Part shown: piece by piece, positions 1 to 64,000 of the stretch
How the letters are laid out: the number at the start of each line of letters is the position of its first letter
How positions within the stretch are numbered: position 1 is the first letter of the stretch
From: Natrarchaeobaculum sulfurireducens
GTDB taxonomy: Archaea > Halobacteriota > Halobacteria > Halobacteriales > Natrialbaceae
Length of the DNA stretch: 64,000 bases
Assembly: GCF_003430825.1 (NCBI RefSeq)
Contig: NZ_CP024046.1
Coordinates: 1 to 64,000 of the forward strand
Direction: 5' to 3'
Position numbers and translations under genes: made by a program
The notes under the pieces: model-generated
What the model saw: the letters and a program-made list of their open reading frames with translations, nothing else
Databases searched by the model: none
Told to the model about the DNA's origin: nothing

Positions 1-117
1 GGAATCCGCCTTGATCTACCGAGGTACTTCACTTTTGAGCCACGATGAAGTACCATCGAGGACAAGCTTCGGAGTCCTCCTGTGGTATCTGCGGTCGGAG
101 CAAAGACCATGGACAGA

Positions 118-495
118 GACACACCACGTTTCCGGTGAAATTGGATCTGAAGCTGAAACGCTCTGCTCATGATTCAGTCGCTCAGCTATTAGATTATCCA
201 AGCAGTTAAATAGCACCAACGAGAAAAGCCCATTGACTCAATCGGTGATCGGTTTAAAGACCGATTATTATCGGTCGAAGCTTCGAGTAGAACTTCTATC
301 TGTGTCGATCTCTCTTTGAATACTGAATTTCACGCTTCGAGGTCTGTTCCCTTATCTTACTGTCTTTCCGCTAAACTCATACCTCTATTTCTCTTGCCCT
401 CCTGCCCCTCTCTCACAGTGTTTCACCGGAAACGTGGTGTGTGTGTCTCGGCGAAACCTTCAAGCTATTTCACCGGAAATACGGTCTCTAAGTCA
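118..495. other. Putative replication origin with origin recognition boxes
   Basis: Three copies of an origin-recognition-box-like motif (core tttcaccggaaa, followed by a G/T-rich tail such as cgtggtgtgt) lie directly before the Orc1 gene. One is on the minus strand at 118-141 and two are on the plus strand at 420-447 and 467-487. The first two share a 22-bp identical core in inverted orientation, about 280 bp apart. A fourth copy follows the gene at 1716-1739. Inverted boxes enclosing an AT-rich stretch next to an orc1/cdc6 gene is the known layout of haloarchaeal origins. The motif and layout are seen directly; origin activity is inferred. Confidence 0.8.
241..276. other. AT-rich hairpin, possible unwinding element
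   Basis: Between the inverted boxes, gaccgat (259-265) pairs perfectly with atcggtc (270-276) across a 4-base AT loop. Two more atcggt-type half-sites lie just before it (241-252), with ggtttaaagacc spanning 251-262. The surrounding sequence is AT-richer than the window average. Its position suits a duplex-unwinding element, but that role is inferred. Confidence 0.4.
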
Positions 496-1710
496 ATGTC
501 CGACTCCAACGATTTGTTCGTCCGGGAAGATCCTATCTTCGTAAACAAGGAGCTCTTGGAGATCAGTCACGTACCGGATGAAGGTCGAATCGTGGGCCGG
601 GACGACGAAATCGGACAACTAGCAAGCGCTGTCAATCCTGCAATCTTCGGACAAAGCCCAAGTAACGTTCTTATTTACGGCAAGACTGGAACTGGGAAAT
701 CACTCTGTGCGAAGTACGTGTCTAACCGACTCGTTGATACCGCTCACGAGGAGGGAACCAAAGCAGCGTACGTCTATGTCGACTGTGCCCAGGACAGTAC
801 TGAAACGCAAACCGTACAAACGATCGCCAGCTCTGTGAATACCTCCGAGACAGATATCTACATCCCTGATAAAGGCATCAGCACTGCGACCTACTACAAA
901 CGGCTCTGGCGAATTCTCGATGACGCCTACGACGTCCTATTGATTATTCTGGACGAGATCGACAAACTCGAGGACGACGCCATTCTGATGCAACTGTCTC
1001 GTGCAGGCGAAGCGGGCAAGCTCAAAAATTGTAAGATCGGTGTGATCGGTATCAGCAACAAGATCAAGTACAAAGATCGGATGGACGAACGCGTCAAATC
1101 CAGTCTTTGCGAACGGGAGTTCGTTTTCCCGCCGTATAACGCAACCCAGTTGAACGCCATTATGGAGGCCCGAAGCGATGCGTTCCGCGATGGCGTGCTG
1201 GAAGAAGCCGTTATCCCTCGAGCGTCAGCGTTGGCTGCTCGAGAGCATGGAGATGCACGGAAGGCGATCGACATCCTTCGGTATGCTGGCGAAATCGCTC
1301 AGTCGACGGGTGCTGATACGGTTCGCGAAGAATTCATTGTCCGGGCCCGCGAACGAGCCGAGGTCGATCGCTTCCAGGAACTGATTCGCGGTTCGACACC
1401 CCACTCGAAGTACGTTCTTCAGGCACTGACTGTGCTCTCACTCGATAACGGTACTCCCGAGCCCGAAACCTTCGAACAGGGGTTTCGGACGACTCGGATC
1501 TACGAAGTGTACGAACAGATCTGTCGACAGGAAACTGTCGAGTCACTTTCACTTCGGCGTGTTCGTGACCTCCTCAAAGAGCATGCATTCCTAGACGTTA
1601 TCGAGCAGTCTCGACACAGTGGTGGGAGTGCCGAAGGCAGTTACACGGAACACATGCTTCTCGAGGATCCTGAAGTGGTCAAGAGCGTTCTTGCGGATTC
1701 GATTGACTGA
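496..1710 (+). CDS. orc1: Orc1/Cdc6 family replication initiator
   Basis: This is an AAA+ origin-binding and helicase-loading protein of about 404 residues. Visible motifs are Walker A (YGKTGTGKS) near residue 70, Walker B (LLIILDEIDKL) near residue 155, and a sensor-like stretch (IGVIGISNKI). A C-terminal winged-helix region follows (YEVYEQICRQ onward), as usual for Orc1. The frame stays open upstream to position 316, but that part encodes low-complexity sequence and overlaps two origin boxes. The ATG at 496, giving MSDSNDLFVRED, matches the normal family N-terminus. A box ends nine bases before this start, so the protein may bind over its own promoter. Family assignment is firm; the start is likely. 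Confidence 0.95.
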   Translation: MSDSNDLFVREDPIFVNKELLEISHVPDEGRIVGRDDEIGQLASAVNPAIFGQSPSNVLIYGKTGTGKSLCAKYVSNRLVDTAHEEGTKAAYVYVDCAQDSTETQTVQTIASSVNTSETDIYIPDKGISTATYYKRLWRILDDAYDVLLIILDEIDKLEDDAILMQLSRAGEAGKLKNCKIGVIGISNKIKYKDRMDERVKSSLCEREFVFPPYNATQLNAIMEARSDAFRDGVLEEAVIPRASALAAREHGDARKAIDILRYAGEIAQSTGADTVREEFIVRARERAEVDRFQELIRGSTPHSKYVLQALTVLSLDNGTPEPETFEQGFRTTRIYEVYEQICRQETVESLSLRRVRDLLKEHAFLDVIEQSRHSGGSAEGSYTEHMLLEDPEVVKSVLADSID

Positions 1711-2044
1711 CACGTATTTCACCGGAAACCCGGTGTGTCCAGGCTAGTGTGGAGCCGTTCCAGCGAGACGCCGGTGGCGTCTTGATGGCGGAACTGTCCT
1801 CTTTCGGTAGTTATAGCCTGGTTGAAATTTTCACCGAGGTAACTACACTGTAAGCGGTTCGGAGGCTATCCTTGTGTTTCCTTGTCGCTTTGGTTCCCGA
1901 CGTACTGCTCGAGGTAGTCGCATCCGCCACTCGTATTCTGGCTAATGCTAACGAACGATTGTGTCTGTATGCATAGTTCCTGTGTGGATTATGAATATAC
2001 CTTATAGACGGTCTTTTTCATGCGGATATTCATACGCATGAGCA
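1711..2044. promoter_or_regulatory. Intergenic region with fourth origin box and malic enzyme promoter
   Basis: The 334-base gap has an origin-recognition-box-like site at 1716-1739 (core tttcaccggaaa, then cccggtgtgtc), six bases after the orc1 stop. Towards its right end a TATA-like element, cttatagac (2001-2009), precedes the malic enzyme start at 2045. No credible ORF or RNA was seen in the rest. Confidence 0.5.
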
Positions 2045-4300
<2,256 letters not shown>

Positions 4301-4363
4301 CGTCTCCTGTTCAGCCAGTTTAGCGCTTTCTGTGCGGTCAATTTCTGGTGGCACAGACACTGA

Positions 4364-6406
4364 CTACGTGCTGATCTCGAACCGGGCACCACCGTCGGCT
4401 CCTTCGCAAACCTCGATTTCCCAGCCGTGAGCCTCGACGACGTCACGGACGATCGCCAGACCGAATCCGGTTCCGCTCTGACTCGTCGTGTGTCCGCGTT
4501 CGAAGACGAACTCGCGCTGGTCTGTCGGGATCCCGACGCCGTCGTCTTCGACGACGAACCCCCGGTCAGCATCACCGTCGAGGCGGCTGACCCGAACAGT
4601 CACGGGAGAGGTGCTGAGATCGAGGCTACCTTCGGCGTCTCCCCCTTCTGGGCTGGCCGTAGAACCGTGCTCTACGCTGTTCTGGAAGAGGTTCTCGAAG
4701 ACGTGGAGCAACTGGTCACGATCTCCGAGCACTGTCCAGCCATCGTCGAGTTCACACTCGAGCGTTGCATCCTCGGTCTTCAGTCCTGCCCACGCGTCGG
4801 TCGCGACCGACTCGAGTTCGATCGGTGACGGGTCCTCGAGTGTGGTCCCGGCTCGTGCCATCGTCAGGAGGTTTGTGATCATCGCTTCCATCCGGTCGTG
4901 AGCGTCACGGATCGCCTGAAAGTCCTCCTGACTGGTGGACGATTCGGCAAACCGCACGTAGGTCCGAGCGATGCCCAGCGGCGTTCGTAGGTCGTGGCTG
5001 ATGACGCCTGCGAACTCGTCTAGCCGCCGGTTCGTCCGTTCGAGTTCTCGCTCGCGGTCGTTTCGCTCGGTGACGTCGCGGGAGTTGATGACGACGCCAC
5101 CGACGATATCGTTGTCGCGTAGGTCGACGGCGATTCCCTCGAAAACGAGCCAGGACCCGTCGCGATGGCGGACGCGATACTCGAATCTCGTTTCCATCCG
5201 GGGTCCCTCACACAGCGTGTTGAACTCCTCGATAGCGGCGGGACGATCGTCGTTGTGGACGACCCGAAACAACGACTCACCGATTCGATCCTCAGGCCGA
5301 TATCCGAGTACGGTCTCGATCGACGGGCTGGTGTACGTGATGGTCCCGTCTTCGTCGACCACCGTAACCACGTCGGAGACGTTCTCGATGAGTGCCTGAA
5401 ACCGTTTCTCTGCCCGCCGCTGTTCGGTGACGTCTCGAAGGGTCAACACGGCCCCGGCGGTCTGGTCGTCATCGACGACAGAGACACTCGCATCGACGAT
5501 CGCGTCGTTTCTATCGAACGTCAATTCCTGTACACTCCCCTCGAGCAGCGGGAGACACTCCGGTAGGACGGTGTCGATCGGTTTTCCAACCACGTTCTCG
5601 TCATCGAGCAAGGACTGGGCCGCTGGATTGCGGTCGACGACACGTCGTTCGTCGTCGACAACGAGGTAGCCGTCACGCATCCCTTCGATGACGGTGTCGC
5701 GGGCGATCGGCACGAGATCGAGCCAGCGATACTGATACAGGGCGATTACGATCAGAAGTCCGGTCAGGCCGAATCCCCACACGGAGTAGTTGAGCTCGGT
5801 CACCTCGTTGTGGGCGAGGACGTTAGCGAACCCCGGGATGAGCGGGGCCAACACGACCAGTCGTGCCTGTTTGTGATAGACGCCGCTTCCTCGAGCGTCG
5901 AGGTATTCGAGAAAGAACAGGTAGATCCCACCAGCCGAGAGCCCCCAGTTGTAGAGGACATAGAGCCAGTAGGTCGGATTCTGGTACGCCTCAACCGGAA
6001 GGAGGACTTCCGTAAACTGTATCGGATCGTGCATCAGCCCGTGTGCTGGATTCGTCCACGTTAGGACGATCCAGCCAGTGGTGACGAGATAGAGCGGTCC
6101 AAGCCGGCGTAAAGAGAGCCAGTGTTGTCGTCCAGCGTACGAGAGTGCGAAGTGAAACAGCCCGGTCGACATGATGACCGCACCCGAGTCAACGGTTTTC
6201 GCGAGCGCGAACCCGACGGTCGGATCCGTTTCGACGAGCAGGAACCCCTGTGGGATCGTCCACAGAGCGATTCCAGCGAAGAAGGCGCTCAGCGGAAGGA
6301 TGTCTGCTTTCGTACGCGTCCGAAGGACCACGACGGCGAGTGCCAAGTTCAGGAGCCCGATGAGTACGAGACTGAGCGCGTGCAGCGTCGTGAACTCCTG
6401 AGTCAC
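4364..6406 (-). CDS. Membrane sensor histidine kinase, 7TM-PAS-PAS-HisKA-HATPase
   Basis: The 680-residue protein opens with about seven membrane segments (residues 10-225), the histidine-kinase N-terminal 7TM type. Two PAS domains follow (about 235-330, degenerate, and 335-455, with FQALIENVSDVVTVVDEDG). The dimerisation domain has the H-box FAGVISHDLRTPLG near residue 475. The ATPase domain has N-box LLHVFENLFQNSVEHG, G1 VEDDGVGIP and G2 GTGFGLAIV. All catalytic residues are present. The start is a GTG at 6406, supported by a TATA-like aatatatt centred about 30 bases upstream. No cognate response regulator is adjacent. The ligand is unknown; the N-terminal class is sometimes linked to membrane-embedded small-molecule sensing. 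Confidence 0.9.
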   Translation of the reverse strand: MTQEFTTLHALSLVLIGLLNLALAVVVLRTRTKADILPLSAFFAGIALWTIPQGFLLVETDPTVGFALAKTVDSGAVIMSTGLFHFALSYAGRQHWLSLRRLGPLYLVTTGWIVLTWTNPAHGLMHDPIQFTEVLLPVEAYQNPTYWLYVLYNWGLSAGGIYLFFLEYLDARGSGVYHKQARLVVLAPLIPGFANVLAHNEVTELNYSVWGFGLTGLLIVIALYQYRWLDLVPIARDTVIEGMRDGYLVVDDERRVVDRNPAAQSLLDDENVVGKPIDTVLPECLPLLEGSVQELTFDRNDAIVDASVSVVDDDQTAGAVLTLRDVTEQRRAEKRFQALIENVSDVVTVVDEDGTITYTSPSIETVLGYRPEDRIGESLFRVVHNDDRPAAIEEFNTLCEGPRMETRFEYRVRHRDGSWLVFEGIAVDLRDNDIVGGVVINSRDVTERNDRERELERTNRRLDEFAGVISHDLRTPLGIARTYVRFAESSTSQEDFQAIRDAHDRMEAMITNLLTMARAGTTLEDPSPIELESVATDAWAGLKTEDATLECELDDGWTVLGDRDQLLHVFENLFQNSVEHGSTASPEGGDAEGSLDLSTSPVTVRVSRLDGDADRGFVVEDDGVGIPTDQREFVFERGHTTSQSGTGFGLAIVRDVVEAHGWEIEVCEGADGGARFEIST

Positions 6407-6432
6407 GTCTCTCTGAATGTAGAGAGCGGTGA

Positions 6433-6440
6433 AATATATT
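6433..6440 (-). promoter_or_regulatory. TATA box of the 7TM histidine kinase
   Basis: The palindromic AT run aatatatt lies about 27-34 bases before the GTG at 6406. This is the spacing expected for a leaderless haloarchaeal transcript and supports GTG as the start. Confidence 0.5.
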
Positions 6441-6464
6441 GCGCAGAGAAATTGAAGAAGTGGA

Positions 6465-17321
<10,857 letters not shown>

Positions 17322-17737
17322 GTAGCGAAATGCTAAAGAGAACGTTCCTCTGCTAACAGTGAGAGTGTCGGACCGAACGCCTCCGCTTTGTAGCCGGTCT
17401 GACGTCCTATCACGGTGATAGTAACCGTCGCCGCCCCGCGTCGAGGTTGCTTCGTCACCCGTCGCCGATACGCGTCGGGGATTCGAGCGGCGCTTTGTTG
17501 GCGACGTGGTTGTATTACTCTCTCTGTGTTCTCGCGTTGTTTCACGCCCGCCTGTTTGGCGGTCCGTGGCTCCGTTCGTACTCACGGAACCACCACACGG
17601 GTTTGAAGCCGTTCTAGCCGGTTATTCCACAGGGGTGGCTTTGGGTAAAGAAATGTCCGAACTGCCATGCAGAGCCAATCGTTCAGGATGTAATAACATT
17701 CTGCTTAGGACGAACGAAGTGAGTCACTTAGGCTAGG
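17322..17737. other. Intergenic region upstream of the giant surface protein gene
   Basis: The frame of the giant protein stays open here back to a GTG at 17585 but encodes Arg/Ser/Thr-rich low-complexity sequence before the signal peptide, so it is treated as untranslated. The remainder to 17737 separates two convergent-to-upstream genes on the minus strand. No clear RNA gene or strong promoter motif was identified. Confidence 0.4.
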
Positions 17738-18553
17738 CTAAGCCCGTTTGTCCAACGACTCCAGTCTGTCGTACAGCCTCGAGACCGTCGCATCTTGTTC
17801 TAAAACCGGCCTCGAGTAGATGGACTCCAACAACGCGAGTCTGGCTTCGATCCCGTCGCGTTCACGCTCCGCTTCGGGTTGGTCGAACTGATCGAGTTGC
17901 TGGGTAACGGCGGTTAGAAGCTCCGACTTTACGAGTGGTTTCCGTAGCACGTCGTCACACGGCCACGTACAGAGCGACGGTTCGGGTCGATCACCGACGA
18001 GCGCGATCCGGCGAGTTGTGGTGTGACTGTGTGCGATGAGCGTGGTTGGGGCGTTATTCCAGAGGCTGATATCGAAAATAGCGACGTCCGGCGCGTCAGC
18101 AAGATTGTGCTGAAGCTGTTCCGGACCGGTTACTGTGACAACATCGAACTGATCGGACAACCAGCTGCGATAGAGTTCGACGAGTCGATGGTCACGGTCA
18201 CCCAGGACGGTCGTCGGTCGGACGGAATCGACGTGTTCGTCGGCCCACGTCGTCAGCGAGTCGAACACTGGTTGTAACTCATATCCAGCCTCGGTCAGTT
18301 CGTACGTGACTGTGAGTGGTGATTCGCTGATTACACTCCGAGTGACGAGTCCATCCGTAGAGAGCGACTCGAGCGTCTTTGTGAGCATGTTCGGTGAGAT
18401 TCCGGGGATTCGTCCCTCGAGTTCGCTAAATCGAAGCGACCCCCCGTCCAGGAGGACGACGACGACAACCGGCCCCCATTTGTTAGAGAGCATCGAAAGC
18501 GCGTCTAGCGCGGCCCGGTTACTGGGTGATATAGCAACAGCAGTTCTATCCAT
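17738..18553 (-). CDS. HxlR-type winged helix fused to receiver and HalX-like domain
   Basis: The 271-residue protein starts with an HxlR-like winged helix (about 10-105; MLSNKWGPVVVVVLLDGG, then FSELEGRIPGISPNMLTKTL). A response-regulator receiver-like domain follows (about 115-210), with phospho-acceptor-like Asp in DVAIFDISLW and conserved Lys in LRKPLVKSEL. The last ~60 residues resemble a HalX domain, found after receivers in haloarchaea. HxlR proteins normally consist of the winged helix alone, so this is an unusual fusion that would put a transcription factor under phosphorelay-like control. The gene is divergent from a receiver-kinase gene, with 142 bases between starts. An inverted repeat overlaps its probable TATA box. 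Domain calls are from visible motifs; the signal is unknown. Confidence 0.75.
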   Translation of the reverse strand: MDRTAVAISPSNRAALDALSMLSNKWGPVVVVVLLDGGSLRFSELEGRIPGISPNMLTKTLESLSTDGLVTRSVISESPLTVTYELTEAGYELQPVFDSLTTWADEHVDSVRPTTVLGDRDHRLVELYRSWLSDQFDVVTVTGPEQLQHNLADAPDVAIFDISLWNNAPTTLIAHSHTTTRRIALVGDRPEPSLCTWPCDDVLRKPLVKSELLTAVTQQLDQFDQPEAERERDGIEARLALLESIYSRPVLEQDATVSRLYDRLESLDKRA

Positions 18554-18565
18554 GCAGCCTATGCG

Positions 18566-18579
18566 ATTAGGAACCTAAT
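18566..18579. promoter_or_regulatory. Perfect inverted repeat, probable operator of the HxlR-receiver gene
   Basis: attagg and cctaat flank a 2-base centre, 13-26 bases before the start at 18553, and overlap the AT-rich aatattagg that would act as its TATA box. HxlR proteins bind short palindromes as dimers, so autoregulation, and possibly control of the divergent kinase gene, is a reasonable inference. Confidence 0.5.
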
Positions 18580-18695
18580 ATTCCTGTCTCACAGCTGGTT
18601 GCCGCCAATGAACCCTCATTGTCTCACAAACTTTATTATTTAACCCGTTCATTTACGAAATAAGATCGTGCCGAACACTTATTCGGGGTGAAATT

Positions 18696-19817
18696 TTGTC
18701 AACCACAGACCAAGACGTAGAAATGCTGCTTGTCGAGGATCAACACGACCAGGCCCGATTTGTTGAACGGCTACTTCACGAGCAGCAATCCGCTGTTGAT
18801 GGCCAGGCAGCTCGTTCCCCGATCGAAGTCACAAAAATGGACCACGTCGACTCTCTGGGAGCTGCCCTCGAGTCCCTCGAGGAGCGCACTCCGGACGTGA
18901 TTTTACTCGATCTCATGCTCCCTGATACTCGGGGCATCGCGACAGTTGAGCGAGTGAGCAAATACGCGCCAGACGTTCCGATCGTTGTACTGACTGGCCA
19001 GGACGAAACGGACGTCGGTGTCGACGCAGTCCAGCACGGCGCACAGGAGTACCTGTCTAAGGGGGACCTCACTGGTGAGACGCTTTTGCGCACAGTTAGA
19101 TATGCGATTGAGCGATCGCGGTACCAACGAAAATTGATTGACCGAAATCATCGACTCGCAGCGTTGAATCAAATCGTCAGACAAGACATCAGAAACGACC
19201 TGAGTATGATCATCGGCCTGGGCGACCAGCTCCGACACGGTGTCGACCCGAACAACGAGGATGCAGTCGAGATGTTGCTGGACGCTGCCCAGCACGCTGT
19301 CGACCTCACCGACACGGCGGCAACTGTGATCGATGTCATTTCCGCCGACGACGTCGAACGCGAGCCCTGCGACCTGTATGTCGTCCTCGAGACCGAAGTT
19401 TCGCGACTCCGCCGTGAACGTGACGTCGACGTCACGCTCGAGCGACGCGATACTGGTGACGGCCCGGTAATCGTCTCTGCCTCGCCAATGCTCGGATCGG
19501 TGTTCAAACACCTGCTCGCAAACGCCGTCGACCACTCGGATCGATCGACACCAGCGGTGACGGTGATCGTCGAGACGACGCCCGAGGAAGTAACGGTCGA
19601 GATCAAAGATGATGGCATCGGTATTCCCGACGCACAAAAACAGGTGCTCACCGATCCGAACGCCCGTTTCGACGACCGGTCGGGAATGGGTGTCGGTCTG
19701 TACCTGGTCACAACCCTGCTCGAGTCGTTCGACGGAAGACTCGAGATCGACGACAACCACCCCCGCGGGGCTCGGGTAATCGTCTCGCTCGACCACGGGT
19801 CCCACCCTCGAGACTGA
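18696..19817 (+). CDS. Receiver domain fused to histidine-kinase module lacking the H-box histidine
   Basis: The 373-residue protein begins with an intact receiver (about 8-130): LLVEDQ, phospho-acceptor Asp in DVILLDLMLP, Thr in VVLTGQ, Lys in YLSKGD. A kinase core follows. In the haloarchaeal H-box RHxxRNDL the His is replaced: this protein reads IVRQDIRNDLSMI, with codon caa (Gln). The ATPase domain looks intact (FKHLLANAVDHSD, IKDDGIGIP, GMGVGLYLVTTL). Without the His it cannot autophosphorylate in the usual way. It may serve as a receiver-controlled scaffold, a phosphatase, or a kinase dead partner. The start is a TTG at 18696, giving the usual short lead before the first strand; the first ATG is at 18723. 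It is divergent from the HxlR-receiver gene. Confidence 0.85.
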   Translation: MSTTDQDVEMLLVEDQHDQARFVERLLHEQQSAVDGQAARSPIEVTKMDHVDSLGAALESLEERTPDVILLDLMLPDTRGIATVERVSKYAPDVPIVVLTGQDETDVGVDAVQHGAQEYLSKGDLTGETLLRTVRYAIERSRYQRKLIDRNHRLAALNQIVRQDIRNDLSMIIGLGDQLRHGVDPNNEDAVEMLLDAAQHAVDLTDTAATVIDVISADDVEREPCDLYVVLETEVSRLRRERDVDVTLERRDTGDGPVIVSASPMLGSVFKHLLANAVDHSDRSTPAVTVIVETTPEEVTVEIKDDGIGIPDAQKQVLTDPNARFDDRSGMGVGLYLVTTLLESFDGRLEIDDNHPRGARVIVSLDHGSHPRD

Positions 19818-20078
19818 CACCGCAGGCTATCAACAATCTCATCCTCAGTGCCTTCGGCGATTCGAGAATGGGGCTTGTCCGTGGACTTAACGCCAAACCC
19901 TTCCGAGTGGTCGGTAAATCTGCTACTTGGTGTCACTGTCCCAGAGTTCAGGGCAAGCTGACTGTTGCCTGTCTGTCGAGCCGACTGTTAGCCTCGACGG
20001 ACACACCGAATCCTGATACTGTTTACGTGGCCAAGACAAACGATATAGCAATATATGATTTACACAACGCGGTTGAAG

Positions 20079-20283
20079 GATTACAGGCGGAGCAGCGCAA
20101 TGTCACGGCCTCCAGGCCGCTGATACGCGCGCAAGCTTGAGTGGGCTGGATCCCGTAAACGGCAGTACCGGAGTTCCCACGTTGAGAAACGCCGTCTTTG
20201 ACGGCACCACGGCTTTGCCGTGACTTCTCACGTGGTAACCGCTTCGCGGATTCCCGCGTCTTCAGGCGCGGGAGGAGGTCAAT
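20079..20283 (-). mobile_element. Non-autonomous IS200/IS605-like element, internally deleted copy
   Basis: This ~205-bp relic matches both ends of the 25228-25735 element in inverted orientation but lacks about 303 internal bases. One end has the hairpin cccgcgtcttcaggcgcggg next to ttgacctcctccc (reverse strand, border at 20283). The other has a GGCC-rich hairpin (20104-20120). No transposase is encoded. The stop codon of the neighbouring integrase gene lies within the border sequence. Confidence 0.7.
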
Positions 20284-21562
20284 CACTAAATGCGTCTGCT
20301 AACTGTGCCCGCATGTACTCTCTCCGCAGGTCACGAATCCGGGCCTCAGAGAGGTAATTTCGCAACACGACCTCTGGACTCTCGCTACCCTGATCGGCGG
20401 CAACTCCCTCGAGGCCGTCGAGAATAACGTCGAGGGCTGATGAGTAGATATCGTACCAGAACCGCCTCCCCATTTTCGCTGACGTTGACTCGCCTGCGAT
20501 TTCAGCAGGGAGGCCTGCTCGTTCAGCGAGATCCTGGAATCGGTTCCAGACCGTCCATCGGGTAATGTGGGCTCGAGAACTATGGGGTGAGGGAAACAGG
20601 TATCCGCTCCAGTCGTCGCTTCCGTCCCAGCTGTCGATATAGGCGTTGATCAACTCTTGGCCGAAGAGAATAGAGACCTGGCCGGGTCCATTTTTTCGCT
20701 CTTCGAACTGAATGTAGGGGGTTTCACCCGCTGGAACATCGAAAACGAACATCTCTGTCCTGAGTTTGGCCACCTCGTTTGGTCGGAGCCCCCATCCACA
20801 GAGGGCTACCACTAAGAGTTGCTCTTCGATATCAGTAGCCGTCTCGTAGAGCGATTGGACGTGAGCAGCCGTTAAACAGGGTGTATCGTCGTTCTCACTA
20901 TCACTTTTCGACCAATCGTATTCTTCATCGAGTCCTTCGACAGGGTTGAAGGTAGCCCATTTCCGCCGAACCAGGTGTGAGTACCAGTTCGACACGGCAA
21001 GGTGGATCCGTTGTTTGGTTTGGTTCCCCTCGAGCTCTCGATGGAGTCTGTCGAATGCGCTGAAACAGTTGTCTACGGCAACATGAGCGGGCACATCGCC
21101 TTCTCGAGCAACCGGGCTTACGATGTCAGCAGTTCCGTTTTCTTCTTTATAGGCACGAATGAAGCGGTTTAGCCGATATCGGAGTGTATCGATCGACGAC
21201 GCTGCTAACCCTTTGCGAGACCGTCGAGAGGTGAGAAACGACTCCAGCGCTTCGATCGTTCGCTCATCTGTTGTTGCCCACTCAAACCCCTCATCAGGGG
21301 TTTCAAGTCCAAGGTCTTCTTCCCAGAATTCCGAAAACGTCCGGTTATGGTGCTCCCGAAGGGTATAGAGTAACGATCTGAGACCCTGCTCGGTAAGCCA
21401 GTTGTGCGTTGGTTTCTCGTTCTGTGGATCTATGCCGTCGGCTTCCAGCTCTGGCGCAACGACCTCCCAGTAGGCGTCGACGAGGTCGTCGAGCTCGAGG
21501 ACTGTCCAGGGAACGTCGCTGGCGGTGTCCCACTCAGCAGCTGATTCTGCTGCTCTATGCAT
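20279..21562 (-). CDS. Tyrosine recombinase/integrase
   Basis: The 427-residue protein has an N-terminal SAM-like core-binding region (about 90-230, LAASSIDTLRYRLNRFIRAY) and a C-terminal catalytic domain. Catalytic-type residues are Arg in GWGLRPNEVAKLR, Lys in ERKNGPG, an R-rich GRRFWYD box and a late Tyr in VVLRNYLSE. The classical HxxR is not clearly conserved, so activity is uncertain. The TGA stop lies in the TTGA border of the adjacent transposable-element relic, so the last residues may have been trimmed by that insertion. Its position beside toxin-antitoxin and parAB genes suits a plasmid or integrative element recombinase. Confidence 0.8.
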   Translation of the reverse strand: MHRAAESAAEWDTASDVPWTVLELDDLVDAYWEVVAPELEADGIDPQNEKPTHNWLTEQGLRSLLYTLREHHNRTFSEFWEEDLGLETPDEGFEWATTDERTIEALESFLTSRRSRKGLAASSIDTLRYRLNRFIRAYKEENGTADIVSPVAREGDVPAHVAVDNCFSAFDRLHRELEGNQTKQRIHLAVSNWYSHLVRRKWATFNPVEGLDEEYDWSKSDSENDDTPCLTAAHVQSLYETATDIEEQLLVVALCGWGLRPNEVAKLRTEMFVFDVPAGETPYIQFEERKNGPGQVSILFGQELINAYIDSWDGSDDWSGYLFPSPHSSRAHITRWTVWNRFQDLAERAGLPAEIAGESTSAKMGRRFWYDIYSSALDVILDGLEGVAADQGSESPEVVLRNYLSEARIRDLRREYMRAQLADAFSD

Positions 21563-21837
21563 GGTGACTCCTCAATATCCTTCTCTGGTGGGTGAAAGCC
21601 GGTCGAAGAAGCAGTGCTTCCCACCATCCGTATTCTAAGACTCTCATTTTCACCGGATAGACACATATGCTCAGAAAACATATATTTTTTGGGACCATAC
21701 AGACTCCATCAGTCTGTGTGAAACCCAAAACTTGGCACCGTCTTCCACCATTCACGAGTAAATCGTATAGCGCTATACCAAATTCTATCTCCTGACGATT
21801 AGCAATTTCACTGATCAGATTGGCAGTATAAGCCAGA

Positions 21838-22452
21838 CTATTTCGGTGGAAGGGTGTCATCATATTCGCCGTCAAGGATTTCAGAACAATCAACGGGAAT
21901 ACTGGTCCACGCGTTCTTCACAACCTCGTACCCAGTCCATCCTTCCGTTTGAATTATCCTCACGGTTGCCTCGCAGAATTCAGGCTTTTCGATGAGGTCG
22001 TTGTCAAGCAGGATGTAGAGGAGATACGGTGGTCCCACAACGTCAATGTCGTACCCGTTGTCATCGATGAGACGCCGAATTGACCGTCTCGCAGCTGAGT
22101 CAAGAATCGATACGATCTGATACGATGAACCGTGTTCAGAAAGTTCCTGCTTGAGCGATTGCTCGCCTGCATCTGGTCCATGCGGGCGAGGAACGACAGT
22201 GACGCACGACCATGGCGACGAATCTTCGTCTAGATGATCAACAACACGTTGGCTTCCTCGTTTCAAGTAGTGTTCACGGCTGCCCTCAAGCGGGTATTTG
22301 TTCGAGCTGACGTGGTTTTGAAGTTCGTGCTTGCAGACGTTCGTCGTTGTAAGATGGATCGCGTCTTTCAGTCGTTCCCACTGAGTGGTGTTCGCAACCG
22401 CGATCAAGGAACTCGTATCAGCCAGTATCGGATAGCGAGCCTCACTCGCCAT
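21838..22452 (-). CDS. PIN-domain-like protein, probable toxin
   Basis: The 204-residue protein begins ILADTSSLIAVANTTQWERL, the typical first strand and Asp of a PIN ribonuclease. It has further acidic residues (KHELQNH; SILDSAARRSI) where the Mg-binding carboxylates normally lie. It starts inside the end of the upstream gene (11-base overlap), so the two are translationally coupled. The partner resembles a ribbon-helix-helix antitoxin, so a VapBC-like module is likely. It is longer than typical VapC (about 130 residues). The C-terminal third (DVVGPPYLLYILLDND) could be a separate region. The PIN call rests on motif reading only. Confidence 0.65.
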   Translation of the reverse strand: MASEARYPILADTSSLIAVANTTQWERLKDAIHLTTTNVCKHELQNHVSSNKYPLEGSREHYLKRGSQRVVDHLDEDSSPWSCVTVVPRPHGPDAGEQSLKQELSEHGSSYQIVSILDSAARRSIRRLIDDNGYDIDVVGPPYLLYILLDNDLIEKPEFCEATVRIIQTEGWTGYEVVKNAWTSIPVDCSEILDGEYDDTLPPK

Positions 22453-22768
22453 CGCTGCCCGTCAAGAATTCAGACGTGTCTCGTTCCATAGCCGCCTCGA
22501 ACGACTCTTTCTCCTCTTCCATCCTATCGAGTTTCTCATCGAGAAGGACACGGGCCACGTCCTCGCCAATCTCACCACGACTGTATCGTTCGTACACCGC
22601 AATCTTGTCTTGTTCATCTAATGACTGCCGAAGCATCTCGACCAGGCCGACGCGGGCGAGTTCGCTCACGTTGACGCCGCCGATGTGAATTTCATCAAGG
22701 AGCTCCGCGGCCTCTTTTTCGGCTCCGGCACGGAACTGAATCGTCTTGTCGTAGCTTGATCCGCTCAT
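22442..22768 (-). CDS. Probable antitoxin, ribbon-helix-helix-like
   Basis: The 108-residue protein starts MSGSSYDKTIQFRAGAEKE, a short strand then helices (ELLDEIHIGGVNVSELARVGLVEML) as in CopG/MetJ-type antitoxins. A long charged helix (KLDRMEEEKESFEAAMERD) follows and could wrap the toxin. The ATG at 22768 is preferred over one nine codons earlier because a catatatg TATA-like box lies 25-32 bases upstream, fitting a leaderless mRNA. It overlaps the PIN-like gene by 11 bases. Order antitoxin then toxin is typical. Function is inferred from fold impression and context. Confidence 0.6.
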   Translation of the reverse strand: MSGSSYDKTIQFRAGAEKEAAELLDEIHIGGVNVSELARVGLVEMLRQSLDEQDKIAVYERYSRGEIGEDVARVLLDEKLDRMEEEKESFEAAMERDTSEFLTGSDGE

Positions 22769-22792
22769 ATGTTGAGGTTCGACGTGGAGAGG

Positions 22793-22800
22793 CATATATG
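22793..22800 (-). promoter_or_regulatory. TATA box of the PIN/antitoxin operon
   Basis: catatatg lies 25-32 bases before the antitoxin ATG at 22768, the usual leaderless spacing. Confidence 0.5.
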
Positions 22801-23603
22801 TTATGACGCGTACTTACTTGTCATTACAAGTGGCCAAGAACGTAGCACTACCAGACAGGTCTTCCTCTCTCGAGGGGTGCAATATGAGTTAGGGATCGTG
22901 CAGAACCATTATGATCTAACGAAATGAGCGAAAGCTAGTGAACTCGTCCTCTCTCTCTTGGAAGTTGAGACTGTAGCGTGGTTCTTCCGCCTTTAATTGT
23001 AACTAGCACTCGTTGGCCCAGCAACTCGCTCCTAAAGAAATCCGCGTTAAGTACGACGATTCAATCGTCAACGGGTAGACGGTCCACTTCGTAGTCGCCG
23101 TTGGCCACAATGGTGTTGGTATTCCTCGCTCGGTTGGTCAGAGGTCTGGGAGACACCTGGATACTTGCGAACCACAAATCGAGACCCAATATCTCAACGG
23201 GGCTCGACAAACCAGCTTTGGGGATGAGTCTGACTTCTGTAGCGAGCAACTCGATCTAGAGAAAGTGATCACGGTCACAATGAGTTCATCTCCTTTCTTT
23301 GCCACACAAAGGCCTGTCGGGGATCACTTAGGACCAACCAGAGATTGTGACTGGCTCTGAGGTCAAAAAAGCGAAACGAGTCCAGAGATGGTATCTCTGG
23401 CTCAATGCACGTGGCAGTGTGCGTGGTGGGTATGGGTGGGCGTCGATCTCGACGTTGGTCTGCTTCGACGACGAGACCGTCTGTATATGATTAGTGTTAA
23501 CAAATAGCTGTATCGGTTGCTTGCATATATTTCCGATTCTTCCAGAATCGTCTGAGGAAGTGATAGATGACGGACGGTGCCGCGATACGCACTCATTCCT
23601 TCA
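22801..23603. other. Long gene-poor stretch
   Basis: About 800 bases contain only short open frames (72 codons or fewer) with no recognisable domain and with codon use unlike the neighbouring genes. No hairpin, RNA gene or mobile-element end stands out. It may be decayed plasmid DNA or belong to the adjacent partition locus. Confidence 0.4.
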
Positions 23604-23642
23604 TTGGGTGTGTTCAGCAATTGTGTTCACTAGTTGTGTCCA
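23604..23642 (-). repeat. Iteron cluster A: three 13-bp repeats downstream of parAB
   Basis: Read on the minus strand, three consecutive 13-mers start tggacacaa, tgaacacaa and tgaacacac (23630-23642, 23617-23629, 23604-23616) with exact 13-base spacing. A degenerate fourth follows at 23643-23655. They lie 37 bases beyond the stop of the small parAB partner gene and match the consensus TGAACACA of clusters B and C. Confidence 0.75.
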
Positions 23643-23678
23643 CTATGTTCTGCCAAAAGCCCTTACAATTCTCAATCG

Positions 23679-24101
23679 CTAGTTGTCGAAAACCATCCCA
23701 TAGCCCCACTCTTCCAATTGGCCTTCGACCTCGTCCAAATGATCGAGCCCAGCAATAACGAGGGCCTCTCTGAGGTCGGTTAACGATACGTCGTCGTCGA
23801 GTCGTTCCTCGAGTTCGCGTAGTGCATCCCGTTCATCCCGCTTTGTCTCCGAGTGTAAGAACAGTGGAACCCGGTCCCGACCGTCCTGAACTCCGTCTCG
23901 ACGGAACTTGTACGGGATCTGCATCGGCTTTCGATTGGTCGACTGCTCTGGTGAGCTCGCTGACTGCTCCACCGGGCCTTCAGTATTGTCTTCCGCAGAC
24001 TCCACATCGCCTAAGTCGGTCTCGTCTTCCCTGTCGGACGTCCCCGACGAGGTCTCTTCAGCAAACGGGTTTTCACCGGCTCCTTCTTTCATTCCGGTCA
24101 T
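23679..24101 (-). CDS. Small acidic ParA partner, ParB-like candidate
   Basis: This 140-residue protein is encoded immediately downstream of parA with a 4-base overlap (24098-24101), so it is translationally coupled. The first 60 residues are Ser/Glu/Asp-rich and probably disordered. The C-terminal half (IPYKFRRDGVQDGRDRVPLF, then SETKRDERDALRELEERL and a helical end) looks structured and basic enough to bind DNA. It has no ParB CTPase motif, so it is not a classical ParB. Small unrelated centromere-binding proteins beside ParA are common on plasmids. The role is inferred from position next to ParA and the 13-bp iterons. Confidence 0.6.
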   Translation of the reverse strand: MTGMKEGAGENPFAEETSSGTSDREDETDLGDVESAEDNTEGPVEQSASSPEQSTNRKPMQIPYKFRRDGVQDGRDRVPLFLHSETKRDERDALRELEERLDDDVSLTDLREALVIAGLDHLDEVEGQLEEWGYGMVFDN

Positions 24102-24973
24102 GCAGTCATCACCTCGTGTTCAACATCACCTGGTTCGGGTGGGTTTGGAGCTTCGAGCCCAACTTCGTCCTCGAGATGACGGGCGATTCGGTCGAACTGC
24201 GCGAGGGTCTCGATCTCGTAGTCTCGGTGTCGGTCTCGGTGGTCGCGAACGTACCTGAACGCTGAGCACTGTTTCATCCAGCACCCCTCCATCAGTGACG
24301 CTCGTTCACCGATGATCTCTGGCGTGGGGTACTCGATTTCGTCGATGATCCGGCGTTGGTCTGTTGTGTTTTTGAACCCCATCGGGATGGCGGCGAGAAC
24401 GCCTACCTCCACTTCGAGTTGGTTCTCGAGTCCAGTGACCAGTGCTTCTAACCCTTCCACTGCGGCTCTTCCTTTTGCTGTCGGCTCGACGGGGATCGCC
24501 AGCGAACGAGTCGCATGGATTGCGTTGTAGAGATGTGGTCCTTCCGTGGCAGGGGGATCACAGATGAGGACGTCGTACTTTTCGGGAACACCTGCGTCGC
24601 GAAGTACCCGCAAGAGCTGTGCGTGCATTCCGAACGCTTCTCCCATCGCTTCTGCTTGTTCTTTCTCACGTCGGAGATATTCTGCCAGATCTGAGAGCAT
24701 GTTGTGTTCGGGAACGATATCGACCCCTTCGGACGACCGGACGAGATCCTCGAAGTCACCTTTTGGCCGTCGAATCATGTGGCGAACGATATTATCAACC
24801 GACTCGGTCCGGTCCTCGTCGACGCCGAACAGTCGTGAGAGATTCCCGTCTTGAGGATCGAGCGGAACGACGAGTGGTTTGAGGCCTGCACGAGCGTGGG
24901 CGACGGCTAGGTTAGCCGCTGTCGTTGTCTTTCCGACACCTCCTGCTTCACTGTACGTCGAGTACGCTAACAT
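24098..24973 (-). CDS. parA: ParA-family partition ATPase
   Basis: The 291-residue deviant-Walker ATPase segregates plasmid or chromosome copies by dynamic DNA binding. The deviant P-loop SEAGGVGKTTTAAN lies at residues 8-21. The switch region PLDPQDGNLSRLFG and CDPPATEG (Walker B region) are visible. The ATG at 24973 (MLAYSTYSEAGG) puts the P-loop at the usual distance; upstream in-frame ATGs would add about 36 residues outside the family pattern. A TATA-like ctaaatatgag lies near 25051, next to iteron cluster B (25062-25113), so the partition complex may also control this promoter. It is the first gene of a two-gene operon. Confidence 0.9.
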   Translation of the reverse strand: MLAYSTYSEAGGVGKTTTAANLAVAHARAGLKPLVVPLDPQDGNLSRLFGVDEDRTESVDNIVRHMIRRPKGDFEDLVRSSEGVDIVPEHNMLSDLAEYLRREKEQAEAMGEAFGMHAQLLRVLRDAGVPEKYDVLICDPPATEGPHLYNAIHATRSLAIPVEPTAKGRAAVEGLEALVTGLENQLEVEVGVLAAIPMGFKNTTDQRRIIDEIEYPTPEIIGERASLMEGCWMKQCSAFRYVRDHRDRHRDYEIETLAQFDRIARHLEDEVGLEAPNPPEPGDVEHEVMTA

Positions 24974-25061
24974 ATGCTCTCCATGAAAGCCATTCATCTT
25001 GAATGTACGCAAGACACATTCATTCTCAGGCCACATTGTTGGCATCTCATATTTAGTGCAC

Positions 25062-25113
25062 TGAACACAAGCAGTGAACATAGTTCATGAACACAGTACA
25101 CGAACAACACCAA
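25062..25113 (+). repeat. Iteron cluster B: four 13-bp repeats upstream of parA
   Basis: Four directly repeated 13-mers begin at 25062 (tgaacacaa), 25075 (tgaacatag), 25088 (tgaacacag) and 25101 (cgaacaaca), exactly 13 bases apart. They lie about 90-140 bases before the parA start and abut its probable TATA region. Such an array is typical of a plasmid centromere or replication iterons. Confidence 0.8.
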
Positions 25114-25227
25114 TCTCTCTCATTCAGGTCGGTCGTAAATTGTAGGTTGGTGTTGTGCAGGGCTGTGAACGGTGTCAAAAAAGTCGTTCTTGATACTTGT
25201 GCTAGGTCGGATTGCACGGGGTGTTGA

Positions 25228-25735
25228 TTGACCTCCTCCCGCGCCTGAAGACGCGGGAATCCGCGAAGCGGAGTTCAAGGTTGCGCGTTTCCTCGGTGGC
25301 GAAGTACGCTTTCGCGTCCCACGTCGACGGTCGCCGTCCAGTTGTGACCAAGGACGTGCGTTACAGCGCGTCTAGCCCGGCCAAACGGGCCTTCCGTCCG
25401 ACACTCGGTCGGCGTTTCGACGCGACGAATACCGCTCGTCGCTCCACGGCGGGATATTCAGCCCGCACGGTACCACGATTCGCGTCACCCGAAGTCTGGC
25501 GGAATCGAAGATTCCGCTGCCCTCGCGGAACTGGGTTCCGCTTAGTGTTACGTCGTGGACTGGTTCGATCGGATTTGTTACCACGTGAGAAGTCACGGCG
25601 AAGCCGTAGTGCCGTCGAAGACGGCGTTTCTCAATGTGGGAACTCCGGTACTGCCGTTTACGGGATACAGCCCAATCAAGCTTACGCGCGTATCCACGGC
25701 CTTCAGGCCGTGGCATTGCGCTGCTCCGCCTGTAA
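25228..25735 (+). mobile_element. Non-autonomous IS200/IS605-like element, ~508 bp copy
   Basis: It is bounded at the left by ttgacctcctccc with hairpin cccgcgcctgaagacgcggg (25239-25258), and at the right by a palindrome, ccacggccttcaggccgtgg (25694-25713), just before the border. It encodes no transposase; the open frames across it are not protein-like. The 20079-20283 copy matches its two ends in reverse orientation without the middle ~303 bases. The left hairpin has the form seen beside the tnpB gene at 40966, so mobilisation in trans by an IS605-type TnpA is plausible. Confidence 0.7.
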
Positions 25736-25809
25736 TTGTGTGTAACACGCACTTGGTCCACAGCCTGTGTGTGGTTGAGTACAGCAATGAATGAACATGG
25801 TGAATGAAC

Positions 25810-26749
25810 GGCTCTGTTTAATCGCTAGACTGCGTCAAGTTGAGTCGTTAGAATCACGGTGTTGAAGCGGAAGACGGGAAGTTGTGCCAACCCAAATCTT
25901 CCGCTTCACCGAACGCTGTGTCTGGACTGCTAAAAGAGTTGCTGACGACACGGACGAACCCGCCGCCCCGGAAGGCGGCGGCGGGTTCGCCGATTATGCG
26001 ATGATTCCGCTTCACTGCTTGCGAATTTACCTCGGGACGTCCTATCGGATGACCATCGACATCCTCACGGAGATGCCACGAATAATCCGGAAGATCGGCC
26101 TTGAACCGGCCGATCTCCCTCATCCATCCACACTATGTCTAGCGTTCGATAGACTTGAGATGAGTGTGTGCCGAGTGCTGCTGCGCTATTCAGCGCAGCT
26201 GCACGAGACTGGTGAGATCGGCACGATCGACGCGACGTACTTCGACCGCTCTCGTGCAAGTCGCCACTACTGCCGACGAACAAACTACCACGTTCAGACG
26301 ATGAAAGTGACGAAACTCGTCGATACAGAGACGCAAGCGATTCTCGATCTTCACTGTACTACGACGTGGGAAGGAAGTGATGCAGAAATCTGTGAGCAAC
26401 TCGCCCGCAAGCACGCGGGCGAGTTGCGCGTCCTCACAGCGGACAAGGGCTACGACTGTAACTGGCTTCGAGAAGACCTCCGAGAACTCGACATTCGGCC
26501 GTTGATCAAGCACTGCGTCCATGCACCGTACGATCACGCGCATAACGCGCGGATTGATGACGAACTCTACGGTCAACGAGCCATGTCGGAAACCGTCTTC
26601 TCGTCTGTCAAGCGCTCGCTGGGCGTCGCCCTGCGAGCGCGGACATGGTACCGAGAATTTCGTGAGATTGCGCTGATGTGTGCGGTTTACAACATCAAGA
26701 AGGCCGCAAAACAGGAAATTCCGCTCCCGTCATGCGATTAAACACGGCC
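25810..26749 (+). mobile_element. IS5-type insertion sequence (ISH1-like), complete
   Basis: A 940-bp element has 15-bp terminal inverted repeats (left ggctctgtttaatcg; right, reversed, ggccgtgtttaatcg; 13 of 15 match). It is flanked by the 8-bp direct repeat gaatgaac (25802-25809 and 26750-26757). It carries one transposase gene. Intact ends, target duplication and full frame indicate a recent insertion. Confidence 0.85.
25884..26741 (+). CDS. IS5-family (ISH1-like) transposase
   Basis: The 285-residue DDE transposase has first catalytic Asp in GTIDATYFDRS (about residue 112), second in VLTADKGYD (about 190), and Glu within AMSETVFSSVKRSLG (about 235), the order and spacing of IS5-family enzymes. 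The GTG at 25884 begins VPTQIFRFTERC. A Gly/Pro-rich insertion (EPAAPEGGGGFADYA) precedes the conserved HCLRIYLGTSYR segment. It fills the element between the inverted repeats and appears intact. Confidence 0.85.
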   Translation: MPTQIFRFTERCVWTAKRVADDTDEPAAPEGGGGFADYAMIPLHCLRIYLGTSYRMTIDILTEMPRIIRKIGLEPADLPHPSTLCLAFDRLEMSVCRVLLRYSAQLHETGEIGTIDATYFDRSRASRHYCRRTNYHVQTMKVTKLVDTETQAILDLHCTTTWEGSDAEICEQLARKHAGELRVLTADKGYDCNWLREDLRELDIRPLIKHCVHAPYDHAHNARIDDELYGQRAMSETVFSSVKRSLGVALRARTWYREFREIALMCAVYNIKKAAKQEIPLPSCD

Positions 26750-26840
26750 GAATGAACACAAAGAGTGTTCCTAACAGCTGAACACAATGGCTGAACACAG
26801 CAGACAAACTTGACGAATTGTTGTGATGGCTAGCTTCCTT

Positions 26841-27524
26841 CTAGTCAGCTGGTTCCAGTTCGTCCAGTATCTCGACGACTGCGGTCAGGCTTTCGAGTTC
26901 CAGAGTCGGCTCAACGCTGAGCTGACGGGTGGCATTGTGGTCACGACGGAGAAAGACGGTATCGAACCCCGCCCGTTTCCCAGCGATGATGTCGCTTTCG
27001 CTGTCGCCGACGTACACAGGGTTCGAACAATCCAGTTCTCTCGCAGCTGCCTCGAGATATCTTGGGTCTGGCTTCTTTTCCCGGAGGCTTTCGCGAGTGG
27101 GGGCTCTGGCCTGGACCGTCTGGACACAGTCGCGGAGCCCATACTCCGTGAGGACAAACTCGACGATTCGAGTCTGGTTGTTGCTTGCGACTCCGGTTGG
27201 AACGGTAACGCGCTCGAGGCACGTTGCATCCTCGTATGGGGCCTTCCTTCCGGCCTTGGTCTCCGCTCGGAGTCTCGTTTCGATTCGATCCTCTCGATAG
27301 CGCCAAAGTGCGTCGGGATCGATATTGTATCGCTCAGCAGCAGTACGTAGTTCGGTCTCCGAGACGTTGATCGTGATCGCGTCGACGTCCGTCGGGTTTG
27401 GGTCCGAAACCCCTGCATCGGCAAACGCGTCGATCGCTGCGCTCTGCAACACCTGTCGTGAGCAGAGTGTAACAATCACCCCATCGTGGTCGAGAAGAAG
27501 CCCATCGTACCGCGTCTCATTCAT
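26841..27524 (-). CDS. HAD-superfamily hydrolase
   Basis: This 227-residue phosphatase-like protein has all four HAD motifs: LLLDHDGVIV (nucleophile and acid Asp pair, residues 8-17), VASNN (motif II), Lys in EKKPDPRYL (motif III) and VYVGDSESDI (motif IV). A helical cap lies between motifs I and II, as in phosphoglycolate-phosphatase-like enzymes. The ATG at 27524 (MNETRYDG) is chosen; the open upstream frame is basic and unlike a HAD N-terminus. The substrate cannot be told from sequence. It stands alone after the iteron region. Confidence 0.9.
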   Translation of the reverse strand: MNETRYDGLLLDHDGVIVTLCSRQVLQSAAIDAFADAGVSDPNPTDVDAITINVSETELRTAAERYNIDPDALWRYREDRIETRLRAETKAGRKAPYEDATCLERVTVPTGVASNNQTRIVEFVLTEYGLRDCVQTVQARAPTRESLREKKPDPRYLEAAARELDCSNPVYVGDSESDIIAGKRAGFDTVFLRRDHNATRQLSVEPTLELESLTAVVEILDELEPAD

Positions 27525-27727
27525 TGATCGATAAACGGAGTCTAAGCTACTGAGCGTATTGGTACCGGACAACTGGCACCGGAACCTCGAGTTGATGTAG
27601 GTGGGTCGGTCACTTCTGGAGGCGGGAACGACCGCTGCTGTTCGGCGGGGAACCGCATACGAGACGAGGTGTCGGCGAAAAATGGTCTGAGACGGCCAGA
27701 ACAATCCGTCGCTGCGTCGGTTGTCGA

Positions 27728-28012
27728 CTAGAGGTTTTTGCGTTCCCACTCGTCCTGATAGCCATACTCAGGAACGTCCTCCCCGGCGGGTTCAGGCCCA
27801 TCACCGATCAATTGCTGGACACCTCTGAACGAACGAACGAGACCCATGCCGGCTAACAACAGTGCAACGATCCCAAGTGCAGTGTTGACTGGTCCGTCGA
27901 GCCCGAAGAGCGCCTGATTACCGGTGAGAACGTTGTACCCGATATAAAATAGCACAGCTGTGAAGGCTAGGTCAATTATCAACATCCCGGCGTGAACCTT
28001 TTTATTCATCAT
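27728..28012 (-). CDS. Small membrane protein of unknown function
   Basis: The 94-residue protein has two hydrophobic helices (LIIDLAFTAVLFYIGYNVL and ALGIVALLLAGMGLVRSF) and a charged, acidic C-terminal tail ending EWERKNL. Two adjacent ATGs (28012, 28009) are equally possible starts. I do not recognise a family. It sits between a HAD hydrolase and a divergent transporter operon with no clear link to either. Confidence 0.6.
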   Translation of the reverse strand: MMNKKVHAGMLIIDLAFTAVLFYIGYNVLTGNQALFGLDGPVNTALGIVALLLAGMGLVRSFRGVQQLIGDGPEPAGEDVPEYGYQDEWERKNL

Positions 28013-28206
28013 GACCCCTTTCGTTTCGCAGCTAAGAACGCTACCCCAGTGAATCTTTGGTTTGGCGCACTTTGAAGCCGTATCTGAGTCGTGCCCGTGT
28101 TCCTTTCGTCACATCATCTCCAGTGAGTTTCGTGCGGCCCAGAGTGTGTACCGCTCTTACTCTGCCCTCTGAAGAAGATCCCTTTCAGAAGTCCCACCCG
28201 GCGTGA

Positions 28207-28214
28207 ACTATATC
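28207..28214 (+). promoter_or_regulatory. TATA box of the liv operon
   Basis: actatatc lies 26-33 bases before the ATG at 28240. The spacing supports that ATG, rather than the GTG at 28225, as the start of a leaderless transcript. Confidence 0.5.
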
Positions 28215-28239
28215 AACTCCCGTTGTGACATTCTCACAC

Positions 28240-29346
28240 ATGAGTACAGGTGCCGAACAAGGACGGTTTGCAGACGTATCGATACAGGAGGTGATCGGGT
28301 GGCTGTTGCTGGCCGTTGTCGGTCTGCTGGTTCTTGACCTCATCAGACAGGTTCTGGTCGGCGAGTTACCACTTGGGCGGCTATGGGCGTTTACGTGGAA
28401 TGGGATCGTCGATTCGTTGTACATCGGGCTCGCGGCGATCGGGCTCTCGATGACCTACAGCATTCTACGATTTGCGAACTTTTCACACGGCGATCTGATC
28501 ACTACTGGCGCCTTTACTGGTTGGACGGCGGCCTATCTCGTCGGTGGAATCGGTATCGCGGAACTCAGTAGTCGGCTATTGCTCCGAGCGGACGGCGGCG
28601 CACAGCCGGGAGCAGTCGGGATGGACGTCGTCTCGGCACCGATCGCGATCGTGCTCGGATTACTTGTCGCGGCGGTGTTGACGATTCTGGTCGCCCTCGC
28701 GATCGACCGGCTCGTCTACCGGAAACTGAGAGACGCCAGCGGAATCACACTGCTGATCGCCAGTGTCGGAGTCGCACTCGCGCTCAGGTATATCATCGCG
28801 CTATTTTATACGACCGACACCCGAGGTGTCGTCGCCTCTTCGCCACAGTGGGAGATGCCAGCGTTCGTCCCGATAGAGACGATCAACCTCCACGAGGCGA
28901 CGCTCGTCATCTCGGCGCTGTCGCTGATCGTCGGCGTCCACCTGCTGTTGCAGTACACCAAACTCGGAAAGTCGATGCGGGCGATGTCCGACAACAAGGA
29001 CTTGGCACTCATCACGGGAATCCCTACCGAGCGAGTCATCTTCGCGACCTGGGTTATCGGGGCTGGCCTCGCGGGCGTCGCAGGATATCTGATCGTCCTC
29101 GATCGCGGGCAAGTCACGATTAACCTCGGTTGGTTCCTGCTGTTGCTCATCTTCGCCGCGGTTATCCTCGGTGGGATCGGTTCGATCTACGGTGCACTTG
29201 CAGGCTCGCTCGTCATCGGCCTCACGATCAACCTCTCGCTGATCTGGATTCCCTCCGACCTGAACGAGATCGCCGCATTCACGCTGATGATCGTGGTATT
29301 GATCTTCCGGCCAGATGGCCTGTTCAAAGGGGTGGAGACGGCATGA
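28240..29346 (+). CDS. livH: Branched-chain amino acid ABC transporter permease LivH
   Basis: This is the inner-membrane subunit of a high-affinity amino-acid (Leu/Ile/Val-type) importer, 368 residues with about eight membrane helices. It shows family segments: GLSMTYSILRFANFSHGDL near the N-terminus, the EAA-like cytoplasmic loop around GKSMRAMSDNKDLALITGI, and IGSIYGALAGSLVIGL near the end. Its stop overlaps the livM start in ATGA (29343-29346), so it is the first gene of a tightly packed livHMGF operon. The ATG at 28240 is supported by its TATA box. Confidence 0.9.
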   Translation: MSTGAEQGRFADVSIQEVIGWLLLAVVGLLVLDLIRQVLVGELPLGRLWAFTWNGIVDSLYIGLAAIGLSMTYSILRFANFSHGDLITTGAFTGWTAAYLVGGIGIAELSSRLLLRADGGAQPGAVGMDVVSAPIAIVLGLLVAAVLTILVALAIDRLVYRKLRDASGITLLIASVGVALALRYIIALFYTTDTRGVVASSPQWEMPAFVPIETINLHEATLVISALSLIVGVHLLLQYTKLGKSMRAMSDNKDLALITGIPTERVIFATWVIGAGLAGVAGYLIVLDRGQVTINLGWFLLLLIFAAVILGGIGSIYGALAGSLVIGLTINLSLIWIPSDLNEIAAFTLMIVVLIFRPDGLFKGVETA

Positions 29347-30686
29347 GCGAACGCGACTCGAGGCTGCCAGAACCCATCTCGAACGCTCACGATCGGCTCA
29401 AAGCCCTCCCGCAGTGGCAGTACGACCTGGTGTTGATCGTCGGCGTCGTTCTGGTGACCTACGGAGCGTTTGCGATCCTCGGGTTCTTCGGCGGCGTTGG
29501 GATCAACTCGATCGTCGGCTTCTTCCGGACGGTGACCTTTTATGCTGCCGTCTACGCGCTCGTCGTACTCGCGCTAAACCTCCACTGGGGATACACCGGG
29601 CTGTTCAACATCGGTGTCGCCGGCTTCATGGCCGTCGGCGTCTACACGATGGCGTTCCTGACGGCCGCACCGGACGCCACTCCGGCCGGACTCGGCCTCC
29701 CGATCCCCATCGGCATCCTCGGCGGGATGATCGCCGCCGGCTTGGTCGGACTCGTCGCCGCCCTTCCCGCCCTTCGCGTGCGTGCGGACTACTTCGCGAT
29801 CGTCACCCTCGGCCTCTCCGAAATCATCAGGCTCGCACTCCTCTCGGGGAGCCTGCGTTCGATCGAGGTCGGTGACACTGTCTACGGCACCGGCGGCGGC
29901 AGCGGCATCCAGTACCCGCCCGTCGACACGATTATTCCGTGGCTGCTCGAGCGGCCGGTGATCGGCGAACTCGGAGAGATTCTCTTCGAGGTCGGCGGGG
30001 CAGTCGGGATCCAGCGGTCGGTTATTCTTGGTGGGCTCTACACGGCCGTGTTGATCGCCTTTGTCGGCCTGTTTTACCTGTTTTTGAGTCGGATCGCCAA
30101 CTCGCCGTACGGACGCATCCTCAAGGCGATCCGCGAGGACGAACTCGCAGCCAAGTCCCTCGGTAAGAACACCGACCGCGCGAAGATCGTTGCGTTCGTC
30201 GTCGGCTGTTCGCTGATGGGACTCGCTGGGATGCTCTGGATGGGAAGTCGAAGCTTCGTCAGCCCGGACAGTTTCATGCCGATCATCACCTTCTACATCT
30301 TTGTCGCGCTCATCGTCGGTGGCGCCGGGTCGAACACCGGCAGCGTTATCGGCGGCTTCGCCTTCGCTGCGTTTCTCTGGGAGGGCCCGCGCTTCGTCCG
30401 CAGCATCCTCAACGCGAACCTCAACCTCCGTTCGCCGCCGACTATCTACGACGCGTTTGTCGAACTCGCGAGCGGAGATCTCACACCGCTGGTTGGCTAC
30501 CTGGTCGGCTCGCTCGACGAGTTGCGGTTCGTCCTCGTCGGCGTCGTTTTGATCCTGCTAATGCTCTGGCGACCCGAGGGTCTGTTGGGCCATCGCAAGG
30601 AGATCGCTGCCGCGACTGACCTCTCGAAGCGCCCATCCCCACCCGACCGTGCCACCGCGAGCGATGGGGGTGAGCCAGATGAGTGA
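29343..30686 (+). CDS. livM: Branched-chain amino acid ABC transporter permease LivM
   Basis: This second permease subunit (447 residues) pairs with LivH. Family features are LNLHWGYTGLFNIGVAGFMAVG, LRVRADYFAIVTLGLSEIIR and the coupling-loop region RILKAIREDELAAKSLGKN. A ~40-residue hydrophilic lead precedes the first helix. The ATG at 29343 lies in the livH stop (ATGA), so the open frame further upstream is not used. The gene overlaps livG by 8 bases. Confidence 0.92.
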   Translation: MSERDSRLPEPISNAHDRLKALPQWQYDLVLIVGVVLVTYGAFAILGFFGGVGINSIVGFFRTVTFYAAVYALVVLALNLHWGYTGLFNIGVAGFMAVGVYTMAFLTAAPDATPAGLGLPIPIGILGGMIAAGLVGLVAALPALRVRADYFAIVTLGLSEIIRLALLSGSLRSIEVGDTVYGTGGGSGIQYPPVDTIIPWLLERPVIGELGEILFEVGGAVGIQRSVILGGLYTAVLIAFVGLFYLFLSRIANSPYGRILKAIREDELAAKSLGKNTDRAKIVAFVVGCSLMGLAGMLWMGSRSFVSPDSFMPIITFYIFVALIVGGAGSNTGSVIGGFAFAAFLWEGPRFVRSILNANLNLRSPPTIYDAFVELASGDLTPLVGYLVGSLDELRFVLVGVVLILLMLWRPEGLLGHRKEIAAATDLSKRPSPPDRATASDGGEPDE

Positions 30687-31521
30687 CGCCGACTCGAGTC
30701 CGTCGGCGGCTGACAGTGCCACGGGCACCGATTCCGATCATCGATCCGTCGATGACCCGATCCTCGAGATCGAGCGCGTTGTCAAACGGTTCGGCGGTAT
30801 TACGGCGGTCGACGGTGCGAGTTTCGGGATCGAACGTGGCTCGATCACCGGGCTGATCGGGCCCAACGGCGCCGGCAAGTCGACGACGTTCAACTGTATC
30901 ACCGGCGTCTACGAACCCGACGAGGGATCGGTCGTCTTCGACGGGACCGACATCACCGGCCGAACCCCGAATCGGGTCGCGACGGCTGGTCTCGTTCGAA
31001 CGTTCCAGATCGCACGTGAGTTCCCGGAAATGACCGTCCTCGAGAACATGATGCTCGCGCCGAAAAATCAGCTCGGCGAATCGCTGTGGCGGTCGGTCGC
31101 CCCCCGAACTCGCGGGGCAGTCATCGAAGAGGAAAAACGACTCCGCGAACGTGCTTGGGAGGTCCTCGAATTCTTCGAGATCGACCACCTAGCTGGGGAG
31201 TACGCTGGTACGCTCTCCGGTGGGCAGCGGAAACTGCTCGAGCTGGCCCGGGCACTGTTGACCGAGCCGGAGCTGTTGTTGCTCGACGAGCCGATGGCTG
31301 GTGTCAATCCGTCGCTCGAGAAGAAACTGCTCGAACACATCCACGAACTGCAAGAACAGGGCTACACGTTCCTGTTGGTCGAACACGATATGGACGTCAT
31401 TATGAATCATACCGAACACGTCATCGTCATGCATCAAGGATCGGTGCTCGCGGAGGGAGCCCCCGAGGCGGTCAAGTCGAACGAGGAAGTCATCGAAGCC
31501 TATCTCGGGGGTGAGGTCTGA
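30679..31521 (+). CDS. livG: Branched-chain amino acid ABC transporter ATP-binding protein LivG
   Basis: This 280-residue ATPase subunit has an extra acidic N-terminal 25 residues before ILEIERVVKRFGGI. Walker A is GPNGAGKSTT, signature is LSGGQRKLLELARAL, Walker B is ELLLLDEPMAG, and the H-loop is FLLVEHDMDVIM. The typical LivG C-terminal extension (GAPEAVKSNEEVIEAYLG) is present. The ATG at 30679 overlaps the end of livM by 8 bases. Its TGA shares a base with the livF ATG (TGATG). Confidence 0.93.
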   Translation: MSDADSSPSAADSATGTDSDHRSVDDPILEIERVVKRFGGITAVDGASFGIERGSITGLIGPNGAGKSTTFNCITGVYEPDEGSVVFDGTDITGRTPNRVATAGLVRTFQIAREFPEMTVLENMMLAPKNQLGESLWRSVAPRTRGAVIEEEKRLRERAWEVLEFFEIDHLAGEYAGTLSGGQRKLLELARALLTEPELLLLDEPMAGVNPSLEKKLLEHIHELQEQGYTFLLVEHDMDVIMNHTEHVIVMHQGSVLAEGAPEAVKSNEEVIEAYLGGEV

Positions 31522-32225
31522 TGGCGTTGCTCGAAGCCTCGAGTCTGGACGCCGGCTACGGCGACTTACAGATCCTCGACGACGTCGACTTGGCCGTCGA
31601 TGCCAGCGAGTACGTCACCATCGTCGGTCCCAACGGGGCCGGGAAGTCGACGGTCATGAAGTCGATCTTCGGGCTGACGAACTACATGGGGGGGTCGGTC
31701 ACGTTCGGCGACGAGGCCATCCACGGCAAACGACCCGAGGAGATTATCCGGACGGGCATCGGCTACGTCCCACAGAACGACAACGTGTTCCCGTCGCTTT
31801 CGGTCATCGAGAACCTGGAGATGGGTGCGTACATCCTCGATGAAGTCCCCGAGGATCGGCTCGAGTGGATCTTCGACCGGTTTCCCATCCTCGAGGAGCG
31901 CAAAAGCCAGAAGGCCGGCACGATGAGCGGCGGCCAACAGCAGATGCTCGCGATGGGGCGGGCGCTCATGCTCGAGCCGGATCTGTTGATGCTCGACGAA
32001 CCGAGCGCCGGACTGGCACCGGACCTGGTCGATGATATGTTCGACCGGATCGACCGAATCAACGACGACGGAACCGCCGTTTTACTGGTCGAACAGAACG
32101 CAAAAGAGGCTCTGCGACGGTGTGACCGCGGCTATGTCCTCGTACAGGGTGGCAATCGGTACATGGATACCGGCGAGGCGCTGCTCGGCGACGAGCAGGT
32201 GCGCCAGGACTTCCTCGGCGGGTAG
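31521..32225 (+). CDS. livF: Branched-chain amino acid ABC transporter ATP-binding protein LivF
   Basis: This second ATPase subunit (234 residues) has Walker A GPNGAGKSTVM, Q-loop IGYVPQNDNVF, signature MSGGQQQMLAMGRAL and Walker B DLLMLDEPSAGLAP. The length is normal for LivF. It is the last gene of livHMGF. The binding-protein gene lies just downstream on the opposite strand, converging with it 66 bases away. Confidence 0.93.
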   Translation: MALLEASSLDAGYGDLQILDDVDLAVDASEYVTIVGPNGAGKSTVMKSIFGLTNYMGGSVTFGDEAIHGKRPEEIIRTGIGYVPQNDNVFPSLSVIENLEMGAYILDEVPEDRLEWIFDRFPILEERKSQKAGTMSGGQQQMLAMGRALMLEPDLLMLDEPSAGLAPDLVDDMFDRIDRINDDGTAVLLVEQNAKEALRRCDRGYVLVQGGNRYMDTGEALLGDEQVRQDFLGG

Positions 32226-32291
32226 TCCGGCAGTCGTCCGCGCGCGTCGAAAAATCGTCGTTTTGGTCGTTCTCGAGTGGGCGTTCGGTTA

Positions 32292-33524
32292 TTATTCGGC
32301 TTCGAACTCGATCGTCTGGGTGACGGTGTAGCCGTCCATATCGAACTCGAAGACGTCGTAGGTTGCGGCGGTGACGTCTCCATTGTCGTCGAACTGGACG
32401 AGTCCCGACGCACCCTGGTACTCGAGCTCCTCGCCGTCCGCGGCCATCTCGACTGCGTCCGCGAGGTTGCTCGGGCCGACGACCTCGCCGCCGGGATCGC
32501 TGACCGCACGGACCTGCTCGCTGAGCGCCGCCCCGGTCGCGTCGTCGGCGCTGAGCTGGGCGAGAATGTGAACCGCCGTGGCGTCGTAGGCCTGGGCGTT
32601 GAACACACCCGGGGCCGTGCCGTACTCGTCTTCGAACAGCTCTACGAAGGCGTCGGATTCCGGCCCGTCGGCTCCCGGCGCCGTTCCCATGACGTTCTCC
32701 ATCGGGTTGTCGACGTTCCCCGGCAGGGAGTTCTCCTGGAGGCCATCGGGCACCATGATCGTGTGATCGCCGTCGAAGTTGTCGTAGTAATCCCGGAAAA
32801 TCTGCTCGCCGCTGTCGGGGAAGCCGACGACGATGAGCAGATCCGGATCGTCCCCGAGTGCGGTCTCGAGTTCGGAGTCGTAGGAGGGCTGTTCGGGCTC
32901 GAACGCGACCTCCTCGAAAACCTCGCCGCCGAGTTCCTCGAAGTTCTCGACGGCGGCGTCGGAGAGCCCCTGCCCGTAGTCGTCGTTCAGGAAGAACGTC
33001 GACATCGTCTCGAGCCCTTCCTCTTCGTAGGCTATACTGGCCATCACGTCACCCTGTAAGGCGTCGGATGGTGCCGTTCGAAGCAGAAAGTCCCCGTTCA
33101 TATCGGTGATCGCTGGCGAGGTACTCGCGGGTGAGATGGCGACGACCTCGTCGGGGATGAATATGTCCTCTGCGACGGCAATCGTTACGTTCGACGCCGC
33201 GGCACCCGTGATCGACGGATAGCCGGCATCGACGAGCGACTGGGCCGCGGTAATCCCTGCCTCCGGATCGGTCTCCGTGTCTTCGCTTCGAATGTCGATC
33301 ACGAAATCGGAGCCTTCGTCCTCGAGTTGGGTCCCCGGCAACACTGCAGCGTCTTCGATCGGCCCACCAAGGTCACCGAGGTCGCCCGTCGTCGGCGATA
33401 GCGTACCGACCATCGCATCGGCGTCTTCCGCTGCTCCGTTTCCGTCGAGACAGCCAGCGAGCGCTAGCCCGCCGCCTGCTGCAATACCACCGAGCACCCT
33501 CCGTCTATTGAGTTCCCGGACCAT
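32292..33524 (-). CDS. Branched-chain amino acid ABC transporter substrate-binding lipoprotein
   Basis: This 410-residue extracytoplasmic binding protein (type I periplasmic fold, LivJ/K-like) begins MVRELNRRRVLGGIAAGG. A twin-arginine signal is followed by lipobox LAGC, so it is exported by Tat and anchored by lipid, as is common in haloarchaea. The mature part shows VGTLSPTTGDLGDLGGPIEDA and the central SPASTSPAITD, typical of the family. The ATG at 33524 is supported by a TATA box 23-28 bases upstream. It converges with livF and surely serves the same transporter. The exact amino-acid specificity is not readable. Confidence 0.9.
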   Translation of the reverse strand: MVRELNRRRVLGGIAAGGGLALAGCLDGNGAAEDADAMVGTLSPTTGDLGDLGGPIEDAAVLPGTQLEDEGSDFVIDIRSEDTETDPEAGITAAQSLVDAGYPSITGAAASNVTIAVAEDIFIPDEVVAISPASTSPAITDMNGDFLLRTAPSDALQGDVMASIAYEEEGLETMSTFFLNDDYGQGLSDAAVENFEELGGEVFEEVAFEPEQPSYDSELETALGDDPDLLIVVGFPDSGEQIFRDYYDNFDGDHTIMVPDGLQENSLPGNVDNPMENVMGTAPGADGPESDAFVELFEDEYGTAPGVFNAQAYDATAVHILAQLSADDATGAALSEQVRAVSDPGGEVVGPSNLADAVEMAADGEELEYQGASGLVQFDDNGDVTAATYDVFEFDMDGYTVTQTIEFEAE

Positions 33525-33546
33525 GTTCACACATGACATTGCACAG

Positions 33547-33552
33547 TATAAA
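33547..33552 (-). promoter_or_regulatory. TATA box of the binding-protein gene
   Basis: tataaa (plus-strand reading, ctttatactg on the coding strand) lies 23-28 bases before the ATG at 33524. Confidence 0.55.
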
Positions 33553-33757
33553 GAGTTATCCACCATGACAGTCCTCGCGAGACAGTTGACCTCTCACCCT
33601 CGGTATTGACTGTCTTCCCGCGGTGAACGGCGAGGCTTTCTCCTCAATTCCACGTAACACCGGTGGCAGTGGCGACGGCTTCGTTGTCGTCACAAGCGAG
33701 GGCAAAAGCGTCGCCGAGGAGAGCCAGGAACGAGCCAACGAGATTTGACGAATCGTC

Positions 33758-35026
33758 TCACTCGTATCTGAGCGCGTCGATCGGATCGACTCGGGCGGCC
33801 CGCCAGGCTGGGTAGAGCCCGGAAACGATGCCCGTGGCGACTCCCATCGCGGTCGCGACGACTATCCAGCCGTACGGGATCGTAAATCCGACATCGGCGT
33901 ACACCGAGGCACCGAAGCCGACAGCAAGCCCGGTCGGGATCCCGATGACGGCTCCGGCGAGGCCAAGCAACACTGACTCGGCGAGGAACAGCCCCATGAC
34001 CTCCCGATTTCGAGCCCCGTTTGCCTTCATGATACCGATCTCTTTGGTTCGCTCGGTGACGCTAACCAGCATGATGTTGGCGATACCGAATGCGCCGACG
34101 AGCAACGCCAGGACACCGATCCCCGCCACGAGCTGGATTATGTCCTCGAGGACCGCCTCGACACCATCAACCAGATCGGCGGCCGACTGGACGGTCACCC
34201 CGTCGTCGAGAACCTGTCCTGCGTCCGATTCCTCGTCGAAATACACCCCGACGGTCTCGCTGGTCTCAGTCACCCGATCGGCTTCGGCGACGACGGTAAC
34301 CTGACGGTAAGCCGCTTGATCGACGCCAAGAGTCGGTGACTCCACGCTTTCGCCGTACGTCCGGTAGTAGGGATCGGTCGGCACGTATACTTCCGGTGAG
34401 AGGGGGCCGAACGCACCCAGACCACCACGGGCCTCAGTGACAACCCCAGCAACGGTGAACTCCTCGCGTTCGTCGCCGTAGTCGACCACGACCGTGTCGC
34501 CGGCGGTTATGTTCGTCTCGAACGCCTCGGCCGATGTCTCGCTGAGCACCACGGATCCGGATTCCCCTTGCTCGAACGGACCACCGGACTCGAAATCGTC
34601 CTCGCTGAACGCCGCCGGGCTCGTCGCAACGACGTCCTGAACGAGGGTCTCGTTATCGTGTTCTACCGACGTCGCCGGGATCGATCCACGCGGGATAACC
34701 GACTCGACGCCGTCGATCCGTTCGACCTGCTCGAGGTCATGTGTCGTTACCGCTGGGAGTGCGAAGCTGTCCACGTCGCCAGGTGGAGGGCCGTCGCCGA
34801 ACCCGCCGTCGGAATCGAGCCCGATGTCGCCAGTGACGATCACGATCTCGCTCGCGGCTGTCTCCTCGAACTCGCCGATCACGTCCGTCTGGACACTCAG
34901 CCCGAAGCTGGCGAACATGATTACTGTCGAGATTCCGATGACGATGCCGACGATGGTCAGCGCCGACCGCAACCGATGGCCGAGCAGCGACCGACCAGCA
35001 AGCCGAACCGCGTCACGCGGCTTCAT
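33758..35026 (-). CDS. MacB/LolC-like ABC transporter permease
   Basis: This 422-residue FtsX-family permease has one N-terminal helix (ALTIVGIVIGISTVIMFASF), a large extracytoplasmic MacB-type domain (about 45-280) and three C-terminal helices (LVAGIGVLALLVGAFGIANI, VLLGLAGAVIGIPTGLAVGF, WIVVATAMGVATGIVSGLYP). It ends in the conserved PAWRAARVDPIDALRYE. The start overlaps the ATPase gene stop by 4 bases (35023-35026), so the two form one unit. Such pairs act as mechanotransmission exporters or lipoprotein-release machines. The nearby divergent LolA-like gene suggests work on lipids or lipoproteins; that is inference. Confidence 0.88.
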   Translation of the reverse strand: MKPRDAVRLAGRSLLGHRLRSALTIVGIVIGISTVIMFASFGLSVQTDVIGEFEETAASEIVIVTGDIGLDSDGGFGDGPPPGDVDSFALPAVTTHDLEQVERIDGVESVIPRGSIPATSVEHDNETLVQDVVATSPAAFSEDDFESGGPFEQGESGSVVLSETSAEAFETNITAGDTVVVDYGDEREEFTVAGVVTEARGGLGAFGPLSPEVYVPTDPYYRTYGESVESPTLGVDQAAYRQVTVVAEADRVTETSETVGVYFDEESDAGQVLDDGVTVQSAADLVDGVEAVLEDIIQLVAGIGVLALLVGAFGIANIMLVSVTERTKEIGIMKANGARNREVMGLFLAESVLLGLAGAVIGIPTGLAVGFGASVYADVGFTIPYGWIVVATAMGVATGIVSGLYPAWRAARVDPIDALRYE

Positions 35027-35733
35027 TGCTCCACCGGGGCCGTCTCGATCTCTTCGATGACACCATCTTTCACGTGGACGATCCGATCGGCGTGTTCCGC
35101 GATCCGGCGCTCGTGAGTAACGAGTAGGATCGCGTTCCCACGATCGTTCGCCGCCTCCAGCAGTTGCATGATGCCGTTGCCGGTTTCTGTGTCGAGATTG
35201 CCGGTTGGCTCATCGGCGAGGATTAACTCGGGGTCAGAGGCGAGCGCGCGGGCGATGGCAACCCGCTGGCGTTGGCCGCCCGACAACTCCCTGGGAAGGT
35301 GCTCGAGGCGGTCCCCGAGGCCGACTTCCTCCAATATTGTCTGGGCGCGCTCGCGGCGTTGCTTTCGTCCCCACCCGGCGAACATGAGCGGCAACGTGAC
35401 GTTCTCTGCGGCGGTCAGTCGGCTCATGAGGTTGAACGTCTGGAAGATGAAGCCGATTCGATCCCCGCGGAGGCGGGCCCGTCCACTCTCCGAGAGGGTC
35501 GCCACGTTCTCCCCGGCGACGACAACGTCGCCGTCTGTCGGTGTGTCGAGGGCACCAACCAGGTTCAATAGCGTGCTCTTGCCCGACCCGCTCGGCCCCA
35601 TCACCGCGGTGTATGAGCCGGACGGGAGCTCTAGGCCGACGCCGTCTAGGGCCGTCACCGTCCCGCCAAGCTGATACTCCTTCCTTACGTCTTTGAGACT
35701 GACGACCGGCTCCCGGTCCGTAACTCCGCTCAT
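35023..35733 (-). CDS. MacB/LolD-like ABC transporter ATP-binding protein
   Basis: The 236-residue ATPase has Walker [13 protein letters not shown], signature [15 protein letters not shown] and Walker [15 protein letters not shown], the LolD/MacB subgroup pattern. The ATG at 35733 ([20 protein letters not shown]) is preferred. An earlier in-frame ATG would add 23 residues and reach into the divergent promoter. It is the first gene of the operon with the permease. Its start is 111 bases from the start of the divergent LolA-like gene. Confidence 0.9.
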
Positions 35734-35813
35734 CGGCTCGAGATCAGGTTGCCACGCGGGTGAACGTTTCGCTCCCGTGAAGATAACTTGTGAGCATTCC
35801 AAAATACCGAGAG

Positions 35814-35819
35814 TATAAA
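35814..35819 (+). promoter_or_regulatory. TATA box of the LolA-like gene
   Basis: tataaa lies 26-31 bases before the ATG at 35845. It is in the 111-base region shared with the divergent ABC operon, so both could share control. Confidence 0.55.
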
Positions 35820-35844
35820 CGCTCGAGAGACATACATTCAGTAG

Positions 35845-37455
35845 ATGGGGATCGACGACGCCGGAGCGGTCAGATCGCTCGCACTCCTAGGGCTCGTACT
35901 AGCTGCCGTCGTGGTTACAGCGACGGTCGGGCTTGCCCTCGCTAGCGACGAGCCGAGCGGAGAGAAAGTGCTCGAAGACGTTCAAGAAACGTACAATACT
36001 GCGGACTCCGTCGTGGCCGACGCGACGGTGACTGTCGAAACCGACGAAGCCGAGACGGAGTTCGGACTCTCTACGGTCGTGGCAGGTGAAGAGCAGATGC
36101 GGACCAACGTCTCGACCGACGAAGGGCACGTGGTGACTGGCACCGACGGCGAAGTGGTATGGCTCTATGAGTCCCACAGTAGCCTCACTGGCGTCGTAGA
36201 GGAGAACGAAGGGGAGAAGACCGCTAGCGTCCGGGCCGGAACCGAGGAGCCCGCTGGCCTCTCGCTCTCGGAGCTCCCGATCGACCCTGAACGCATCGAC
36301 GGGGACGACGAGCTCGGGGACGTCCTCGAGGAGTTCGAGGACCTTTCTGACGGCGTCGACTCTGACGAGCTCCCGGAAAACGTCACCGTCGCGGAACTGC
36401 TTGCCGATGCGGGCGTCGACGGTGAAGACTACGACGGGGTCGACCACGACGAGGCGTGGGAGGACTACGACGAGATTGACCTCCCTGAGGCATGGGAAGA
36501 CTACGACGAAGCTGACCTCTCCAAGGCATGGGAGGACTCGGGCGTCGACGGAGCAGCTAACGATAGCGACCTCGCGGCAGTGTTTGGTGCCATCGAGGAC
36601 GGGCAGCTGGAAGACGGAGACGGTTGGGAAGACACGTGGGCGGCTCTCGACGACTGGAACGAATCCATGCTCGAAGAGCGAATCGCCGCGCTCGAGGACC
36701 ACCAGGCAGAGATCACTCACCCTGAACGGATGGTTACCGGCGATATCAACGACTCCGAGGTCTCCGTCGAGCACGCCGGCTCAGCGACTATCGATGGGAA
36801 GGCGGCCGACGAACTCCTGCTCACTCACCCTGAGGCGGAGGGAGAGACGCGGTTATGGATTGGCGTGGACTCCGGGGAGGTGCTCAAGATGGTGACAACA
36901 ACTGCCGACATAACCGTAACCGTCGATGTCCACGAGACGCAGTTTGACGTCCCGGTGGCCGACAGCACGTTCGATCCCCCGGGTGCCGTTGAGCTGGCCA
37001 GCATCGGTGTTTCAACCGCCGAAACGGCCGAGGAGTTCTCCGCGGTCGCTCCATTTGCGACCGCCACACCGGACGAGCAGTGGGCGTTCGAGAACGGCGC
37101 CGTCGTCTCCGGGGAGGCACCCGAACTCATCGACGAAGACCGTCCGGACGTGGTGGTTGCGGGCTACGTCGATGGAGATCGATCGATCCTGATCGGACAG
37201 TCGGAAGTCGGTCCTGACGAGAGAACGGCAGCGACGGAGTGGATGGAGACGCCAGAATCGAAGCCGAACGGTTCGGAGTGGGTGGACAAACAGCAGACGA
37301 TTCCGGTAGACGATCGTGAGCTTCTCGTAGTGGCAACCGACGATGGCGTCGTAGGCACGTTCGTCGAGGATGGTGTTTCGACGACGGTCGCAGGCGATTT
37401 GAGCGAACGCGAACTTCAGGAGGTTGTCGCTGGTCTTGAAGTCGACGGGTCGTAG
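35845..37455 (+). CDS. Secreted LolA-like protein with acidic tandem repeat
   Basis: The 536-residue protein has an N-terminal export signal or anchor (LALLGLVLAAVVVTATVGLALA). A LolA/LppX-like fold follows (VLEDVQETYNTADSVVADAT near the start; ISTATVDVHETQFDVPVADSTF-type elements late). The carrier-like region is interrupted by a very acidic insert (about residues 140-285) with EAWEDYDE repeats. The C-terminal ~150 residues form a second, unrecognised domain. It is divergent from a LolCD/MacB-like ABC pair, so it may bind or ferry a lipid or lipoprotein outside the membrane. The fold call is by resemblance and is moderate. Confidence 0.65.
   Translation: MGIDDAGAVRSLALLGLVLAAVVVTATVGLALASDEPSGEKVLEDVQETYNTADSVVADATVTVETDEAETEFGLSTVVAGEEQMRTNVSTDEGHVVTGTDGEVVWLYESHSSLTGVVEENEGEKTASVRAGTEEPAGLSLSELPIDPERIDGDDELGDVLEEFEDLSDGVDSDELPENVTVAELLADAGVDGEDYDGVDHDEAWEDYDEIDLPEAWEDYDEADLSKAWEDSGVDGAANDSDLAAVFGAIEDGQLEDGDGWEDTWAALDDWNESMLEERIAALEDHQAEITHPERMVTGDINDSEVSVEHAGSATIDGKAADELLLTHPEAEGETRLWIGVDSGEVLKMVTTTADITVTVDVHETQFDVPVADSTFDPPGAVELASIGVSTAETAEEFSAVAPFATATPDEQWAFENGAVVSGEAPELIDEDRPDVVVAGYVDGDRSILIGQSEVGPDERTAATEWMETPESKPNGSEWVDKQQTIPVDDRELLVVATDDGVVGTFVEDGVSTTVAGDLSERELQEVVAGLEVDGS
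36451..36540 (+). repeat. 36-bp tandem repeat encoding EAWEDYDExDL units
   Basis: Two and a half copies start at 36451, 36487 and 36523. They encode EAWEDYDEIDLP, EAWEDYDEADLS and KAWEDSG inside the LolA-like gene. Confidence 0.8.
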
Positions 37456-37456
37456 T

Positions 37457-37550
37457 TTACAGGTTAACAGGCGCAATGCCACGATCTTCAGGCCGTGGAT
37501 ACGCGCCGTCAGTTAGTGACACGCGTCTTTAGGCGCGGGAGGATGTCAAT
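37457..37550 (-). mobile_element. Minimal non-autonomous element relic: two end hairpins only
   Basis: Directly after the LolA-like gene, the left-type hairpin (gccacgatcttcaggccgtgg, 37478-37498) and the right-type end (cgcgtctttaggcgcggg, then aggatgtcaa to 37550) lie only ~20 bases apart. They are the two ends of the 25228-25735 element with almost all the interior gone. A GC-rich degenerate tract continues to about 37640. Confidence 0.6.
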
Positions 37551-37669
37551 TGTTGGCTGAACCCACCAGTATTCCCGTTGAATCCGTACAATACGAGCCC
37601 ACGTCTGCGCCTCTGGGCGCGAGACGAGGTCAAGTGTAGCCAGATGATTAATATCTCCTGAACCCCTTG

Positions 37670-37677
37670 CTTAAAAA
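37670..37677 (+). promoter_or_regulatory. TATA box of the GAF/PAS kinase gene
   Basis: cttaaaaa lies 19-26 bases before the ATG at 37696. Confidence 0.4.
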
Positions 37678-37695
37678 CTGGCAGGAGAAGACGGT

Positions 37696-40014
37696 ATGAC
37701 CATACAGAAATCTACAACTACACCCACAACTGCTCGCCAGGCCGTCTACGCTGCCTTTGCTGATCGCAGTCTCGGTGTTGAATCGGCGACTCGGCAGGCA
37801 CTCGACGTCGGCCGTAAGCGATTAGGTTTGAGTATTGGATTTTTGACTCGTATCGAAGACGGTGTCCAGACGATCACCGTTTCTGTGGGTGGAGAAGACA
37901 CGCTTGAAACCGGCTCCAGGTGCCCACTTGACCAGGCCTACTGCAAGCGTACAATCGAGAGTGACGACCCATTGTGCGTCCAGAATGCGCCTGAATCGGG
38001 AGCGATTAGTGACATCGCCTATGAGACGTTCGATCAGGACGCCTACATCGGTACAAAGGTCCTCGTCGACGGCGAGACACACGGAACAGTCTGTTTTAGT
38101 GACCCAGAATTACGATCAGCGGGGTTCTCCGAAGACGAAGAACTGTTCGTCGAACTGCTGGCACAGCTGATTGGCCAAGCGCTCGAGCGTCGCAAACACC
38201 ACCGACGCCTCGAGCGGGAGAGCAGGCGGTACCAGTCGCTCGTCGAGGCCAACTTCGACGTGGTCTATCAGCTCGACCACGAGGGGAACTTCAAGTACGT
38301 CTCACCAGGGGTCGAAAAGATGCTCGGCTACGACCCTGAGGCGCTCATTGGGAAACAGTTCACCGAGATTATCCACGAGGCTAGCCACACGACCGCAGAC
38401 AACACGCTTGAGAAAAACCTCGAAGGGAAAGCGGTCGAAGGTATCGAACTCGAAGTCGAACGCGCTGATGGAACGAGTGCGACGCTCGCAGTCAACGCGA
38501 TGCCCGTCCTCGAAGAGGGAGAGGTGATTCTCGCCCAGGGTGTCGCCCGCGATATCACGATGCGGAAAGAACGCGAACAGCGCCTCAGGCGGCTCGAGAA
38601 CGCTGTCGAACACGCTGGCCACGTCGTGATGATTACCGATGGCAAAGGAAAAATCGAGTACGTAAACCCCGCCTTCGAAGGAGCAACTGGATACGACCGC
38701 GAGGAAGTAATCGGTGAAACGCCGGCCCTACTGAACTCGAACGAACACGATCCGACGTTCCACGAGGAGATGTGGAGCACGATCACGGACGGAGAGATCT
38801 GGGAAGGAGAAGTCGTTAACGAACGGAAAGACGGTGAGGAGTACGTGATAAACCAGACTATCGCCCCAATCAAAGACGATATCGGGGATATCGAGGGATA
38901 TGTGGCGATAAATCAGGACATCACGGATCGGCTTGAACGGGAGGCCGAACTCAAGCTCAAAAACCGGGCCGTCGACGAGGCGAGTGTCGGGATCACCATC
39001 TTCGAGGTCGAGGATGGGAAACGAACGTTAACGTACGTCAATGATCACTTCGAGTCGCTTACTGGCTACGACTCCGAGAAACTCCTGGCCCAGGAGCTGA
39101 GCGTCCTTACCGGAGAGGCGACTGATGCGACCTCCATCCAGACACTCGAAAAGTCAATCGAGGCCGGCGAATCGGTCTCGATCGAGTGGATCAACTACCG
39201 CAAGAACGGGGCCCCGTTCTGGAACGCCACCAGCCTAACGCCTGTCCACGGACCTGATGGAGAGGTTACCCACTCCGTCGGGTTCCACACCGACATTACG
39301 GACCGAAAGCGGACGGAACGCCTGCTCGATGTCCTCAACCGTGTCTTACGTCACAACATCCGTAATGACTTGACAGTCATTCTCGGCTATGCGGATCTCC
39401 TCGAAGCGGGGGTGTCCGGAGTCGAAACCGTCGCCGAAGACATCGGTGAGACCGGGACAGAGCTCCTCGACGTATCCGAACGAGCTCGAGAACTCGAGCA
39501 ATTCATCGATCGCGAGCACGCCCCCTATGGCCACGACCCACAGGCACTGCTCGAGCGGGTCGTCTCGAGGTGCTGCGATGAGTTCCCGGATGCAACCGTC
39601 GATATCGACGTCCAGACTGACGATCAACTCGTTGCCGGACCCGAGATCGAGCGAGCACTCGCAGAACTCCTCGAAAACGCTCTGGTCCACGACGACGATC
39701 GCCCAACGAGAGTCGATCTCGAGGCTCGAAGCGATAGGGGGTATCTTGAGATCACCGTGATCGATAACGGGCCGGGGATTCATCCCGACGAGTCGTCAGT
39801 AATCGAGGCGGGGCGAGAAACCGCTCTTGATCACAACCTCGGGCTTGGGTTGTGGATCGTAAACTGGATCGTCACGAAGTATGGCGGCTCTTTCCAGGTC
39901 CACCAGACGGCCGACGCAGAGACGGGAACCGTTGCCAGACTCAGATTACCGGCCGTAACCTCTGAGGAATCAGTGAAGGCGGTTGATACCTGTCCGACGA
40001 CGCTGTTTCGATGA
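37696..40014 (+). CDS. Soluble sensor histidine kinase, GAF-PAS-PAS-PAS-HisKA-HATPase
   Basis: The 772-residue kinase has no membrane segment. A GAF domain (about 20-165; PLDQAYCKRTIES, then VLVDGETHGTVCFSD) is followed by three PAS domains (about 180-290, 300-420, 425-540; PAS2 ends VAINQDITDR, typical of a PAC motif). The haloarchaeal H-box LNRVLRHNIRNDLTVILG is intact near residue 550. The ATPase domain has LLENALVHDD, VIDNGPGIHP and LGLGLWIVNWIV. It is probably a cytoplasmic redox, light or small-molecule sensor. GAF Cys residues (RCPLDQAYC) are notable, but no cofactor can be assigned. No receiver gene is adjacent. Confidence 0.9.
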   Translation: MTIQKSTTTPTTARQAVYAAFADRSLGVESATRQALDVGRKRLGLSIGFLTRIEDGVQTITVSVGGEDTLETGSRCPLDQAYCKRTIESDDPLCVQNAPESGAISDIAYETFDQDAYIGTKVLVDGETHGTVCFSDPELRSAGFSEDEELFVELLAQLIGQALERRKHHRRLERESRRYQSLVEANFDVVYQLDHEGNFKYVSPGVEKMLGYDPEALIGKQFTEIIHEASHTTADNTLEKNLEGKAVEGIELEVERADGTSATLAVNAMPVLEEGEVILAQGVARDITMRKEREQRLRRLENAVEHAGHVVMITDGKGKIEYVNPAFEGATGYDREEVIGETPALLNSNEHDPTFHEEMWSTITDGEIWEGEVVNERKDGEEYVINQTIAPIKDDIGDIEGYVAINQDITDRLEREAELKLKNRAVDEASVGITIFEVEDGKRTLTYVNDHFESLTGYDSEKLLAQELSVLTGEATDATSIQTLEKSIEAGESVSIEWINYRKNGAPFWNATSLTPVHGPDGEVTHSVGFHTDITDRKRTERLLDVLNRVLRHNIRNDLTVILGYADLLEAGVSGVETVAEDIGETGTELLDVSERARELEQFIDREHAPYGHDPQALLERVVSRCCDEFPDATVDIDVQTDDQLVAGPEIERALAELLENALVHDDDRPTRVDLEARSDRGYLEITVIDNGPGIHPDESSVIEAGRETALDHNLGLGLWIVNWIVTKYGGSFQVHQTADAETGTVARLRLPAVTSEESVKAVDTCPTTLFR

Positions 40015-40072
40015 CAGGTCTGAAAATGGCTTTGTGAGACGTGCAGACTGACAACAGGCCGTCGGAATACAC

Positions 40073-40104
40073 GTTGACCTCTTCCCACGCGTGAAGTCGC
40101 GGGT
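40073..40104 (+). mobile_element. Relic of a TnpB-element end
   Basis: ttgacctcttcccacgcg, then tgaagtcgcgggta, is a degenerate copy of the end hairpin found at 25228, 40903 and 62920. Nothing else of the element is recognisable between the kinase and the globin-like gene. Confidence 0.45.
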
Positions 40105-40231
40105 ATGTGCTCGCAATATCAGTGAAAGTGATTCGATGGTTTTCATACATGAGAACACCGGCTAAGCACCGGAAGTCGATCTCAAACTGATTTCTCGAAG
40201 TTTCATAGGACTTTTATTCTATTTAACATAG

Positions 40232-40238
40232 CTTATAC
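40232..40238 (+). promoter_or_regulatory. TATA box of the globin-coupled sensor remnant
   Basis: cttatac lies 23-29 bases before the ATG at 40261, so the truncated gene keeps its promoter. Confidence 0.45.
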
Positions 40239-40260
40239 GCTTTCCGATCAACTCGTTTTT

Positions 40261-40923
40261 ATGGATACGGAAGGGTGGTCCGGATCGACCAGTTTGGACA
40301 AGACTGCTAACCAGTTGGCCGAGGAGATCGGACTTACCGAGGAGGAAATCGCTTGGCGAAAAGCGTTTGTTGGGTTTGACACGGAAGAGCAAGAGCGGAT
40401 GGCGAGGCTGGGCGATGTCGTTTCAGAGGAGAAAGAGCAACTCACCGACGCATTTCTCGAGACCATCTATGCCCACGATCGAACCCGGGCAGTCGTCGAT
40501 CGATCGTCACAGGGAGACGACGGACTCCGTCGGGTCGTCGAAACGTATCTCGAGACGCTTACTGGTGGCACATACGATACAGAATATTATACTCAACGCT
40601 GCCGAATCGGGCGAATTCACGATCAACTGGACCTGCCACTGCACCACTTTAGTGGGATGTTCGGGAACGTGACGACACTCTTTCTCGAAGAAATCAAAGC
40701 GAACACGATCGAGACGGCTCGCAACGCTGCCGAGAGTGACGGCCCAGATGCGGTCGAAGCGGCCATCGAAGAGGGGTTTGCAGATGCGATGGCGACAACT
40801 CGGTGTATCAATCTCGAGATGCAGGTAGTTAACGACACCTACGAAAGTCGTCGCCGGGAACTTCGTGAAGCGATCAATCTCATTCCTGATCCGATCTTCG
40901 AGTTGACATCCTCCCGCGCCTAA
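40261..40923 (+). pseudogene. Globin-coupled sensor truncated by a TnpB element
   Basis: Residues 1-200 form a protoglobin-type globin domain as in HemAT and related gas sensors. RIGRIHDQLDLPLHHFSGMF contains the probable proximal haem His, and TEEEIAWRKAFVGFD matches the pre-A/A helix. The reading then enters REAINLIPDPIFE, the usual start of a PAS domain. At 40903 it runs into the end of the TnpB element, which supplies the last six codons (LTSSRA) and stop. The original was probably a globin-PAS-kinase or transducer. Its output part is not found on the other side of the element. The isolated globin domain might still fold and bind O2. Confidence 0.8.
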
Positions 40924-40990
40924 AGACGCGGGAATCCCACGGAACCGCACCGCTGAGTTGGGATATTAGGGTTCGCGGTTCACGACCTGT
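40903..40990 (-). ncRNA. Probable TnpB guide (omega/reRNA) region and element right end
   Basis: On the minus strand, just after the tnpB stop, a conserved G/C hairpin (cccgcgtctttaggcgcggg, 40913-40932) and aggatgtcaa lead to the element border at 40903. In IS200/IS605 systems the RNA spans the tnpB 3' end and this hairpin, and its guide is the flanking DNA. Here that would be the antisense of codons just before 40902 of the globin gene. The RNA is inferred; the hairpin is visible. Confidence 0.45.
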
Positions 40991-42240
40991 TCTCGTGGGG
41001 CGAAACAACTCTCACTACGGTCGAACAGGTGAACCGCTGGCTGTGCCAACCAGCCGTTATCCCTATCACCGCCATCCGTGGCGAGACTCGGGAGTACCTT
41101 TTGTCGAATGTTCTCCGCGCCGTTCACGTCTGCGTTCGCAACCGTGTCGCACTTTTCACACACGTACAGTCCGCGTTCCACACGCTGTTTGTCGTCGGTT
41201 TGACCACACGCTGAACACGAGTTCGACGTATCGCGTTCCGACACCAACTCTACGTCGATGCCCTCGGCTTCCGCCTTGTAGTCGAGTAGCGTCGTGAAAC
41301 GGTCGAACGCCCACCCGTGCAAGTCAAGATTTCCGTGGTCACCCCAGTTTCGGGGTTCACCGTTCTCGCCGTCCTCTCGAATGCCACCGAGATCGCCAAC
41401 GACGAGCGTGCCGACACCTCGTTTGACACACTCTTCTACGATTGCTTTCGAGAGCGTGTGCAAGAAGTGTGTCCGGCGGCCTGTTCGATTCCGGTCAAGC
41501 CGAGTAGCTTCACGAGATGAGGAATCGTCGCACTTGGCTTTCTTCTTCGTAAAGTAGTATTCGTCCTCTTTGAGTGCGCCACCGGGATACAACACCGACT
41601 CGCCGCCGAACGAGACGGCGGCGAAGTTGCAAATCCCGAGGTCAACACCAGCCACCTCTTCACCCGGTGATTCCGGGTCGATGACGGTGCGACAGATGAA
41701 TTGAAGACGCCACTCGTCATGCTTGTAGATTGCGCGAACTTGTTGAATGTCCCACTCGGTCAGGTCAACATCCGGGCGAGTCTGGTACTCGCACAGGATG
41801 AAGTCTGAACGGTGTTCTTTGAGGTTGCGGCCTTTCGAGAGGCGAACGCGGTTGAACTGTTCATCGTGCTTGAAGCCAGCCACTTTGAACGACACGGTTG
41901 AACGTGGATGGGAGTCTCCGTTTTTGCGGTAGCCGGGCGGTCGGGCACGGTCGTCGCCGTTCCGACGCTTGCCGAACCAGCCGTTAAACGCTTCAGCGAG
42001 TTCTTCGAGAACGCGCTGACTGGATTGAGAATGTAAGTCCGTATAGCGTTCGTGACCTTTGAGTTCGGCTTTGAGTTCCCCGTCATCGGGAATCTCGCCC
42101 GTTTCGTCCCACTGTTCTTGTGCGTAGTAGCGACCGACGTTCCAGAGTTTTGAGGCGGCCCATCCGAGTTGGTCGAGGTCGTCACGAACCTGTCGCTGGT
42201 TCGTGATCGTGGCCTCGAAGGTTCGGATGGTTCGACTCAT
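40966..42240 (-). CDS. tnpB: RNA-guided nuclease TnpB (IS1341-type, no tnpA)
   Basis: The 424-residue protein has the RuvC-like core: first Asp in AGVDLGICNFAAVS (about 202), a zinc finger (CSACG...CEKC, about 352-374) and third Asp in NADVNGAENI. At the second position, where many TnpBs have Glu (xxEDLK), it reads LVVGDLGGIRED. The Glu may be lost or supplied by the nearby ED. No TnpA gene is adjacent, so the element depends on another transposase. The start at 42240 gives MSRTIRTFEATI. The gene interrupts a globin-coupled sensor. Confidence 0.88.
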   Translation of the reverse strand: MSRTIRTFEATITNQRQVRDDLDQLGWAASKLWNVGRYYAQEQWDETGEIPDDGELKAELKGHERYTDLHSQSSQRVLEELAEAFNGWFGKRRNGDDRARPPGYRKNGDSHPRSTVSFKVAGFKHDEQFNRVRLSKGRNLKEHRSDFILCEYQTRPDVDLTEWDIQQVRAIYKHDEWRLQFICRTVIDPESPGEEVAGVDLGICNFAAVSFGGESVLYPGGALKEDEYYFTKKKAKCDDSSSREATRLDRNRTGRRTHFLHTLSKAIVEECVKRGVGTLVVGDLGGIREDGENGEPRNWGDHGNLDLHGWAFDRFTTLLDYKAEAEGIDVELVSERDTSNSCSACGQTDDKQRVERGLYVCEKCDTVANADVNGAENIRQKVLPSLATDGGDRDNGWLAQPAVHLFDRSESCFAPREQVVNREP

Positions 42241-42350
42241 ATGTTGGCTTCATAACTGGTTATGCGTAGCGTTTTCTTAATAGTGTCGGTTAGCGTTGAA
42301 TATCCAGCCTTGCTATCGGCGGTGGGTTGTGTAGGAGATGTCGGATTCAT

Positions 42351-42370
42351 CCTGACCCTAAAGGGTCAGG
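42351..42370. repeat. Perfect hairpin, IS605-type end or terminator
   Basis: cctgaccc and gggtcagg pair around a 4-base loop, with atc before and att after. The form (CATCCT, stem, TAAA, stem, then ATTC/ATCC) resembles the right-end hairpin at 40903. It may be the other end of the tnpB element or another relic. The 343-base gap 42241-42583 holds nothing else recognisable except the next gene's TATA-like tttattt (42551-42557). Confidence 0.45.
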
Positions 42371-42583
42371 TATTCTCCTCGAATCTGTATAACGATCCGA
42401 CCGGGAGTGTGTTCGTGGTGGAACTTCCGTTGGCTGCTCACTGACGAGGGACTACCATCAAAATGTGGCTTGGTTCCGAAAAACCAAACGTCGTAGTGAA
42501 GAGGAGACTCCCCCATCACAAAGTGACAGCTATAACATCTTTGACCCAAGTTTATTTCCCTCTCAGCTACCACTGAAGTGCCA

Positions 42584-43612
42584 ATGGACCGTGTCCCGCA
42601 ATTCCCCGAGCAGTGGACAACTGTCGAAACGATAGAGTCACACACCGCCGGTGAACCCCTCCGGGTGATCATCGATGGGGTTCCACCACTCGAGGGGACC
42701 TCGATACTCGAACGGCGACGGTACATGCGAGAGCATCACGACGAATTGCGCACGGCACTGATGTGGGAACCGCGAGGCCACACGGATATGTATGGGGCCA
42801 TTCTGACGGATCCTTGCACACCGGCCGGCGACGTCGGCGTTCTCTTCACGACCAACAAGGGGTATAGTACGATGTGTGGCCACGGGATCATCGCACTGGG
42901 TGTCGTGCTGGTCGAGACCGGGATGGTGGCGGCATCTCCTCCATCGGAAACGATTAACTTCGACACACCTGCGGGACTCGTGTCGGCGAAAGCAGCGCTT
43001 TCGGACGGACGGGTCGAATCGGTCTCTTTCAAAAACGTCACGTCCTTTGCAGACGGCCTCGACCGGCAGATAACGGTACCCGAGTATGGAACCATCGAGT
43101 ACGATCTTGCATACGGTGGTGCGTTTTATGCCTACTGTGATGCCGATCAGCTCGGACTCGAGCTGACACCGGAAAACACCGACGAGATCAGGCGGGCTGG
43201 CATGGCGATCAAACGAGCAGTTGCCGACGCGGTACCGATCGAACACCCACGGGAAGACGATTTGAGCTTTTTGTACGGGACCATCTTCCGAGGCCCTCCA
43301 GAGAACCCGGACTGTGACAGTCGAAACGTCTGTGTCTTCGCCAACGGTCAGATCGACCGCTCTCCGACGGGGACCGGCGTGAGCGGCCGATTAGCGATCA
43401 ACCACGAGCGCGGCACCCTCGAGGTCGGTGACGACTTCGTCGTCGAGAGTATCATTGGAACCACGTTCACGGGAACGATCGACGAAGTGACGACCGAAGA
43501 TGGACGTTCGGCTGTCATCCCACGCATCACCGGCAGCGCCCATATTACCGGACACAACCAGTTGCTGATCGATCCCGACGACCCGCTTCGAGACGGGTTC
43601 GATCTGGGATGA
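42584..43612 (+). CDS. Trans-3-hydroxy-L-proline dehydratase (proline racemase family)
   Basis: The 342-residue enzyme has the first catalytic Cys in TMCGHGIIALG. At the second catalytic position it has Thr (RSPTGTGVSGR) where proline racemases have Cys. The Cys/Thr pair is the signature of trans-3-hydroxy-L-proline dehydratase, which yields pyrroline-2-carboxylate; Cys/Cys enzymes racemise. The N-terminus IESHTAGEPLRVI is typical. The ATG at 42584 is preferred over a GTG two codons earlier. A TATA-like tttattt lies 27-33 bases before it. No reductase or hydroxyproline transporter gene is adjacent, so pathway context is missing here. Confidence 0.88.
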   Translation: MDRVPQFPEQWTTVETIESHTAGEPLRVIIDGVPPLEGTSILERRRYMREHHDELRTALMWEPRGHTDMYGAILTDPCTPAGDVGVLFTTNKGYSTMCGHGIIALGVVLVETGMVAASPPSETINFDTPAGLVSAKAALSDGRVESVSFKNVTSFADGLDRQITVPEYGTIEYDLAYGGAFYAYCDADQLGLELTPENTDEIRRAGMAIKRAVADAVPIEHPREDDLSFLYGTIFRGPPENPDCDSRNVCVFANGQIDRSPTGTGVSGRLAINHERGTLEVGDDFVVESIIGTTFTGTIDEVTTEDGRSAVIPRITGSAHITGHNQLLIDPDDPLRDGFDLG

Positions 43613-43717
43613 CTCGGAGCTATCGTCCCCTCTCCGCTCCGAACCAGTTCCCTCGCCTGTGAAGGCGCGTATAAACGAGACAACGAGAGTTCCACGGGTC
43701 ACCCGATCCGTGGTGTT

Positions 43718-46048
43718 CTACAATTCGAGCCTCCCCAGCCGCGCCGAATTAGTGATGACCGAGACGCTCGAGGTGATCATCGCGGCGACCGCGATGACCG
43801 GATGGAGTAGTCCGAAGAACGCGACCGGGATGGCGACCGCGTTGTAGATGAACGCCCAGAAGAGGTTCTGTTTGATCTTCGAGAAGATCCGCTCGGAGAG
43901 AGTAAAGGCGTCCACGAGCGCGTCGAGCTGTCCGCGAACGAGGCTGACGTCACTGGATTGTATTGCGATGTCTGTCCCAGTCCCAATGGCGATCCCGACG
44001 TTGGCCTGCTTGAGCGCCGGCGCGTCGTTGATACCGTCGCCGACCATTCCAACCGTGTACCCCTTGTCTTGTAACTGTGCGACTTTGTCGATCTTGTCCT
44101 GCGGCAGGACGCTGGCCATCACCCGTTCGGGATCGATATCGGCCTGGTCGGCGATCGCACGGGCGGTCCGCTCGTTGTCGCCGGTGATCATCCACGTCTC
44201 GATATCACGCTCGTGGAATTGTGCGATCGCGTCCACGGAGCCCTCCTTGATGGTGTCGGCTGTGCTGACCAGTCCGACCGGTTCGTCCTCGAGGCCGACG
44301 ATCACCGTCGTCTTCCCTTCTCGCTCGAGGTCGCGCAACCGGTCGTCGATTCGTGTCGGGAGACTGACCTCGAGTTCATCCTCGAAGAACCTGGGGTTGC
44401 CCACGGCGACCGATCGTCCGTCGACTGTCGCCGTGACTCCTTTACCGGGAACGCTCTCGAACGTATCAGGGTCCGAAAGTTCGATCCCCGAGTTCTCGGC
44501 GTACTCGATCATGGCGTGGCCAATCGGATGTTCGCTCCCGCGTTCGGCGGAGGCAGCGAGTCTGATAAGTTCGTCCTCGTCGAGCTCTGCTCCGGAGGCG
44601 ACGTCGGCGTCGTCGCCAGGATCGTCGGTAGCGATTCCGCCGTCGGTAACACTCTGCCGGTCGGCTTCGACGACCACGTCCGTGACGGAGTGGTCGCCCT
44701 CAGTGATGGTGCCCGTCTTGTCGAGCACGACGACGTCGAGGTCCTTCATCGTCTGGATGGCCTCGCCGTCACGGAACAGGATGCCGTTCTCGGCGGCCTT
44801 ACCTGTACCAGCCATCAGCGCAGTCGGCGTTGCCAAGCCGAGTGCGCAGGGACAGGAGATCACCAGGACGGCTACGGCCGCGAAGACCCCCAGCGTGAGC
44901 GGATCGAGCGCGAGGTCGACCCACGGGAGGTACGGCGCACCGACGCTGGCGACGGTCTCCATCGCACCCGGCGTGAGCCACCACAGCAGGAACGACAGGC
45001 CCGCAATGGCAAACACCGTCGGCACGAAGTAGTTCGTGATGCGGTCGGTGAGCGCCTGAATCGGGACTTTGGTTCCCTGAGCCTCCTCGACGAGTTCGAC
45101 CACCTCCGAAAGGAAGGTGTCGTCGCCGACTTTGGTCGCCTCGACCTTGAGCCGACCGGCGTTGTTGACCGTCGACCCGATCACGTCGTCTCCTTCCTCC
45201 TTGGTGACGGGGTCCGACTCACCAGTGACCATCGACTCGTCGACGTTGCTTCGGCCGTCGACCACGAGTCCGTCGACGGGGATCTTCTCGCCGGGCCGGA
45301 CGACCATCAGGTCACCAACGTCGACGTCGTCGATAGGGACCTCTAGTTCCTCGCCGTCTCGGAGGACCCGCGCCGTCTCTGCTTGCATCGACATCAGCCC
45401 CTCGATTGCCGAACTCGCACGGCCCTTGGCTCGGTGCTCAAGGTAGGTGCCGACGTTGTGCGAGGCCATGATCATCGCCCCCACGCCGGCGTAGTTCTCC
45501 ATCGGCGCCACGAAGACCATCACCCCAGTGACCCACGCGACGAGCGTCCCGACCGAGATCAGCGCGTGCATGTTGAACACGCCGTTTTTGAGGCCACGGT
45601 ACGCTGCCGAGTGTGTTCGCAGGCCGTAGTAGAAGACGACGGGCGTCGCGAAGATGAGCATCAAGACGTCGATCTGGAAGCCGGTCAACGGATCAAGCGG
45701 CGTCCACATGAAGACCATCAAAAGGACGATAGGCGACGTGACGATCCAGGCGTGGATCCCTAATCGACGAAGTTTCTGTAGTTCCTCTTCGTCCTCCATC
45801 TCTCGTTCGTCGTCGAGGAGTTCCTCTCGAACGCCGTAGCCAGCGTCCTCGACGGCCTCGATGAGGTCGTCGACGCTCACGTCCGTATCGTGCTCGACGT
45901 CCGCACGCTCCGTCGCGAAGTTGACCGACGCTTCTTCTACGCCGTCGACGTCCTCGAGACTGTCCGCTATCGTCGATGCACAGGTCGTGCACGACATTCC
46001 TGAGAGGGACAGGTCCGTTCGTTCTAGGGTTGGTTGATCACTTGGCAT
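43718..46048 (-). CDS. copA: Copper-exporting P1B-type ATPase CopA
   Basis: The 776-residue ATPase exports Cu(I). There is one N-terminal HMA domain with GMSCTTCAS (CxxC). Eight membrane helices include the ion-binding CPC ([16 protein letters not shown]). The phosphorylation loop is [10 protein letters not shown] and the hinge [16 protein letters not shown]. The last helices carry Tyr-Asn ([11 protein letters not shown]) and Met-Ser-Ser-type ([10 protein letters not shown]) residues of Cu-selective ATPases. The ATG at 46048 ([12 protein letters not shown]) is chosen over an upstream frame. It lies 111 bases downstream of a TRASH-domain regulator on the same strand, probably its controller. 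Confidence 0.93.
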
Positions 46049-46159
46049 GGCGTCTTCACCTCGTGTCAACCTATGGGCTACAATTTGAAGCGGATTGTCG
46101 TTACAAATACTCGAGTGGAGACGGGAGTAGATCTTCAAATCCAAAGTCCACAACGAGAG

Positions 46160-46753
46160 TCAATCGGTCCCCTGCTGGATCGATTCGTAGCGTCGCTCGT
46201 ACATGCCCTTACAGGAACTGCAACAGAACACCTTGATCTCGTCACCGATCCGAGCTGTCTCACCGTCACTCGTGACGGTATTGTCACAGACAGCACAGGA
46301 GAGGCTGAAATCGGCGGGGGTTATCCCGGTGTTCCACTCGTAGTGAGCAAGCGGCTTGATATCGTACGAAACCAGGTCAGCAACGTCGAGCGCTTCCCGA
46401 AACCACGAATGCACGTCCTGATTCGGCGCGTTCACGTGAGCGACGATACTCCCATCTAGTTGCTGGAAACTGTGTTCTGTTTTGTCGAGCGTTGAGACGT
46501 GTTCAAAAACACGTTCAACGGCCTCTGGCTTGACTTCCAGATGCAAAAGCACCGGCACGCGGTTCTGGAGTTTCGTTCGATCGACGTCGAGCGTGAAGTT
46601 CTGTATAACGTCGAGTTCCTGCAGTCGAGCGACGCGATCGGATACCGCCGGCGGTGTAAGACCGACGTGGTCGGCTATCTCACTGTACGGTCGTCGGGCA
46701 TCGTCGACTAACAATTGGAGTATCTCGAGGTCGGTTTCATCTGGACTCCTCAT
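46160..46753 (-). CDS. Lrp/AsnC-type regulator with C-terminal TRASH metal-sensing domain
   Basis: The 197-residue protein has an AsnC-type helix-turn-helix (ETDLEILQLLVDDARRPYSE, then GLTPPAVSDRVARL), a middle ligand-binding-like region (about 65-145), and a C-terminal TRASH domain. The Cys-rich motif (SCAVCDN...VFCCSSCKGMYERRYE) would bind Cu. Such proteins regulate copper ATPase genes in archaea. It lies directly upstream of copA, in the same direction. The ATG at 46753 (MRSPDETDLE) matches the family better than the one at 46774. Confidence 0.88.
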   Translation of the reverse strand: MRSPDETDLEILQLLVDDARRPYSEIADHVGLTPPAVSDRVARLQELDVIQNFTLDVDRTKLQNRVPVLLHLEVKPEAVERVFEHVSTLDKTEHSFQQLDGSIVAHVNAPNQDVHSWFREALDVADLVSYDIKPLAHYEWNTGITPADFSLSCAVCDNTVTSDGETARIGDEIKVFCCSSCKGMYERRYESIQQGTD

Positions 46754-46916
46754 GTAAACGACTACCTCTGCCATTGGGTTAACCTTATCCGAAGAACCAC
46801 TTCACATTCAAAACCAGCTGGGGATAATAGCTGAACATTTGAAACAGGAATGGGAATAAGAGAACGGCTCTCCTAGACACGACATGCGCGAACTATCACC
46901 GTCACCGGGGTGAGTT

Positions 46917-47381
46917 GTGACGTCTCTGAAAGCCCCTGACGCGCTGGAAGTACATCGTATGTCTGGCCGGCCGTTGAGCTGGGAGTTCATCGAAGAACTC
47001 AGGGAGATTGCCTCGTATGATGATGCGTACGGTCGTGGCGCAACCGCCGTCCTCGACCAAACAGGGTCGCTCGAGACACAGTCGGTCGACCTCGATGCTG
47101 AGTTTCCACTCGATGACGGCGAGAACGCTGCTGTCACCCTCACGAACGAACTTGATGCCGCACTATTTCTCTGTGATGAGTTCAACCAACTCGGCTTGAT
47201 TCACGCGTCGCTCGCCGATACTCGGCTCGTGACGACTCCGACCTTGCTCTCAGTCCTCGTTCGAAGCGAACAGCTGTCAACTTCCGATGCTCAGATGCTC
47301 CTCGATGGAATCAGCGACGCCCGTAGCTGGGATGCGAACAGCTACGTGCAGCGAGCCCGCTCGTTGCTGGAGGAATCCTGA
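46917..47381 (+). CDS. PIN-like (DUF3368-type) nucleic-acid-binding protein, possibly N-terminally short
   Basis: The 154-residue protein has the C-terminal half of a DUF3368/PIN-type fold: LDDGENAAVTLTNELDAALF is a form of the conserved GExxAxxLA helix, LFLCDEFNQLGLI carries the metal-site Asp, and LVTTPTLLSVLV follows. The usual first strand with Asp is not evident. A GTG at 46917 or ATG at 46959 (MSGRPLSWEF) may start it. Either this is a shorter haloarchaeal subfamily or the gene lost its 5' part. No antitoxin gene is next to it. Confidence 0.55.
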   Translation: MTSLKAPDALEVHRMSGRPLSWEFIEELREIASYDDAYGRGATAVLDQTGSLETQSVDLDAEFPLDDGENAAVTLTNELDAALFLCDEFNQLGLIHASLADTRLVTTPTLLSVLVRSEQLSTSDAQMLLDGISDARSWDANSYVQRARSLLEES

Positions 47382-47504
47382 CTACCCCCGGGACCGTCTG
47401 TGAGATGATTTCCCCGTGATGGCCACGCTCCGCAGAGTGACGCGGGACCGGTGTGGAGGTCACCGAACGGTTGAGGGCGATGGGCCACGAAGCGACTGAT
47501 ACTC

Positions 47505-48773
47505 GTGTCGAACACCAACCGGACATACGATCTCGTCGTCTGGGGTGCAACTGGCGTCGCCGGCCGTCTCGTCGCCGAATACCTCACCGAACAGTATACG
47601 TCGGACGACCTCTCACTCGCACTCGGCGGTCGCGACGAGACGCGACTTGGAGAACTGGAAGCTACACTCGTAACGCACCGCTCCGGATGGGAAGAACTCC
47701 CAGTCGTCATCGGCGACGCGACTGAGCCGGAGAGTCTGCGTGCTATCGCCGAGGATACCCGTGTCGTCTGTACGACTGTCGGCCCGTACACAACGTATGG
47801 CACGCCGCTCGTCGAGGCGTGTGTCTCGGCCGGAACGGACTACTGTGATCTTACCGGGGAAGTAAACTGGGTTCGAGAGATGATCGACCGGTACCACGAC
47901 GATGCGGTCGATGCGGGCGCTCGTATCGTCCACAGCTGCGGATTCGATTCGATCCCAGCCGATCTCGCTACGTTACTCGCACAGTCCTACGCTATCGACG
48001 AGTTCGGGACACCCTGTGACCTGGTTCGGATCTACCTTGAGGACGGTCGTGGCGGGGTAAGCGGTGGAACGATGTCGAGCGTCGTCGAGGTGTTCAGGGC
48101 CGCCTCCACCGATCCGCTCGCCCGGCAGACGCTTCGGAACCCGTATTCGCTAGCGCCGCCGGGCGAGCGCGATGGCGTCGATCCGGGCGCACAGTCTCTC
48201 CCGAGGAAAGACCCACTACGAGGCGAGTGGACGGCCCCGTCGCCGATGGCGGTCGTGAACGAGCGGGTGATCCGACGAAGTAACGCCCTGCTCGAGTATC
48301 CGTGGGGTCGCGAGTTCGAGTGTACGGAGGTCGCCCCTGTCGGACCTGGGCTCGTCGGTATGATGGGTGCAAGCGCGGTCACAGCCGGCCTCGGATTGAC
48401 GACTGGAGCACTGGCCTTTGGCCCGACGCGGGAGGCGCTCCGTCGCTTTGCGTTCCCCGAGCCGGGCGAGGGACCGACGAGAGAGGAGATCGAGAATGGG
48501 TACTTTAGGATTTGCGTGCTCGGTCGCGGAACTGCCACCGACGGGCCGTTCGTCGTCGAGAGTCGGATCAGCGCCGACCGAGACCCCGGTTATGGTGCGA
48601 CTGCGAAGATGCTAAGTGAGGCCGCGATGTGCCTCGTGAACGAGGATATCGATTCGCCGCTCGCGGGCGGTATTCTCACACCGGCGGCAGCTATCGGTGG
48701 GCCGCTCGCGGACGGGCTGCGCCGGGCGGGACTGATGGTCGAAGTGAGCGAGCGGGTACCCGATCAAACGTAG
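47505..48773 (+). CDS. Saccharopine dehydrogenase-like oxidoreductase (enoyl reductase type)
   Basis: The 422-residue protein has an N-terminal NAD(P)-binding Rossmann motif (LVVWGATGVAGRLVAEYL) and ALGGRDETRL. The middle matches the trans-acting enoyl reductase / saccharopine-dehydrogenase-like family (TDYCDLTGEVNWVREMIDRY, IVHSCGFDSIPADL). The C-terminal part has a glycine-rich hydrophobic stretch. Bacterial relatives reduce lipid precursors; in haloarchaea the substrate is unknown. The start is GTG at 47505 (MSNTNRTYDL). It stands alone. Confidence 0.85.
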   Translation: MSNTNRTYDLVVWGATGVAGRLVAEYLTEQYTSDDLSLALGGRDETRLGELEATLVTHRSGWEELPVVIGDATEPESLRAIAEDTRVVCTTVGPYTTYGTPLVEACVSAGTDYCDLTGEVNWVREMIDRYHDDAVDAGARIVHSCGFDSIPADLATLLAQSYAIDEFGTPCDLVRIYLEDGRGGVSGGTMSSVVEVFRAASTDPLARQTLRNPYSLAPPGERDGVDPGAQSLPRKDPLRGEWTAPSPMAVVNERVIRRSNALLEYPWGREFECTEVAPVGPGLVGMMGASAVTAGLGLTTGALAFGPTREALRRFAFPEPGEGPTREEIENGYFRICVLGRGTATDGPFVVESRISADRDPGYGATAKMLSEAAMCLVNEDIDSPLAGGILTPAAAIGGPLADGLRRAGLMVEVSERVPDQT

Positions 48774-49099
48774 CGAGTGCGGATTCGATCGCCGGGAGTC
48801 AGAGCCAGTCGCCAGGCAGTTCGTCGGCGTGGTTCTTGATCAACTCCAGTAACGGCTGTCTCTCATCGAATTGAGGCCCCTTCTTCACGCTGTTCCTCTT
48901 TTCGTCCCAGTTTATAGGTATGCATGGTCGAGCGCAGTCAAAAACGTTCTATCGATGGAAAACAGACTTCGGCCGACCGGGAAAGTGTATGAGGTGAACA
49001 ACCCCGACCACAAGGGTCGGGGCTTCTTCGTGGTTCCCTCAGATTATCGCTAACACTCCCTGCAACCTTGACGCCTACCCGTTCCAGAGCAAGGCCGTC

Positions 49100-50347
49100 T
49101 CAAGCGGTTACGAGGGATGAGGTCGGGCGGTTCACGCGCCCCGATGCCCACCGTCGCACCTTCCGAACTTGAGGAAGGCTCTTGAGAGTAGGCACATCTA
49201 ACATACACTTCTCCAATCCACGCTTCGCAACGTTCACCGATGCATTCCTATCCGAATGGTCTTGATGACCACACGACTTACACTTGAATCGTTTCCGCCG
49301 TCGATTCGCTCGCTCGGCGTGTTCACACCCAGTCAACGCACAGCCCTGACTCGTGTACTCCGCCTCAACCGAGGCAATTGGAATGCATTCAAACGCTGCT
49401 TTGTACGCGATGAACACTTGTGTTGCGCGGAACGGCATCGCGTGGAGCCGACGATTCATCCGAGTGCCGTAGTCGATTGACTCGCGCATATCCTTGAGGT
49501 CTTCAAGAGCAATACACGGGTCAGGAAACCGCTTCGCAAACTCGACTACAGCCCGAGACAATTTGTGGAGTCTGTCGTGGACAAACCGATACTCCCGGTC
49601 ACGAACCACATTCTTGTACGACGGTTTCCCCGCGTTCTGCATCCGCTTTTTCATCGTGAAATAGCGGTGGCGCTCGGACTTGATTTCGGGGAAGTCGATG
49701 ACGAGTGTGTCGAGAACTCCCGTTTCGTCCATCGCGGTCAACGCGATGTTGTCCTCGTTCACATCCACACCAATCACCGTCTGCGAGTCGGTCTTGTCTC
49801 GAACGGTCTGCGTCTGGTGGGTGACGTTGACGTGGAGTTCAGCACGGCCATCCGGGAACAGAGCTTCAGCCGTCCCTATCTTCCACTCGTCACTCGACAA
49901 CGCGGTTTTCAGCACGTCGAGATGCACCGGGTCGCCAACGACCGTGCCACGAACAGGATTGTACGGTTTCGGAGAGATACGGAACTCAACGTCACCGTCG
50001 TCGGTAAGTGAGAGCGTGTATCCCTCGGTGTGGTTCATCCGCAAGGGATATGGCCCAATTTTGGTGTGACTGGGCATGTTGTAATCGTCGTATTCGTAGT
50101 AGTTCTCCATCGCTTCGAGAGCTTTCTTGACGACCAATTGCGTGTTGTTTTTCACGAGGTTGGCGTCTTGCTCCATCTGGCGACGGATGTCATCCCAGTC
50201 GTCGCCTTGTTTGGCGAGGCGGATGGTGTCGTTGTACACCGAGCGTGATTCCTGCATGGATTCGAAGACCTTTGTCTCGCTCCCCTCCTCGTAAAACTGG
50301 AGTTGGAGTGGGAGGGTTTTCGTAAGATTTTGGTCTTCGATGTCCAT
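49100..50347 (-). CDS. tnpB: RNA-guided nuclease TnpB of the IS200/IS605 element
   Basis: The 415-residue protein has a RuvC core with all three acidic positions: Asp in VIGVDVNEDNIALTA (about 192), Glu in CIALEDLKDMRE (about 285) and Asp in DRNASVNVAKRG. A zinc finger (CALTGC...CKSC) precedes the last. Unlike the TnpB at 40966, the catalytic Glu is present. It follows, by nine bases, a small ribbon-helix-helix gene on the same strand. Start ATG at 50347 (MDIEDQNLTKTL). Confidence 0.9.
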   Translation of the reverse strand: MDIEDQNLTKTLPLQLQFYEEGSETKVFESMQESRSVYNDTIRLAKQGDDWDDIRRQMEQDANLVKNNTQLVVKKALEAMENYYEYDDYNMPSHTKIGPYPLRMNHTEGYTLSLTDDGDVEFRISPKPYNPVRGTVVGDPVHLDVLKTALSSDEWKIGTAEALFPDGRAELHVNVTHQTQTVRDKTDSQTVIGVDVNEDNIALTAMDETGVLDTLVIDFPEIKSERHRYFTMKKRMQNAGKPSYKNVVRDREYRFVHDRLHKLSRAVVEFAKRFPDPCIALEDLKDMRESIDYGTRMNRRLHAMPFRATQVFIAYKAAFECIPIASVEAEYTSQGCALTGCEHAERANRRRKRFKCKSCGHQDHSDRNASVNVAKRGLEKCMLDVPTLKSLPQVRKVRRWASGRVNRPTSSLVTA

Positions 50348-50356
50348 GCGTGGTAC

Positions 50357-50497
50357 TCACTCGGTGTCTTCGTCGTACGTCCACTCTCGGAGGAGTTCGC
50401 GTACGACATCGGCTTTCGTTCGGTCTTCGTCGATGCATTTCTTCGAGAAGTCTTTGTAGAAGTCCTCCTCGAAATCGACGGTGAATCGTCGTGCCAT
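50357..50497 (-). CDS. 46-residue ribbon-helix-helix protein in the IS605 element
   Basis: This small frame, directly upstream of tnpB, encodes MARRFTVDFEEDFYKDFSKK, then CIDEDRTKADVVRELLREW and an acidic end. A short strand with alternating hydrophobic residues followed by two helices is the ribbon-helix-helix (CopG/Arc) pattern. Its stop is nine bases before the tnpB start, so the two are probably co-transcribed. It likely represses the element's divergent promoters. The protein is read directly; the role is inferred. Confidence 0.65.
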   Translation of the reverse strand: MARRFTVDFEEDFYKDFSKKCIDEDRTKADVVRELLREWTYDEDTE

Positions 50498-50559
50498 CTT
50501 GTTTGCAGTAGATAATTATTAACACATCAACTTAAATGTTGTTACGTCGTCCAGTGTGT

Positions 50560-50958
50560 ATGGAGGCGACTCGCTCGAACCACACAGTGTACAATATCAA
50601 CTATCATTTCGTGTGGTGCCCCCGGTATCGGCACTCGTTTCTCAACCACGTTGCGGATACACTGGAATCTGAGTTCCATGCCATTATCGAACGGAACGAC
50701 TACGAGTTGCGGTCGTTGCATATCTCTCCCGACCATGTTCATGTGTTCTTGGGAGCGCACCCGAAACACTCACCGAGCGAAATCGTGTCGAGGTTAAAGA
50801 GCGTGACGGCCCGGAGATTGTGGTCAGACTATCCCGAAGTGATGCGGTCGTTATACTGGGGAGGGGGGTGTTGGGAGCGTTCGTTCTACGTGGGGACGGC
50901 GGGTGAGGTAAGCCGAGAAACGATTGAACAGTATATCAATCGTAGTGAGCATGTGTAG
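50560..50958 (+). CDS. tnpA: IS200/IS605 TnpA, Y1 HUH transposase
   Basis: This 132-residue single-strand DNA transposase has the HUH motif in SPDHVHVFLGAHP and the catalytic Tyr in TIEQYINRSEH near the C-terminus. The first strand (YNINYHFVWCPRYRH) is typical. The ATG at 50560 gives the standard length; the frame opens 24 bases earlier. It is divergent from tnpB and intact, so it might also mobilise the tnpA-less relics in this window. Confidence 0.9.
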   Translation: MEATRSNHTVYNINYHFVWCPRYRHSFLNHVADTLESEFHAIIERNDYELRSLHISPDHVHVFLGAHPKHSPSEIVSRLKSVTARRLWSDYPEVMRSLYWGGGCWERSFYVGTAGEVSRETIEQYINRSEHV

Positions 50959-51026
50959 TCCTTCGACGGGCTTTACCCCCGACCTCAAGGGTCGGGGTTC
51001 TCGCCCTGCACCGCCTATAGAACCGT

Positions 51027-51659
51027 ATGAGACTGCTCACGAAGGCTGCCATCCTCGGTAGTGGTGTGGCACTTGCGGGGTGGATTGGATGGGGGCTCTA
51101 TTCGACCAGAGGCACAAAGACCGTGCCGTATGAACGGCTGCGAACGCTAGATGGCGGTGAACTCCGTCAGTATCCCCAAACGGTTCTCGTCGAAACCTCG
51201 GCACCGAATCAGCGGATCGCGTTTCGACGACTCTTCAACTACATCTCCGGAGCCAACCAGCGTGATGAGTCGATCCCGATGACTGCCCCCGTCGAAACTC
51301 AAAGCGAGGATTCGATCCCGATGACTGCCCCCGTCCGGTCAGCGGTGACCAACACTGACGCTGATTCGGTTCGGATGGCGTTCTATCTGCCCGCAGAATA
51401 TAGCCCTGAAACTGCACCAGAACCGACTGAAGCGCACGTTTCGCTCGTCACAGAGCCACGGAAAGCCGTTGCTGTGGATCAATTTTCTTGGTGGACCCCC
51501 GAGTGGCGGGTCGCACGGCGGACGCGGAAGCTTCTGTCCACGCTCGACCGGGAAGGTATGGAACCGCAAGGCGACCCCTATCTGCTCCGATACAATGATC
51601 CGTGGACGCCCCCGTTCATGCGACGGAACGAAATCGCGGTAGAAGTCCTACCAACCTAG
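51027..51659 (+). CDS. SOUL-family haem-binding-like protein
   Basis: The 210-residue protein has an N-terminal membrane anchor or signal (LLTKAAILGSGVALAGWIGWGLY) and a SOUL/HEBP domain (about 38-208; VPYERLRTLDGGELRQYP, then IPMTAPV). SIPMTAPV occurs twice, ten residues apart; most members have it once. The C-terminus has FSWWTPEWR and PFMRRNEIAVEV. Archaeal roles are unclear; haem binding is a possible but unproven property. The gene starts 30 bases after the hairpin end of the IS605 element. Confidence 0.88.
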   Translation: MRLLTKAAILGSGVALAGWIGWGLYSTRGTKTVPYERLRTLDGGELRQYPQTVLVETSAPNQRIAFRRLFNYISGANQRDESIPMTAPVETQSEDSIPMTAPVRSAVTNTDADSVRMAFYLPAEYSPETAPEPTEAHVSLVTEPRKAVAVDQFSWWTPEWRVARRTRKLLSTLDREGMEPQGDPYLLRYNDPWTPPFMRRNEIAVEVLPT

Positions 51660-51807
51660 CGCTGTGTAGCCAGCAGCTCCTGAATGAAATACTTCGGCTC
51701 CGTCAGATAGGCGCTGCTGACTATAGAGCATAGATGCAGCGAACTGCCTTCGTTTATTTTGACCAACAGCTACGACGAACCGACGAACGTGCGTTGATCA
51801 AGATTGG

Positions 51808-52368
51808 TCAGGCTAATAGATCGAGTCGATCGAGGCGCGAGGAGATTACATCGAGTGCGTGGTCCGCTTCCGCGGGTTCTTTTGCTCCAGTGACGACAAC
51901 TTTGCCGCTACCGAAGATGAGAGTAACCACGTCGGGATCGTCCAGCCGATAGACGAGACCCGGGAACTGCTCGGGTTCGTATTCGATATTTTCGAGACCG
52001 AAGCCAATGGCGGTGGCGTGCAGATTGACTGGACAGTCCAGATCGCCAGTCGAGACAATATTCTGGATGACGATCTCAGGATTGGACGGAACGTCGATAC
52101 CCAGACCACGAAGTTCATCAAACACGATATCAAGACTCTCGTAGACGTCGTCAGTACTTTTCGTGCCCGTGCAAACGATCTTACCTGTTCGGAAGATCAA
52201 AGAGGCGGATTTCGGGTTCTGTGTCCGATAAACCGCCCCGGGGAACTTCTCTCGGTCGTAGTCCGTTCTGTCAAGGTCTTCGGCGACCGATTCGAGGTCG
52301 AGTTCTTGACTGACCCCAGTCGAAGCGACGATATTCTCTATCGTGGGAGAGGATTCTAAATTGGACAT
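51808..52368 (-). CDS. tbp: TATA-box-binding protein (TBP)
   Basis: This 186-residue general transcription factor has two direct repeats: first IVASTGVSQELDLESVAEDL with FPGAVYR and ASLIFRTGKIVCTGTKS, second IVSTGDLDCPVNLHATAIG with FPGLVYR and TLIFGSGKVVVTGAK. The length is normal. The ATG at 52368 (MSNLESSPTIENI) is preferred over one nine codons earlier. Haloarchaea often have several TBPs; one lying between mobile elements is likely an auxiliary paralogue. Confidence 0.95.
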   Translation of the reverse strand: MSNLESSPTIENIVASTGVSQELDLESVAEDLDRTDYDREKFPGAVYRTQNPKSASLIFRTGKIVCTGTKSTDDVYESLDIVFDELRGLGIDVPSNPEIVIQNIVSTGDLDCPVNLHATAIGFGLENIEYEPEQFPGLVYRLDDPDVVTLIFGSGKVVVTGAKEPAEADHALDVISSRLDRLDLLA

Positions 52369-52867
52369 GCCTACGCTAAACGTCGATTTTACCAACGAAG
52401 TAGCTGGCTATTTTCTATTTGAGTGCCACAAACCGAAACACTAATCGTTCATTTATTTTAACCAGCGAGTTTCACCACCAAGGGACCGGTATCGACTGTT
52501 TCCTGTGTTTAGATCATACAATATCGCTGTGCAACGTTGAGTCAGTGATTTGGCGCGCTGTTCGCGATAGTTATCAGAAATATTGATTACCCCTTCGTTA
52601 TTTTCTTGACCTGTACTTAACGATCACTACACTCTCAGATTGGTGCTCAGTCTGTACCACATTCGCGCGTTGAGTTCAGCACGGATTGTTCTAACTGCTC
52701 AGCTTTTGTCAGGAGTGGCGTGACTAACTCAGAGCATGAGGGCGCAGTAAAAAGGAGTCCCTTTTGACGGTTCATTGGTCACAGGTAGGCACTGCAAAAC
52801 TTACCGAGATTATATAAGATAGCTATACGTTACTTCAGCTCGATTAGTTGCTAAACTGGGTGAAAAT
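52369..52867. other. Intergenic region between TBP gene and IS1182 element
   Basis: About 500 AT-richer bases hold the TBP promoter (taaaatcg about 20-30 bases before its start), one copy of the short dispersed repeat (52657-52683) and the left end of the IS1182-type element, whose exact border I could not define. Confidence 0.4.
52657..52683 (+). repeat. Dispersed short repeat, copy 1
   Basis: accacattcgcgcgttgagttcagcac resembles the sequences at 55708-55733 and 57900-57926 (shared: cacattcgcgc, then t/g-rich bases, then ttcagca). Confidence 0.45.
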
Positions 52868-54637
52868 GTGTTTAGGGAAAACTACGAACATCAGCAGGAG
52901 AAGCTCTTTTCGCCCGTCAAAGACCTTCCTACTGGACCGAAGAAGAAATTGCGAAATCACTGGTCTACCCATTTTTACGAACACGTCTTCACTCAGATAG
53001 ATGAGAGAACGTTCGGACGGCTATACCATGGCGGGTATAGCCGTCCGAACAAGCCAGTCAACGAGTTGGTTTCGCTGGAGATTATCAAGCACCTGCTTGG
53101 ACTGTCCGATAAGCAGCTCGAACATGCCTATCTGTTCGATTTTCGCGTCCGAAACGCCCTGGGTAAAGAAACACTCGGCGACAATATCTGTGCGAAGACG
53201 TTCACGAATTTCCGCCGACGGTTGATGGAGTACGAGGAAGAAACCGGTCGAGACCTGTTGCACGAGGTTTTCCAGGATCACCGAAGTTACATCCAAGACG
53301 AGTTCGAGATTGACGCCAGCACCCAGCGGATGGATTCAACGTTTATCGAGGCTAACGTCAAGCAACTCTCTCGAATCGACCTCATCGCTAAAGTCGTTCA
53401 CAACTTCCTGGACGATCTCCCTGACGAGATCGTCCAGGAACTTCCGGCTGGTCTAGACGAATTCGCCGACACGGAGAACCTGGAACTGTCCTATGAACTG
53501 GACCCAGGTGAGGTTGGGTCGACCATGGAAACGCTCATCGAGCACGCTGTCTGGTTAATCGACGCGTTCGAAGCGGAGGAAAACTACGCTGAACTGGAGA
53601 GCTTTGCTCATCTCCAGCAAGTCCTCGACGAACAGTGCTACCGCATTCCTGATCTCGAAGATGATCACCGTGAGCACGATGAAGACGAGGATGACGACCA
53701 TCCCGGTGACTCGCCGTCACCGGGATGGGAACCACTCAGAACGTTCACATCCAGCGAAGATGAGCCAAGCCACGAGCAGGCGACCGATGAGCCAGCTCAG
53801 CCCGATGAGGACGGTTCCGAGCACGATCGCGTTGGGCTGAAAGAACCTGATGAGATCAGTAGCGGTTCGATACAAAATCCGCATGACGTGGACGCGACTC
53901 ACCGCCGAAAGGGCGGTGAGTCGTACTGCGGGTATAAAGCGAACGTCGCCGAGACCTGTGATGCGGAAAACCCGTTTCGCCTGATCACGACGATTCGCGT
54001 TGACACGAACAATACAGCCGATGGCGACCTGTTAGCCGAAGACGTCCCAGAATTGCCAGAAGAGACCGGGTTAACTGATCTCCTCGTCGACGGCGGCTAC
54101 ATGCACAAAGAAGTGGAGGCGTGCTGCGGTGTTCACGGGATCACGCAGCACTTCACAGGACTAACGGGGCAGCCCCCGCCTGCGGAGAAGTTGTCGCTAG
54201 CAGAAGCAGAGTGGGATGAGCATCGAATGGTTGCGTGTCCTGCCGGACACGAACCATTCGAGCAGCGATACATGCCCGAGAGTGGTCGTATCTCAGGACG
54301 AATGGGCAAAGAGTTCTGTGAAGGCTGTCCACACAAGGAGACCTGTTTCGTCAAGGAGAAAGAGGAGTTCTACAGTTACGGCTTCTACGAGCGAAAATTA
54401 GCCCTCGCCCACCGACGCAAGCGGTTGGACGATCCGGCAGAGAAGGAGTTTCTGAATTTACGCGCTGGAGCTGAGTCGTTGGTCAATGAGGTGTATCACC
54501 AGGACGGGGAGAAAACACGGTTCACAGGGACGATCAAGGTGAAGAACGCGTCGATAGCGAAAGCTATCGGGACGAATCTCAAGCGAGCCTCACGATTCTT
54601 GGAATCGGAGGCGAAGCAGGAGCATTCAGCCGGATAA
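52868..54637 (+). CDS. IS1182-family DDE transposase
   Basis: The 589-residue transposase has the N-terminal DUF772-type helix-turn-helix (KPVNELVSLEIIKHLLGLSD, then FDFRVRNALG). First catalytic Asp is in TQRMDSTFIEANV and second in DLLVDGGYMHK; a Glu in RAGAESLVNEVYHQ completes DDE. A zinc-finger-like stretch (FCEGCPHKETCF) lies between them. An extra acidic region (about 265-335, DDHREHDEDEDDDHPGD) separates the halves. The start is GTG at 52868; an ATG two bases before is out of frame. It appears intact. Confidence 0.85.
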   Translation: MFRENYEHQQEKLFSPVKDLPTGPKKKLRNHWSTHFYEHVFTQIDERTFGRLYHGGYSRPNKPVNELVSLEIIKHLLGLSDKQLEHAYLFDFRVRNALGKETLGDNICAKTFTNFRRRLMEYEEETGRDLLHEVFQDHRSYIQDEFEIDASTQRMDSTFIEANVKQLSRIDLIAKVVHNFLDDLPDEIVQELPAGLDEFADTENLELSYELDPGEVGSTMETLIEHAVWLIDAFEAEENYAELESFAHLQQVLDEQCYRIPDLEDDHREHDEDEDDDHPGDSPSPGWEPLRTFTSSEDEPSHEQATDEPAQPDEDGSEHDRVGLKEPDEISSGSIQNPHDVDATHRRKGGESYCGYKANVAETCDAENPFRLITTIRVDTNNTADGDLLAEDVPELPEETGLTDLLVDGGYMHKEVEACCGVHGITQHFTGLTGQPPPAEKLSLAEAEWDEHRMVACPAGHEPFEQRYMPESGRISGRMGKEFCEGCPHKETCFVKEKEEFYSYGFYERKLALAHRRKRLDDPAEKEFLNLRAGAESLVNEVYHQDGEKTRFTGTIKVKNASIAKAIGTNLKRASRFLESEAKQEHSAG

Positions 54638-54901
54638 CCGGAATAGAAGGATTTTTTCTCGGCCCGAGTGCTGGTTTCATCGAGTTGGTAAGCGATTCAA
54701 TAGATCTCTTGGAAGAACTCACTCGGGGTGTTCCCTGCGGAACACCCCTTTCTCCTGTGCCGTCAGAGCATAGATCCAGCAAATTAATCTCATTCATTCC
54801 AACACAACTGCGACGAATATACTGGTCAATGGACTTGATTTCAATCATTAAGACTGGTTATATCAGAAAACATTTATCTATAACCCGTACATCTCCTATG
54901 A

Positions 54902-55639
54902 GTGAAATTACACAAAGGGATACTACTGCTCGCAATCGTTGTGGCAGTACTTCTCCCAATGAGCGTCTTGGCCTCTGGGCCCTACCATCAACCATACGAA
55001 GACCCAGATCTTGCGGTAGAGTACGCGGTCGCTCACGAATCAACCGAAGCGTTCAATCAAACCTTACAGGAGACTCACTTGAGCGAAGACAACCCAACTC
55101 AAGTGGCCGGCCTTTCGTCTGAAACCCAACGCGCTTTCAACGAGATGAAAGCTCAACCAGTTGAGTCAGATTCTCTATCAGGTTCTGGCTGGCAATATGG
55201 TGATATTACAGTATGCGTCGAGCTGATGCTTGCATGTGATGAGTACACAGAGCAGCCAGATTTCCCAACTACTGCTAAAATCACACTTGATACGGTGCAC
55301 TCTGCATTTTTCACTGTTGTTGAACACGATGACGAACTGTACGTGGTAAAGCAAATTCATTCTCTAGCTCCTGCGATGCACATCGGACCAAGTATAGATG
55401 CCTTCGTAACGGCAGCACTGTTTGCTGCATACGGGTTATTCATTGGCGGATTCACCTATTTTAGAGGCGAGTCGCACCCACTGCTATCACTTGGATTCAT
55501 AGGATACGGTATGTCGTTTATTATTTGGCCATATCTTATAGTCTATACAAATATTGACGGCTCTCCTATCAAGCCTGTTGCTGGTGGACTAGTGATCGGA
55601 ATAGCCTATTTAGCTATATCAAGGGGCTTTGACCGATAG
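54902..55639 (+). CDS. Unrecognised exported membrane protein
   Basis: The 245-residue protein starts at GTG 54902 with a signal peptide (GILLLAIVVAVLLPMSVLAS). An outside domain of about 125 residues has two Cys in VCVELMLACDE that could form a disulphide. About four membrane helices close it (FVTAALFAAYGLFIGGFTYF onward). It is less GC-rich and less acidic than its neighbours, suggesting transfer. It sits alone between two insertion sequences. I do not recognise a family. Confidence 0.6.
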   Translation: MKLHKGILLLAIVVAVLLPMSVLASGPYHQPYEDPDLAVEYAVAHESTEAFNQTLQETHLSEDNPTQVAGLSSETQRAFNEMKAQPVESDSLSGSGWQYGDITVCVELMLACDEYTEQPDFPTTAKITLDTVHSAFFTVVEHDDELYVVKQIHSLAPAMHIGPSIDAFVTAALFAAYGLFIGGFTYFRGESHPLLSLGFIGYGMSFIIWPYLIVYTNIDGSPIKPVAGGLVIGIAYLAISRGFDR

Positions 55640-55707
55640 CGAACGTACTGGTAACTGATTCTTCTGTACTGAGGACCACTACCTTTGCAAACAGAGATAG
55701 ACCTCGT

Positions 55708-55733
55708 GCGACATTCGCGCTATAGATTCAGCA
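55708..55733 (+). repeat. Dispersed short repeat, copy 2
   Basis: gcgacattcgcgctatagattcagca matches the copies at 52657 and 57900. Confidence 0.5.
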
Positions 55734-55830
55734 GACGCTCGTCAACCTATCCGGAGAACGTCAGAACCGGCCTGCTGCATAGAGAGGATGGGCTTTGTTT
55801 ATAGTGATGCAGATGTATTTTTACCGTTCA

Positions 55831-56391
55831 TCAGGGACACAGATAATTCCAGATGTTTGGTTCGTTGATCTGTGAGATTCCTCTCGCTAGATGTTGTTTC
55901 AGCCTCGGGAGATCTGGGATCAACCGATGTTTGAACCACTCGTTTAGCTGATCCCAGCAACCTTCGACAGGGTTCAGCTCGGGGAGTTTCGACGGAAAGT
56001 ACCACACTTCGAGGCCGTCTCCACGCACGCAGGCGACCGAACTGTCTCCGACAGTTTCGGTCGCCCGCTCACCACTAACGTGTTCCCACAGATCCCGTGC
56101 ATAGAAGTACCCTGCCCGGTCAAGAAATACCACTAACTCCTCCCCAAACTTCTCTTTCAACGCTTCTAACAGCCGAATCCCGTGAAATCTGTTCAGGTTT
56201 TCTTCCGTCCAGAAGTAGAAGCTGTCACCGTCGTCGGTGACAGCGCCGAGCACTGTCACCTTCTTCCAAGAGTTCGAGGTCTCTATTGTTGGATTCGAGC
56301 CAATCGGATACCACCCACGTCGTTGAACCGTCCCGACTCGCTTGGTGAACTGATCAACGACAACGACAGTCTTCTCGCTCAGTTCGGGCCG
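55831..56391 (-). CDS. IS630 transposase catalytic part, -1 frame
   Basis: This 186-residue frame continues the transposase after the slippery site at 56391-56397. First catalytic Asp is in TVVVVDQFTKR, second in VVFLDRAGYF, and Glu in LNPVEGCWDQLNEW, the DDE order of IS630. The first internal ATG (56259, MTVLG) would omit the first catalytic Asp, so expression by frameshift from the upstream frame is more sensible. The fused product would be about 357 residues, normal for the family. Confidence 0.75.
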   Translation of the reverse strand, partial: RPELSEKTVVVVDQFTKRVGTVQRRGWYPIGSNPTIETSNSWKKVTVLGAVTDDGDSFYFWTEENLNRFHGIRLLEALKEKFGEELVVFLDRAGYFYARDLWEHVSGERATETVGDSSVACVRGDGLEVWYFPSKLPELNPVEGCWDQLNEWFKHRLIPDLPRLKQHLARGISQINEPNIWNYLCP

Positions 56392-56903
56392 TTTTTTTCG
56401 ACTGTCTCTTTAAATTCGGCTTCTTCTTCGGGATCGGCTTCGTGATTGCGAGGCCGCGCTGTCCGCCAGGACAGCCCGGCCTCGTGCAAGAGATATCGCG
56501 CGTGGCTTTCGGTGTACTCAACGTCGAACTCTTCTTTGACGTAGTGAAGCAGAAGCTTTGGCGACCACGCTTGGTGCTCGTAGCCAAGTTCGGTCGGTGG
56601 CTGCTGGAGAGCTTCTTCCAACTGCTCGCGTTCGTCAGCGGTGAGTTTCGATGGTCCACCCGGTCGAGGGTCGTCGTAGGGTGCCTGCTCGATCGGTTCT
56701 TCCTCGAACCGATCGAGCCAGTTACGGATGGTTTTCTCGACAACCCCGTGACGTTCAGCCAGCGTCGCGATCTTGTCGCCCTGCTTGCGGCCGATCGCCG
56801 CAAGCACTCGCTCCCGTGGAATCTCTCCCTCTGTCTGCTCTCGAAGCTCGTGAAGCTCTTCTATAGAGATATCGTCCAGACGACCCATCACATCTCGTTG
56901 CAT
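56379..56903 (-). CDS. IS630 transposase DNA-binding part, 0 frame
   Basis: This 174-residue frame has helix-turn-helix segments (TLAERHGVVEKTIRNWLDRF and a second winged region WSPKLLLHYVKEEFDVEYTE) as at the N-terminus of IS630 transposases. It stops four codons after the A_AAA_AAC heptamer. Unshifted, it yields a DNA-binding protein without catalytic part, which could act as a repressor, a known use of such splits in IS elements. Confidence 0.8.
   Translation of the reverse strand: MQRDVMGRLDDISIEELHELREQTEGEIPRERVLAAIGRKQGDKIATLAERHGVVEKTIRNWLDRFEEEPIEQAPYDDPRPGGPSKLTADEREQLEEALQQPPTELGYEHQAWSPKLLLHYVKEEFDVEYTESHARYLLHEAGLSWRTARPRNHEADPEEEAEFKETVEKNGPN
56391..56397 (-). promoter_or_regulatory. 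Slippery heptamer for -1 frameshift
   Basis: On the coding strand, codons GAA AAA AAC give A_AAA_AAC in register with the zero frame. A -1 slip continues as CGG CCC GAA CTG into the catalytic frame. This is a canonical X_XXY_YYZ site. Confidence 0.75.
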
Positions 56904-57161
56904 TCAGACCGGTAAATCACTTTGGACATCACTATAGACGCTCCCGAATGGGCGGTCCGGGAATCATTTTGGCTGAGCAGAACGCAGTAAAGAGCATCTC
57001 ACGGTACAGATTCACAGGCTGAGAACGAAGCGTTAGAGCCGATTTCTGCTGCGTCTAAACAAGGTCCAGAGGATGTATTCAGCAATCTCGTCGTTTACTC
57101 ATCCCTGCTGGAATTTGTGAGGCCTAGATGGCTGACTGCGTATGTGTTGGAGACTGAACAG

Positions 57162-57887
57162 CTAGTGTTCATGAGTCCGCAGCACCCGTTTTCGCTCGCG
57201 GCGGTGCTGGAACAGATCGGCACAGGTCTTGAAAAAGATCAGAACGACGACCACGCCAAGCGGTTCTTGGGTGAGGTGGGCGGTGAGTCCCCCAATAAAG
57301 ACCACACCAAACAGCGCCACGAACCGGGCCGCCGGTTCGACCAGCAACGAGACAGGGCCGCGGCGTTCGTACTCTCGGTTGCCGAGATACTCGGCCCAGT
57401 ATGAATAGATGTGGGAGACAACGAGGCTAACGGCGATGAGAACCACGGTAAGTGGACTCGCAGGCTCGATCTCTAGAGCACCAACGAGCGGACCAGCCAC
57501 AAACAAACCCAGCAGGAGCCAAATGACTACGTACTGCTCAAGGAGCGCGCCCAGAATGTCTCCTTTCGGCTTGCCGATGTACGAACGAGGGGGCTCGCCG
57601 GCAATATTCCAAAACGCCCGAATGGACTCGGGGTCATCGGTTCCCTCTGCTCGGGAAATCTTTTGAACGTAGACACCCCCGACAACACCAGCCTCAAGCC
57701 AGTAGACTATCAGGAGTGCATGGACTTGCCAGTCGGACCACCAAATCACGGCCAGCGATGCGAGGTTTGCCAGGAGTACCCCGACGAACGACCACTCTGC
57801 TCGTTTCCACGACGGATGCACGCGTAATCGTGACAGTGGGTGGGAGTTAATTTTGTGGATTTGACTGACCACTACAGAGAACACCAT
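57162..57887 (-). CDS. DUF6498-like multi-pass membrane protein
   Basis: The 241-residue protein has about six membrane helices. It matches a haloarchaeal group I associate with DUF6498: LLIVYWLEAGVVGGVYVQKI in helix 2-3, a central loop, then a charged WAEYLGNREYERRG and a last helix LGVVVVLIFFKTCADLFQHR. The function is unknown. The start at 57887 gives MVFSVVVSQIHK. It lies between an IS630 element and the toxin-antitoxin cluster with no evident partner. Confidence 0.7.
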   Translation of the reverse strand: MVFSVVVSQIHKINSHPLSRLRVHPSWKRAEWSFVGVLLANLASLAVIWWSDWQVHALLIVYWLEAGVVGGVYVQKISRAEGTDDPESIRAFWNIAGEPPRSYIGKPKGDILGALLEQYVVIWLLLGLFVAGPLVGALEIEPASPLTVVLIAVSLVVSHIYSYWAEYLGNREYERRGPVSLLVEPAARFVALFGVVFIGGLTAHLTQEPLGVVVVLIFFKTCADLFQHRRERKRVLRTHEH

Positions 57888-57899
57888 AGCTCGAGATAT

Positions 57900-57926
57900 G
57901 CCACACTCGCGCTATGTATTCAGCAC
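57900..57926 (+). repeat. Dispersed short repeat, copy 3
   Basis: gccacactcgcgctatgtattcagcac matches the copies at 52657 and 55708; the tail tgtattcagca also occurs at 57074-57084. Confidence 0.5.
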
Positions 57927-58147
57927 GAATGTTGAAATTCATTATTAGTTAGAGATCTCCCAGAGCTGAATTTGCTTATTTGCTCACGCTGCCGCAGTGC
58001 GTCCTCGGTCGTGAGTCCGTGCTGGCGAGCAAACTCTTGAGCTAACACCCATGCACGATAGGAGCGGTCAGGATTAGCGTCCTCGAGTTTCCAACTATAG
58101 TCGACGAGCGCCTCAACGACGAGTAGGTCTTGCTGGGGTGTACGCAT
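57920..58147 (-). CDS. Small haloarchaeal protein of unknown function
   Basis: The 75-residue protein is helical: QDLLVVEALVDYSWKLEDAN, then SYRAWVLAQEFARQHGLTTE. The C-terminal ~15 residues read into the dispersed repeat and may be a late addition. The ATG at 58147 is preferred over a TTG one codon earlier. Similar short helical proteins occur near haloarchaeal toxin-antitoxin loci, but I cannot name a family. Confidence 0.5.
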   Translation of the reverse strand: MRTPQQDLLVVEALVDYSWKLEDANPDRSYRAWVLAQEFARQHGLTTEDALRQREQISKFSSGRSLTNNEFQHSC

Positions 58148-58281
58148 CAACCAGTTTGGTTACATAATCGTATAAAAACTCACGCAAGCACTCCATGTGA
58201 TCAACGTTCCACTTTGGAGCTAACCCTGACGTTCACTCGCGGACGTGGTTCAAGTCGGATCAGGTCAAGTGGGAGGGATTT

Positions 58282-58686
58282 TCACGGTGCCGCTGCACCG
58301 ACATTCCCGTTCGACCCTGCAAATGGGATGTCGATCTCGAGACCGTCGTAAGCCAGCGTTGGCTTCTTCGCCTGGCCCGATCCTCCGCCTTCGAACTCAA
58401 TGACGCCGATGTCTTCGAGTTCGGAAAGGTTCCGATGGACTTGCTTGTAATCTCGCTCAACTAATTCAGCAGCTTCGCGGATGCTGTCAGGCTGGTGTTC
58501 GGAAATCGCCTGCAGCAGTTCCAGATTTTTCGGGCTGAGCAGGCGACTGAGTTCTGCATACGATCCGAGGTTCAGTACCGGCTGGGCGTCGTCGAGATCT
58601 TCACCCTCTTGGGCAGCTTTGATACGGCTCCGCGTGCGCTGGTCGAGACGATCGCGTTCACCGACGGTGACTTTGAGCGTGGGCAT
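58282..58686 (-). CDS. Helix-turn-helix antitoxin/regulator
   Basis: The 134-residue protein has a MarR/ArsR-like winged helix in its second half (LLQAISEHQPDSIREAAELV, then KQVHRNLSELEDIGVIEFEG) and an N-terminal arm (LKVTVGERDRLDQRTRSRI). Such proteins pair with TumE-type (DUF6516) toxins in haloarchaea, with the toxin gene upstream and overlapping. That overlap remains here (58658-58686), but only the toxin's C-terminal end is left. Confidence 0.7.
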   Translation of the reverse strand: MPTLKVTVGERDRLDQRTRSRIKAAQEGEDLDDAQPVLNLGSYAELSRLLSPKNLELLQAISEHQPDSIREAAELVERDYKQVHRNLSELEDIGVIEFEGGGSGQAKKPTLAYDGLEIDIPFAGSNGNVGAAAP

Positions 58687-58849
58687 GGTGTGTTCCTCCT
58701 GGAGGCATCCTACCTGGCCAGTCCCACGAGATGGGCGACATCTCCTCGGTCTCGCGTATGAAACGGTCGTACAGCGTCAGCATCCCGGGGAAGTCGATAA
58801 TTTCGACACTATCTCGAATGTGGCATTCGTGACCTTTCGTACGTTCACT
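58658..58849 (-). pseudogene. TumE/DUF6516-type toxin, C-terminal fragment
   Basis: A minus-strand frame encodes GHECHIRDSVEIIDFPGMLT, then LYDRFIRETEEMSPISWDWP. H-x-x-H, then EIxFPG and LYxR, is the C-terminal pattern I associate with haloarchaeal TumE-like toxins. There is no start or N-terminal part: just upstream lies the stop of a RelE-type toxin. Its stop overlaps the antitoxin start by 29 bases, the usual arrangement. The toxin is thus decapitated while its antitoxin is kept. Confidence 0.55.
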
Positions 58850-59093
58850 GATAGACTGTGTCTCGAGTATCGAGTTCTAGGACGCGAAGTTCGTTTTGTT
58901 CGGTGACCCAATCGATAATTGCTCGTCGTTTCCCGATGCGGAGCGAGTATTCTTCTCGTCCTTTGAGCGGCTTGAGGTGCCGGCCCGGATTCTCCCCGGC
59001 CTCAGTCAATTTCGATCGAATTCGAGCCTCAATATCGTTTGGGAGTGATTGCAACTTCTTCTCCACATCAGGATGCAACAGCACTATCGCCAT
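58845..59093 (-). CDS. RelE/ParE-family toxin
   Basis: The 82-residue protein begins MAIVLLHPDVEKKLQSLPND, with basic strand KGREEYSLRIGKRRAIIDW and RVLELDTRDTVYQ at the end, the compact RelE/ParE fold (mRNA interferase or gyrase inhibitor). It lies 6 bases after the winged-helix protein gene on the same strand, as a toxin-antitoxin pair. Order antitoxin then toxin. Confidence 0.85.
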   Translation of the reverse strand: MAIVLLHPDVEKKLQSLPNDIEARIRSKLTEAGENPGRHLKPLKGREEYSLRIGKRRAIIDWVTEQNELRVLELDTRDTVYQ

Positions 59094-59099
59094 CCGTCG

Positions 59100-59420
59100 C
59101 TACAATTCCTCCCACTCGTCAGACTCTTTTCTCGAGTCAATAGTTTCAGCAGTGGTAGAATCTAATTCAGGGGCAACCTCTGCCCACCATCCGACAGCTC
59201 TCGCACCGAGCTTTTTGCGGCTGACGAGGCCTTTTTCGTCCATCTCTCCGAGCCGGTTACGGACACCTTCAGGGGTGATTTGTTTCCCAAACCGGCGAAG
59301 CCCCTCAGCAACTTCTGGTGCTGTAAGAACCGGGTCATCCTCGTAGTCAAACACTTTGAGGATTTCTTGTTCAGAGACCGATTCTTCAAATCGGCCCGCG
59401 TCATCGCGTCCTTGGCTCAT
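59100..59420 (-). CDS. Winged-helix partner/antitoxin of the RelE-type toxin
   Basis: The 106-residue protein (start ATG 59420, MSQGRDDAGRFEESV) has a winged helix: VLTAPEVAEGLRRFGKQITP, EGVRNRLGEMDEKGLVSRKK, then VGWWAEV. The tail is acidic and flexible, suitable for wrapping the toxin. Haloarchaeal RelE pairs with such winged-helix antitoxins rather than the bacterial RelB fold. Repression of its own operon is likely. Confidence 0.75.
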   Translation of the reverse strand: MSQGRDDAGRFEESVSEQEILKVFDYEDDPVLTAPEVAEGLRRFGKQITPEGVRNRLGEMDEKGLVSRKKLGARAVGWWAEVAPELDSTTAETIDSRKESDEWEEL

Positions 59421-59639
59421 AATCCGAGTAACGTGATGGGCACACATAACCATTTGGCTCGTGCAAACCGGGGTGGTGAAGTTGATGGATTTCTAGCGAA
59501 CAGTAGCGGGTGTACTGAAAGGCTATTCGTCACCTGTGGGGACAACTGCTATTGAGTGCCGACTTGTTTAATAAGTCGTCACTGTGCCCCCGAATTTGCC
59601 CGCTGAACCGGGGTGATCACACGTCGACCCATGCCGATT

Positions 59640-60020
59640 TGTGCAAGCTTGTTATAGGAGCCTACATGCCGTTGGGGTTGACGGTGAAAGAAGACGGGTA
59701 TAATGTCTGGACAACCGACCAGAAACTCGAGGGGCTGCGGCGAGCAGCGTCGAACTACTCATCCAACTCGGCGGGTACGTCGCCCTTCGCGCATTCGAGA
59801 TTTCACAGAATCACCTGAAGCATGTCAGACGCGCCGTTGACGAAGACCACTATCGCCTAAGTGTACCCTCTAGGGGAGAGACACAGCAACCGGGGCTGGA
59901 ACGCCTCGAGACGCCTCCACCCTGAAAGATGTCGAAGGTTACATTTATCGGTACCAGAACGCTAAACGCGCTCAGCGGAAAGTGAAATCCTGTTCGTCGC
60001 CACTGTTAGGACGGTTTTAT
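59640..60020 (+). pseudogene. Decayed tyrosine integrase
   Basis: Fragments in different frames match the catalytic start of a haloarchaeal tyrosine recombinase: KEDGYNVWTTDQKLEGLRRA (from 59685), then, after a frameshift near 59748, VELLIQLGGYVALRAFEISQ with the box-I Arg, then HYRLSVPSRGET, and further on DVEGYIYRYQNAKRAQ. Stops and shifts break it, and the catalytic C-terminus is absent. The rest of the 59421-60205 gap is AT-rich with no gene. Confidence 0.65.
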
Positions 60021-60173
60021 GGTACTCAAACATTGATGGAGTGGGCCTATCCCACCGTTCTGTATTACTACACTTATTAGATTGAAGTACATTCTTGATA
60101 TAATAAGTTATTTTGTTGTTAATTCATTATATATCTAGAAGAATCGTTCGCTTCTATGGACGAGTACGATAAT

Positions 60174-60180
60174 TATAAAT
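60174..60180 (+). promoter_or_regulatory. TATA box of the BASS transporter gene
   Basis: tataaat lies 26-32 bases before the ATG at 60206 in a strongly AT-rich stretch. Confidence 0.5.
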
Positions 60181-60205
60181 AAGTTGTTTTTGTTAATTGG
60201 ATTCT

Positions 60206-61189
60206 ATGGCACTGTTGGATGTCGTTCGACGAATAAGTGCACTCGTGAATAAGTTGTTTGTATTATGGGTCATATTGGCTGCAATATTGGCCTTCTCCCA
60301 GCCAGATAGCTTTGTGTGGCTTGGTGAATACATCTCGCTACTACTCGCAGTTGTAATGTTAGGAATGGGGCTTACCCTCACCATCACGGACTTCAGGCGA
60401 ATTGTCGAACGGCCACGTGATGTTGTTCTCGGCGCAACAGCTCAGTGGCTGATTATGCCCGTTTCTGCATATCTACTGGTCGTCGCCCTCTCTTTACCGG
60501 TAGAGATCGGAGTCGGTCTTATCCTTCTTGGTGCAGCACCTGGGGGAACGGCTTCGAACGTTTATACGTATTTAGCCAAGGGTGACGTCGCGCTTTCGGT
60601 AACCGTCACATCAGTAACGACGTTGATGGCTCCCATACTCATGCCAGCTTGGGTTATCCTCTTTGCAGGAGAGCAAATTCAGGTCACCTTCGGCGAAATG
60701 TTCCAAGAGATCGTTCTTATCGTTGTGATCCCGGTTCTTCTTGGTCTCACTCTCAGGTATCTCCTTGAGCGGTACTCCCCGACGACTGCGAAAGTCGGTC
60801 TCTCTGTATTCCCCGTTATCAGCGTCTTCGCAATCGTGGTTATCGTTGCTGCTGTTGTCGGCGGGAACGTTGAGAACCTCCTAACCGCAAGCGGAATCGT
60901 GATCGTGGCTGTCCTGCTTCATAATGTGCTCGGGCTCTCCGCTGGCTACGGAACCGGGGTTGTGACGAACATGGCCGAGGATCGATCTCGAGCATTGTCC
61001 TTCGAAGTCGGGATGCAAAACAGTGCGCTTTCTGTCGCGATTGCAGCGGCATTCTTTTCGCCGCTTGCATCGCTTGTTCCAGCGGTCGCAGTCGTGCTTC
61101 ACCAGCTTACTGGCCCTGTTCTGGCAACCTACTTCGCCAGTCAGGATGACGAGTCACTGTACGAAACGACAATCGAGTCTACAGAGTGA
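60206..61189 (+). CDS. BASS-family (bile acid:Na+ symporter-like) transporter
   Basis: The 327-residue protein has about ten membrane helices. Family signatures are LLAVVMLGMGLTLTITDFRR (crossover region), GLILLGAAPGGTASNVYTYL and, late, FEVGMQNSALSVAIAAAFF. Members move organic acids, pantoate, pyruvate or bile acids with Na+. The next gene, 253 bases on, is a GlcD-type 2-hydroxyacid dehydrogenase, so glycolate or lactate is a possible substrate. The ATG at 60206 fits the TATA box. Confidence 0.88.
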   Translation: MALLDVVRRISALVNKLFVLWVILAAILAFSQPDSFVWLGEYISLLLAVVMLGMGLTLTITDFRRIVERPRDVVLGATAQWLIMPVSAYLLVVALSLPVEIGVGLILLGAAPGGTASNVYTYLAKGDVALSVTVTSVTTLMAPILMPAWVILFAGEQIQVTFGEMFQEIVLIVVIPVLLGLTLRYLLERYSPTTAKVGLSVFPVISVFAIVVIVAAVVGGNVENLLTASGIVIVAVLLHNVLGLSAGYGTGVVTNMAEDRSRALSFEVGMQNSALSVAIAAAFFSPLASLVPAVAVVLHQLTGPVLATYFASQDDESLYETTIESTE

Positions 61190-61412
61190 CTTAGCAGGAG
61201 GCCAATCGTTCTGAGGGGAGCGATCGCCAGCAATCCATCCTGAACCGAATTGTTCAAAAATCATTACCCGAGGTGCAGAAAAGTTCGTATTCGCTATCCC
61301 TCGGGGCACTTGTTTCGTTTTGGATGGCGACATCTATCGTTCAATGTACCACCGCCCCGCTCGAGGGCACACCTCGGGATGTCCGCCCCGGTCGTCCCTC
61401 AAACCGTCTGCA

Positions 61413-61418
61413 TTTAAT
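61413..61418 (+). promoter_or_regulatory. TATA box of the GlcD-type gene
   Basis: tttaat lies 25-30 bases before the ATG at 61443, so the dehydrogenase has its own promoter. Confidence 0.5.
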
Positions 61419-61442
61419 ACCCAGACCCACACCTGAACACAT

Positions 61443-62858
61443 ATGCCGAGTGAACTCGAAGAGATCTGTTCACAGCTTTCTCCAGACCAGTATTCGTTTA
61501 TCGAGGCTGACCGCGACGAACGCGCGGTCGATTGGGGGACAGAGCTAGAAGAGGGGGTACAACCCGACGTCGTTATCTGGCCAGAGGACACCGACGACGT
61601 TTCCTCCGTTCTATCAGAAGCCAACGATCGTAGGATTCCAGTCACTCCGTATGCCGCTGGAACGAGTCTCGAGGGAAATCCCGTTCCAGTTGCTGGTGGT
61701 ATCAGCCTCGATCTAACACGGATGAACGATGTCTACGAGATTCGACCTGACGACTTACAGATCGACGTCGGCCCAGGCATCTATGGTGACGAGATCAACG
61801 AAGCACTGAAAAGTCACGGTCTCATGCTTCCGTCGCTTCCTTCTTCAGGAGCCATCTCGACTATCGGTGGAATGATCGCCAACGATGCCTCCGGAATGAA
61901 GACGGTCAAGTACGGAGAAGTTTCTGACTGGTTACTCGAAGCCGAAGCAGTTCTTCCTACCGGTGAAGTAGTGACGGCCGGAACGAAAGCTGTAAAGACG
62001 TCATCGGGATATAATCTGTTAGATTTGCTCATCGGGAGTGAGGGAACGCTTGCCATCATCACGAGACTGACCTTGCGGCTTGAAGGCAGGCCAGAGCAAG
62101 TCTGGGCTGGTCGTGCAACGTTCACGAACTTAGAAGATGCGTCGGCGGCTGTTTTCGATACCGTCCGGTCAGGTGTCGATGTAGCGAAAATAGAACTTAT
62201 TGACTCGATAAGTGCAGAAATCGCCAATGCAAGCTTAGATACTGATCTTCCGGACTCGCCGATGGTCTTTCTGGAGTTCCATGCCAACCATAGCATCGAG
62301 TCGGAAGTCGAGTTTTGCCAAACGGTGTTTGAATCACACAACGTCTCTACCTTCGAGATCGCTGAAAGCGACGAAGAGATGGCGGAGCTGTGGGAAGCCC
62401 GACGCGAGCTTGCTGAGGCCGTCGAACCGTTCGATCCAAATCTCTCGTCGCTCACTCCCGGTGACGTGACTGTCCCGATCAGCGCATTGCCGGACATCGT
62501 CCGTTTCATCAAAAATATTGGCGACGAACACGGGCTGTTGATCCCATGCTTCGGACACGCGGGAGACGGGAATATCCACTACTTCGTGATGGTCGATCCG
62601 GACGATCCTGAAACGGTTGAAACGGGCCAAGCGGTGTCGAAAGAGATCGTGGAATATGCTATTCAGTTAGGTGGAACTGCGACCGGTGAACACGGTGTCG
62701 GTGTGGGAAAACAAGCCCATCTCGTCACCGAGCATGGTGAGGTAGCGGTCGACCTCATGCAATCTATCAAAAAGAGCTTCGATCCAAACGGTATTCTTAA
62801 TCCCGGTAAAATCTTTCCTACTCACCGGTCTGACACCGATACGTCTTCACATCAGTGA
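61443..62858 (+). CDS. FAD-linked 2-hydroxyacid dehydrogenase (GlcD/D-lactate dehydrogenase type)
   Basis: The 471-residue flavoprotein oxidises D-lactate, glycolate or a related 2-hydroxyacid. The FAD-binding PCMH domain (about 38-215) has PYAAGTSLEGNPVP, SSGAISTIGGMIANDASGMK and GSEGTLAIITRLTLRL. The C-terminal oxidase domain has GHAGDGNIHYFVM and GEHGVGVGKQAHL. It lacks an Fe-S domain. Substrate choice is not readable. Its neighbour is a BASS-type transporter on the same strand. Confidence 0.9.
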   Translation: MPSELEEICSQLSPDQYSFIEADRDERAVDWGTELEEGVQPDVVIWPEDTDDVSSVLSEANDRRIPVTPYAAGTSLEGNPVPVAGGISLDLTRMNDVYEIRPDDLQIDVGPGIYGDEINEALKSHGLMLPSLPSSGAISTIGGMIANDASGMKTVKYGEVSDWLLEAEAVLPTGEVVTAGTKAVKTSSGYNLLDLLIGSEGTLAIITRLTLRLEGRPEQVWAGRATFTNLEDASAAVFDTVRSGVDVAKIELIDSISAEIANASLDTDLPDSPMVFLEFHANHSIESEVEFCQTVFESHNVSTFEIAESDEEMAELWEARRELAEAVEPFDPNLSSLTPGDVTVPISALPDIVRFIKNIGDEHGLLIPCFGHAGDGNIHYFVMVDPDDPETVETGQAVSKEIVEYAIQLGGTATGEHGVGVGKQAHLVTEHGEVAVDLMQSIKKSFDPNGILNPGKIFPTHRSDTDTSSHQ

Positions 62859-62919
62859 CAGTCAATCGCTGAATTCACCCGCTGGCCGGCGCACAAACGT
62901 TGGTAGCCGATGTAGCGTA

Positions 62920-63130
62920 TTGACACCTTCCTCCGCCTGAAGGTGGGAGGAATCGCACGGCGCCGCACCGTTGAGTTGGGAATTTCAGGTTTGCAGACTG
63001 TAAGCACCACTCCGTTCGAATCGGTGTGATGCGGATCGATGGGCAGCCTCCTGGGAGTGCCAACCTCCCGGTACTCCTATCCTCGGTTGGGTTCGGCCCT
63101 CGTGGTTGTTTATGCCTGGAGAGGGTTGAG
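62920..63130 (+). mobile_element. Relic of a TnpB element right end
   Basis: ttgacaccttcctccgcctg begins a degenerate copy of the 40903 element end. The match to 40933-40980 is good (aatc.cacgg..ccgcaccg.tgagttggga). After that only weak similarity to the tnpB 3' end remains. The rest of 62859-63514 has no supported gene. Confidence 0.6.
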
Positions 63131-63514
63131 TTACCGTCAACGGACTTGGAGTTACTTGCGTCAGCTCGCTCGCCCGGTGCTTGTTGTTTGATTTCCGCGT
63201 CGGGGCACACCCTGTTTCCAGCGTGGGTGGACACTCGAACCGCCACCTGTCGGGCGCTCGGCTACACTGGGGTCGTAACCAGTGTGCCAACACATAGACG
63301 ACTGTCCTTGTGTAGCAAAAGCGTTCGAGAATTACCGCCGTGACGGCGCCTATCCACGTCGTGAACGGCGCGGTATTGTGCCTGTTCAACTTCTAGGCAC
63401 ATGCGGCCGCCGAAGCCATTGATGAGTTCGGCACTAAGGATGTGGTGGAGGCGTTCGACAGAAGCGTGCTAACACAGAACATATAGGCTTGAACATTGAC
63501 AGATCACATATGGT

Positions 63515-64000
63515 TCATGGTCCAAGCCTCGAGAACTTCCGATACATCCGCTTCCACCGACGGAAGGCGGTTTTTGCAGACTTAATCCCAGCAAGCAGCT
63601 CCGCGAATGTCGAGGGTTCGGCTTCGGCGTCCGTAATCGCCGTCGGTGCGACCGCGTTCCTCGAGTGAACAGCGTTGTGGCATGGTTCACACAGTGTAAT
63701 CAGGTTCTCCATTCGATGAACCCCACCGCGTGACTTCGGAACGATATGGTGGGCGTGCAATTCGACATCACCATACGGCCCGCCCCGACGACGGCAGTTT
63801 TGACACTGGTGGTCGTCACGGGCGTACACGCGTCGTCGACGTCGATCCCAGTCAGGCGGGTAGTCCTGGGTCGATTGGCGAACGACCCCCGCCGGAGTCT
63901 GGTTCTCTTCGACGGTGACGGGAGCCTCGAGGACATCCTCCAGATCGGCCTCATCGGGATCAACCGTCTTACCGTCGGCGGAGAGGTCCAACTCGAGGAT
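63515..64000 (-). CDS. HNH endonuclease, 5' end beyond the window
   Basis: At least 161 residues are read from the window edge, in an open frame (ILELDLSADGK). An acidic lead is followed by DWDRRRRRVYARDDHQCQNC, a second pair of zinc ligands in CEPCH, and the catalytic HAHHIVPKSRGGVHRMENL. This is the small HNH type found in phage, restriction and haloarchaeal accessory DNA. The basic tail (FRRWKRMYRKFSR) may bind DNA. The true start is outside. Confidence 0.85.
   Translation of the reverse strand: MLELDLSADGKTVDPDEADLEDVLEAPVTVEENQTPAGVVRQSTQDYPPDWDRRRRRVYARDDHQCQNCRRRGGPYGDVELHAHHIVPKSRGGVHRMENLITLCEPCHNAVHSRNAVAPTAITDAEAEPSTFAELLAGIKSAKTAFRRWKRMYRKFSRLGP

Follow-up and report, generated by a model that had tools for sequence, protein, structure and literature searches.

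Arrays of 13-bp iterons around a haloarchaeal parA operon: a candidate plasmid partition module

Haloarchaea carry many large plasmids. In a 2016 review, genome segregation in Archaea is described as still elusive (PMC5120986). The stretch of DNA analyzed here (the window, 64,000 nucleotides of Natrarchaeobaculum sulfurireducens contig NZ_CP024046.1) raises the question of whether a parA gene, its small partner gene and the 13-bp iterons around them form a plasmid partition system. Based on sequence comparison, we consider it probable (roughly 80%) that they constitute a ParA-type partition module which would also regulate itself.

Twelve 13-bp units were confirmed in three arrays flanking parA and the partner gene (Table 1), namely the four units which the first-pass annotation had placed before parA, the three on the other strand past the partner gene and, discounting an insertion sequence (IS), the five within 25792-26804. 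The exact 13-base period claimed for them holds for the spacing and not for the unit sequence, several units being degenerate. One unit of the upstream array reads TGAACATA, while its last, degenerate unit reads CGAACAAC; the downstream array contains one degenerate unit (TGGACACA). The third array consists of units at 25792-25804, 25805-25809/26753-26765 (split by the IS), 26766-26778, 26779-26791 and 26792-26804, one of the five being degenerate (TGTTCC). The lag-13 periodicity of the upstream array has a z of 4.4, a value reached in none of 1000 shuffles. The window contains nine copies of the motif TGAACACA, where 1.7 are expected (maximum of six over 100 shuffles), and seven of them fall within 23609-26799. 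In the whole 3.79 Mb genome, TGAACAN7TGAACA has four sites, all at the parA-partner locus, and the pattern read backward has none; a looser three-unit pattern, allowing two mismatches, matched this genome solely at the two gene-adjacent arrays.

Table 1. Features of the parA-partner locus in the window
Feature	Position	Strand	Description
Downstream iteron array	23604..23642	-	three units, opposite strand, past the partner gene end
Partner gene	23679..24101	-	140 aa; candidate centromere-binding protein
parA	24098..24973	-	291-aa Walker ATPase, N-terminus MLAYSTYSEAGGVGKTTT
Probable core promoter	24999..25016	-	BRE/TATA region, leaderless parA transcript; putative role
Upstream iteron array	25062..25113	+	four 13-bp units, adjoining the parA promoter on its upstream side
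Third (distal) array, left part	25792..25809	+	five-unit array interrupted by the IS
IS5-family element	25810..26749	+	inserted in the third array; 8-bp flanking duplication GAATGAAC
Third array, right part	26753..26804	+	remainder beyond the IS

The IS5-family element, whose transposase (25884-26741) matched NF033579 with an E value of 2.2e-63, is not part of the partition system. A natural empty site is provided by a plasmid of strain AArc-Mg, which encodes a partner 100% identical to that of the window, also has the downstream array, and carries the third array without the IS as five contiguous 13-bp units, one base off the window in the stretch compared by eye.

The start of parA is most likely at 24973 and not at 25081, where an open reading frame overlapping the upstream array begins, since the AArc-Mg gene is annotated with 876 bp and the N-terminus is conserved (MLAYSTYSEAGG). 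The product matched Pfam AAA_31 (E 7.6e-19) and aligned with Thermus Soj (1wcv), NQKGGVGKT of Soj corresponding to SEAGGVGKT. The P-loop occupies residues 8-16, which leaves no room for an N-terminal helix-turn-helix (HTH) region. At the position of the signature lysine the window has alanine, and alanine or serine was found in all 144 loci with a GGxGK motif; in the other four of 148 loci (L087, L146, L169 and L193) the motif was not found within the stretches searched. A candidate for taking the place of the missing lysine is K167, which is invariant in an alignment of 12 sequences. Upstream of the gene, the window reads TCTTGC where many relatives have TCTGAC, a hexamer whose first base lies 41 bp ahead of the parA ATG in 69/126 loci and 40 bp ahead in five; in 45/126 loci the searched stretch lacks an exact copy. 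Considered as a possible promoter element of general use, GTCTGACN5TTTNA has three sites in the genome, none of them at parA owing to the variant there.

The partner consists of a conserved N-terminal MKEGAGEDPF-like peptide, an acidic variable linker and a conserved C-terminal domain. It had been described as lacking ParB motifs, which is borne out by the absence of any ParB-domain match in Pfam or NCBIfam; no match of any kind was obtained in Pfam, NCBIfam or PDB sequences. Likewise, 25 relatives (alignment A1) gave no ParB-domain match in Pfam, the scan returning scattered weak matches and nothing else. A ribbon-helix-helix protein was first suspected from the sequence pattern. Such a fold was unsupported when the partner domain (119 distinct sequences) was compared with 30 haloarchaeal RHH_1 domains, the hhalign probability being 0.9%, a value inside the span of 30 controls with shuffled columns (0.05 to 17.9%). 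AlphaFold models had a mean pLDDT of 65.7 and 66.9 and, as monomers, cannot show a ribbon dimer. Searches with a low-confidence model returned nothing below E 2 in Foldseek and weak matches to HBS1-like and UBA three-helix domains in VIA-align.

Relatives of the partner are present in 156/242 haloarchaeal genomes and 57/74 genera, and at 25 genome loci with such relatives a parA start was located upstream in every case. The partner also matched 42 plasmid records, with ParA listed beneath the match in 37, and the candidate system is found on pNRC200 (Halobacterium), pHME132 (Haloferax mediterranei) and the 406-kb plasmid of Haloarcula hispanica. Phages or viruses were rejected as carriers, there being no match in phage records and none confirmed in viral contigs.

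A total of 148 loci was assembled, of which 126 formed the first set, reduced to 125 by dropping one with too short an upstream region. Some of the named plasmids, as well as the window (L062), are among these loci, and there is species overlap with the first 25 relatives (L009-L033), so that the sample is not independent; alignments A2 and A3 omit L015 on account of its interrupted partner frame. Immediately before parA, significant 13-bp periodicity was detected at 111/143 parA-partner loci (96/125 and, in a later set, 15/18; 500 shuffles per locus), compared with 11 of 1886 control tiles elsewhere in L009-L033 (200 shuffles per tile). Co-occurrence at other haloarchaeal parA loci, which the first-pass annotation had put forward as support, extends to the period, while the sequence varies with partner type. 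A scatter of the same 13-mers unrelated to parA, which it had named as evidence against its proposal, was not seen among the first 25 relatives: chains of at least three iterons numbered 34 just upstream of parA and one elsewhere, using a matrix trained on these loci. Because the 13-mers are not scattered and the upstream periodicity recurs, its suggestion of an undescribed partition system stands as a strong inference from comparison, and no description of the system was found in searches of an open-licence library.

No significant signal upstream of parA was detected at 32/143 loci. Twenty-four of the 29 such loci from the 125-locus set were scanned throughout (L066, L071, L085, L126 and L195 being left out); an array downstream of the partner was found in 10/24, and no array in the stretches scanned of 12/24, including all seven of the WSESGG subgroup. 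Iterons thus placed bear on the question of whether the arrays are an operator only, through which the partner (or ParA) would repress parAB with the segregation site lying elsewhere. The arrays do abut the presumed core promoter, relatives carrying the upstream array at the same position as the window, and in the TGTTCA group the register is fixed: 111/137 sites fall in a single phase when counted from the parA start, and at 30/37 loci this modal phase is represented by a site. A role as parAB operator alone would not readily account for three arrays in the window, of which one lies past the partner gene and another some 0.8 kb ahead of where parA starts, nor for the downstream arrays of the weak-upstream loci, nor for additional arrays carried by the same plasmid at a distance from parA. 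The latter were found in five genomes of two to six contigs with TGTTCA-type partners (G019, G022, G056, G067 and G100), where 6/6 far clusters are on the parAB plasmid, these plasmids making up 1.92 of about 17.6 Mb; in a matrix check, five of the six proved to be chains of at least three iterons. Among the matches listed, at least 52 clusters of the TGTTCA pattern were counted by hand: 31 lay close to a partner gene, 11 at other places on the contig of such a gene and 10 on other contigs or on contigs without a known partner; the backward pattern gave 10 rows, four of them in G233. An operator-only role is accordingly judged unlikely.

The iteron sequence is not always TGAACACA. Six multi-member motif groups were distinguished, all keeping the 13-bp period, and their distribution was compared with the partner tree for 99 loci (27/126 fell below the array-score cut, and the later 18-locus set was not included). 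The motif follows the tree: it changes 10 times, where shuffling gave a mean of 54.9 and in none of 200 rounds a count this low. The tree was built from few columns, and 50/89 of its inner branches are drawn open. Four groups (37, 22, 10 and 5 loci) each form one clade, supported at 98-100, the two largest of these spanning several host families; the other two (15 and 9 loci) are scattered over the tree. One set of identical partners is divided between two groups, and one same-genome pair (L132/L133) has nearly identical partners and dissimilar arrays. Motif similarity was 0.71-0.78 at partner p-distances below 0.5 and 0.37-0.41 above, with a Spearman correlation of -0.49, the lowest value in 200 permutations being -0.08.

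That the motif follows the partner speaks against the iterons being replication-origin repeats bound by Rep or Orc1/Cdc6, with parA a mere neighbour. Iterons are typical of plasmid origins, and orc1/cdc6 lies near parAB in 3/24 plasmid stretches (L045, L055 and L056); the sole orc1/cdc6 found on the window contig is 22 kb from parAB, and in the other 21 stretches, which are short, neither this nor another replication gene is annotated. An origin function is hence regarded as very improbable. Binding of the iterons by ParA itself or a host factor instead of the partner deserves equally little credence: motif similarity also correlates with ParA distance (-0.42), as expected of one operon, but slightly less well than with partner distance, ParA begins at its P-loop without an N-terminal DNA-binding region, and a host factor would hardly be expected to follow the operon from one host family to another.

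For the partition module, the arrays would thus serve as operator and centromere, bound by the partner, the upstream array being the predicted operator and a candidate centromere. The C-terminal domain of the partner may bind the iterons with one unit for every 13 bp to build a nucleoprotein complex which would repress parAB at the promoter and act as the partition complex on the plasmid. Nucleoid-bound ParA-ATP could contact this complex via the conserved N-terminal peptide (MKxGxGxDPF); the partner would then stimulate ATP hydrolysis, and plasmid copies would move apart. Different iteron and partner types would allow several large plasmids per cell. At even odds, we extend this to a haloarchaea-wide family, in which the partner reads modular iterons via residues specific to each class (72, 77-80 and 106-107 being the best candidates), the iteron type defines a compatibility group, ParA works without the signature lysine, and megaplasmids carry several dispersed centromeres. 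Same-genome pairs sharing a motif (similarity above 0.75) numbered 0/16 with 1.59 expected, and therefore no conclusion on incompatibility is drawn from co-residence. For plasmids of model strains, centromeres, a binding protein and compatibility types can now be predicted, which makes the question of archaeal segregation directly testable.

Among the known systems close to the module, the Type Ib ParA systems found on bacterial plasmids, such as ParF/ParG and delta/omega, share with it a small ParA without HTH (291 aa here), a small partner gene directly downstream (overlapping parA by 4 bp in the window, and adjacent in annotated plasmid relatives with ParA listed beside the partner) and repeated sites upstream of parA (seen in the window and at 111/143 loci overall). 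Unlike them, the module has a ParA without the signature lysine of the deviant Walker A motif KGGxGK[ST], a partner without sequence link to ribbon-helix-helix families, and a 13-bp unit of several sequence types. The partner of Type Ia and chromosomal ParABS systems, with a ParB nuclease-like/CTPase and an HTH domain, has no counterpart here according to Pfam and NCBIfam. In SegAB of the Sulfolobales (PMC5120986, PMC9178275, PMC12284271), also archaeal, a ParA-type ATPase likewise has a small partner which binds DNA site-specifically (a candidate binder here) and sites upstream of the operon; SegB is a ribbon-helix-helix protein recognising two imperfect palindromes, whereas our partner has no meaningful sequence match to any PDB chain, SegB included. 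The archaeal plasmid pNOB8 also partitions with a ParA (PMC5120986), by three genes, AspA being the binder and ParB the adaptor, in contrast to two genes here and no ParB domain found in the partner with Pfam. McdA/McdB (PMC9178275), which positions carboxysome cargo, is similar in that its ATPase is ParA-like, lacks the signature lysine (SGGQGKT according to Table 1 of that paper) and is accompanied by a small partner other than ParB; structures of McdA were among the matches of the window ParA, Soj-type structures matching better. A ParA that lacks this lysine and yet partitions DNA would probe the need for the residue.

Iterons are present at all three sites around parA at which the first-pass annotation had placed them (see table). 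The array at 25792-26804 is split by a 940-bp IS5-family element with an 8-bp duplication on both sides; in the sister strain AArc-Mg the same locus is without this element and its five 13-bp units are contiguous. The best named relative of the window, which is the initial 64 kb of contig 2 of its genome, is plasmid pAArc-Mg-01 of Natrarchaeobaculum sulfurireducens. The pattern TGAACAN7TGAACA had four matches in the 3.79 Mb genome, all at the parA locus, and the same pattern read backward had none in that genome. The start of parA is most likely 24973; therefore the four-unit array lies upstream of the gene, as had been proposed, and not within it. Two related stretches of the window, 25220-25745 and 20023-20286, resemble what we take to be the end of an IS200/IS605-type element, and the 25220 copy is also present in AArc-Mg.

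Iteron arrays and the orc1/cdc6 gene in the window
Feature	Position	Strand	Remarks
orc1/cdc6 gene	535-1656	+	only one found on contig, near contig start
Iteron array	23604-23642	opposite to 25062-25113 array	three units
Iteron array	25062-25113		four units
Iteron array	25792-26804		five units after discounting the 940-bp IS5-family element

The window parA product is a clear ParA ATPase whose best PDB matches are Soj proteins, with alanine at the position of the Soj signature lysine. The GGxGK motif was found in the DNA scanned at 144 of 148 related loci, all 144 with Ala or Ser at that position, and K15 (the Walker A lysine) and D39 were invariant in a 12-sequence alignment. Seven loci (L156, L161, L173, L176, L179, L181 and L203) form a subgroup with a WSESGG Walker A motif; the 13-bp array was not found in the DNA scanned at these loci, and four of them are on contigs of 1.9-3.2 Mb, which are probably chromosomal. 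This subgroup may have a different function.

The 140-residue partner gave no match in Pfam, NCBIfam or, as a single-protein query, PDB, and a PDB search with a profile of 25 relatives, obtained by scanning genome contigs, returned two matches only, both with E > 0.5. No ParB domain was found, in agreement with the earlier description of a partner lacking ParB motifs. A ribbon-helix-helix (RHH) partner had been expected beforehand; the search for support came up empty and the fold models were too weak to assign a fold. The protein consists of three zones: at the N terminus is a peptide resembling MKxGxGxDPF, next comes a variable, acidic linker, and the C-terminal domain keeps P63, R68, R75, D109, E112, W132 and G133 unchanged in 25 sequences. 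Using tblastn, 42 plasmid records were found to match the partner, with ParA listed under the match in 37. Based on a profile search it occurs in 156 of 242 haloarchaeal genomes (57 of 74 genera), with up to five copies per genome; phage records gave no match and viral contigs no confirmed one. A weak, broken match to the partner (E 0.03, two TGA stops) at 125583-125777 on contig 3 of genome G000 lies about 170 bp from an RHH_1 domain match at 125943.

The motif accompanies other haloarchaeal parA loci at 13-base spacing, a co-occurrence that the first-pass annotation had named as support for its claim. Exact 13-spaced TGTTCA pairs were present in 20 of the 25 first relatives, and no pair lay farther than about 320 bp upstream of parA or on the other strand (4-12 kb searched per locus). 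A matrix built from these same 25 loci revealed chains of at least three iterons upstream of parA in 24; over 283 kb, 34 such chains were within the upstream region versus one outside, and the reversed matrix gave one and none, respectively. Because the matrix was trained on the loci it scored, a motif-free periodicity test was used, namely self-identity at lag 13 over the 140 bp preceding the promoter region. For the close group the pooled value was 0.467 and for the divergent group 0.383, compared with 0.24-0.26 at lags 12 and 14. A broader set includes the window and shares species with the first set; of its 125 loci, 96 reached p <= 0.01 and 103 had a top lag of 13, 26 or 39; 18 further loci gave 15 significant results, with a top lag of 13 or 26 in 17. 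Combined, lag-13 periodicity upstream of parA was significant in 111 of 143 loci. Among 1886 control tiles elsewhere in loci L009-L033, 11 were significant and 142 had a top lag of 13, 26 or 39.

Most sites of the TGTTCA group share one register with respect to the parA ATG: of the 13 phases possible, a single one holds 111 of 137 sites (distances of 81, 94, 107, 120, 133, 146, 159 and 172 bp), and 30 of 37 loci have at least one site in it. A conserved TCTGAC, followed by a TATA-like stretch, is located between array and ATG, where it borders the presumed core promoter on the upstream side. Of 126 loci, 69 have this hexamer starting precisely 41 bp from the ATG and 45 have no exact copy in that stretch; the latter include the window, which has a variant near 25014. 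Its distance to parA is fixed across partner types with differing iterons (L059-L206). The predicted parA promoter is leaderless, and the array would adjoin it on the upstream side.

The iteron period is constant and the iteron sequence is not. Plasmid loci with partners 31-41% identical carry different repeats, mostly at 13-bp spacing (by eye TATAGC, GGTTYAAC, TAGTCTAAC, CTTAGAT and AGTATTATT); 11 of 17 divergent-partner plasmid loci were significant at p ~0.001 and the remainder weak. Clustering of the folded 13-mers of 99 loci gave six groups and one singleton. On a partner tree with few columns and many open forks, the group labels required 10 changes versus a shuffled mean of 54.9, and none of 200 shuffles was as low. 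The 37 loci of the TGTTCA group come from seven host families and form a single clade with support of 100; two other groups, of 15 and 9 loci, are dispersed over the tree. Motif similarity falls from above 0.7 to about 0.4 when fewer than half of the partner positions are identical. The columns best separating the groups include 77-80, 87, 72 and 106-107, predicted to be group-specific positions, with ancestry also contributing to the signal.

Judged from their placement, the arrays are probably more than an operator. Twenty-four of the loci lacking a significant upstream signal were scanned throughout: ten, Haloarcula-like, had an array beyond the partner gene, two had an upstream array, lying either within the tested stretch or beyond it, and twelve had none in the DNA scanned. 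A three-iteron pattern (at most two mismatches) matched in 48 of 242 genomes, and its backward control gave ten matches in total, four from one genome. Five genomes of 2-6 contigs that carry a TGTTCA-type partner (G019, G022, G056, G067 and G100) were selected for having clusters far from parA; their matches were listed in full, and all six distant clusters were on the parAB plasmid, which accounts for 1.92 of about 17.6 Mb; the matrix confirmed five as chains of three to five. Such clusters were found neither in the window's own genome nor in other few-contig TGTTCA-type genomes among the matches listed. Counting against this reading, the contigs of ten of 52 hand-counted clusters among those listed have no known partner. 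Some of these clusters are in draft assemblies with the replicon not assigned (e.g. G095, G208, G082), one (G061) resembles an unrelated tandem repeat, and a sequence common to G058 and G168, on a contig without partner, was not confirmed by the matrix (L224). In Haloarcula marismortui pNG700 (L041) an IS6 transposase is directly downstream of the partner, approximately at the site of the downstream array in relatives.

The arrays do not adjoin the orc1/cdc6 gene, which perhaps marks the plasmid replication origin. Three genes that follow parAB (20279-22795, minus strand), one integrase-like and the other two small and overlapping, are also present in AArc-Mg. A 204-aa product of this region looks PIN-like and the overlapping pair toxin-antitoxin-like; neither gave a significant family match.

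In the open-licence literature, outside which most subscription papers lie, neither a partner of haloarchaeal ParA nor iterons of this kind were found described. PMC7439475 names plasmid-borne soj genes of Halobacterium as predicted partition ATPases, in passages that give neither partner nor site. From sequence, the partner would bind the iterons, and the system would repress parAB and function in segregation. The mode of action of the parA-partner-iteron locus is probably that of a type Ib partition system (probability about 0.8). It differs from those systems in a ParA without the signature lysine and, for this reason and because the partner fold is unassigned, it is placed beside the type Ib systems and not filed as a member.
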